Below, piece by piece: positions 1 through 38,219 of a DNA stretch of 38,219 nt (positions within the stretch are counted from its first letter, which is position 1; every line of letters begins with the position of its first letter). The stretch covers positions 1-38,219 of the forward strand of contig CAIQRS010000047.1 in NCBI GenBank assembly GCA_903874275.1. Direction: 5' to 3'. Made by a program: the position numbers and the translations under genes. The stretch is from an uncultured Anaeromyxobacter sp. (GTDB lineage: Bacteria; Myxococcota; Myxococcia; Myxococcales; Anaeromyxobacteraceae). Below the pieces are notes generated by a model, which did not search any database, had not been told where the DNA came from, and saw only the letters and a program-made list of their open reading frames with translations.

Positions 1-93
1 GGGCCCCGGGGAAGTGGTCCCAACCCCCGAAAATGCGCCACCCCCTATGCCACCCCGGCCCTACACCGGAATGCCACCCCAGGTTCCCGGACA

Positions 94-130
94 AACAAAA
101 ACCCCCGAGACCCTTGCGGAATCTCGGGGG
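94..130 (-). terminator. Intrinsic terminator of tRNA-Pro
   Basis: On the minus strand a 9-bp perfect stem (CCCCCGAGA paired with TCTCGGGGG, plus-strand arms 102-110 and 122-130) is followed by TTTTTGTTTG. It lies 8 bases beyond the 3' end of the tRNA gene. This is a textbook Rho-independent terminator, so the tRNA is probably a single-gene transcript. Confidence 0.9.
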
Positions 131-138
131 CTACGAAG

Positions 139-212
<74 letters not shown>

Positions 213-230
213 GGTACGGCAGGGACGCGA

Positions 231-259
231 TAGGTAACACTCGCGACCCCGAGGGTCAA
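231..259 (-). promoter_or_regulatory. Sigma-70 type promoter for tRNA-Pro
   Basis: Minus strand: -35 TTGACC (254-259) and -10 TACCTA (231-236) with a 17-base spacer. The expected start point, near 224, lies about a dozen bases before the mature 5' end of the tRNA at 212. The -35 matches consensus at five of six positions. The assignment rests on sequence and position only. Confidence 0.6.
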
Positions 260-328
260 CCGCTTCGCCACACGGGGGAATTCGGCCGGATCGTCGAGCC
301 CGCGCCCCCGCCGGGCTACACTCCACCG

Positions 329-1522
329 ATGCCTTCGGCCCCCCCGCCGCCCTCCCGACCCGCCGGACTTCCCCCGGGGACGGTGAGCTGGCTCGAGATC
401 GACCTCGCCGCCCTGGCCGCCAACGTCCGTGCCTTCCAGGGTCGCCTGGGCGGCGCCCGGCTCGCCGCCGTCGTGAAGTCGGAGGCCTACGGCCACGGGG
501 TGGCCCTCGTCGCCCCCGCCGCGCTGCGCGCCGGCGCTTCCTGGCTCGCGGTCTGGGGCGCCAACGAGGGAATCCCGCTGCGCAACCTGGTCGGCCCGGA
601 CGTCCCCATCCTCTGCCTCGGCCACACGCCGCCGCAGGACTTCGCCGAGGCCGTCGCGGCCGACCTGCGCCTAACCCTCTACGACCCCTCGGCCATCCCG
701 GTGCTGGCGCGCGCGGCCCGCGCCCAGGGGCGCACCGCCCGCGTGCACCTCAAGCTCGAGACCGGAACCCACCGGCAGGGGCTGGAGGCCGGGGACGCGG
801 TGGCGCTGGCCCGCGCCGTGGCCGCCGAGCCGGAGGTCCTGCTGGAGGGGATCTCCACCCACTACGCCGACATCGAGGACACCACCGACCACGGCTACGC
901 CGAGTCGCAGATGGCGAGGTTCACGGACGGTGTCGATCGGGTCGCCGTCGCCGGCCCGCGCCCCACGGTGCGTCACACCGCCTGCTCGGCCGCCGCCATC
1001 CTCTTCCCCCGGACCCACTTCGACATGGCCCGCGTCGGCATCGGCCTCTACGGCCTCTGGCCATCGCGCGAGACGCTGGTCTCGGCGCGGGAACGCGGGC
1101 TCTCCGGGTTCGTGCTGTCGCCGGTGATGACCTGGAAGGCCTTGCTCGCCCAGGTGAAGGACGTCCCGGCCGGCGGCTACGTCGGCTACGGCCGGACCTG
1201 GCGGGCCCAGCGCCGCACCCGCATCGCGGTGATCCCGGTGGGCTACTTCGAGGGCTACTCCCGGGCGCTCTCATCGCGGGCCCACGTGCTGGTGCGCGGC
1301 CAGCGGGCGCCGGTGCTGGGGCGCGTCTGCATGAACATGTTCATGGTGGACGTCACCGACGTCCCCGATGCGGTTGCCGGCGACGTGGCGGTCCTGCTGG
1401 GGCGCGACGGGGAGGAGAGCGTGTCGGCCGAGGCCCTGGCCGGCTGGGCCGGCACCATCCACTACGAGATCACCACCCGGGTGAACCCGCTCCTGCCCCG
1501 GATCGCCGTCGGCGGACCCTGA
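329..1522 (+). CDS. alr: Alanine racemase (PLP-dependent)
   Basis: Interconverts L- and D-alanine in the cytoplasm, supplying D-Ala for peptidoglycan. The protein is 397 residues. The N-terminal TIM-barrel carries the PLP lysine in VVKSEAYGHG (K50 from this start). The C-terminal domain has the catalytic tyrosine region VGYGRTW, then IPVGYFEGYSR and GRVCMNMFMVDVT, the usual order for bacterial Alr. The lysine motif reads SEAYGHG where most family members have ANAYGHG. The start is uncertain: ATG 329 has no clear Shine-Dalgarno and adds a Pro-rich stretch, whereas the in-frame GTG at 383 (VSWLEIDL) sits where many Alr proteins begin. The reading frame extends up to 170, but that part overlaps the tRNA. 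It converges on the next gene with one base between stops. Confidence 0.95.
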   Translation: MPSAPPPPSRPAGLPPGTVSWLEIDLAALAANVRAFQGRLGGARLAAVVKSEAYGHGVALVAPAALRAGASWLAVWGANEGIPLRNLVGPDVPILCLGHTPPQDFAEAVAADLRLTLYDPSAIPVLARAARAQGRTARVHLKLETGTHRQGLEAGDAVALARAVAAEPEVLLEGISTHYADIEDTTDHGYAESQMARFTDGVDRVAVAGPRPTVRHTACSAAAILFPRTHFDMARVGIGLYGLWPSRETLVSARERGLSGFVLSPVMTWKALLAQVKDVPAGGYVGYGRTWRAQRRTRIAVIPVGYFEGYSRALSSRAHVLVRGQRAPVLGRVCMNMFMVDVTDVPDAVAGDVAVLLGRDGEESVSAEALAGWAGTIHYEITTRVNPLLPRIAVGGP

Positions 1523-1523
1523 C

Positions 1524-2084
1524 CTACTTCACCCAGGGTGACACGGCCTTGAACTCGGGCGTGGCCGCCTGGTGGAGCAGGTCGAAGATGGCGGTCTCGG
1601 CGGTGGTGACCACCGCCCCGGCCTGGCGGCACAGGTCCAGCCCGCGCACCCGGTGCTCCTCGGTCCGGCTCGACACCGCGTCGGCGCAGACCTGCACGTC
1701 GTAGCCCATGGCGACGAGGTCGCGCGTGGTCTGGAAGACGCAGACGTGGGTCTCCATGCCGGTGATCACCACCTGCTTCCTGCCCGTGGTCTCGAGCGTG
1801 CGCTGGAAGACCGGGTCGGCGCCGCAGGAGAAGTGCACCTTCTCGAGCGGAGGGGAGGGGAGCAGCTCGAGGAGCGCGGGAAGGGTGTGGCCGAGCCCCT
1901 TGGGATACTGCTCGGTGCAGAGCACCGGGAGGCCCAGCGTCTTCCCGCAGTGGATGAGGGCCCGGGCGTACTTCACCAGGCGTGCCAGGGTCTCGGGAGG
2001 CATGGCCGGGGTGAGCCGGTCCTGCACGTCCACGACCAGGATCACGGTGCGGTCGCGGTGGAGCTTGGGGTGGGGGGCGGGCAT
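1524..2084 (-). CDS. Isochorismatase-family cysteine hydrolase
   Basis: 186 residues, a single alpha/beta hydrolase domain of the isochorismatase/nicotinamidase superfamily. The catalytic triad is visible: D19 in LVVDVQD, K82 in LEKVHFS and C115 in THVCVFQTT; a cis-peptide-type GMET precedes the cysteine. TEQYPKGLG resembles the YcaC/YecD branch of hydrolases with unknown substrate more than true isochorismatases or nicotinamidases. It is the last gene of a minus-strand run, 12 bases after the stop of the ThDP enzyme, so co-transcription is likely. The family identity is secure; the substrate (an amide, carbamoyl or enol-ether compound) cannot be read from sequence. Confidence 0.9.
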   Translation of the reverse strand: MPAPHPKLHRDRTVILVVDVQDRLTPAMPPETLARLVKYARALIHCGKTLGLPVLCTEQYPKGLGHTLPALLELLPSPPLEKVHFSCGADPVFQRTLETTGRKQVVITGMETHVCVFQTTRDLVAMGYDVQVCADAVSSRTEEHRVRGLDLCRQAGAVVTTAETAIFDLLHQAATPEFKAVSPWVK

Positions 2085-2096
2085 GGCGTTCTCCGT

Positions 2097-3749
2097 TCAG
2101 ACGGCGTAGCCGGCAGCGCCCGACGAAGCGGCGGCCTCCGGGTCGATGGCGACGTCCACACAGTAGACGGTCCCGGAGGCGAAGGCGCGGTCCAGGGCGG
2201 CGGGCAGGTCGGCCGGGTCGTCCACGTGCTCCCCCTGGCCACCGAAGGCCTCCACCACCCGGTCGTACCGGGTGGATGCCAGCCGCGTGGCCGGGCTCTT
2301 CTCCTCCCCGTACATGTTGCGCTGCGGGATGAGGATCTGCCCCCAGGCGGCGTCGTTGCCGACCACCACCACCATGGGGAGCTTGAAGCGGACCGCGGTC
2401 TCGAAGTCGAAGCCGTTCAGGCCGAAGGAGCCGTCCCCCTGGATGACCAGCACCGGCCGCTCCGGGGCGAGCGTCTTCGCCGCCAGAGCGAAGGGCGCGC
2501 CCACGCCCAGGCAGCCCAGCGGCCCCGGGTCGAGCCAGCGCCCGGGCCGTGGAAGCTGGATGCTCTTCGCCGCAACGGCCACCACGTTTCCGCCGTCGGC
2601 CACGAAGGTGACGTCCCCGGCGCGCCGGGCCGCCAGGTCGATCTCCTTGCCCAGCCGGAAGTGGTGGATGGGGCGCTGGGCGCTCTGCTCGAAGGCCGCC
2701 TGCCTCTCGAGCCGGACCGCCTCGCTGGCCCGCAGGCGCGTTCGCCAGGCCGCCGCCCCGGGGATGGCGCCGGCCCCGGCCTCCAACTGGTCGAGCACGC
2801 TCCGTGAATCGCCCACGATGCCCGCGTCGATGCGCCGGTTGCGCCCGATCTCGGCCGCCTCGACGTCCACCTGGATCACCCGCGCCCCCGAGGCGATGGT
2901 GGGCTCGCTCCCGTAGCCCACCCGGAAGTCGAGCGGGGTGCCGACCACCAGCACCACGTCGGCCTCGCCGAGGGCCTCCTTGCGGGTGTGCTGGAAGAAG
3001 CAGGGGTGGCCGGGGGGCAGGCAGCCGCGCCCCATGCCGTTCAGGTAGACCGGGATCCCGGTGCGGGTGGCGAACCGGTCGAGCGCCTGCGGGGCGTCGT
3101 CCCACCAGATGGAGGAGCCGCCCAGGAGCACGGGCCGGTCGGCCCCGGCGAGCAGCGCCAGGGCCTGGTCGATCTTGCGCGGGTCGCCCGGGCAGCGGGC
3201 ATCGGTGCGGTAGCCGGTGAGAGCGTCGGCCGTGGACGCGTCGGCGCCGTTCGAGAGCACGTCCCAGGGGATCTCGAGGAAGACCGGCCCGGGCCGGCCG
3301 GCGCGGGCCACGCGGAAGGCCTTCGCCATGTATCCGGGGAGCAGCTCGGGCGAAGGGACCCGGTCGCTCCACTTGGTGATGCCCTGGAAGAGCTGGGTCT
3401 GCGGCATCTCCTGGAGGGACCCGCGCCCCTGGTTGAAGGTGGGGGCGGCGCCGCCGATGAGCAGCAGCGGCACGTTGGCCGCCCAGGCGTTGGCGACCCC
3501 GGTGATCGCGTCGGTCACGCCCGGACCGGCGGTGACGATGGCCACGCCCACGCCGCGGGTGAGGCGGGCCCAGGCGTCGGCGGCGTGGGCCGCGGCCTGC
3601 TCGTGGCGGGTGTCCACGATGTGGATCCCCTCCTCGACGAGCCCGACGTAGATGGGCGCGACGTGGAGGCCGGAGAGGGTGAAGACCGTTCCCACCCCCT
3701 CCTTCTTCAGCATGCGGGCGACGAGCTGGCCACCGGTGAGCATGTCCAT
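2097..3749 (-). CDS. Thiamine-diphosphate enzyme, acetolactate synthase-like
   Basis: 550 residues with the three-domain ThDP fold: the N-terminal Pyr domain has the cofactor-activating glutamate (E50 in DTRHEQAAAHAADA), then a central domain, then a PP domain with the metal/ThDP motif GDGSFG (D439) and its asparagine in VVGNDAAWG (N465, 26 residues later). Length and motifs fit acetolactate synthase, 2-hydroxyacyl-CoA lyase and oxalyl-CoA decarboxylase relatives. No regulatory small subunit (ilvN) lies nearby and no other branched-chain synthesis gene adjoins it, so a housekeeping IlvB role is unlikely. Start ATG 3749 gives MDMLTGG; a second ATG two codons on is equally possible. It follows the ferredoxin gene by 103 bases and precedes the hydrolase by 12. 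The substrate is unknown. Confidence 0.88.
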   Translation of the reverse strand: MDMLTGGQLVARMLKKEGVGTVFTLSGLHVAPIYVGLVEEGIHIVDTRHEQAAAHAADAWARLTRGVGVAIVTAGPGVTDAITGVANAWAANVPLLLIGGAAPTFNQGRGSLQEMPQTQLFQGITKWSDRVPSPELLPGYMAKAFRVARAGRPGPVFLEIPWDVLSNGADASTADALTGYRTDARCPGDPRKIDQALALLAGADRPVLLGGSSIWWDDAPQALDRFATRTGIPVYLNGMGRGCLPPGHPCFFQHTRKEALGEADVVLVVGTPLDFRVGYGSEPTIASGARVIQVDVEAAEIGRNRRIDAGIVGDSRSVLDQLEAGAGAIPGAAAWRTRLRASEAVRLERQAAFEQSAQRPIHHFRLGKEIDLAARRAGDVTFVADGGNVVAVAAKSIQLPRPGRWLDPGPLGCLGVGAPFALAAKTLAPERPVLVIQGDGSFGLNGFDFETAVRFKLPMVVVVGNDAAWGQILIPQRNMYGEEKSPATRLASTRYDRVVEAFGGQGEHVDDPADLPAALDRAFASGTVYCVDVAIDPEAAASSGAAGYAV

Positions 3750-3788
3750 GGCGTGCCTTCTAATGGCCGCGGGGCCCGGAAACGACGA

Positions 3789-3816
3789 ACCCCGCGCGCC
3801 TTTCGACGTGCGGGGT
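3789..3816 (-). terminator. Possible weak terminator or processing hairpin after ferredoxin
   Basis: Between the ferredoxin stop and the ThDP enzyme start, the arms ACCCCGC and GCGGGGT can pair on the minus strand. The following sequence (TCGTCGTTT) has only a poor T tract. It may attenuate transcription between the two genes rather than end it. Confidence 0.3.
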
Positions 3817-3852
3817 CCGTGGATCCGGCTCGCGCTCTCGCGCGGGGAAGCT

Positions 3853-4158
3853 CTAGGCCTTGCGGAACCGGGACAGGTTCGCCGGCAGCTCGCCCAGCGC
3901 CGGGAAGGTCTTGTCGGCGTGGATCGTGGCCAGCTTGGCGTAGTTCTGCTCCTCGGTCTCGGGACGGGCCGGGTCCGGCACGCAGCAGTCCACCGGGCAG
4001 ACCGCGGCGCAGGCCTCCTCGTCGTGGAAGCCGACGCACTCGGTGCAGAGGTCGGCGTTGATGATGTAGATGTCATCGCCCTGGGTGATGGCGCCGTTCG
4101 GGCACTCGGGCTCGCACGCGCCGCAGTTGATGCACTCCTCGGTGATGATGGTCGCCAT
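3853..4158 (-). CDS. 2[4Fe-4S] ferredoxin, Alvin/YfhL type
   Basis: 101-residue soluble electron carrier. The first cluster uses C9, C12, C15 and a following CP at C19. The second uses C38, C41, C50 and C54, with the eight-residue insertion between its second and third cysteines and the C-terminal extension that define the Allochromatium vinosum-type (YfhL) ferredoxins. These have unusually low and split redox potentials. Two more cysteines, C58 and C59, follow. Start ATG 4158 has AGGAG 11 bases upstream. It is the first gene after a divergent promoter region shared with rlmE. Its partner is unknown; the downstream ThDP enzyme is a candidate by position only. Confidence 0.95.
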   Translation of the reverse strand: MATIITEECINCGACEPECPNGAITQGDDIYIINADLCTECVGFHDEEACAAVCPVDCCVPDPARPETEEQNYAKLATIHADKTFPALGELPANLSRFRKA

Positions 4159-4205
4159 GGGTCTCGCTTCTCCTGGAGAGGTCCCGATCCGGTCGGGGGA
4201 CGAGG

Positions 4206-4234
4206 GTTATCCGACGTAGGCCGGGACTCGTCAA
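4206..4234 (-). promoter_or_regulatory. Probable promoter of the ferredoxin gene
   Basis: Minus strand: TTGACG (4229-4234), 17-base spacer, GATAAC (4206-4211). The predicted start, near 4199, leaves a leader of about 40 bases before the ferredoxin ATG. It lies in the divergent gap shared with rlmE. Confidence 0.5.
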
Positions 4235-4286
4235 GGGGCGGGCAGGCGCGGGATGCGGTATGAGGAGTGGACCATCCTGGTACGCA

Positions 4287-4886
4287 ATGGCGAAGCCCTA
4301 CGACCCCAAGGACCGATTCTTCCAGAAGGCCAAGGAGCAGGGTTTTCGCGCCCGATCCGCCTTCAAGATCGAGGAGATCCTCCGGCGGCAGAAGCTGCTC
4401 GGGAAGGGAGGGTCGGTGCTCGATCTGGGAGCAGCGCCGGGCGGGTTCCTCCAGGTGCTGGCCGAGGTGGTTGGCCCGAAGGGCGCGGCCGTCGGGGTGG
4501 ACATCGTCGAGATCCGGGCGCTCGGGAAGCCCTGGGTGAGGACCGCGGTGCTGGACCTGCTCGCGCCCGACGCGCTCGACCGCATCCGCGAGCTTCACCC
4601 CGGACGGTTCGACCTGGTGACGAGTGACATGGCGCCGAAGACCATCGGCGTGAAGGTGACCGACGAGGCGAGGTCGCTCGAGCTCTCCCGCATGGCGCTC
4701 GACGTCGCCGGCGAGACGCTCAAGCTCGGCGGTTCCTTCGTGGTGAAGGTCTTCATGGGGGGCGACTTCCCGATCTTCCAGAAGGAGGTGCGCGCCCGGT
4801 TTGGGAAGGTGGACGTGGTGCGCCCCGAGGCCACGCGGGAGCGCAGCTTCGAGGTCTTCGTGGTGGGGCGGCTCTTCCGGGAGTGA
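4287..4886 (+). CDS. rlmE: 23S rRNA 2'-O-ribose methyltransferase RlmE (FtsJ)
   Basis: 199 residues. Methylates the 2'-OH of the conserved uridine (U2552 in E. coli numbering) of 23S rRNA, a late step in large-subunit assembly. The SAM motif I is VLDLGAAPGGF (residues 44-54). The K-D-K-E catalytic tetrad is K27 (SAFK), D114 (TSDMAP), K154 (VVKVF) and E189 (RSFEVF). I chose ATG 4287 because MAKPYDPKD matches the usual family N-terminus. An in-frame ATG at 4260 would add nine residues; GAGGAG just after it is about 16 bases from ATG 4287, rather far. Single gene, followed by an 84-base gap to the ABC transporter. Confidence 0.95.
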   Translation: MAKPYDPKDRFFQKAKEQGFRARSAFKIEEILRRQKLLGKGGSVLDLGAAPGGFLQVLAEVVGPKGAAVGVDIVEIRALGKPWVRTAVLDLLAPDALDRIRELHPGRFDLVTSDMAPKTIGVKVTDEARSLELSRMALDVAGETLKLGGSFVVKVFMGGDFPIFQKEVRARFGKVDVVRPEATRERSFEVFVVGRLFRE

Positions 4887-4970
4887 GGCCGCCCCGATTG
4901 GGTAGCGGCGCCCCTGGCGTGAAGGGCGTAGCGTTCCAGGGAGTGAAGCGTCCGGGAGAGGGGGGCCGCC

Positions 4971-5684
4971 ATGCCCGCCACGTCGCCCGCATTCGAGGCG
5001 GTGGGGATCACCAAGGTCTACCGGATGGGCGAGGTCGAGGTTCACGCCCTCCGCGGCGTGAGCCTCAGGATCTGGGACGGGGAGTTCGTGGTGATCCTGG
5101 GACCGTCGGGTTCCGGGAAGTCCACCCTGCTGAACGTGCTGGGGGGGCTCGACGCTCCCTCGGCGGGGGTGGTGCGCTACCGGGACCACGACCTGGCCCG
5201 CGCCGACGACCGGGCGCTCACGGCCTACCGGCGCGAGCACGTGGGATTCGTCTTCCAGTTCTACAACCTGGTCCCGAGCCTCACCGCCCGCGAGAACGTC
5301 GCCCTCGCCGCCGAGATCGCGACCGACCCCCTTCCCGCAGAGGAGGCGCTGGGACGCGTCGGGCTCTCGGAGCGGCTCGATCACTTCCCGTCGCAGCTCT
5401 CCGGCGGTGAGCAGCAGCGCGTGGCCATCGCCCGGGCCATCGCCAAGCGACCCGACGTCCTGCTCTGCGACGAGCCCACCGGTGCCCTCGACGCCGCCAC
5501 CGGCCGCTCGGTTCTCGAGGTCCTCGACCGCGTCAACCGCGAACTGGGCACCACCGTCGCGGTGATCACCCACAACGCCTCCATCGGGGGGATGGCCGAC
5601 CGGGTGGTCCGGATGGCGGACGGGCGGATCGCGGCCGAGATCCGGAACGAGCGGCGGGTCTCCGCCGGGGAGATCTCCTGGTGA
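4971..5684 (+). CDS. ABC transporter ATP-binding protein (MacB/LolD type)
   Basis: 237-residue nucleotide-binding subunit of an exporter. Walker [11 protein letters not shown]-loop VFQFYNLV, signature [14 protein letters not shown], Walker [13 protein letters not shown] and the H-loop histidine in VITHN are all intact. The GGLD and EPTGALD wording is typical of the LolD/MacB/DevA group, which works with FtsX-fold permeases and moves substrates from the periplasm or outer leaflet rather than through a classical pore. GGGAGAGG precedes the ATG. Its TGA overlaps the GTG of the permease by four bases (GTGA), indicating translational coupling. Confidence 0.95.
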
Positions 5685-8044
5685 GGGCCCTCACCAGGAA
5701 GCTCTCGCGGGAGATCCTGCGCACGCGCGGGCAGGGGATCGCAATCGCCGCCCTGGTCGCCTGCGCCGTCGCCACCTTCGTGGGCGCCGTGACGACCTGG
5801 AGGGCCCTGCAGCGCACCCGGGACGTGCTCTACGAGACCCACCGCTTCCCGCACGTCTTCGCCGAGCTGGTGCGCGCCCCGGAGGCCCTGGCGTCCCGCC
5901 TGGCGGCCCTTCCCGGCGTCGCGGCGGTGGAGACCCGGGTCATGACGGAGGCGCTGGTGGACATCCCGGGCCTGCCCGACCCCGCCAGCGCGCTGCTCCG
6001 CTCCGTCCCCGACGAGGGCGAGCCGCGGCTCGACCGGCTGCACCTGCGCGAGGGAAGATCGGTCTCGCCGGGTGCCGCCGACGAGGTGGTGATGAGCGAG
6101 GGCTTCGCGAAGGCAAACCGGATCCGCCCCGGGGACCGGATCTCGGCCGTCATCGACGGCCGGTGGAAGGTGCTCCGCGTGGTGGGGGTGGGAGGATCGC
6201 CGGAGCACGTCTTCACGGTTCGTCCGGGCGGGATCCTCAACGACGACCTCCACTACGGAGTGCTGTGGATGTCCCGGCGGGCCCTCGCCGCCGCCCTCGA
6301 CCTCACCGGCGCGTTCAACGCCGTGGGCGTGCGGCTCGCGCCCGGAGCCAGGGAGGAGCCGGTGATCGCCGGGATCGACCGGATGCTCGCGCCCTGGGGC
6401 GGGCGGGGCGCCTACGGCCGCGACCTCCAGACCTCCCACCGGCTCGTCACCGACGAGATCGGGCAGATGAAGGTGATGGCCACGACCATCCCGGTGGTCA
6501 TCCTGGGCGTGGCGGCCTTCCTCCTCGCCCTGGTCCTCTCCCGGCTGGTCGCCACCCAGCGCATGCAGGTCGGCACGCTGAAGGCCCTGGGATACGGGGA
6601 CGGAGCCGTCGGGGGGCACTACGCGGCGATGGCGCTCGTGCTGGTGGCGGCCGGGACGGCGGTGGGGGTGGCCGGTGGCTACTGGCTCGGGAGTTCCCTC
6701 TCGGGGATGTACGCCCGGTACTATCGCTTCCCGGCCATCCTGTACGAGGCCGAGCCGGCGGTGGGGCTCGCCGCCGCGATCCTGGCCGCGGCGGTTGCCC
6801 TCGTGGCCGTCGCCGGCGCGGTGCGGCGGGCGGTGCGCCTCGCCCCGGCCGAGGCCATGCGCCCCGAGGCGCCGCCCACCTTCCACCCCTCCTGGCTGGA
6901 GCGTGCCGGGCTGGGGAGGCTCCTCTCCCCGGCGGGCCGGATGGTGCTCCGGGACCTGGGGCGCAGGCCCACCCGGGCGGCGCTCTCCGCGCTCGGGATC
7001 GGCGCCGCGGTGGCCTGCACCATGGTGGCCGCCTTCACGCGCGACGCCTCCTCCACGCTGGTGGACCACGAGTTCGGCCGGGTGGCCCGGGAGGACCTGG
7101 CGGTCCACTTCACGCAGGCGCTCCACGCCGGAGCCGCGCGGGAGTTGCGGTCGCTTCCCGGGGTGTGGGACGTGGAACCCTTCCGCGCCATCCCCGCCAG
7201 CGTGGAGTCGGGTCACCGGCGCCACCGCATCGCCGTCCTCGGACTCGACCCCGGCGGACGCCTGCACCGGGTCGTGGACGCGCGGCGCGGCGGGGTGGAG
7301 ATCCCTCCGGCGGGAGTCGTCGTGAGCCGGCGGCTCGCCGGGAAGCTCCAGGTCGGCCCGGGGGATCCGATCCGGCTGGTCTTCCAGGACGGGGCGCGCC
7401 GGTCCGCCGAGGTTCCGGTGGTGGCGCTCGTCGATGACCTCGTGGGGCTGCAGGTCGTGATGGACCGGGAGGCCCTGAACCGGATCGCCGGCGACGGGTC
7501 GCTGGTCTCGGGGGCGTACCTGGCGATCGAGCCCGGAGCGTCGGGTGACGTCGGGAAGCTGCTGCGGCGGATGCCCCGCGTCGGGGGCGTCGCGCTGGCC
7601 GACGCCACCCGGAGCTCGGTCGAGCGGATGATGGAGGACAGCCTGCTCTGGTTCACCGGCATCCTGACCCTCTTCGCGGTCCTCATCTCCGTGGGGGTGG
7701 TTTACAACGGCGCCCGGATGGCGCTCGCCGAGCGGGAGCGGGAGCTGGCCACGCTCCGGGTGATCGGATTCACCGTGGGCGAATCGTGGCGGATCGCGGT
7801 CGGCGAGCTGGCGGTCCAGGTGGTGGCCGGCCTGCCGGTCGGCTGGCTGGCCGGATGGGGTTTCGTCGAGCTGACCGTCTGGGCGACCTCCTCCGACCTG
7901 ATGCGCCTGCCCGCGGTGGTCACCCTGGCCAACGCGGGGCGCGCCACGGCGGTGGTGGTGGTCGCGGCGGTGGTCGTGGCGCTCTGGTCGCGGCGCTGGC
8001 TCTCGCGGCTCGACCTGGTCTCGGTCCTCAAGGCGAAGGAGTGA
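5681..8044 (+). CDS. ABC transporter permease with two FtsX domains
   Basis: 787 residues, starting with GTG inside the stop of the ATPase gene. About eight membrane helices are visible: one near residues 20-41, three around 268-383 forming the first FtsX module, another near 435-455, and three around 660-775 forming the second. Large hydrophilic, presumably periplasmic, regions lie after helix 1 and helix 5. This duplicated 1+3+1+3 layout is the single-chain permease type (YbbP/DevC-like) rather than MacB, whose ATPase is fused. It is followed four bases later by the membrane-fusion protein, completing an export operon. The substrate is unknown. Confidence 0.93.
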
Positions 8045-8048
8045 AGCC

Positions 8049-9248
8049 ATGAAGGTGCGAACCGTCCTCACCGCCGGCGCCGGGCTCCTCGGGCTTGCGG
8101 CGGCCGCGTGGCTCCTCCGGCCGGGCCCGCTCCCCGTGGAGGTCGGAAAGGTCGGGCGCGGCGCGCTGCGGGTCACCGTGGAGGGGCCTGGCAAGGCCCG
8201 CGTCCTGGACCGCTTCGTCGTCACCGCCCCGGTTCCCGGTCACCTGGCCCGGGTGACGGCCAGGGCGGGCGACGCCGTCGGTGCCGGGGCGGTGGTCGCC
8301 GTCGTCCAGCCGGCCACGCCCGCTCCCCTGGACGACCGCACCCGCGCCGAGCTCCGGGCGCGCCTCGCGGCGGCACGCGCGGCGGAGGCCGAGGCCCGGG
8401 CAGCCCAGGATCGGGCCGGCCACGTGGCGGCCCAGGCGAAGCGGGAGCGGGAGCGCACCCGCTCGCTGGCCGCCGCCGGGTCGGTGACGGCCCGGGATCT
8501 CGACCTGGCGGAGTCCACGGCCGAGGAGAGCGCCCACGCCCTGGACATGGCCGGGGCGGCGCTCCTGCGGGCCGGTCGGGAGGTGGAGGCGACCGAGGCG
8601 CTGCTCGGGGCGCGCGCCGCTCCGGTCGGGAAGGGCGTGGAGGTCCGGGCGCCGGCGGGTGGCCGGGTGCTCCGGGTCCTCCAGGAGAGCGAGGGGCCGG
8701 TGGCGGCGGGAACGCCGCTGCTGGAGATCGGGGATCCGGGGCGCATCGAGCTGCGGTTCGACCTGCTCACCAGCGAGGCGGTGCGCGTCCGGGCCGGGGC
8801 GCCGGTGGACGTCGTCAACTGGGGCGGGGACCAGGTGCTCGCCGGGCGGGTGCGGATGGTCGAGCCCTCCGCCTTCACGAAGGTCTCCGCCCTCGGCGTG
8901 GAGGAGCAGCGGGTGTACGTCCTCGTGGACCCGGCAACCCCGGGAGCCTGGGCCCCGCTCTCCGACGGCTACGCGGCCGACGGGAGGATCGTGGTGGCGG
9001 AGCGCCCCGACGCACTGCAGGTCCCCTCCGGCGCCCTCTTCCGGATGGACGGGGGCTGGGCCGTCTTCGTGCTCGACGGTGGACGGGCCCGGCTCCGCAA
9101 GGTCCGCATCGGGGACGCGGCCGGGACGGCCGTCGAGGTGGTCGAGGGTCTCGCGGAAGGCGACCAGGTCCTGGTCCACCCCGGCGACAAGGTGACCGAG
9201 GGAGCGCGGGTCCGCGCCTCCTCTGGGCCCACGGGGCGCTCGACCTAG
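8049..9248 (+). CDS. Periplasmic membrane-fusion protein (HlyD/RND family)
   Basis: 399 residues. A single N-terminal signal anchor (about residues 5-24) precedes a periplasmic body: a split biotinyl-lipoyl half-motif (FVVTAPVPGHLARV), a long Ala/Arg/Glu-rich coiled-coil hairpin of roughly 95 residues, the second half-motif (VEVRAPAGGRVLRV), a beta-barrel, and a C-terminal membrane-proximal domain. AAGGAG lies upstream of ATG 8049, four bases after the permease stop. It should link the ABC permease to an outer-membrane channel; no TolC-like gene is in the window, so a shared TolC encoded elsewhere is likely. This is the last gene before a convergent junction with tyrS. Confidence 0.92.
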   Translation: MKVRTVLTAGAGLLGLAAAAWLLRPGPLPVEVGKVGRGALRVTVEGPGKARVLDRFVVTAPVPGHLARVTARAGDAVGAGAVVAVVQPATPAPLDDRTRAELRARLAAARAAEAEARAAQDRAGHVAAQAKRERERTRSLAAAGSVTARDLDLAESTAEESAHALDMAGAALLRAGREVEATEALLGARAAPVGKGVEVRAPAGGRVLRVLQESEGPVAAGTPLLEIGDPGRIELRFDLLTSEAVRVRAGAPVDVVNWGGDQVLAGRVRMVEPSAFTKVSALGVEEQRVYVLVDPATPGAWAPLSDGYAADGRIVVAERPDALQVPSGALFRMDGGWAVFVLDGGRARLRKVRIGDAAGTAVEVVEGLAEGDQVLVHPGDKVTEGARVRASSGPTGRST

Positions 9249-9285
9249 GGGAGGGCTTCCCCCCGGTGAGGCGCACCCTGGCGGC

Positions 9286-9330
9286 CCCCCGCTTCGGGGG
9301 TGGGTCCGTCGTGTTTCGCCCGGCCGAAAC
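9286..9330. other. Hairpins in the convergent gap between exporter operon and tyrS
   Basis: The 129-base gap 9249-9377 contains a CCCCC-GCTTC-GGGGG hairpin (9286-9300) and a GTTTCG/CGAAAC hairpin (9313-9330). A third dyad (CTCCGC-CGGG-GCGGAG, 9360-9375) sits just past the tyrS stop. None has a T tract on either strand, so I do not call them intrinsic terminators. They may block exonucleases or help Rho-dependent termination of the two converging transcripts. Confidence 0.4.
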
Positions 9331-9377
9331 GGCGATGACCCAGGCGAGCCCGACCCACCCTCCGCCGGGGCGGAGCG

Positions 9378-10631
9378 TCAGCCGAGCTTGAGCTTCGCGA
9401 AGTGGCGCTTGCCCACCTTGACCAGGTACTCGCCCGCCGCGAGCGGCGCCTGCGGGTCGCTGGCCCGCTCCCCGTTCACGGTGACCCCGCCCTGCGCCAC
9501 CAGCCTCCGGGCCTCGCTCCGGGACGACGCCAGCTTGGCGTCGGCCAGCGCCGCGACGAGCGGCAGGGTCGCCTGCCCCCCGAGCGACAGCGCCACCTCG
9601 GCCACGTCCTCCGGCGTCTCCCGCCGGGCGTGGACCTGCTCGAAGTGCTGCGCGGCGCCGCGCGCCGCCTCGGCGCCGTGGAAGCGCTCCACGATCTCCA
9701 TGGCGAGCGCCACCTTGGCGGCCTTGGGGTGCCCGGCCCGCAGCGCGGCGATCTCCAGGCTGGTCCGGGCCGACAGGAGCTCGTAGTAGCGCCACATGAG
9801 GTCGTCGGTGACCGACATGAGCTTGCCGAACTGCTCCTCGGGGGGCTCGGCCACGCCCACGTAGTTGCCCAGCGACTTCGACATCTTGTCGCCGTCGATC
9901 TTGCCGGTGGCCGGGTCGAGCTTCGCGTCGAGCCCCTCCAGGATGGGGCCGGTGAGCACGATCTGAGGCGCCAGCCCGTACTGGTTCATGAGCGCGCGCC
10001 CCACCAGCAGGTTGAAGAGCTGGTCGGACGATCCGAGCTCGATGTCGCACTTCAGCGCCACCGAGTCGTACCCCTGGGCCAGCGGGTAGAGGAACTCGTG
10101 GATGGAGATGGGCGTGTTGCCGGTGTAGCGCTTCTTGAAGTCGTCGCGCTCCAGCATGCGCGCCACGGTGTGCCGGCTGGCCAGCCGCACCACGTCGGCG
10201 AAGGTCATGGGGCCGAGCCACTCGGAGTTGAAGCGGACCTCGGTCTCGGCCGGGTCGAGGATCTTGAAGACCTGCTTCTTGTAGGTCTCGGCGTTCGAGA
10301 GGATCTGCTCGCGGGTCAGCGGGGGCCGGGTGGCGTTCCGTCCGGTGGGGTCGCCGATCATCCCGGTGAAGTCGCCGATGAGGAAGATGACGGTGTGGCC
10401 GAACTGCTGGAACCGGCGCATGCGCGAGATGAGCACGGTGTGGCCGAGGTGCAGGTCGGGCGCGGTGGGGTCGAAGCCCGCCTTCACCCGCAGCGGAACG
10501 CCTGTGTCGTACGCCTTCTGCAGCCGCTCGCGCAGCTCCTTCTCCACGTGCAGGTCCACCATCCCGCGGGTGACCTCGCGGAACTGCTCGTCGGGGGTGG
10601 CGCTGCGCAGCCTCGGATCTCCCTGTGCCAT
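9378..10631 (-). CDS. tyrS: Tyrosyl-tRNA synthetase, KMSKS (TyrZ-like) class
   Basis: 417 residues; charges tRNA-Tyr in the cytoplasm. The Rossmann catalytic domain carries the HIGH box as HLGH (61-64) and a canonical KMSKS (249-253). The C-terminal S4 RNA-binding domain (from about residue 350: [16 protein letters not shown]) ends the protein. Many bacterial TyrRS, including the E. coli type, have a degenerate KFGKT-like loop; KMSKS places this one in the second bacterial class often called TyrZ. Start ATG 10631 lies three bases past the stop of the YmdB gene, so it is the third gene of a 5-FCL, ymdB, tyrS operon. No T-box leader is visible. Confidence 0.96.
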
Positions 10632-10633
10632 CG

Positions 10634-11428
10634 TCACTGCTCCTCGTCCCTCTCCTGGACCCGCTCGATGGAGCGGGCCTTGCCGGTCGCGTCGTCGATG
10701 TCCACGAGCGCCCCCTGCAGCCACACGTCCCGCTTGGCCGGCTCGAACTGGACCGGGCGCTGCGAGAGGAAGCGCTCGAGGACCAACTCCTTCTTCACGC
10801 CGATGACCGAGTCCCAGGGGCCGCACATCCCCACGTCGGTGATGAAGGCGGTCCCCCCGGAGAGGACGCGCGCGTCGGCGGTCTGCACGTGCGTGTGGGT
10901 CCCCAGCACCGCCGAGACGCGGCCGTCGAGGTACCAGCCCATGGCATTCTTCTCGCTGGTGGCGTCGCAGTGCATGTCCACGAGGATGCAGGTGCAGCCC
11001 TGGGACTTCAGCTCGGCCACCAGCCGGTCGGCGGCGCGGAATGGGTCGTCGAGGTCCTTCATGAAGACCCGCCCCTCGAGGTTCAGCACCCCGAGCTTGC
11101 GCCCGTCGGGGGTCTCGATGACGGCGTGGCCGCGACCCGGGGCGCCCTGCGGGTAGTTGGCGGGGCGCAGGAGCTTCGAGCCCTTCGCCTCGAGGTAGGG
11201 CACGACGTCCCGCTTCGACCAGATGTGGTTCCCGCTGGTGAGCAGGTCCACCTCGCAGGCCAGCAGTTCGTCGGCCGTCTCGGGGTTCACCCCCACGCCG
11301 TTGGCCGCGTTCTCGGCGTTGGCGACGACCAGGTCCACGCCGTGGCGGGTGATGAGGCGCGGCACGAGCCGCTTCACGGCCATGCGGCCGGGCTTTCCGA
11401 AGACGTCGCCGAGGAAGAGAAGTTTCAA
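10634..11428 (-). CDS. YmdB-family metallophosphoesterase (2',3'-cyclic nucleotide type)
   Basis: 264 residues from a TTG start ([15 protein letters not shown]), exactly the usual family length. Family members bind two metal ions and hydrolyse 2',3'-cAMP in vitro. Visible ligand motifs: LGDVFGKPG (D8), [28 protein letters not shown] and [11 protein letters not shown]. An in-frame ATG at 11467 would add 13 residues that do not fit the family and would overlap the upstream gene, so I prefer TTG 11428, although its Shine-Dalgarno is weak. The gap to the upstream 5-FCL stop is 16 bases. In Bacillus YmdB affects biofilm and motility decisions; that role is not established here. Confidence 0.92.
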
Positions 11429-11444
11429 GGGGGCAGGATTCCGC

Positions 11445-12071
11445 TCACGCGTCCGGCACCGTGTCAACCGGGTCCGTGGCCCGGTCCACGCCGGGCCCGA
11501 GCACGCGCGATCCGGTCACCACCGCGTTGAGCGGGACGTCGTGGGGCTCGGTGGGGACCTGGTCCACCACCTGCTCGTCGAAGGCCAGCCCCACGCGCGC
11601 GGCGCCCGGCCGGAGCAGGCCCAGGGTGGCGTCGTAGTGGCCGCGCCCGCGCCCCAGCCGCCCACCGCGGGCGTCGAAGGCTACGCCGGGCACGACGAAG
11701 AGGTCGATGGCGTCGAGGGGGAGGGGCGGGGCGGCACGAGGGGGCTCGAGCGCCCGGGCCGGGCCGGGGACGAGCTCGCCGGCGGCGCACAAGACGAACT
11801 CCAGGGCGGGTCCGGGGGAGGCGATGCGGGGCCAGGCGATCCGCTTGCCGGCGCCCTCCGCCAGCCGGACGATCTCCGCGGTGTCCACCTCGGCCCCCAG
11901 TGGCGCGTGGAGGGCGACCGTGCGGGCGCTCCGCCAGGCGGGAAGGTTGGCCAGCCGTTCGGCGATGGCCCGGGAGGCCGCCTCGCGGGCGGCCGGGGGC
12001 AGCCCGGCCCGGACGGCGATCAGCCGCTCCCGGAGGGCGCGCTTCTCGGCGCTGGCGGAGGTCGTGGACAC
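11445..12071 (-). CDS. fau: 5-formyltetrahydrofolate cyclo-ligase
   Basis: 208 residues from GTG 12071. Converts 5-formyl-THF plus ATP to 5,10-methenyl-THF, recycling folate. The N-terminal EKRALRERLIAVRAGL and the C-terminal signature VVPGVAFDARGGRLGRGRGHYDATL (read across its halves: PGVAFD then GGRLGRGRGHYD) are diagnostic. The GTG lies directly after the T run that ends the upstream structured RNA, so its message must come from read-through or processing of that transcript. The only ribosome-binding candidate is the GGGGGG 12 bases upstream. The frame is open up to an ATG at 12191, but that part lies inside the RNA and does not resemble the family. The pairing of 6S RNA with this gene is conserved across many proteobacteria. 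Confidence 0.93.
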   Translation of the reverse strand: MSTTSASAEKRALRERLIAVRAGLPPAAREAASRAIAERLANLPAWRSARTVALHAPLGAEVDTAEIVRLAEGAGKRIAWPRIASPGPALEFVLCAAGELVPGPARALEPPRAAPPLPLDAIDLFVVPGVAFDARGGRLGRGRGHYDATLGLLRPGAARVGLAFDEQVVDQVPTEPHDVPLNAVVTGSRVLGPGVDRATDPVDTVPDA

Positions 12072-12076
12072 GAAAG

Positions 12077-12089
12077 AAAAAAACCCCCC
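12077..12089 (-). terminator. Terminator-like end of the structured RNA
   Basis: On the minus strand GGGGGG (12084-12089) is followed by seven T residues (12077-12083). The only good partner for the G run is a distant CCCCC (12264-12268), so the closing stem of the whole RNA may act as the terminator stem. Leaky termination here would supply the cyclo-ligase message. Confidence 0.55.
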
Positions 12090-12321
12090 GCGCAGGCCGT
12101 GTGGCTCGGTTGCTTGGACCTGTATTGCTACAGGTGGGGCACGTCGAGGCACCGCGCGTAGGCTTCTCCCTTGCAGCGTGGGAGCTTGCACATGAACGAT
12201 GCCAGGTGCTCCTCTTTGTTCTGAGTCGGCCCAAACGACGCGAAGCCAATCGCGAACCCAGCAGGGGGCAGATCGAGGCAGTGAAAGAGCATTAACCTCT
12301 CGAAATCACGAGAAGTTTGAT
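12077..12321 (-). ncRNA. ssrS: Probable 6S RNA
   Basis: A non-protein transcript of about 245 bases is predicted between a near-consensus promoter and a G6-T7 end. GC content falls clearly below the flanking genes. The sequence folds as a long interrupted rod, as 6S RNA does. Pairings, as plus-strand arms: 12264-12268 with 12084-12088 (C5/G5); 12255-12261 with 12105-12111 (one mismatch); 12251-12254 with 12155-12158; 12242-12247 with 12161-12166 (GGCTTC/GAAGCC); and an apical hairpin 12206-12212 with 12181-12191. The 3' side of the central opening holds a perfect 6-bp hairpin (12118-12135), a known 6S trait. Position next to 5-FCL is the classic ssrS location. 6S binds sigma-70 RNA polymerase holoenzyme. 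A separate 9-bp hairpin occupies the 5' end (about 12297-12316). Exact ends are inferred. Confidence 0.72.
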
Positions 12322-12327
12322 GACATG

Positions 12328-12356
12328 ATCGTAGGGGCCGCCGGGGCCCCTGTCAA
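12328..12356 (-). promoter_or_regulatory. Strong sigma-70 promoter for the 6S-like RNA
   Basis: Minus strand: a perfect TTGACA (12351-12356), 17-base spacer, TACGAT (12328-12333); predicted start near 12321. This is the best promoter in the window, as expected for an abundant RNA. The spacer is almost entirely a GC palindrome, GGGGCC-N5-GGCCCC (12334-12350), which could be an operator or a structural element. Confidence 0.8.
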
Positions 12357-12413
12357 GCGATTGCGGGCGAAGTCTGGAGGTGCCCGTAGCTACTTGGTGA
12401 TTCCCACGCGGGT

Positions 12414-13556
12414 TCAGGGTGCCGAGAGTGCGGTCCGGACCTTGCCCACGACCCCGGGCAGGATCCGGAGCACCTGATCCACGTCGGCGTCGGTGCTGCT
12501 CCACCCCAGCGAGAGGCGCAGCGTGGCGCGGGCCTCCTCCACCGTGAGTCCCATCGCCGAGAGCACGTGGGAGGGGGTGGTGGAGCCGGAGGTGCAGGCG
12601 GCGCCGGCGCTGGCGCAGATGCCCTCGAGGTCGAGGGCCATGAGCATGGTCTCCCCGTCCGACCCCGGGAAGGTGATGGAGAGCGTGTTGGGGAGCCGGT
12701 CCGCCCCGGCGCCGTTCACCCGGGTGCCGGGAAGCGCGGCCACGAGGCCGGACTCCAGCCGGTCGCGCAGGCGGCCCACCCGCTCCAGGTCCACCGGGAG
12801 CGCCGCCACCGCCGCCTCGAGCGCGGCCGCCATGCCGGCCACCCCGGGCAGGTTCTCGGTGCCGGCCCGGCGTCCCCTCTCCTGGTGGCCGCCGGCGATG
12901 GGCGCGAGCCGGACGCCCGGGGCGATCCAGAGGGCGCCGGCCCCGCGGGGGCCGCCGAACTTCTGCGCGGTGAACGCCGCCAGGTCCACGCGCAGCGAAG
13001 GCAGGTCCACCGGGATCTTCCCGGCCGCCTGGACCGCGTCGCAGAAGAGGAGGGCGCCTCTGGCGTGGGCGAGGTCGGCCGCCTCGGCGACGGGCTGCAG
13101 GACCCCGGTCTCGTTGTTGGCGAGCATGCAGCAGACCAGGGCCGTCTCCCCTCCGACGGCCTGGCGGAGCACCTCGAGGTCCACGACGCCGCGCCCATCC
13201 ACCGGGACGACCTGCACCGGCGTGCCGCCGCGGGAGAGTTCCCGCGCCAGGTCGAGGACGCAGGGGTGCTCCACCGCGGTGACCACGAGCCCGGTGCGCC
13301 CGGCCGGGGCCGTCGCCAGCGCTCCGCGGATGGCCAGCATGGCCGACTCCGTTGCACCCGAGGTGAAGACCAGGTCGCGGGGGTGGACGCGCAGCGCCGC
13401 GGCCACGCGCCCGCGCGCCCCGTCGAGGATGGCCCGGGCGTCCCGCCCCGCGGCGTGGACCGAGGAGGGGTTGCCGAAGGCCCGGAGCGCTCCGAGCACG
13501 GCCTCCTCGGCCTCGGGCCGGACGGGGGTGATGGCGTTGTGGTCGAGGTAGGTCAC
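12414..13556 (-). CDS. Cysteine desulfurase, NifS/IscS family
   Basis: 380 residues from GTG 13556, which overlaps the DHH gene stop by four bases (GTGA). Removes sulfur from cysteine as an enzyme persulfide for Fe-S or thio-cofactor assembly. Visible: N-terminal TYLDHNAITP, FTSGATES, H97 in AVEHPC, ANNETG, D173 in FCDAVQ, the PLP lysine K199 in TAQKFGGPRGAGAL, HQERGRRAGTEN, and the persulfide cysteine C321 in AACTSGST with the flexible-loop follow-on PSHVL typical of group I. The residue before the PLP lysine is Gln (Q198); the family almost always has His. No iscU or iscA adjoins it; its partners are nfo and a DHH protein, so it may serve a non-housekeeping role. Confidence 0.93.
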   Translation of the reverse strand: MTYLDHNAITPVRPEAEEAVLGALRAFGNPSSVHAAGRDARAILDGARGRVAAALRVHPRDLVFTSGATESAMLAIRGALATAPAGRTGLVVTAVEHPCVLDLARELSRGGTPVQVVPVDGRGVVDLEVLRQAVGGETALVCCMLANNETGVLQPVAEAADLAHARGALLFCDAVQAAGKIPVDLPSLRVDLAAFTAQKFGGPRGAGALWIAPGVRLAPIAGGHQERGRRAGTENLPGVAGMAAALEAAVAALPVDLERVGRLRDRLESGLVAALPGTRVNGAGADRLPNTLSITFPGSDGETMLMALDLEGICASAGAACTSGSTTPSHVLSAMGLTVEEARATLRLSLGWSSTDADVDQVLRILPGVVGKVRTALSAP

Positions 13557-14656
13557 ACCAGCCGTCGCGCCCGGGAGCCCTCGACGCCGAACTCGCGCAG
13601 GAACGACCGGAAGACCCGGCGCATCACGCGGCTCCGGACCGCCTGGGTCATGCCCTTCACCGGGAGTCGCGCGCCGGCCATCGACCCGTGCCCTCCGGCG
13701 GTCCCGCCCTCGGGCTCGATGACCTCGCGGACCATCTTGCCGGCGTTCATCCGGCGATCGCGGGTGCGCACCGAGAAGTAGAGGCTGCCGCGGTACTCCC
13801 CCACGGCCAGCGACCACTTCACGTCGCCCATGGAGAGGAAGCGGTCGGCCACCTCGGCGACCAGGTCCGGGTAGTAGACCTTGCCGAGGTCGCAGATCAC
13901 CGCGTCGCCGTGGAGCCGGGCCTTCTCCACCGCCGTGTGGAACAGGCGAAAGTAGTCCTCGGGCAGCCGGGGCCGCTCGATCATCGAGAGCGCCTGGGTG
14001 TCGGCCTTGGGGAAGAGCCAGAGGTAAGCCTCGATGTCCGGCTCCGTGGTCTCCCGCTCCAGGTCCCGGGTGTCCGACTTGATCCCGTAGAAGAGGGCGG
14101 TGGCGATGGCGGGAGGGATCTCCAGGCCGCTGGCCCTCAGGTAGTCGGTGACCACGGTCGAGGTGGCGCCGGTGTCGCGCCCCACGTCGGTGACCACGGC
14201 GAGCCGGGTCTCCGGCCGCTCCGGGTGGTGGTCGATGACCACGTCGGGGAAGTGGGCCGCCGGCAGCGAGTGGTTGCCCTGCTCCGGCTGGGTGTCCACC
14301 ATGGCGATGAGGTCGAAGTCGGCGAAGGACACGGTGGAGAGCGGCACCACCGGGAGGCGCAGGACCTTCACCAGCGCGCGGTTCTCGGCCCGGCCCACGA
14401 TGCCGCCGTAGGCCACCACGGCCTCCACCCCGGCCATCTGCCCGAGCAGCCAGGCCAGCGCCACCCCGGAGGCGATCGAGTCGGGATCCGGGTTGTCGTG
14501 GGTGAGGATGAGGGCCCGGCGGTGGCCGCGCGCGAAGGCGACGAGCCGGTCGAGCCGCTCGCGGACCTCGCTGGCCGAGCTTCCGCCCAGCCGGACCCGC
14601 GTCCGGGTTCGCACGGCGGGGGCGCGCTTCCGGTGGATGGCCTGTTCGCGCGTCAT
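13553..14656 (-). CDS. DHH/DHHA1-family phosphoesterase (NrnA-like)
   Basis: 367 residues. The DHH domain has motif I HDNPDPDSIASG (H53, D57, D59), motif II MVDTQ (D121), the family DHH triad in VVIDHHPE (D142-H143-H144) and motif IV RDTGATST. The C-terminal DHHA1 substrate domain ends with GGTAGGHGSMAGARLP, the GGH signature. Relatives degrade short oligoribonucleotides, linear dinucleotides such as pGpG, or 3'-phosphoadenosine phosphate using Mn2+. The basic N-terminus (about 25 residues) is not part of the fold. Start ATG 14656 overlaps the nfo stop by four bases (ATGA), and its own stop overlaps the cysteine desulfurase start. The family is clear; the exact substrate is not. Confidence 0.9.
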   Translation of the reverse strand: MTREQAIHRKRAPAVRTRTRVRLGGSSASEVRERLDRLVAFARGHRRALILTHDNPDPDSIASGVALAWLLGQMAGVEAVVAYGGIVGRAENRALVKVLRLPVVPLSTVSFADFDLIAMVDTQPEQGNHSLPAAHFPDVVIDHHPERPETRLAVVTDVGRDTGATSTVVTDYLRASGLEIPPAIATALFYGIKSDTRDLERETTEPDIEAYLWLFPKADTQALSMIERPRLPEDYFRLFHTAVEKARLHGDAVICDLGKVYYPDLVAEVADRFLSMGDVKWSLAVGEYRGSLYFSVRTRDRRMNAGKMVREVIEPEGGTAGGHGSMAGARLPVKGMTQAVRSRVMRRVFRSFLREFGVEGSRARRLV

Positions 14657-15477
14657 CGCCGCAGCGACCGGAGCAGGTCGAGGTTCTCCCGGAAGCGCAT
14701 CTCGGTCTCCAGGAACCCGGGGAGGGTGGCGAAGCGGGGGTCGTTCACGAGGAGCCGGAAGGGCTCCCGCCCCAGCGCCCCCTCGCCGATGTGCTCGTGC
14801 CGGTCCACCCGGCAGCCGAGCGGCTTCTTGCAGTCGTTCAGGTGGAAGGCCGAGAGGTGCTCGAGGCCGATGACCTGGTCGAACGCGTGGAAGGTGCTCT
14901 CGTAGCCGGCCTCGCTCCCGAGGTCGTAGCCGGCCGCGAAGGCGTGGCAGGTGTCGAAGCAGACCCCCACCCGGCGCCGCGCCGCGCCCGGGATGGCCGC
15001 CCGGATGGCAGCGACGTGCTCGAAGCGCCACCCCAGCGAGTTGCCCTGGCCGGCGGTGATCTCGACGAGAAGGCGGGCCTTCCCCTTCACCCCGTCGAGG
15101 GCCCGCTCCATCCCCTCGGCCACGAGCTTCAACCCCTGGTCCACGTCCTCGTTGCTGCCGGGGTGGAAGACCAGGAAGGGGATGCCCAGCTGCTCGCAGC
15201 GGCCGAGCTCGTCCTCGAGCGCCCCCCAGGACCTCTCCCGGAGCTCGGGGTTCCCGGAGGCGTGGTTGGCGAGGTAGATGGAGTGGGCGGCCGAGGTCAT
15301 GCCGGTCCGCTTCGCCTCGGCGCGGAAGCGCTCGATCTCCTCGTCCTCGATGGGCTTCGACGCCCAGCCGCGGGGGTTGCGGACGAAGATCTGGATGGCC
15401 TGGGCGGTGTCCTGCTCGGCCCGCTCGAACGCGCGGGATACCCCGCCAGCGATGCCCTCGTGGGCGCCCAGGATCAT
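14653..15477 (-). CDS. nfo: Endonuclease IV (AP endonuclease)
   Basis: 274 residues from ATG 15477, which has GAGG nine bases upstream; an in-frame ATG at 15492 lies before that Shine-Dalgarno and is less likely. Cuts 5' to abasic sites and removes 3'-blocking groups in base-excision repair. The tri-zinc ligand set of the TIM barrel is recognisable: AHSIYLAN, VFHPGSN, LVEITAGQGNSLG (Glu), CFDTCHAFAAGYD (Asp and His), AFHLND (His), RHEHIGEG (His) and the late Glu in GFLETE. The last motif is normally LETP; here Pro is replaced by Glu. It heads the nfo, DHH, cysteine desulfurase operon, each pair joined by a four-base overlap. Confidence 0.95.
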   Translation of the reverse strand: MILGAHEGIAGGVSRAFERAEQDTAQAIQIFVRNPRGWASKPIEDEEIERFRAEAKRTGMTSAAHSIYLANHASGNPELRERSWGALEDELGRCEQLGIPFLVFHPGSNEDVDQGLKLVAEGMERALDGVKGKARLLVEITAGQGNSLGWRFEHVAAIRAAIPGAARRRVGVCFDTCHAFAAGYDLGSEAGYESTFHAFDQVIGLEHLSAFHLNDCKKPLGCRVDRHEHIGEGALGREPFRLLVNDPRFATLPGFLETEMRFRENLDLLRSLRR

Positions 15478-15546
15478 TGCGGGGCACCTCATACACCAAC
15501 GGAACCCCCACCGCCACGGGCAGCGGGACCGCCGGGAGGGGGCCGG

Positions 15547-16317
15547 CTACCGGGCCGAGCGGCGCGCCCGGGCCGGGGCGGCCTCGGCGAAGTGCTTCTC
15601 GGCGTGACCGAGGGCGTTGTCCATGGCCTCGATCATGAGGTCGCGCAGGACGGCCTCGGGCATCTTGAAGGAGTCGTAGTAGCGCTGCCGGTCGATCGAG
15701 TGGATGACGCAGGGGAGGAACCCGCCGCGGATCAGGAAGAGATTCGCAAGCAGTCGCGCCACCTTGCCCGATCCGTCGGTGTACGGGTAGGCCTGCATGA
15801 ACCCGTGCTGGAGACGTGCCGCCTGGACCACCGGGTGGGCCTTGCGGAAGTCTGCCGTGTCGGTGGCGTCGACCACCTTGGTGAGCAGCGCCGCGATCCG
15901 GGGGGGCTGGGCGATCTCGTGGAAGTAGGCCCGGTGGAGGGGCATCTCCTTGCGAAACTCGGACGGCCCCTTGCTCTGGATACCCCTGTAGAGCGTCTCG
16001 TGGACCTTCTTCACGAGCCCCAGCGTGACCTTGACCTTCTTGGCGCCGGCCTCGGAACGGACCAGGTCGATGGCCGCCTTGTGGTTCCGGACCTCCTGGA
16101 GGACCCCGATGACCATGGCATCCGCGACTGGCTGCGGCGTGGCGAGGCCGACCACCAGCTCCTGGACGGTGTAGATGACCCCTTCAAGGGCGTTCTCGTG
16201 GTACATCCAGGAGAGTTCGTACTTCTTCAGGAAATCATCAGCGAGATCGGTATCTTCCCGCATCCTCTCGTTGAGGTCCTGGGTGCGATCGTCGAGGTCG
16301 AGGTAACGCGTGCGCAT
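15547..16317 (-). CDS. Fic-domain protein with altered catalytic motif
   Basis: 256 residues. Fic enzymes transfer AMP or other phosphate-containing groups to target side chains using HPFx(D/N)GNGRxxR. Here the aligned motif (residues 177-188) is YPYTDGSGKVAR: the catalytic His is Tyr177, Phe is Tyr179, the second Gly-Asn pair is Gly-Ser (S183) and the first Arg is Lys185; the final Arg188 and the DG remain. The N-terminal helix carries ENALEG (41-46), resembling the inhibitory (S/T)xxxE(G/N) helix of class II Fic proteins, with Glu45 kept. The flap region HRAYFHEIAQPPRI is also recognisable. It stands alone between the terminator of ilvE and nfo. Codon choice near its start is less GC-rich than its neighbours, hinting at transfer. 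Probably not a standard AMP transferase. Confidence 0.85.
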   Translation of the reverse strand: MRTRYLDLDDRTQDLNERMREDTDLADDFLKKYELSWMYHENALEGVIYTVQELVVGLATPQPVADAMVIGVLQEVRNHKAAIDLVRSEAGAKKVKVTLGLVKKVHETLYRGIQSKGPSEFRKEMPLHRAYFHEIAQPPRIAALLTKVVDATDTADFRKAHPVVQAARLQHGFMQAYPYTDGSGKVARLLANLFLIRGGFLPCVIHSIDRQRYYDSFKMPEAVLRDLMIEAMDNALGHAEKHFAEAAPARARRSAR

Positions 16318-16351
16318 CTCGGATTGACTCCGCTCAAGTATTGATAAACAC

Positions 16352-16377
16352 GAAAAGAATCGGGCCAATTGGGCCCG
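16352..16377 (-). terminator. Intrinsic terminator after ilvE
   Basis: Minus strand: CGGGCC-CAATT-GGCCCG (16361-16377) followed by ATTCTTTTCG. It ends the kinase-ydfG-glnE-ilvE operon. The AT-rich stretch just past it (TTGGCC, 16 bases, TATCAA) may serve as the promoter of the Fic-like gene, which starts 35 bases further on; that part is weak. Confidence 0.75.
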
Positions 16378-16432
16378 TGTGGATCTAACGCGGCGATTGA
16401 CCGTCGCAAGGGCGAACGCGCCGCGGCGCGGG

Positions 16433-17545
16433 CTATTCCCCGGGCCGCGCCGTGGACTCGACGCGCTTCGCCAGGAAGAGCCACCCCTCCGGCGCCGGGC
16501 GCTTGCCGCGCTGGATCCCGGTGAGGGCCTCGTAGACCTTGCGGGTGTGGGGGCCGATGTGGCCGTCGCCAACCCGGAGCTCGGTGGCGTCGTCGAACAC
16601 GTAGCTCCCCACCGCCGAGACCACCGCCGCGGTCCCGAAGCCGCCGGCCTCGGTGATGGCCCCCGACCGGACGTCGTCGAGGAACTGCTCGACGGGGATG
16701 CGGTCCTGCCTCACCCGCACGCCCAGGTGGCGCTCCCCGAGCTCCAGCACCGACTCGGAGGTGATGGAGCGGAGGATGGTCTCGGTGAACGTCGGGATGA
16801 GGAGCTCGCCCGCGCGGGTGACGTGGAAGTGGTTCATCGCCCCGGCCTCCTCGATGTACGTGTCGGTCACGTCGAGGAAGAGGACCTGGCTGGCCCCGTG
16901 CTCGTGGGCCACGTGGCCCGCCATGAGCGACGCCGCGTAGTTCCCGCCGGTCTTGAATGCGCCGGTGCCACCGGGCGCCGCGCGGTGGAAGCGGCGGGTG
17001 ACGAGGAGCTTCACCGGCTCGCGGAAGCCGGCCGGGTAGTAGGGCCCGCTCGGCGAGAGGAAGACGCAGAAGGTGTAGCGGGAGCTCGGCTTCACTCCCA
17101 GTGAATCCTGGGTCCCGAAGACGAAGGGGCGGATGTAGAGCGAGGCCCCCTCCTGGTGCGGGGCCCAGAGCCGGTCCACGTCGAGCAGCGAGAGGATGGC
17201 CTGGACCTGGTCGTCCTCGGGGATGGGCGGGATGAGCACCCCGGCCCCGGACCGGTTCAGCCGGGCGGCGTTCTTGTCGATGCGGAAGGCGTGGATCTCC
17301 CCGTCCTCGTGGAGGAAGGCCTTGGCGCCCTCGAAGATCTCCTGCGCGTAGTGGAGGGCCACCGCGCCGGGGGCCAGCGCGAGCGGGCCGTAGGGCACGA
17401 TGCGCGGGTCGATCCACCGGCCGTCCACGTAGTCCATGAGGAACATGTGGTCGGTGCGCAGCTGGCCGAAGGGGAGCGGCCCGTCGGGGAGGAAGGGCTT
17501 CTGGCGGCGCGCCGCGCGCGGCTTGAGCTGGTAGCGGATGTCCAT
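16433..17545 (-). CDS. ilvE: Branched-chain amino acid aminotransferase (BCAT, class IV)
   Basis: 370 residues; PLP enzyme for the last step of Leu, Ile and Val synthesis, or the first of their breakdown. Features: YAQEIFEGAKAF, the PLP lysine K198 in GAFKTGGNYAASL, TYIEEAGAMNHF and the phosphate-binding ITEAGGFGTAAVVSAV. Length and motifs match the longer eukaryotic-type BCAT group (K-T-G-G-N-Y) rather than the roughly 310-residue E. coli IlvE. Start ATG 17545 gives MDIRYQLKP. It is the last gene of the kinase operon, 33 bases after glnE, and is followed by an intrinsic terminator. Sharing an operon with glnE links amino-donor use to glutamine synthetase control, by inference. Confidence 0.95.
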   Translation of the reverse strand: MDIRYQLKPRAARRQKPFLPDGPLPFGQLRTDHMFLMDYVDGRWIDPRIVPYGPLALAPGAVALHYAQEIFEGAKAFLHEDGEIHAFRIDKNAARLNRSGAGVLIPPIPEDDQVQAILSLLDVDRLWAPHQEGASLYIRPFVFGTQDSLGVKPSSRYTFCVFLSPSGPYYPAGFREPVKLLVTRRFHRAAPGGTGAFKTGGNYAASLMAGHVAHEHGASQVLFLDVTDTYIEEAGAMNHFHVTRAGELLIPTFTETILRSITSESVLELGERHLGVRVRQDRIPVEQFLDDVRSGAITEAGGFGTAAVVSAVGSYVFDDATELRVGDGHIGPHTRKVYEALTGIQRGKRPAPEGWLFLAKRVESTARPGE

Positions 17546-17578
17546 GGCGGGGCCCCTCCGGGGCGAACCTTCAGAATA

Positions 17579-20500
17579 CTACGAAGCCATGACGTGCTCG
17601 AAGGCGGCGCGCACGGCGCCGGTGACCCGGGTGTACTGGGCCAGGAGCCGCGCCCCCGGGTCCTCGCCGTGGTACCCGAGCCGCCGGGCCAGCTGGGCCA
17701 GCGCGTTTCCCTCGGCCGGGAGGTAGTCGATCCCGTAGTCGTGGACGATGCGCATCCGCGTGGCCAGCCGCCGGTGGAACTCGTAGCCCTGGGAGAGCGC
17801 GGCGTGGTCGGCGTCGGAGAGGAGCCCCGCCTCGCGGAGCCGGCGCAGCGCAGCCGGGGTGGACGGGGATCGGATGGCCGGGTGCTCGTGGCCGTGGGCC
17901 AGCTGCAGGTACTGGACGGCGAACTCGATGTCCACGATGCCGCCCCGGCCCACCTTGGGGTTCTTCCCCCGGGTGGCCTCCTTGCCGATCTCGCTCTCCA
18001 TCCGCTCCCGCATGCGCCGGACCTCGGCGGCGAGCGCCGACCGGGAGGCGTCGTCGCCCGGGGTGCCGAAGAGCACCGGGTCGAGGACGTCGCGGCGGAT
18101 GCGCGCGTAGAGGGGCTCGTCCCCGGCGGCGAGCCGGGCCCGCAGGAGCGCCTGCCGCTCCCAGAGCTGGCTGCGGGTCTGGGGGCTCCCGGCCAGGGCC
18201 AGGTGGTACCGCGCGAAGCCCTGATCGCTCGTCACCAGGGCGCCCTGGTTGCCGGAGGGGCGCAGCCGGGTGTCGATCTTGTAGAGCAGCCCCTCGCGCA
18301 GCGGCATCTGGAGGAAGGAGAGGAAGCGCTCGGCCAGGCGGGCGTGGAGGATGTGGGCCGGGGTCTGCCCGGGGGCGTCGACCACGCCCGGCTCGGTGGC
18401 CGGGTAGAGGAAGATGAGGTCGAGGTCGGAGTGGTAGCCGAGCTCCCGGCCGCCCAGCTTCCCGAGGGCCATCACGGTGAGCCGGCCCGGCGGCATCCGC
18501 CCCTTGGCCCGGGCCTCCTCCTCGGCGAGGCCGAGCGCCGCGCCCAGCAGCGCCTCGGCCAGGTCGGAGAGCTGCTCGGCCACGCTCGAGAGCGGGATGC
18601 TCCCCGCGATGTCGTGCATGGCGATGCGCAGCACCTCCTCGTTCTTCACGCGGCGGAGCTCGGCGAGCTTCCGCTCCATGGCCTCGTCGATGGGGGTCTC
18701 GGCGGGGACGGTGGCGAGCCGGACGGCGATCTCGTCGCGGAAGGTGGCCAGGTCCTTCTCCAGGACCACCTGGTCGTCCCGCAGGAGCTGGTCCACCAGC
18801 TCGGGGTGGCGCAGGAAGCGCTTGGACAGGAAGTCGGAGGTGCCGAAGAGCGAGACCAGCTGGCGCGCCACCCGCGGGGCGTCGCGCAGGAGCCGGAAGT
18901 AGGGCTCGGGGGACTTGAGGGCCGCGGCGAACTCGGAGAGGTGGGCGATGGCCTGGCCGGGGTCGGGCGTGGCCGCCACCTCCACGAGGAGCGCCACCGC
19001 GGCGGCCGGGTCTCCCATGCGGGAGAAGGGGGTCTGGCGCCGTGCCAGGGCATCGAGCGCGGCCACCGCCTGCTCCGGGTTGTCGAACCCGCGCCGCGCC
19101 GCGATCTCCCGCCGGCGCTCCGGCTCCACCTGCTGGTCGGCGAGCAGCGCCAGCTCCGGGTCGAGCGGCGCGGAGCCGGCGGGGGTGCCGAGGAGCCCGG
19201 CGAAGAGCGCGGACACCCGGTCGCGGTGGCCGGCCAGGGCGGCCTCGAACTTCTCCACGTCGGCGTAGCCCATGGAGCGGGCCAGCCCGAGCCGCTCCTC
19301 GGGAGGGGGGAGCCGGTGGGTCTGGCGGCCGTCCACCATCTGGACGCGGTGCTCGGCCCGCCGCAGGAAGAGGTAGGCGTCGGAGATGGCGTCGCGGTCG
19401 CGGGCCTGCACGATGCCTGCGAAGAGCAGCCGGTCGAGTGCGCGGAGCACGGCCCGCTCCCGGATCCCCGGGTCGCGCAGCTTGCCTCCGTTGAGGAGCT
19501 GGAGCGCGGAGACGAAGAACTCGGCCTCGCGGATGCCGCCCTTGCCGAGCTTCAGGTCGTCCTTGCCCTCGGCGCCGGCGCGGGCGTCGATGCGGGCCTT
19601 CATGGCCTGGATCTCCTCGATGATTCCCAGGTCGAGCGAGCGGCGCCAGATGAAGGGCTCGAGCTGGGAGAGGAGCTCGTCCCCCACCGCCAGGTCCCCG
19701 GCGCCGGGGCGGGCCTTCACGAGCGCGTTGCGCTCCCAGGACCGTCCGAAGGACTGGTAGTAGAGCTCGGCGGCCCGCAGGCTGTTCACGATGGGTCCGC
19801 TGCGACCGTCGGGGCGGAGGTTCAGGTCCACCCGGAAGACCATCCCGTCCTCGGTGACCCGGGAGAGGCTCTCGGTGACCAGTTCGGCCAGCTTCGCGTA
19901 GTAGGCGAAGTGGGTGAGGGGGCGCTCCCCGGTGGTCGTGCCGTCGGGCCCGTAGACGTAGATGAGGTCGATGTCCGAGGAGAAGTTGAGCTCGCGGGCC
20001 CCCAGCTTGCCCATGGCGATGGCGCAGAAGCCCGCCCCCAGGGGGCGATCCGCCAGCCCCTCGGGTGGACCATGGCGCGCCCGCAGCCGCCGGTCGTGGA
20101 AGACGATGGCGGTCTGGAGGGCCGAGGTGGCGAGCGACGAGAGCGCGCCGGTGACCTCGTCCACGCGGGCCCGCCGCAGGTCGCGCAGCGCGATCCGGAC
20201 GACCTCGCGGGCGGAGAAGCGGCGCAGCAGCCGGTGCAGCCCGTCCACGTCGTCGGGGGCGAGCCGCCGGGCGGCGCGGGAGAGGACCCCCCGCATCGAG
20301 GCCTCGGGGCGCTCCCGCCGCACCCAGGGCGAGCGGGCCGCGCGGCGCAGGAGCCCGGGGTCGCGCGCCAGGGCCGAGGTGGCCAGCCGCGACGACCCGG
20401 TGAGCAGCACCAGCGCCTCGACCAGGTCGTGCCCCCGGGGGAACTCGGCGACGTCGAGGAAGCGCTCCACGCCGGAGAGGGCCAGGTCGGGGTCGGGCGC

Positions 20501-20638
20501 GAGCTGGCAGAGCTCCACGACCTCGGCGGTGGCCCCGCCCAGGCGGCGCCCCAGGCGAACGAGCCGCTCCGGGGCGTCCGCGGCCCGGAACGGGGCGGGT
20601 GCGACTCCCAGTCCTGGGACGAGGGGCTGGCCGGGCAT
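17579..20638 (-). CDS. glnE: Glutamine synthetase adenylyltransferase/deadenylase
   Basis: 1019 residues, slightly longer than the E. coli protein. Bifunctional enzyme that adenylylates and deadenylylates glutamine synthetase in response to PII and glutamine. It holds two nucleotidyltransferase domains: the N-terminal deadenylylase half has MGKLGARELNFSSDIDL (acidic pair D222 and D224), and the C-terminal adenylylase half has LGGRELGYHSDLDLIF (D738 and D740). A PII-associating linker (GlnD-like four-helix) region follows each. The C-terminus ends in FEHVMAS. Start ATG 20638 is 12 bases after the ydfG stop. No glnA or glnB is in the window. Confidence 0.96.
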   Translation of the reverse strand: MPGQPLVPGLGVAPAPFRAADAPERLVRLGRRLGGATAEVVELCQLAPDPDLALSGVERFLDVAEFPRGHDLVEALVLLTGSSRLATSALARDPGLLRRAARSPWVRRERPEASMRGVLSRAARRLAPDDVDGLHRLLRRFSAREVVRIALRDLRRARVDEVTGALSSLATSALQTAIVFHDRRLRARHGPPEGLADRPLGAGFCAIAMGKLGARELNFSSDIDLIYVYGPDGTTTGERPLTHFAYYAKLAELVTESLSRVTEDGMVFRVDLNLRPDGRSGPIVNSLRAAELYYQSFGRSWERNALVKARPGAGDLAVGDELLSQLEPFIWRRSLDLGIIEEIQAMKARIDARAGAEGKDDLKLGKGGIREAEFFVSALQLLNGGKLRDPGIRERAVLRALDRLLFAGIVQARDRDAISDAYLFLRRAEHRVQMVDGRQTHRLPPPEERLGLARSMGYADVEKFEAALAGHRDRVSALFAGLLGTPAGSAPLDPELALLADQQVEPERRREIAARRGFDNPEQAVAALDALARRQTPFSRMGDPAAAVALLVEVAATPDPGQAIAHLSEFAAALKSPEPYFRLLRDAPRVARQLVSLFGTSDFLSKRFLRHPELVDQLLRDDQVVLEKDLATFRDEIAVRLATVPAETPIDEAMERKLAELRRVKNEEVLRIAMHDIAGSIPLSSVAEQLSDLAEALLGAALGLAEEEARAKGRMPPGRLTVMALGKLGGRELGYHSDLDLIFLYPATEPGVVDAPGQTPAHILHARLAERFLSFLQMPLREGLLYKIDTRLRPSGNQGALVTSDQGFARYHLALAGSPQTRSQLWERQALLRARLAAGDEPLYARIRRDVLDPVLFGTPGDDASRSALAAEVRRMRERMESEIGKEATRGKNPKVGRGGIVDIEFAVQYLQLAHGHEHPAIRSPSTPAALRRLREAGLLSDADHAALSQGYEFHRRLATRMRIVHDYGIDYLPAEGNALAQLARRLGYHGEDPGARLLAQYTRVTGAVRAAFEHVMAS

Positions 20639-20650
20639 GGTCCGCTCCGC

Positions 20651-21409
20651 CTACCGCCGCCTCACGGCCAGGGGGGAGAAGGCCTGCTGCTCGGGCATGA
20701 GCTCGAGGACGTTCACGTTCACGTGGGGTGGTCGGGTGACCGCCCAGTGGATGGCGTCGGCCACGTCGGCGCCGCTGAGCGGCGTCACCCCCTGGTAGAC
20801 CGCCCGGGCCTTCTCGGCGTCCTTGAACCGCACCAGCGAGAACTCGGTCTCGGCCATGCCGGGCTCGACGCAGGTGACGCGGACGCCGCTGCCGACCAGG
20901 TCGGCCCGCAGGTTGAGCGAGAACTGGTGCACGAAGGCCTTGGTGGCGCCGTAGACGTTTCCGCCGGGGTAGGGGTAGTGGGCGGCCACCGAGCCCACGT
21001 TGACCACGTGGCCGCGCCCGCGCTCGACCATGCCCGGGAGGACCTGCCGGGTCACCACCACGAGCCCCCGGTTGTTGGTGTCGATCATCTGCTCCCACTC
21101 GTCGGTGCTGGCCCGGTGGGCCGGCTCGAGCCCGAGGGCCAGCCCGGCGTTGTTGACCAGCACGTCCACCTGGGCGAACGCGGCCGGGAGGGTGGAGAGG
21201 GCGTGCTCCACCGCGGCGCGGTCGCGGACGTCGAGGGGAAGCGGGTGGACCGGGGCCAGGGCGGACAGGCGACGGACCAGCGCCTCGAGCCGGTCGGCGC
21301 GCCGTCCGGCCAGGATCAGGCGGGCGCCGTCCCGGGCGAAGCGCTCGGCGGTGGCCTCGCCGAAGCCGGAGGTGGCGCCGGTGACGAGGACGGTGGGCGG
21401 GGTGGTCAG
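20651..21409 (-). CDS. ydfG: NADP-dependent 3-hydroxy acid dehydrogenase, YdfG-type SDR
   Basis: 252 residues, classical short-chain dehydrogenase. Motifs: VLVTGATSGFGEA (cofactor glycines), LVNNAGLALG, Ser in NVGSVAA, and catalytic YGATK. NAGLALGLEPAH, IDTNNRGLV and GGNVYGATKAF are characteristic of YdfG, which oxidises L-allo-threonine, serine and 3-hydroxy acids and can reduce malonic semialdehyde. No ATG, GTG or TTG exists in frame near the N-terminus. The best start is CTG 21409, which overlaps the kinase stop by four bases (CTGA) and has GGAAGGAAGG about eight bases upstream. The frame stays open far upstream, but only as a shadow of the kinase gene. Followed by glnE after 12 bases. Confidence 0.92.
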   Translation of the reverse strand: MTTPPTVLVTGATSGFGEATAERFARDGARLILAGRRADRLEALVRRLSALAPVHPLPLDVRDRAAVEHALSTLPAAFAQVDVLVNNAGLALGLEPAHRASTDEWEQMIDTNNRGLVVVTRQVLPGMVERGRGHVVNVGSVAAHYPYPGGNVYGATKAFVHQFSLNLRADLVGSGVRVTCVEPGMAETEFSLVRFKDAEKARAVYQGVTPLSGADVADAIHWAVTRPPHVNVNVLELMPEQQAFSPLAVRRR

Positions 21410-23322
21410 GGGGGCCTTCCTTCCATCTCGCGCCGCAGCGCCCAGTACTCGCGGTGGATGTCGAGGTCGAGCGGGTCGGCGCCCAGCGCCTCCTCGTACT
21501 GGGCGCGGGCGAAGCCGAGGTTTCCCACCGCGCGGGCCACCTTGGCGCGCGTCAGGCACTGACGCACCCGCGCCTCCGAGCCGGGGCGCTCTCTCAGGAA
21601 CTCCAGCCGGCGCTGGGCGAGCAGCGCCTCGGGGAGCCCGGAGGCGATGCAGCGCGCCACGCCCAGGTGGTTGCCGCTCCGGGCGTCGTAGGCGAGCCGC
21701 TCCGAGGCCACCCCGATCACGTCGGCGGCGAAGGCCACCCGGGCCAGCAGCGGGGCCACCAGCGCGGCGTGCCGGGGAGAGAGCGTGCGACCCCGCAGCC
21801 CCTCGAGCTGGACCCGCAGCGCCCGGGCCCTGCTCTGGACCTCCTTCAACTCGGCGTCGGGCGGCAGCCCCAGGAACGCGTAGTGCGTGCCGGCGGAGTG
21901 GGTCTCGAGCGCATCGAGCAGCGCCGCCGCCGCCTCGTCGGAGGTGCCGGCGCGGGGCGTGGTGGATGTCCCCCCGGTCAGCCGCTCCAGGGCCGCGCGC
22001 TCGGCTGGCGTGGTGGGGAGGAACTGGAGGGCGAACCCGGCCGCCATTCCCCAGGCCGTGGCCTCCTCGGGCCGGACCACGCGCACCACCTCGGCGGGGA
22101 CCGGGGAGGACCCGGAGCCTCCGTCCGGAACCGAGACCACGGCGCGCGAGAGGGGCGCGGGCAGGGGAGGTCCGGATTCCAGGTAGACGCCGCCCCGGGT
22201 GAGCTCGGAAGCAGGGAAGGACCGGGGCTGGGGCTCGCCGGCCAGCTGGACGCGGATGGAGGGGCTCGGCGCGGCGACGGGCGCCGGAGGGACGGGCGGT
22301 GGGGGCTCGGCCCGGGGCGCCTCCTGGTCGCGCCATGCGGACAGGGCGGAAGCGAAGGCACCCATGTCCTGGAAACGGTCGTCCGGGCGCTTGTGCAGGG
22401 CCCGCAGGATGGCGTCGTCGAGCGCCGGGGGGAGCGCCCCGTTCACCGAGCGCGGCGGGCGCGGCGTCTCCCGGACGTGGGCCATGAGCAGCTGGGTGAT
22501 GCTGCCGGTGAAGGGCAGCACCCCGGTGAACATCTGGTAGGCCATCACGCCGAGCGCGTAGACGTCGGTGCGGGCGTCGATGGGCCGGTTGTCGCACTGC
22601 TCGGGCGCCATGTACTCCGGCGTCCCCACGATCATCCCGGCGGCGGTCTGGGCGCCGGTCGGCGCGTCGCGCAGCTTGGCGATGCCGAAGTCGAGCAGTT
22701 TCACGAAGGGTGCACCGCGGCGGTGCAGGACGAACACGTTGTCGGGCTTGAGGTCCCGGTGCACCACGCCCCGATCGTGGGCGCACTGGAGCGCGTCGCA
22801 GAGCTGCAGGAGGATGGCCGCCGCCTCGGGGAGGGCCATGGGGCCGCGCCGGAGCAGGGTCGAGAGCGCGTCGCCGTCCAGGTACTCCATCACGATGTAG
22901 TACCGGTTGGGCGGGAGCATCGAGAGGTCGAAGATCCCCACGATGTTCTCGTGCCCGATCCGGTTCACCGCGCGCGCCTCGTCGTAGAAGCGGGCCACCA
23001 GCTCGGGGTTGGCGGCCATCGACTCGTGCAGGAACTTGATGGCAACGCGGCTGCCGATGACCGGGTGTTCGGCCAGGTAGACGGTTCCCATCCCCCCGCG
23101 CCCGAGCGCCCGCACCACCCGGAAGCTCCCCACGGTCGAGCCCACCAGCGGGTCGGGCGGCCGGATCCCCTCCGGCCGCACCTCCGACGCATCCATCGCC
23201 AGCGTGCCGGTCCCGGCGCCGGCCAGGCGCGCCGCCGTGCAGGGATCCCCCGGCCGGTGGGGGTGGCCGCAGCTTCCGCAGATGGGGGTGGGCTCGAGGG
23301 TCTCTGGTTCTCGTGGCTTCAG
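21406..23322 (-). CDS. Ser/Thr protein kinase with zinc-ribbon-like, PilZ-like and J-like regions
   Basis: 638 residues if begun at CTG 23322; the first standard start is ATG 23196 (596 residues). From ATG numbering the Hanks kinase domain spans about 20-290: GRGGMGTVY loop, K54 in VAIKF, HRDLKPDN (D148), DFG (D169) and GTPEYMAPEQ. A Pro-rich linker leads to a PilZ-like domain (about 310-415; LTRGGVYLES, AEVVRVVRP), then a J-domain-like segment lacking HPD (HYAFLGLPPDAEL, about 450) and a TPR-like tail. No membrane helix is visible, so it is probably cytosolic. Upstream of the ATG the frame stays open with strong GC3 bias and encodes a CGSC...C cluster. It heads the operon with ydfG, glnE and ilvE. 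Confidence 0.9.
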   Translation of the reverse strand: MKPREPETLEPTPICGSCGHPHRPGDPCTAARLAGAGTGTLAMDASEVRPEGIRPPDPLVGSTVGSFRVVRALGRGGMGTVYLAEHPVIGSRVAIKFLHESMAANPELVARFYDEARAVNRIGHENIVGIFDLSMLPPNRYYIVMEYLDGDALSTLLRRGPMALPEAAAILLQLCDALQCAHDRGVVHRDLKPDNVFVLHRRGAPFVKLLDFGIAKLRDAPTGAQTAAGMIVGTPEYMAPEQCDNRPIDARTDVYALGVMAYQMFTGVLPFTGSITQLLMAHVRETPRPPRSVNGALPPALDDAILRALHKRPDDRFQDMGAFASALSAWRDQEAPRAEPPPPVPPAPVAAPSPSIRVQLAGEPQPRSFPASELTRGGVYLESGPPLPAPLSRAVVSVPDGGSGSSPVPAEVVRVVRPEEATAWGMAAGFALQFLPTTPAERAALERLTGGTSTTPRAGTSDEAAAALLDALETHSAGTHYAFLGLPPDAELKEVQSRARALRVQLEGLRGRTLSPRHAALVAPLLARVAFAADVIGVASERLAYDARSGNHLGVARCIASGLPEALLAQRRLEFLRERPGSEARVRQCLTRAKVARAVGNLGFARAQYEEALGADPLDLDIHREYWALRREMEGRPP

Positions 23323-23477
23323 GGGTTCCTCGCGATCCTTCCACGTTAGCAGGCCTGCCCGTTCCCGACACCCCGCACCGTGGGGGCCAGGATACCCCTG
23401 CCGGGTGACCTCCCCGGGGGCGATTCGTCCACGTGGCGCTTGACGCGCCGCCGGGGGAGGCCTTTTCTACGGGCACC

Positions 23478-24473
23478 ATGGCGACCAAGAAGCCCAGCAA
23501 GACGGCCCCGGCGAAGCCCACCCCGAAGACCCCCGCGAAGGGCGCGCCCAAGGCCGCGGCGAAGAGCGCCCCGGCGCCGGCGGCGAAGTCCCCTGCGAAG
23601 AAGGCGCCCGCGGTGAAGGCGCCGGAGAAGAAGGCCCCGGTGAAGAAGCCGGTCCCCGCGAAGGCGAGCCCCGCCAAGGCGCCGGCCCGCGCAGCCCGGG
23701 CCAAGGGGCCGGCCCGCCCCCCTGCGGTTGGAGGGCTCGATCCGGACGGTTACTTCGTCGCCCGCGTCCGTGGCGAGGAGGCGGCCAGGCGTGCGCCCCA
23801 TCCCATGACCGAAGGGGAGGAGCGGGAGGATCCGATGGCGCTGCGGGCCCTGGCCGACGTCCCCGTGCCCGCCGACGACGAGGGGCTCGGCGACCTGCCC
23901 TGGAGCTACGACGACGACGTGTTCGTCGGGCTGCCGCGCGACCCCCGGACGATGTTCTTCTACTGGGACCACTCCGAGGAGACACGCAAGCGGGGCTTCG
24001 AGTGGCTGGACCGCCCCCGCGCCCAGCTGCGGGTGCTGGCGCTGCGCGGGGACGGGGAGTGGGAGACGGTGCGCGTCGCCGAGTTCGCGCTCGAGGCCCG
24101 CGGCTTCTACGTCCACGACCTCGAGCCGGGGCGCACCTACCGCGGCGTGATCGTGGCCGTGTCCAGGGACGGCAGGGAGCGGCTGGTGGGCGAGCCGTCC
24201 AACGAGGTGGCGCTGCCCTCCTCGGGCCCGTCGCCGGTGGTGGACGACCGCTTCGCCACCATCCCCTGGGACCTCCCGCTCGACTCCTGGCTGCGCGATG
24301 CGCGGGTCGGAGCGGCCTTCCCGGAGGAGATCCGGGCCATGCTCGCCCGCCTGTCGAAGGGCGGAAAGCCGTCCGCCCCGGCCTGGGACGTCCGCCCGGA
24401 GCCGGCACGCCCCTCCTCCCCGACCCGGGCCTGGGGTGGCGGGAAGCGGCGCGGCGGGAAGGAAGGCGCCTAG
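23478..24473 (+). CDS. DUF4912 protein with Lys/Ala/Pro-rich histone-H1-like N-terminus
   Basis: 331 residues from ATG 23478 (MATKKPSKTA). Residues 1 to about 85 are almost only Lys, Ala and Pro with repeated AKKAP, PAKA and KSPAK units, like eukaryotic H1 tails or bacterial DNA-binding tails. After an acidic linker comes DUF4912 (about 140-250): LPWSYDDDVFVGL, FFYWDHS, RAQLRVLAL and FYVHDLEPGRTY. A short basic tail ends the protein. DUF4912 has a fold reminiscent of carbohydrate-binding or Ig-like modules, and its genes often adjoin GH57 genes, as here: the stop TAG is directly followed by the ATG of the branching enzyme. An upstream GTG at 23433 is less likely. TTGACG at 23440-23445 might be a -35 element. 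Function unknown; a scaffold or targeting partner of the branching enzyme is possible. Confidence 0.87.
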   Translation: MATKKPSKTAPAKPTPKTPAKGAPKAAAKSAPAPAAKSPAKKAPAVKAPEKKAPVKKPVPAKASPAKAPARAARAKGPARPPAVGGLDPDGYFVARVRGEEAARRAPHPMTEGEEREDPMALRALADVPVPADDEGLGDLPWSYDDDVFVGLPRDPRTMFFYWDHSEETRKRGFEWLDRPRAQLRVLALRGDGEWETVRVAEFALEARGFYVHDLEPGRTYRGVIVAVSRDGRERLVGEPSNEVALPSSGPSPVVDDRFATIPWDLPLDSWLRDARVGAAFPEEIRAMLARLSKGGKPSAPAWDVRPEPARPSSPTRAWGGGKRRGGKEGA

Positions 24474-26072
24474 ATGGGCGACGTCCAGGGCTACCTGTCG
24501 CTCCACCTCCACGCGCACCTGCCGTTCGTGCGCCACCCGGAGCACCCGGAGTTCCTCGAGGAGGACTGGTTCTACGAGGCCATCACCGAGACCTACCTCC
24601 CGCTGCTCCGGATCTTCGACAAGCTGACCGAGGAGGGGATCCCCTTCCGGATCTCCATGACCATGTCGCCGCCGCTGGTGGCCATGCTGCGCGACGAGCT
24701 GCTGGTCGGGCGCTACGCGAGGCGGCTGGAGAAGCTCTGCGACCTCACCGACAAGGAGGTCCGGCGCACCCGCCACGACCCCACCTTCCACGGGCTGGCC
24801 CAGTACTACCAGCACGAGTTCCGCGAGCTGCACGGGCTCTTCGAGGACCGCTACGACCGGGACCTGGTGGCCGCCTTCCGGAGGCTCGAGGACGCCGGCC
24901 GGCTCGAGCTCATCACCTGCGGGGCCACCCACGGCTTCCTCCCGCTCATGCAGCAGTACCCCGAGGCGGCCCGGGCCCAGATCGCCGTGGCCGCGGCCAG
25001 CCACCGGCGCCACTTCGGCCGCAGCCCGGCCGGCATCTGGCTGCCCGAGTGCGGCTACTACCCGGGCGTGGACGAGCTGCTCGCCGAGGAGGGGATCCGG
25101 TTCTTCTTCACCGACACCCACGGCGTGGCCGACGCCACCCCCCGCCCGCGCCACGGGGTCTACGCGCCGCTCTTCACCCCCAGTGGACCGGCCGCCTTCG
25201 CGCGCGACGCCGAGTCGTCGCAGCAAGTCTGGAGCTCGGAGCACGGCTACCCGGGCGACCCCGAGTACCGGGAGTTCTACCGGGACATCGGCTGGGACCT
25301 CGACTGGGAGTACATCAAGCCCTGGATCCAGCCCGACGGGAACCGGAAGAACGTGGGCATCAAGTACTTCCGCATCACCGGCAAGGGCGGCCACAAGGAG
25401 CCCTACGACCCCTGGCGGGCCCGCGAGCGGGCCGCCTCCCACGCCGGGAACTTCATGTACAACCGGGAGCGGCAGATCGAGCACCTGGCCGGGAACATGC
25501 GCGGCGTGCGCCCCATGGTGGTCTCGCCCTACGACGCCGAGCTCTACGGTCACTGGTGGTACGAGGGGCCGCAGTTCATCGACTTCCTGGTCCGCAAGGT
25601 GGCCTTCGACCAGAAGGTCTTCCGGCTGGCCACGCCCGGGGACTACCTGCGCGACAACCCCGAGCAGCAAGTCGCCACGCCGCCGCTCTGCTCCTGGGGC
25701 GCCGGCGGCTACGCCGGGGTCTGGCTCGACGGCTCCAACGACTGGATCTACCGCCACCTCCACAAGGCGGCCGAGCGCATGATCGCGCTGGCGCGCGACT
25801 ACCCCGAGCCCGAGGCCCTGGCCCGCCGCGCCCTCAACCAGGCGGCCCGCGAGCTCCTGCTGGCGCAGTCCTCCGACTGGGCCTTCATCATGAAGACCGG
25901 CACCATGGTGGACTACGCCATCCGCCGCACCCGCGAGCACGTCCTGCGCTTCACGCGGCTCCACGACCAGATCCGCGGCGGCAGCATCGACGAGACCTGG
26001 CTCGACCAGGTGGAGTCGCGGGACAACATCTTCCCGGAGCTCGACTACCGCACCTACAGCCCGGCCATCTGA
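24474..26072 (+). CDS. GH57 1,4-alpha-glucan branching enzyme (DUF1957 family)
   Basis: 532 residues. Makes alpha-1,6 branches in glycogen by cutting and re-joining alpha-1,4 chains. The beta/alpha barrel begins LSLHLHAHLPFVRHPE. The nucleophile is E192 in GIWLPECGYYPG and the acid/base is D354 in VSPYDAELYGHWW, both matching characterised thermophilic GH57 branching enzymes (TTHA1902 and TK1436 type). The C-terminal helical region (about 400-532; QSSDWAFIMKTGTM, SRDNIFPELDYR) is the branching-specific domain absent from GH57 amylases. It starts at the base after the DUF4912 stop, so the two are surely one transcript. No other glycogen gene is in the window. Confidence 0.94.
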   Translation: MGDVQGYLSLHLHAHLPFVRHPEHPEFLEEDWFYEAITETYLPLLRIFDKLTEEGIPFRISMTMSPPLVAMLRDELLVGRYARRLEKLCDLTDKEVRRTRHDPTFHGLAQYYQHEFRELHGLFEDRYDRDLVAAFRRLEDAGRLELITCGATHGFLPLMQQYPEAARAQIAVAAASHRRHFGRSPAGIWLPECGYYPGVDELLAEEGIRFFFTDTHGVADATPRPRHGVYAPLFTPSGPAAFARDAESSQQVWSSEHGYPGDPEYREFYRDIGWDLDWEYIKPWIQPDGNRKNVGIKYFRITGKGGHKEPYDPWRARERAASHAGNFMYNRERQIEHLAGNMRGVRPMVVSPYDAELYGHWWYEGPQFIDFLVRKVAFDQKVFRLATPGDYLRDNPEQQVATPPLCSWGAGGYAGVWLDGSNDWIYRHLHKAAERMIALARDYPEPEALARRALNQAARELLLAQSSDWAFIMKTGTMVDYAIRRTREHVLRFTRLHDQIRGGSIDETWLDQVESRDNIFPELDYRTYSPAI

Positions 26073-26122
26073 TTCCACACCGCCGCGCTCCGCGCCGCGG
26101 AACTCCCGCGGAGGCCCGCGCG

Positions 26123-26151
26123 TTGACCCGGCGGGCCGCCCCGTCTAGCCT
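26123..26151 (+). promoter_or_regulatory. Probable promoter of lysS and the Lol/Bam block
   Basis: TTGACC (26123-26128), 17-base spacer, TAGCCT (26146-26151), start expected near 26158, leaving a leader of about 38 bases before the lysS ATG, with GGAGAACGAGGA upstream of it. The spacer holds a GGCGG-G-CCGCC palindrome (26130-26140). Because the following genes overlap or nearly touch, this could be the main promoter for a very long operon. Confidence 0.6.
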
Positions 26152-26195
26152 GCGCCCGGAAAAGGGTCGACGGAATCCGGAGAACGAGGAAACCG

Positions 26196-27737
26196 ATGTC
26201 CGAGGAGCTGGGAGCCACCGAACGCGAGATCGTCGCGCAGCGGTTGAGGAAGGCCGAGCAGCTGCGCCAGCTCGGCGTGAACCCTTACGGGAACGGCCAC
26301 GTCCCGGCCGACCTGGCCCGCGACCTCCAGGCGCGCTACGGCGAGGCGCCGGCCCCGGAAATCGCCCTCGATCCGGGCGACTGGTCGGTGGCCGGGCGCG
26401 TGCTGGCGGTGCGCAGCTTCGGCAAGGCCGCCTTCCTCAAGGTCCGCGACCGCTCCGGCGAGATCCAGGTCTGGGTGAAGAAGGACAAGGTCGGGGACCC
26501 GGCCTTCGAGGTCTTCAAGCTCCTCGACGTGGGCGACGTGATCGCCGCCCGCGGCCCGGCCACCCGCACCAAGACCGGTGAGCTCACCGTCGAGGCCGCC
26601 ACCTTCACCATCCTCACCAAGGCCATCCGGCCCTTGCCCGAGAAGTGGCACGGCCTGGCCGACGTCGAGCAGCGGTACCGCCAGCGCTACCTCGACCTGG
26701 TGGCCACCCCCGGCGTCCAGGACACCTTCGTCAAGAGGGCCCGCATCGTCTCCACCATCCGGCGCTTCCTCGACGAGCGCGGCTACCTGGAGGTGGAGAC
26801 CCCGACCCTGCACAAGCCGGAGGAGGCCGGCGGCGCCGCGGCCCGCCCCTTCCAGACCCACCACAACGCCCTCGGGCTCGACCTCAAGCTGCGCATCGCC
26901 ACCGAGCTCCACCTCAAGCGGCTGGTGGTGGGCGGGCTGGAGCGGGTCTACGAGATCGGGCGCATCTGGCGCAACGAGGGGATCGACCGGCGCCACAACC
27001 CCGAGTTCACCACCATCGAGTTCTACCAGGCCTACGCCACCCACGAAGATCTGATGCGCCTCACCGAGCAGCTCTTCCTGGAGCTGGCGGTGAAGGTGGC
27101 CGGTTCACCCAAGGTGACGTTCCAGGGCCAGGTCATCGACTTCACGCCCCCCTTCCCACGCCTCTCCATGCTGGAGATGGGGGCCAGGGCGCTCGGGCTC
27201 TCTCCCGAGGACGCGCTCGCAGGCCGCGGCCTCTCCGAGGCGCTCTCCCGCGCCGCCACCCGCGAGGGGGACAGCGAGGACGCCTGGAAGCTGGAGAAGG
27301 CCTCGCGGGCCACGCCGGGGGAGGCGGTGGCGCTGGCCTTCGAGATCTTCTGCGAGCACCAGCTGCCCGCCGACCGTCCCGCCTTCGTGGTGGACTTCCC
27401 CATCGAGACCAGCCCCCTCTCGCGCCGCCGCGATTCCGACCCGCGCCTGGTCGACCGGTTCGAGATGTTCGTGGCCGGCATGGAGGTGGCGAACGCCTTC
27501 AGCGAGCTGAACGACCCGGCCGACCAGCGGGCCCGCTTCGAGGCGCAGATCCGGGCCCGGGCCGCCGGCGACGAGGAGGCCATGCCCTTCGACGAGGACT
27601 TCGTCCGCGCCCTGGAGCACGGGATGCCTCCGACGGCCGGAGAGGGGATCGGCATCGACCGGGTGGCCATGCTGCTCACCGACTCGCCGTCGATCCGCGA
27701 CGTCATCCTCTTCCCGCTGCTCAAGCCGCGAGAGTGA
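26196..27737 (+). CDS. lysS: Lysyl-tRNA synthetase, class II
   Basis: 513 residues. The N-terminal OB-fold anticodon-binding domain (about 60-160; GRVLAVRSFGKAAFLKVRD) precedes the class II core: motif 1 around the YLEVETPTLH segment, motif 2 RNEGIDRRHNPEFTTIEFY (from about residue 259), and motif 3 GEGIGIDRVAMLLTD (from about residue 481), ending LFPLLKPRE as usual. Bacterial LysRS length is normal. Its TGA overlaps the GTG of the LolC/E-like permease (GTGA), tying an aminoacyl-tRNA synthetase translationally to lipoprotein export. Confidence 0.97.
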   Translation: MSEELGATEREIVAQRLRKAEQLRQLGVNPYGNGHVPADLARDLQARYGEAPAPEIALDPGDWSVAGRVLAVRSFGKAAFLKVRDRSGEIQVWVKKDKVGDPAFEVFKLLDVGDVIAARGPATRTKTGELTVEAATFTILTKAIRPLPEKWHGLADVEQRYRQRYLDLVATPGVQDTFVKRARIVSTIRRFLDERGYLEVETPTLHKPEEAGGAAARPFQTHHNALGLDLKLRIATELHLKRLVVGGLERVYEIGRIWRNEGIDRRHNPEFTTIEFYQAYATHEDLMRLTEQLFLELAVKVAGSPKVTFQGQVIDFTPPFPRLSMLEMGARALGLSPEDALAGRGLSEALSRAATREGDSEDAWKLEKASRATPGEAVALAFEIFCEHQLPADRPAFVVDFPIETSPLSRRRDSDPRLVDRFEMFVAGMEVANAFSELNDPADQRARFEAQIRARAAGDEEAMPFDEDFVRALEHGMPPTAGEGIGIDRVAMLLTDSPSIRDVILFPLLKPRE

Positions 27738-29649
27738 CCTTGGGGCCGGTCTTCTCCTGGCGATCCTTCGGGCTTTCGGCCGCCGCCGTGATCGGCGCGC
27801 CGGTGCTGGCCTCGCTCGGCCACGTCTTCCTCTCCGACCGGCTCGGGCTCCCGGCCGGGACCGCATCCGGCCTGGCCATCGGCGCCGGCGCCGCCTGGGC
27901 CGTGCTCGGGGGGGCCGCGGCCTCGGTGGCCGGCCGTCGCATCGCCTTCTACGAGCTGGTGGCGGCGACGCTGCTCCTCCTCGCGCTGGCGCTCGGGCCG
28001 CTGGTGCTGGTCCTCCCGGCCCTGCGCGGCCTCCCGCTCGTCCTCCACACCTGGCAGTACCAGGGGAGGGTGGTGCTCACGGCGGGGCTCCTGCTCGTCT
28101 GCCTCTCCACCGGGGCGCTCTCCTTCCTGGGCTCGACGCTGGCCTTCCTGCTCACCGGCTCGGGGAGGCTGGACGCCTCGATCGGCTGGGAGATCTACGT
28201 GGCGCGGAGCCACCTCCGGCTCCACGCCCGCACCCTCTTCGCCCTCTTCCTCATCGTGGTGACCGGCGTCGTCCCCGGGCTGCTCGCCGGCATCGTCTGG
28301 TCGGCCTGGCAGGACCGCAAGGCCAGGCTGGCCGCGCTCTCCGGGGAGCCGCACGAGCGGCCGCGCCTGCCCGCAACCATGCTCATGACCCTCATCTCCA
28401 TCGGCGGCGTGGCCACCGGGGTCTGGGCGCTCACCGTGGTGCTCTCGGTGATGAGCGGCTTCGAGCAGGATCTCAAGTCGAAGATCCTGGGAGCCCACGC
28501 CCACGGGGTGGTCCTCAAGTACGGGCAGAACGATTTCACCGACTGGCGCGGGACGCAGGAGCGGGTCCTCTCCGTCCCCGGGGTGGCCGCCTCGACCCCG
28601 TTCCTCTACGCCGAGGTGATGCTCTCGGCCGGCCAGAACCTGACCGGCTCGATCCTGAAGGGGGTGGACACCTCCACGCTGGGGAAGGTCACCGAGATCC
28701 CGCGCAGCCTGGAGGAGGGGAGGCTCGAGTGGCTGGACCGGCCCGAGGAGATCCCGCCGGCGAAGCCGCGGCTGGGGCTCTCCGACGCGCTCGACGGGGC
28801 CGGCAAGGACCGGCCACCGGATGGAGCGCCGCCCCCCGGCGCCGCCCCGGCGGAGAAGCTGCCCGGGATCCTGCTGGGCCGGGAGCTGGCCCGCGGGCTG
28901 CGCGTCGGCGTGGGCGACGTGGTCAACGTGGTCTCCCCGTTCGGCGACATCGGGCCGGCCGGGCCGCAGCCCAAGAGCCGCCCCTTCCGCGTGGCCGGCC
29001 TCCTCTACAGCGGCTTCTACGAGTACGATGCCAAGTTCGCCTACCTCCAGCTCGCCGAGGCGCAGCGCTTCTTCGGCGCGGGCGACTCCGTGACCGGGCT
29101 CGAACTCAAGGTGAAGGACGTGAACGCCGCGCGTCCGGTGATGCGCAAGGTGCTGGCCGCCCTGGAGGGCTACCCCTTCCGCACCAAGGACTGGGGGGAG
29201 ATGAACCGCAACCTCTTCTCGGCCCTCATGATGGAGCGGATCGCCATGGCGGTGATCCTGGGCTTCATCATGCTGGTGGCGAGCTTCATCGTGGTGGCGA
29301 CCCTGGTCATGCTGGTGCTGGAGAAGACCCGCGAGATCGCGGTGCTCCGCTCGATGGGGGCGACCACCACGAGCATCATGAAGATCTTCGTGGCCGAGGG
29401 GCTGGCCATCGGCACCGTGGGAACCGGGTTCGGGCTCCTGCTCGGCCTGGGCACGACCTCGCTGGTCTCCAGCGTCGGCATCCCGCTCGACCCGGAGGTC
29501 TACTACATCAGCCACCTGCCGGTGCTCGTGGACGGGGGCGACTTCGCGCTGGTGGCGCTCGCCGCCATCGCGCTCTCCTACCTGGCCACCATCTACCCGG
29601 CCACCCGCGCCGCCCGGCTCGAGCCGGTCGAGGGGCTGCGAGGCGAGTG

Positions 29650-29650
<1 letters not shown>
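27734..29650 (+). CDS. LolC/LolE-like lipoprotein-release permease with extra N-terminal membrane region
   Basis: 638 residues from GTG 27734, versus about 400 for LolC or LolE. The LolC-like core starts near residue 150 (WEIYVARSHLR), but instead of leading straight to the first helix it is interrupted by another hydrophobic segment and a basic loop; the usual first helix (ISIGGVATGVWALTVVLSV) begins near 220. Residues 1-150 add about four further hydrophobic segments. The periplasmic domain has a Pro/Gly-rich insertion (near 340-375) before LPGILLGRELARGL. The C-terminal FtsX module (about 500-638) ends with the typical YPATRAARLEPVEGLRGE. TTG 27740 is an alternative start. The next gene, lolD, overlaps by one base. 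Probably homodimeric, as no second permease is present. Confidence 0.9.
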
Positions 29651-30321
<671 letters not shown>

Positions 30322-30341
30322 GCGGGCGGAAGGACGGCCAA

Positions 30342-32870
30342 TTGCCTTTGAGGTTTTCCCGGGCATGCACTAGATTCCGCGGCTTCGTGAGGAGCACCCT
30401 CCCCATCGCAGCACTCGTGTGCCTGCTGGCCGGTCCGCCGATGGCGCGCGCCCAGGCGGAGCCGCCCGTCGCGGCCCCCGTCGCCGCCCCCGTTGCCGCG
30501 CCTCCGGCGGCCTCCGGCGCGCCGTCCGTGGCGGCCCCCGAACCCGAGCCGGCCGCTGCCGAGCCGTCGGGGCCGACCGTCGCCGCCATCGAGGTCGAGG
30601 GCAACCGGCGCGTCGAGGTGGACGCCATCAAGGCCGCCATGACCACCAAGGCCGGCGGCCCGGTGGACGCCCTCTCCACCCAGCAGGACGTCCGGGCCAT
30701 CATGAAGCTCGGCTACTTCTCCGACGTCTCCATCGACGAGAAGGGGCCGGCCCTCCGCCCCACGCTGGTGGTGAAGGTGGTCGAGAAGCCCTCGGTCCAG
30801 GACTACAAGCTCGAGGGCAACGACGAGCTGTCGGCCGACGATCTCAAGGAGTCCATCGACATCAAGCGTTACGCCATCCTCGACCTCGCCGCGGTCCGCA
30901 AGTCCGTCAAGAAGATCCAGGAGAAGTACACCGAGAAGGGCTTCTACCTGGCCGAGGTCAGCTACCGGATCGAGGACCGCCCCGACAACCAGGTGGTGGT
31001 GGTCCTGGTCGTGAACGAGCGGGCCAAGGTGCAGGTCCGCCGCATCCACTTCGTGGGGAACGACAACCTGCCCAAGGAGGAGATCCTCCCCTACATGCAG
31101 ACCCAGGAGGGCAGCTTCCTGGCCTTCCTCTCGTCGGCGGGCACCTACAAGGAGGACGCCTTCCAGCGCGACCTCCAGGCCATCCAGGCGGTCTACCTCG
31201 AGAAGGGCTACGTCAGCGTCAAGGTGGGCAAGCCCACCATCGCGCTCAGCCCCGACCGCACCATGCTCTTCCTGAGCATCCCCATCGAGGAGGGGGAGCA
31301 GTACACCGTGGGCAAGCTCGACTTCTCGGGCGAGCTGCTCGGCATGCGCCCCTTCCTGCCCCAGCTCCTCCAGTCCACCGAGGGCACGCTCTTCGTGCGC
31401 TCCAAGGTCGGCCACGACCTCTTCGCGGTGGCCGACTTCTACAAGGACATGGGCTACGCCTACGTCAACGTCAACCCCATCACCAAGCTCGATCCCAAGG
31501 CGCGCACGCTGGGGCTCACCTTCGACGTCCAGCCCGGCCGCAAGGTCCTCTTCGAGCGCATCGAGATCCAGGGCAACGCCAAGACGCGCGACAAGGTGAT
31601 CCGCCGCGAGCTGCGCATCTTCGAGGGGGACCTCTACGGCGCCAGCGCCATCAAGATCTCCAAGCAGCGCATCACCGCGCTCGGCTACTTCGAGACCGTC
31701 GAGATCTCCACCAAGAAGGGGAGCTCCGACGACCGCATCGTGGCGGTGGTGGAGGTGAAGGAGAAGGCCACCGGCACCTTCCAGGTCGGCGCCGGCTTCT
31801 CCTCCTACGAGAACTTCATCCTCACCGCCCAGATCAGCCAGAACAACTTCTTCGGCTGGGGCCAGACCCTCTCCCTTCAAGTTCAGTGGTCGTCGCTCCG
31901 GCAGCTCGGCCAGATCCAGTTCGTCGAGCCCTACTTCCTCGACACCAAGTGGACCTTCGCCTTCGACCTCTACGCCAACGAGAACCTCTACTCCACGTTC
32001 ACGCGTGGTGCGATCGGAGGGTCGCTCACCTGGGGCTACGAGCTGGCCGGGCTGTCCTGGTTCCTGCCCGGGCTCTCCAAGCTGGAGGACCTGCGCATCT
32101 TCCTGACCTACACCCTGGAGCGGGTCCGGGTCACCGCGGCGGTCCAGGACCTCCTGCTCTTCAACCGCTACCGCTCCGGGGTCACCAGCGCGGCACGCCT
32201 GGCGGTGGCCTGGGACCGCCGCGACAACCGGCTCTTCCCCACCCGGGGCTTCTACCTCTCGGCCTCCATCGACCTGGCCCCGCCCTTCCTGGCGCCCAAC
32301 TTCCTCTTCGGCGACCAGGTGAACCTGTTCTACCGGGAGACGCTCGAGTTCCGCTTCTACCAGGAGATCTGGCAGGGGCTGACCGGCCGCTTCCGGATCC
32401 TGGCCGGCGTGATCCGGGGCTGGAGCGAGACCAACCCGGTCCCGGTGTCGGAGCTCTACTACGTCGGCGGCGTGAACACCGTCCGCGGCTACCGGCTCTA
32501 CTCGATCACGCCGTTGGCGGCGGTGGGCGCGACCCCCAACCCCGACTCCCAGATCCGGCTGCTCCAGGTGGGCGGCAACAAGCAGCTGGTCATGAACTTC
32601 GAGCTCGAGTACCCCATCATCGAGAAGATGGGCATCCGGGCGCTGGTCTTCTTCGACATGGGCAACGCCTGGGCGCCGGGCGTCTACCTCGATCCCGACG
32701 TGTCGTTCTCGCTCTACAAGGCCTGGGGCTTCGGCTTTCGGTGGTTCAGCCCCATCGGCCCGCTCCGCTTCGAGTGGGGCTTCCCCCTGAACCGCCGTCG
32801 CGACCCCATCACCGGCGTCTTCATCGACGCCCCCGTCGACTTCCAGTTCACCATCGGCAGCTTCTTCTGA
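30342..32870 (+). CDS. bamA: Outer-membrane beta-barrel assembly factor BamA
   Basis: 842 residues from TTG 30342. Signal peptide, then an Ala/Pro linker, then five POTRA repeats (about residues 80-430; motifs such as IEVEGNRRVEVDAIK, FVGNDNLPKEEIL and IEIQGNAKTRDKVI), then a 16-strand barrel. The loop-6 motif VRGYRLYS is present, and the chain ends FQFTIGSFF with a terminal Phe, as in Omp85 proteins. Folds and inserts outer-membrane proteins. The start is uncertain. TTG 30342 has AAGGA seven bases upstream. GTG 30387 gives a more standard signal peptide (MRSTLPIAALVCLLAG), and the codons between the two are less GC-biased and contain a promoter-like pair. The next gene, ompH, encodes its usual periplasmic partner. 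Confidence 0.95.
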   Translation: MPLRFSRACTRFRGFVRSTLPIAALVCLLAGPPMARAQAEPPVAAPVAAPVAAPPAASGAPSVAAPEPEPAAAEPSGPTVAAIEVEGNRRVEVDAIKAAMTTKAGGPVDALSTQQDVRAIMKLGYFSDVSIDEKGPALRPTLVVKVVEKPSVQDYKLEGNDELSADDLKESIDIKRYAILDLAAVRKSVKKIQEKYTEKGFYLAEVSYRIEDRPDNQVVVVLVVNERAKVQVRRIHFVGNDNLPKEEILPYMQTQEGSFLAFLSSAGTYKEDAFQRDLQAIQAVYLEKGYVSVKVGKPTIALSPDRTMLFLSIPIEEGEQYTVGKLDFSGELLGMRPFLPQLLQSTEGTLFVRSKVGHDLFAVADFYKDMGYAYVNVNPITKLDPKARTLGLTFDVQPGRKVLFERIEIQGNAKTRDKVIRRELRIFEGDLYGASAIKISKQRITALGYFETVEISTKKGSSDDRIVAVVEVKEKATGTFQVGAGFSSYENFILTAQISQNNFFGWGQTLSLQVQWSSLRQLGQIQFVEPYFLDTKWTFAFDLYANENLYSTFTRGAIGGSLTWGYELAGLSWFLPGLSKLEDLRIFLTYTLERVRVTAAVQDLLLFNRYRSGVTSAARLAVAWDRRDNRLFPTRGFYLSASIDLAPPFLAPNFLFGDQVNLFYRETLEFRFYQEIWQGLTGRFRILAGVIRGWSETNPVPVSELYYVGGVNTVRGYRLYSITPLAAVGATPNPDSQIRLLQVGGNKQLVMNFELEYPIIEKMGIRALVFFDMGNAWAPGVYLDPDVSFSLYKAWGFGFRWFSPIGPLRFEWGFPLNRRRDPITGVFIDAPVDFQFTIGSFF
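30348..30376 (+). promoter_or_regulatory. Possible internal promoter before bamA
   Basis: TTGAGG (30348-30353), 17 bases, TAGATT (30371-30376). Predicted start near 30383, only a few bases before GTG 30387. If real, the short form of BamA would be made from a nearly leaderless message and the long TTG form from the lol transcript. The overlap with possible coding sequence lowers confidence. Confidence 0.35.
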
Positions 32871-32890
32871 CCGAAACAAGAGGAGAGTCC

Positions 32891-33475
32891 ATGCGCACCA
32901 TCCCCGTTCTCGCCGCCCTCACGCTGGCGATCGCCGTTCCCCAGGCCGCCCGGGCCGCCGAGGCCAAGATCGGCTACGTCAACCTCCAGCAGGCGGTCAC
33001 CGAGGTGGAGGAGGGCAAGGCCGCCCGCGACGTCCTCAAGAAGGAGTTCGACCAGAAGCAGAAGGTGCTCGACGACAAGCAGAACGAGCTCAAGCGGATG
33101 AAGGACGACCTCGACAAGCAGATGGTGGTCATGTCCGACGACGCCAAGCGCGAGAAGGCCATGGAGTTCGAGCGCAAGGTCAACGAGATGCAGCAGCTCT
33201 ACGTGCAGATGCAGAAGGACCTGCAGGAGCGCGAGCGCGAGATGATGAAGGTCATCTTCGACAAGATGGAGGCGGTCATCAAGGGCATCGCCGTGAAGCA
33301 CGGCTACACCTTCGTCTTCGAGCAGCAGAACGCCGGCCTGATGGTGGCTCCGCCCGAGGGCAACATGACGGCCGAGCTGGTCAAGGAGTACAACGCCAAG
33401 TACGGCAAGACGGGCACCCCGGCCAAGAAGGCGGACGCCAAGAAGGCCGCGCCGGCAGCTCCCGCCGCGAAGTAG
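32891..33475 (+). CDS. OmpH/Skp-family periplasmic chaperone
   Basis: 194 residues. The signal peptide is cleaved near AARA-AEA (about residue 22). The mature chain opens with KIGYVNLQQAVTEVEEG, the OmpH/Skp strand, followed by a long charged coiled coil (about 45-125) that forms the chaperone tentacles, and the closing strand HGYTFVFEQQNAGLMVA. A Lys/Ala-rich tail (KKADAKKAAPAAPAAK) extends beyond the Skp fold. AGGAGAG sits just upstream of the ATG, 20 bases after bamA. Trimeric Skp holds unfolded outer-membrane proteins on the way to BamA. Confidence 0.94.
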   Translation: MRTIPVLAALTLAIAVPQAARAAEAKIGYVNLQQAVTEVEEGKAARDVLKKEFDQKQKVLDDKQNELKRMKDDLDKQMVVMSDDAKREKAMEFERKVNEMQQLYVQMQKDLQEREREMMKVIFDKMEAVIKGIAVKHGYTFVFEQQNAGLMVAPPEGNMTAELVKEYNAKYGKTGTPAKKADAKKAAPAAPAAK

Positions 33476-33483
33476 GAGGTCCC

Positions 33484-34530
33484 GTGCACTTCAGCCTCGC
33501 CGAGCTGGCGGAACGGGTCGGCGGCCGCGTCGAGGGGGACGGGTCCCTGCGCATCGAGCGGGTCATGCCGCTCGAGGAGGCCGGGCCGGCCGACGTCTCC
33601 TTCTTCGCGAACCGCAAGTACGCGGCGGCCTTCGCGGCCAGCCGCGCCGGCGTGGTGATCGTGGGGGAGAACGAGGAGGCTGCCGCGGGGCGCACGCTGC
33701 TCCGGGCGGCCAACGCCTACCTGGCCTTCGCCAAGGTCTCCACCCTCTTCCACCCGCCCCGCGAGCCGGTCCCGGGGATCTCGCCGCGGGCGGTGGTCTC
33801 CGAGGGCGCGCTGATCGACCCGAGCGCGGAGATCCAGGACCTGGCCTTCGTCGGGAGGGGCGCCACCGTCGGCGCCCGCACCATCCTCTTCCCGGGGGTG
33901 GTGGTGGGCGACGGGGCGCGCATCGGCGACGATTGCATCCTCTTCCCGAACGTCGTGGTGCGCGAGCGCTGCGTGGTGGGGAACCGCTGCACGCTGCAGC
34001 CCGGCGCGGTGCTGGGCGGCGACGGCTTCGGTTTCGCCTTCGACATGGAGGGCGTCGGTTCCGGCCCCCGCCACTTCAAGGTGCCGCAGTCGGGCATCGC
34101 CGAGCTGGAGGACGACGTCGAGCTGGGGGCCAACTGCACGGTGGACCGGGCAACCCTGGGGAAGACCGTCGTCCGCCGCGGAGCCAAGATCGACAACCTG
34201 GTGCAGCTGGCCCACAACGTGGAGATCGGGCCGCTCTCGCTCATCGCAGCCCAGACCGGCATCTCCGGCTCCACCAAGGTGGGAATGGGCGTGGCCATGG
34301 CCGGGCAGGTCGGCATCGTCGGCCACCTCGACATCGGCGACGGGGCCAGGTTCGGGGCCAAGGCGGGGGTCCACAACGACGTGCCCGCCGGGGAGATCTA
34401 CTCCGGCTACCCGGCCGTGCCCCACCGGGATTGGCTGCGGGAGCAGGGGGCCACCCGCAAGCTGCCCGAGCTGTGGAAGCGCGTCCGCGAGCTGGAAAAA
34501 CAGCTGAAGAAGCTCCAGGAGGAAGCATGA
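33484..34530 (+). CDS. lpxD: UDP-3-O-(3-hydroxyacyl)glucosamine N-acyltransferase LpxD
   Basis: 348 residues from GTG 33484, with AGGAGG directly upstream overlapping the ompH stop region. Third step of lipid A synthesis: N-acylates the glucosamine with 3-hydroxyacyl-ACP. The N-terminal uridine-binding domain (SLAELAERVGGRVEG, FFANRKY) precedes a left-handed beta-helix of hexapeptide repeats. The catalytic His is H244 in LVQLAHNVEIG; GGDGFGFAFD and DRATLGKT are family signatures. A C-terminal helix (LWKRVRELEKQLKKL) ends the protein, as in known LpxD trimers. Its stop overlaps the fabZ start (ATGA). Confidence 0.97.
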   Translation: MHFSLAELAERVGGRVEGDGSLRIERVMPLEEAGPADVSFFANRKYAAAFAASRAGVVIVGENEEAAAGRTLLRAANAYLAFAKVSTLFHPPREPVPGISPRAVVSEGALIDPSAEIQDLAFVGRGATVGARTILFPGVVVGDGARIGDDCILFPNVVVRERCVVGNRCTLQPGAVLGGDGFGFAFDMEGVGSGPRHFKVPQSGIAELEDDVELGANCTVDRATLGKTVVRRGAKIDNLVQLAHNVEIGPLSLIAAQTGISGSTKVGMGVAMAGQVGIVGHLDIGDGARFGAKAGVHNDVPAGEIYSGYPAVPHRDWLREQGATRKLPELWKRVRELEKQLKKLQEEA

Positions 34531-34994
34531 GCGACAAGCCCGCACCCCTGATGGACGTCAACGCCATCGAGTCCATCCTCCCGCACCGCTACCCGTTCCT
34601 GCTGGTGGACCGGGTGCTCTCCATGGAGCCCATGAAGACGCTGGTGGCGGTGAAGTGCGTCACCGTGAACGAGCCCTTCTTCGCCGGCCACTTCCCCGGC
34701 CACCCGGTCATGCCGGGCGTGCTCATCCTGGAGGCGCTGGCGCAAGCATCGGCCCTGCTCGCCTACGGCTCGATGATCGAGGAGCCGGGCGACAAGGTCA
34801 CCTACCTCATGGGCATCGACAACGCCCGGTTCCGCAAGCCGGTGGTCCCGGGCGACCGGATCGAGCTGCACGTCGAGGTGGTGAAGCGCAAGGGCGCCAT
34901 CTGGAAGCAGAAGGGCCGGGCCGTGGTGGACGGGGAGACCGTCGCCGAGGCCGAGTTCATGGCCATGCTGGTCGATCGGAAGAAGGAAGGCTGA
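34527..34994 (+). CDS. fabZ: 3-hydroxyacyl-ACP dehydratase FabZ
   Basis: 155-residue hot-dog-fold enzyme that dehydrates 3-hydroxyacyl-ACP. The active-site helix is [19 protein letters not shown], with catalytic H55 and E69; [14 protein letters not shown] is the standard opening. By consuming 3-hydroxyacyl-ACP it competes directly with LpxD and LpxA, so its place between their genes balances phospholipid and lipid A synthesis (established for this gene order). The ATG overlaps the lpxD stop by four bases; AGGAGG lies upstream. Confidence 0.97.
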
Positions 34995-34996
34995 CC

Positions 34997-35770
34997 GTGG
35001 CCATCCATCCCACGGCCGTCATCGGGTCCGGCGCGGAGATCGACCCGAGCTGCGAGATCGGCCCCTACGCGGTCATCGGCCCCAAGGTCCGCATGGGTCC
35101 GGGAAACACGGTCGGAGCCCACGCCCTCGTGGACGGGAACACCACGCTGGGCAAGGGCAACCGCATCTTCGCCCACGCCGTGGTGGGCGCGCCGCCGCAG
35201 GACCTCAAGTACCGCGGCGAGGACACCCGCCTGGAGATGGGGGACGGGAACCTGGTCCGCGAGTTCGCCTCGGTCCACACCGGCACGGTGGGGGGCGGCG
35301 GGGTGACCCGACTCGCCAACCAGTGCCTGATCATGGCCTCGGCCCACGTGGCCCACGACGTCCAGCTCGGCGACCGCTGCATCGTGGCCACCTTCTGCGC
35401 GCTGGCCGGACACGTCGAGGCCGAGGACGGGGTCATCTTCGGGGGGCTCTCGGCGGTGCAGCAGTTCTCCCGCATCGGGAGGCTGGCCTACGTGGGCGGC
35501 CTGACCGGCGTGAACATGGACGTGGCCCCCTACCTCATGGCCTCGGGCCAGCGCGGCGAGATCATGGGAATCAACACGGTCGGGCTGCAGCGGGCCGGCT
35601 TCACCGAGGAGCAGATCACCCGGGTGAAGGAGGCCTACCGGATCGTCTACAGGGCCAAGCTGCCGCTCCAGGAGGCCCTGGCCCAGGTCCGATCCGAGCT
35701 GGGACAGCACCCCGAGATTGCACACTGGGTGAAATTCATCGAGGGCTCCCAGCGGGGGATCATGAGGTAG
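34997..35770 (+). CDS. lpxA: UDP-N-acetylglucosamine 3-O-acyltransferase LpxA
   Basis: 257 residues from GTG 34997, two bases after the fabZ stop, with AAGGAAGG upstream. First committed acylation of lipid A synthesis. The N-terminal hexapeptide beta-helix starts [14 protein letters not shown]; the catalytic His is H120 in [21 protein letters not shown] and GGLSAVQQF are typical. The C-terminal helical domain ([13 protein letters not shown]...) closes the trimer. The acyl-chain ruler cannot be read with confidence from sequence alone. Confidence 0.97.
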
Positions 35771-35772
35771 TG

Positions 35773-36576
35773 ATGGCCACCATCGGCCTCATCGCCGGCG
35801 GCGGACGCTTCCCCATCCTCTTCGCCGAGAGCGCGCGCCGCGCGGGCCACCGGGTGGTGGCCGCGGCCCACGTGAACCAGACCGACCCGGCGCTCGAGAA
35901 GCTGGTGGACGCCTGCACCTGGGTGAAGCTCGGCCAGTTCGGGAAGGTGCTCGAGGCGTTCAAGGCCGGGGGCTGCACCGAGGTGGTCATGCTCGGCTCC
36001 ATCGCCAAGGCCCGCTTCTTCCGCGACGCCTGGCTCGACGGGCTGGGGCTGCAGATCGTGGCGCGGGTGGCGGTGAAGAGCGACGACAACGTGCTCCGGG
36101 CCATCGCCAGCGCCGCCGAGGAGCGCGGACTGCCGGTGACCGACCCGACCCGCTTCCTTCAGGACCGCCTGGCCCGAGAGGGCGTCCTGGGGAAGCGGCA
36201 GCCCACCGAGGAGCAGTGGGCCGACGCCCGCTACGGGCTCGAGCTGGCCCGGGCCGTGGGGAGGCTCGACCTGGGGCAGACGGTGGTCGTGAAGGACCTC
36301 ACCGCCGTGGCCGTCGAGGTCCTGGAGGGCACCGACGCCTGCATCCGGCGCGGCGGGGAGCTCGCCAGGGAGGGGGCGGTGGTGGTGAAGGCGTTGAAGC
36401 CGCAGCAGGACCGGCGCTTCGACCTGCCCGCGGTGGGGCCCGACACCATCGACTCGATGAGGGAGGCGGGCTGCCAGGTGCTCGCCGTCGAGGCCGGCAC
36501 GACGCTGGTGATGGACCTGGACGAGATGGTCCGCCGCGCCGACAAGGCGAAGATCGCGCTCGTCGGGATCCTCTGA
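35773..36576 (+). CDS. lpxI: UDP-2,3-diacylglucosamine hydrolase LpxI
   Basis: 267 residues, formerly DUF1009. Performs the same pyrophosphate cleavage as LpxH but by attack on the other phosphorus, giving lipid X. Features: [19 protein letters not shown] at the N-terminus; [19 protein letters not shown]; and VGPDTIDSM, whose Asp (D224) aligns with the catalytic Asp of the Caulobacter enzyme. Starts two bases after lpxA. Its presence implies the genome need not have LpxH. The expected next gene, lpxB, is replaced here by a DUF167 gene. Confidence 0.95.
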
Positions 36577-36863
36577 TGCCCTGGCTGCGCGAGGCGCCGG
36601 GCGGGGTCATCCTGGAAGTCCTGGTCCAGCCCAGGGCCTCCCGCACCCGCGTCGTCGGCGTGCACGACGGCCGGCTCAAGGTGCAGCTGGCCGCACCCCC
36701 GGTGGACGGGGAGGCCAACGCCGCGCTGGTGGAGTTCCTGGCCGACGCGCTCTCCGCGCGCCGCTCCGACGTGTCCATCGAGCGGGGGGACACCGGGCGG
36801 CGCAAGACCGTCCGGGTCGCCGGGGTCGCCGCCCCGTCCGTCCGGGCCGCCCTTTCCGGATAG
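36576..36863 (+). CDS. DUF167 / YggU-family small protein
   Basis: 95 residues. The compact alpha/beta DUF167 fold is shown by [15 protein letters not shown], the core signature [23 protein letters not shown], and the C-terminal [10 protein letters not shown]. Function is unknown in any organism, despite wide conservation. Its ATG overlaps the lpxI stop by one base (TGATG), so it is the last gene of the lipid A block. A 61-base gap with a possible promoter separates it from hemE. Confidence 0.92.
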
Positions 36864-36882
36864 CGCCTCCAGGGTTTCCCGC

Positions 36883-36912
36883 TTGCTGGCCCCCTCCGGG
36901 GGGTCATGTTAT
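36883..36912 (+). promoter_or_regulatory. Possible promoter of hemE with GC dyad
   Basis: TTGCTG (36883-36888), 18 bases, TGTTAT (36907-36912), in the only gap large enough between the lipid A block and hemE. The spacer carries CCCCC-TCC-GGGGG, an inverted repeat that could be an operator. The implied leader is very short. Confidence 0.4.
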
Positions 36913-36924
36913 GAACCCCGGCCG

Positions 36925-37992
36925 ATGAGCCCGACCACGAACGAGCCCTCGTCCCGCTTCCTGCGCGCCTGCCGAAGGCTGCCCGTGGACCGCATCCCGG
37001 TCTGGATGATGCGCCAGGCAGGCCGCTACCAGCCCAGCTACCGCGCCGTCCGCCAGAAGGTCGGGTTCCTCGAGCTCTGCCATTCCCCCGAGCTCATCGC
37101 CCAGGTGACGGCCTCGCCCATCGACGAGTTCGGCTTCGACGCGGCCATCCTCTTCTCCGACATCCTCATCCACCTGCCCGCCATGGGGCTCGACCTCACC
37201 TTCGAGAAGGGGGAGAAGGGCAAGGGGGACGGAGGCCCGAAGATCGCCAACCCGGTGCGCGACCGCGCCGGCGTGGACGCGCTGAAGATCCCCGACCCGG
37301 CCCGCGACCTCCCCTACGTCGCCGCGGGCATCAAGGCCATCCAGCGGACGCTGGCCGGCCGGGTGCCGCTCATCGGCTTCGTGGGTGGCCCGTTCACCGT
37401 GGCGAGCTACGCCGTCGAGGGGGGCAGCCAGGGCTTCACCCGCCTGAAGACGCTGCTCTACACCGATCCCCCCGCCGCCCACGCCCTCTTCGAGAAGCTC
37501 ACCCGCGCCGCCATCGTCCAGCTGCAGGCCCAGGTCGAGGCCGGCGCGCAGGCCGTGCAGATCTTCGAGAGCTGGCTGGGCGAGCTGGGGCGCGAGGACC
37601 TCGAGGCCTACGTCTTCCCGTACCTGGCCCGCATCGCCGAGGCGGTGCGGCCGCTGGGCGTGCCCTCGATCCTCTTCTCCACCACCACGAGCACCCACGT
37701 CGGCCCGATGTCGAAGCTGGGCTACGACGTGCTCTCGGTGGACTGGCGCATCCCCATCTCCGAGGCCCGGGCCCAGGCGCCCGGTCTCGCCATCCAGGGG
37801 AACCTGGACTCGATCCTGCTGCTCGGGCCGCAGAAGCTCCTCCTCGAGCGCACCCGCTCGCTGCTGGAAGAGGGGAGCCGCGCCCCCGGTTTCATCTTCA
37901 ACCTCGGGCACGGCATCACCCCGCCCACGCCGCCGGAGAACGTCAAGGCGGTCGTCGACGCGGTCCACGCCTTCCCCGTTCCCCGTGGGTGA
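36925..37992 (+). CDS. hemE: Uroporphyrinogen decarboxylase
   Basis: 355 residues. Removes four carboxyl groups from uroporphyrinogen III to give coproporphyrinogen III. The N-terminal signature IPVWMMRQAGRYQPSY supplies the substrate-binding Arg; SDIL(I) includes the essential Asp; IFESWLGEL and GFIFNLGHGITPPTP are family hallmarks. Start ATG 36925 gives MSPTTNEPSSRFLRA; the frame is open 14 codons upstream, but that part has no family resemblance. Followed three bases after its stop by hemN, forming a haem operon. Confidence 0.96.
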   Translation: MSPTTNEPSSRFLRACRRLPVDRIPVWMMRQAGRYQPSYRAVRQKVGFLELCHSPELIAQVTASPIDEFGFDAAILFSDILIHLPAMGLDLTFEKGEKGKGDGGPKIANPVRDRAGVDALKIPDPARDLPYVAAGIKAIQRTLAGRVPLIGFVGGPFTVASYAVEGGSQGFTRLKTLLYTDPPAAHALFEKLTRAAIVQLQAQVEAGAQAVQIFESWLGELGREDLEAYVFPYLARIAEAVRPLGVPSILFSTTTSTHVGPMSKLGYDVLSVDWRIPISEARAQAPGLAIQGNLDSILLLGPQKLLLERTRSLLEEGSRAPGFIFNLGHGITPPTPPENVKAVVDAVHAFPVPRG

Positions 37993-37995
37993 GCC

Positions 37996-38219
37996 GTGAC
38001 CTCCATCCCCCCTCCCGAGCTGATCCAGAAGTACGACCGCCCCGGACCGCGCTACACCAGCTACCCGACCGCGCCGGAGTGGACCGACGCGCTCGGCCCC
38101 GCCCAGTTCGCCGAGCACCTGGCCCGCGCCGACGCGGTGAAGGGGCCGCTCTCCATCTACGTCCACCTGCCGTTCTGCCGGGAGATGTGCCGGTTCTGCG
38201 GGTGCAACGTGGTGGCCAC
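37996..38219 (+). CDS. hemN: Oxygen-independent coproporphyrinogen III oxidase, partial (5' end)
   Basis: Only the first 74 codons are present; the gene runs off the window edge. From GTG 37996 the protein opens with PPPELIQKYDRPGPRYTSYP and reaches the radical-SAM cluster IYVHLPFCREMCRFCGC. The spacing C61-x3-C65-x2-C68-x-C70 is the CX3CX2CXC motif specific to true HemN, as opposed to HemW, which lacks the final cysteine. It lies three bases after hemE, consistent with consecutive haem steps. An oxygen-independent enzyme suits an anaerobic or microaerobic lifestyle. Confidence 0.93.
   Translation, partial: MTSIPPPELIQKYDRPGPRYTSYPTAPEWTDALGPAQFAEHLARADAVKGPLSIYVHLPFCREMCRFCGCNVVA

What the first reader, a model, noticed from the sequence alone, without database searches (positions are those of the whole stretch)
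15547..16317. Fic-domain protein whose catalytic His is Tyr
The Fic core motif reads YPYTDGSGKVAR (177-188): Tyr for the catalytic His, Gly-Ser for Gly-Asn, Lys for the first Arg. Normal Fic chemistry needs that His as base. Yet the frame is intact, the DG and last Arg remain, and an ENALEG inhibitory-helix-like segment is kept, so the protein looks maintained rather than decayed. It may be an inactive regulator, a nucleotide sensor or an enzyme with other chemistry. It stands alone, with its own AT-richer upstream region.
Basis: partly seen in the sequence, partly recalled or inferred. Interest (0 to 1): 0.62.

Follow-up and report, generated by a model that had tools for sequence, protein, structure and literature searches.

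The report
Phylum-wide Fic protein lacking catalytic histidine
Nearly every sampled bacterium of the phylum Myxococcota keeps one copy of a Fic protein whose catalytic histidine was lost in a distant ancestor, so it is not a broken copy but a long-maintained Fic relative with a rebuilt active site and an unknown job.

Summary
The ORF at 15547-16317 (-) encodes a 256-aa Fic-domain protein with YPYTDGSGKVAR in place of HPFxDGNGRxxR. It is not a local mutation. Orthologs occur across Myxococcota: about 174 of 193 genomes searched, including reduced genomes of 1.3-1.8 Mb. In 97 distinct orthologs the catalytic position is Phe (83) or Tyr (14), never His. A small sister phylum (5 of 5 genomes) has Met there. 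The His-less proteins form one clade (support 100/100), so His was lost before those phyla split. dN/dS is about 0.2, like the neighbouring nfo gene, and gene order is conserved: vertical inheritance under selection.

The model (pLDDT 91) matches human FICD closely (Z 28.9), but the pocket is rebuilt: anion-hole Gly variable, Asn to Ser, adenine-pocket Val/Ile to an almost invariant His in a near-invariant HRxYFH flap, inhibitory Ser/Thr to Asp/Glu. FICD without this His can neither add nor remove AMP. Best reading: a non-AMPylating regulator or binding protein; different chemistry is a serious rival. The nearest described precedents are other His-less or motif-divergent Fido proteins (Doc D2, AvrB, BepC). 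Function is untested. New variant of a known kind.

The parts
15547..16317 (-). His-less Fic-domain protein, 256 aa plus stop
   Evidence: Pfam Fic 53.7 bits; orthologs throughout Myxococcota
15754..15789 (-). active-site loop YPYTDGSGKVAR (residues 177-188), standing where HPFxDGNGRxxR is canonical
   Evidence: sequence; position 177 is F 83 / Y 14 / H 0 of 97 orthologs
15919..15954 (-). flap segment RKEMPLHRAYFH (residues 122-133); R122, Y131, H133 invariant, H128 96/97, R129 91/97
   Evidence: canonical relatives have VxISGSxH here
16180..16200 (-). inhibitory-helix-like segment HENALEG (residues 40-46); H40 and G46 invariant, position 41 always acidic, position 45 E/D
   Evidence: equivalent to the FICD alpha-inh segment around E234
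16361..16377 (-). terminator-like hairpin between ilvE and fic (consensus scan only)
14653..15492 (-). downstream neighbour nfo (endonuclease IV-like; named from the sequence, not by a family search), 57 bp away, part of the conserved order fic-nfo-DHH-nifS in much of the order
13553..14656 (-). conserved neighbour: DHH-family phosphoesterase (ortholog in L140 hits Pfam DHH and DHHA1); start inferred
12414..13556 (-). conserved neighbour: NifS-type cysteine desulfurase (ortholog in L140 hits FeS_nifS); start inferred
16433..17545 (-). upstream neighbour: class IV aminotransferase (branched-chain type); an ilvE-type gene is an old neighbour of fic in the phylum

Best explanation
The gene belongs to one ancient clade of FICD-like Fic proteins that lost the catalytic His before Myxococcota and a small sister phylum diverged, and it is now a near-core gene of Myxococcota. 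It does not transfer AMP by the Fic mechanism. The Fic cleft was rebuilt and kept: an aromatic residue fills the His position, the anion hole and adenine pocket no longer match those of AMPylases, and the flap (which in Fic enzymes docks the target backbone) became a near-invariant HRxYFH strip next to an acid-rich inhibitory-helix segment. Most likely it works as a non-AMPylating regulator or binding protein that holds a conserved partner segment or a non-adenine ligand in this cleft. Shown here: clade-wide His loss, vertical inheritance, purifying selection, FICD-like predicted fold, loss or variability of canonical nucleotide contacts. Inferred: absence of AMP transfer, and the binding role. 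Unknown: the partner or ligand.
For: His position F 83, Y 14, H 0 in 97 distinct orthologs. About 174 of 193 phylum genomes have an ortholog (the G058 hit is a canonical paralog), including genomes of 1.3-1.8 Mb. A sister phylum (5/5 genomes) has Met at the same place. The His-less proteins form one clade, 100/100. dN/dS 0.18-0.21 against 0.17-0.24 for nfo. Model pLDDT 90.8; FICD Z 28.9, 246 residues at 2.7 A. Mapping onto FICD via the profile alignment and published contacts (PMC4342408): position of anion-hole G368 variable (H, N, G, L, Y, D), N369 to S/T, V316 (adenine pocket) to H in 96/97, N407 (adenine contact) variable, Mg ligand D367 not acidic in about 18 of 97, R371 neither K nor R in about 12 of 97. 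In FICD, H363A abolishes deAMPylation and H363 is the essential base for AMPylation (PMC8373988). Precedent for a Fic domain with no enzymatic activity found that acts by binding: BepC (PMC8401265, PMC7842960).
Against: Invariant polar residues in the cleft (H40, R122, Y131, H133, R188, acidic 41, Ser/Thr 183) are more than a passive scaffold should need and could mean catalysis. S-G-K/R at the loop and the conserved E45-R188 pair could still bind a phosphate. IbpA H-to-A reportedly keeps residual activity (cited in PMC4454073). No partner is identified; the AAA ATPase neighbour is absent from the window's own genome and family. No experiment exists.
Confidence: 0.5

Rival explanations
1. It is an active enzyme with different chemistry. 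The general base or acid moved from the motif to the flap or inhibitory helix (H128, H133, H40 or the acids 41/45), and the rebuilt pocket uses another donor, as AvrB does with UDP-rhamnose.
For: Ten residues invariant in 97/97, several of them polar and mapping to the cleft. Near-invariant HRxYFH replaces VxISGSxH of canonical relatives. Y131, H133, H40, the acidic 41 and Ser183 are kept even in the Met form of the sister phylum. AvrB has a divergent Fido motif, needs no divalent cation and transfers rhamnose (PMC10866546).
Against: H133 is already His in 12 of 14 canonical relatives and H40 in 3 of 14, so these alone are not new catalytic residues. H128-R129 is not kept in the Met clade. Distances in the model could not be measured with the tools given.
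Confidence: 0.36
2. It is still an AMP-handling protein: a slow AMPylase, a deAMPylase, or a reader that binds AMPylated proteins without cleaving the bond, as FICD H363A does.
For: E45 and R188 (FICD E234 and R374) are kept. FICD H363A forms a long-lived trapped complex with AMPylated BiP (PMC8373988), so a His-less Fic could be a natural reader.
Against: Adenine-pocket and anion-hole positions are changed or variable across the family (with contacts from PMC4342408). His is required for both FICD activities (PMC8373988).
Confidence: 0.1
3. It is a decaying or mis-sequenced Fic gene with no function.
For: The motif deviates at several positions.
Against: Clade-wide and ancient, dN/dS about 0.2, kept in reduced genomes, conserved gene order, open frame in nearly all copies.
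Confidence: 0.02

Closest known systems
FICD/HYPE (human) and C. elegans Fic-1, AMP transferase / deAMPylase
   Same: Predicted fold over the whole protein including the N-terminal inhibitory-helix segment (Z 28.9, 246 residues, about 20% identity); E234 and R374 equivalents kept
   Different: No catalytic His, changed anion hole and adenine pocket, new flap sequence, no TPR domain
Class II bacterial Fic AMPylases (YNSNAIEGNTLT ... VxISGSxHxPP ... HPFxDGNGRTSR)
   Same: Nearest sequence relatives outside the clade, about 24-32% identity
   Different: They carry His (13 of 14 examined), Ser in the inhibitory helix, GNGR; they form the other side of a 100/100 branch
Doc clade D2 (Khater and Mohanty 2015, PMC4454073), catalytic His replaced by Gln
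   Same: A described Fido clade that uniformly lost the catalytic His
   Different: Doc-type single domain with Qx(F/Y)x(D/E)(G/V)NKR motif; this clade is FICD-like, aromatic or Met, and a near-core gene of one phylum
AvrB (Pseudomonas syringae), rhamnosyltransferase (PMC10866546)
   Same: Fido fold with a divergent motif; shows that motif loss need not mean no chemistry
   Different: Secreted effector, much weaker structural match (Z about 12), lacks the family's flap and helix features
BepC (Bartonella), Fic domain with non-canonical motif acting by recruiting GEF-H1 (PMC7842960)
   Same: Precedent for a Fic domain working by binding
   Different: Host-targeted effector of another lineage, with its own motif changes

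Membership tests
Fic/Fido fold superfamily (Pfam PF02661) | sequence profile match over the curated cut-off | tested here: met
   53.7 bits against cut-off 24
Fic/Fido fold superfamily (Pfam PF02661) | predicted fold matches solved Fic structures | tested here: met
   AF2 pLDDT 90.8; FICD Z 28.9, Foldseek E 3.6e-10
Canonical Fic AMP transferases | HPFx(D/E)GNGRxxR with catalytic His | tested here: not met
   No His in 97 orthologs; GN positions not kept
Canonical Fic AMP transferases | AMP transfer to protein hydroxyls | not testable with these tools
   needs biochemistry
Class II Fic (own inhibitory helix (S/T)xxxE(G/N)) | Ser/Thr four residues before the inhibitory Glu | tested here: not met
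   E or D in 97/97
Class II Fic (own inhibitory helix (S/T)xxxE(G/N)) | inhibitory Glu then Gly/Asn at the N-terminal helix | tested here: met
   E 82 / D 15, then G 97/97; helix region aligns with FICD
Doc, including clade D2 | HxFx(D/N)ANKR-type motif, or Gln in place of His in D2 | tested here: not met
   F/Y at the position, SGK/R after it
Fic/antitoxin modules | small antitoxin gene next to the Fic gene | tested here: not met
   neighbours are nfo, DHH phosphoesterase, nifS, aminotransferase, AAA ATPase
AvrB-like Fido proteins | inserted domain in the flap hairpin and AvrB-type catalytic residues | tested here: inconclusive
   fold similarity only (Z about 12); catalytic residues not compared one by one
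NCBIfam ProtAdlyltaseSoFic / mob_myst_B | score over curated cut-off | tested here: not met
   16 bits against 550; 17.9 against 124.4

The most novel reading that the evidence does not exclude
An ancient, phylum-core Fido enzyme with relocated catalytic residues (flap HRxYFH, with H40 and the acids of the former inhibitory helix) performing an undescribed transfer or hydrolysis on a housekeeping target in Myxococcota.
Probability: 0.3. Interest if true: 0.85.

Novelty: new variant of a known kind. Interest (0 to 1): 0.62.

Why it matters
Fic genes are usually described as patchy and horizontally mobile. Here one Fic lineage became a near-core gene of a whole phylum after losing the residue held to be indispensable. 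It gives a large, deep natural data set for what a Fic fold can do without its catalytic His, in organisms with genetics (Myxococcus). It warns that automatic 'Fic family protein, AMP transferase' names are likely wrong for this gene throughout Myxococcota. Knock-out, pull-down and ligand screens would make its role directly testable.

Tried and rejected
Local mutation or sequencing error: rejected, since all 97 orthologs lack His, including those of isolates. Decay: rejected by dN/dS and gene order. Toxin-antitoxin module: no small partner gene, core distribution. Mobile or viral origin: no relative in viral contigs; phage and plasmid hits are distant, at 32% identity or less over most of their length, and of the ten fetched nine carry His and one (Mycetohabitans) Tyr. 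Functional link to the AAA ATPase: adjacent in 81 of 99 genomes that hold both, but missing from the window's own genome and most other classes, so it is not a required partner. A patatin-like protein, an ilvE-type aminotransferase and a response regulator-DUF4388-DnaJ-TPR protein recur nearby but give no mechanism. Literature searches for this family found nothing specific; the library holds open-licence papers only. Outside the phylum only about 190 genomes were sampled, so rare members elsewhere may exist; two further hits there at E about 1e-33 to 1e-32 (G325, G363) were read and carry the canonical His motif.

Full report
What was checked. The ORF at 15547-16317 (-) is real, 256 aa, with YPYTDGSGKVAR at residues 177-188 and HENALEG at 40-46. 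Pfam Fic matches it at 53.7 bits against a cut-off of 24; NCBIfam has no model above its cut-off. The same genome holds several other Fic genes, with canonical HPFADGNGR-type motifs, so the His-less gene is not the only Fic there.

It is a clade, not a mutation. Among 60 relatives, 56 hold a full or partial ortholog with E below 1e-30, at 87% down to 31% identity. None of the aligned sequences has His at motif position 1. A profile of 40 orthologs searched against 193 genomes of the phylum matched 175, one of which (G058) is a canonical paralog. Near-complete genomes are positive in about 142 of 149. Positive genomes include four reduced ones, 1.3-1.8 Mb (family f26). Record titles of the closest named loci are Anaeromyxobacter and other Myxococcales, which with the group codes identifies the phylum as Myxococcota; that identification is an inference. 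In 97 distinct sequences the position is F 83, Y 14, H 0. H40, G46, R122, Y131, H133, P178, G184, R188, R210 and Y213 are invariant.

Outside the phylum. A relatives search that reached about 190 genomes of other phyla gave four matches at E 1e-30 or better. Two (G325, G363) are canonical with His. One (G284) is a His-less member with Tyr, split by a contig break. One (G321) belongs to a small phylum in which all 5 genomes hold a sister form with Met at the His position, MPYGRFSGK/RxxR. No relative was found in viral contigs; plasmid and phage hits are distant, and nine of the ten fetched have His.

Tree. With canonical class II relatives as outgroup, the His-less proteins form one clade (ultrafast bootstrap 100, SH-aLRT 100). 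The Met form is sister to the Phe/Tyr form, whose own support is 93/89. A larger quick tree gives the same separation from canonical Fics and groups sequences largely by bacterial family. One loss of His before the two phyla separated explains the data. An independent His-to-Tyr change is seen in a Mycetohabitans plasmid Fic that otherwise keeps PFVDGNGRTGR.

Selection and gene order. Pairwise dN/dS within the genus is 0.18-0.21, close to nfo (0.17-0.24) and ilvE (0.10-0.20). The order fic-nfo-DHH-nifS holds in many families of the order; in some genomes nfo was not detected between fic and DHH. More widely, an ilvE-type aminotransferase, a patatin-like protein and a response regulator-DUF4388-DnaJ-TPR protein recur close by, including in other classes. 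An AAA-type ATPase (Walker A GPPGNGKT read from the sequence) lies within about 1 kb of fic, usually about 130 bp, in 81 of 99 genomes that hold both, but is missing from the window's own genome.

Structure and pocket. The AF2 model has pLDDT 90.8 and pTM 0.89. Best matches are human FICD structures, Z 28.9 over 246 residues at 2.7 A, including the N-terminal helix that carries the inhibitory Glu. Residue equivalences come from the profile alignment to FICD and from contacts reported for FICD in PMC4342408: H363 is F/Y; G368 of the anion hole is H, N, G, L, Y or D; N369 is S or T; R371 is K or R in 85 of 97; V316, which lines the adenine pocket, is H128 in 96 of 97; N407, which contacts adenine, is variable; D367 is non-acidic in about 18 of 97. 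E234 (residue 45, E or D) and R374 (R188) are kept; the Ser/Thr of the inhibitory motif is always acidic. Canonical relatives have VxISGSxH where this clade has PLHRxYFH; the last His (H133) is shared by most canonical relatives and is therefore ancestral.

Reading. FICD needs His363 for both AMPylation and deAMPylation (PMC8373988), so ordinary Fic chemistry is unlikely (inference). I rank a non-AMPylating binding or regulatory role first (0.5), because the donor-binding features are lost or variable while the target-docking flap is near-invariant. A different chemistry is close behind (0.36), because so many polar cleft residues are invariant and AvrB shows that a Fido protein with a divergent motif can be a glycosyltransferase (PMC10866546). 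AMP handling in some form is less likely (0.1).

Comparison with the known. The described Fido His-loss clade I found is Doc D2, His to Gln (PMC4454073); the motif groups in that survey all begin with H or Q, so the aromatic and Met groups were not among them. BepC is a precedent for a Fic domain working by binding, with no enzymatic activity found (PMC8401265, PMC7842960). I found no paper on this clade, within an open-licence library. It is a member of the Fic fold superfamily, fails the definition of a canonical Fic AMP transferase and of class II inhibition in one residue, and is best filed as a new variant of a known kind.

Noticed in passing
L168 (Mycetohabitans endofungorum megaplasmid NZ_CP062179.1, 211793-212593): A Fic protein with YPFVDGNGRTGR: an apparently independent His-to-Tyr change in an otherwise canonical motif.
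   Followed up: partly
L139:4945-6339 (-), L144:4926-6242 (-), L162:4513-5862 (+), L166:7716-9053 (-): A conserved AAA-type ATPase (the one scanned copy, L144, has no Pfam match at E 1e-5) sits next to the Fic gene in 81 of 99 genomes holding both; a second copy, about 46% identical, lies elsewhere in many of these genomes.
   Followed up: partly
G058 (same order, 9.8 Mb, 20 contigs): One near-complete genome lacks both the His-less Fic and the close copy of the AAA ATPase, keeping only a canonical Fic paralog and the distant ATPase copy; joint loss or an assembly gap.
   Followed up: no
L123-L126 (family f26, genomes 1.3-1.8 Mb): Reduced Myxococcota genomes keep the His-less Fic; in them R129 of the flap is Gly (HGTYFH or HGTYLH).
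   Followed up: no
L151 (G033:C3:235289-237148): A different Fic paralog with HPFAVGSGRMGR: Mg-binding Asp to Val and Asn to Ser while His is kept.
   Followed up: no
L005 and L007 (G000:C139): Two neighbouring Fic-domain stretches in the window's own genome, with HPFADGNGR and HPFQDGNGR motifs.
   Followed up: no
L157:9573-11603 (-): A response regulator-DUF4388-DnaJ-TPR fusion protein recurs near the Fic gene in several classes of the phylum.
   Followed up: no
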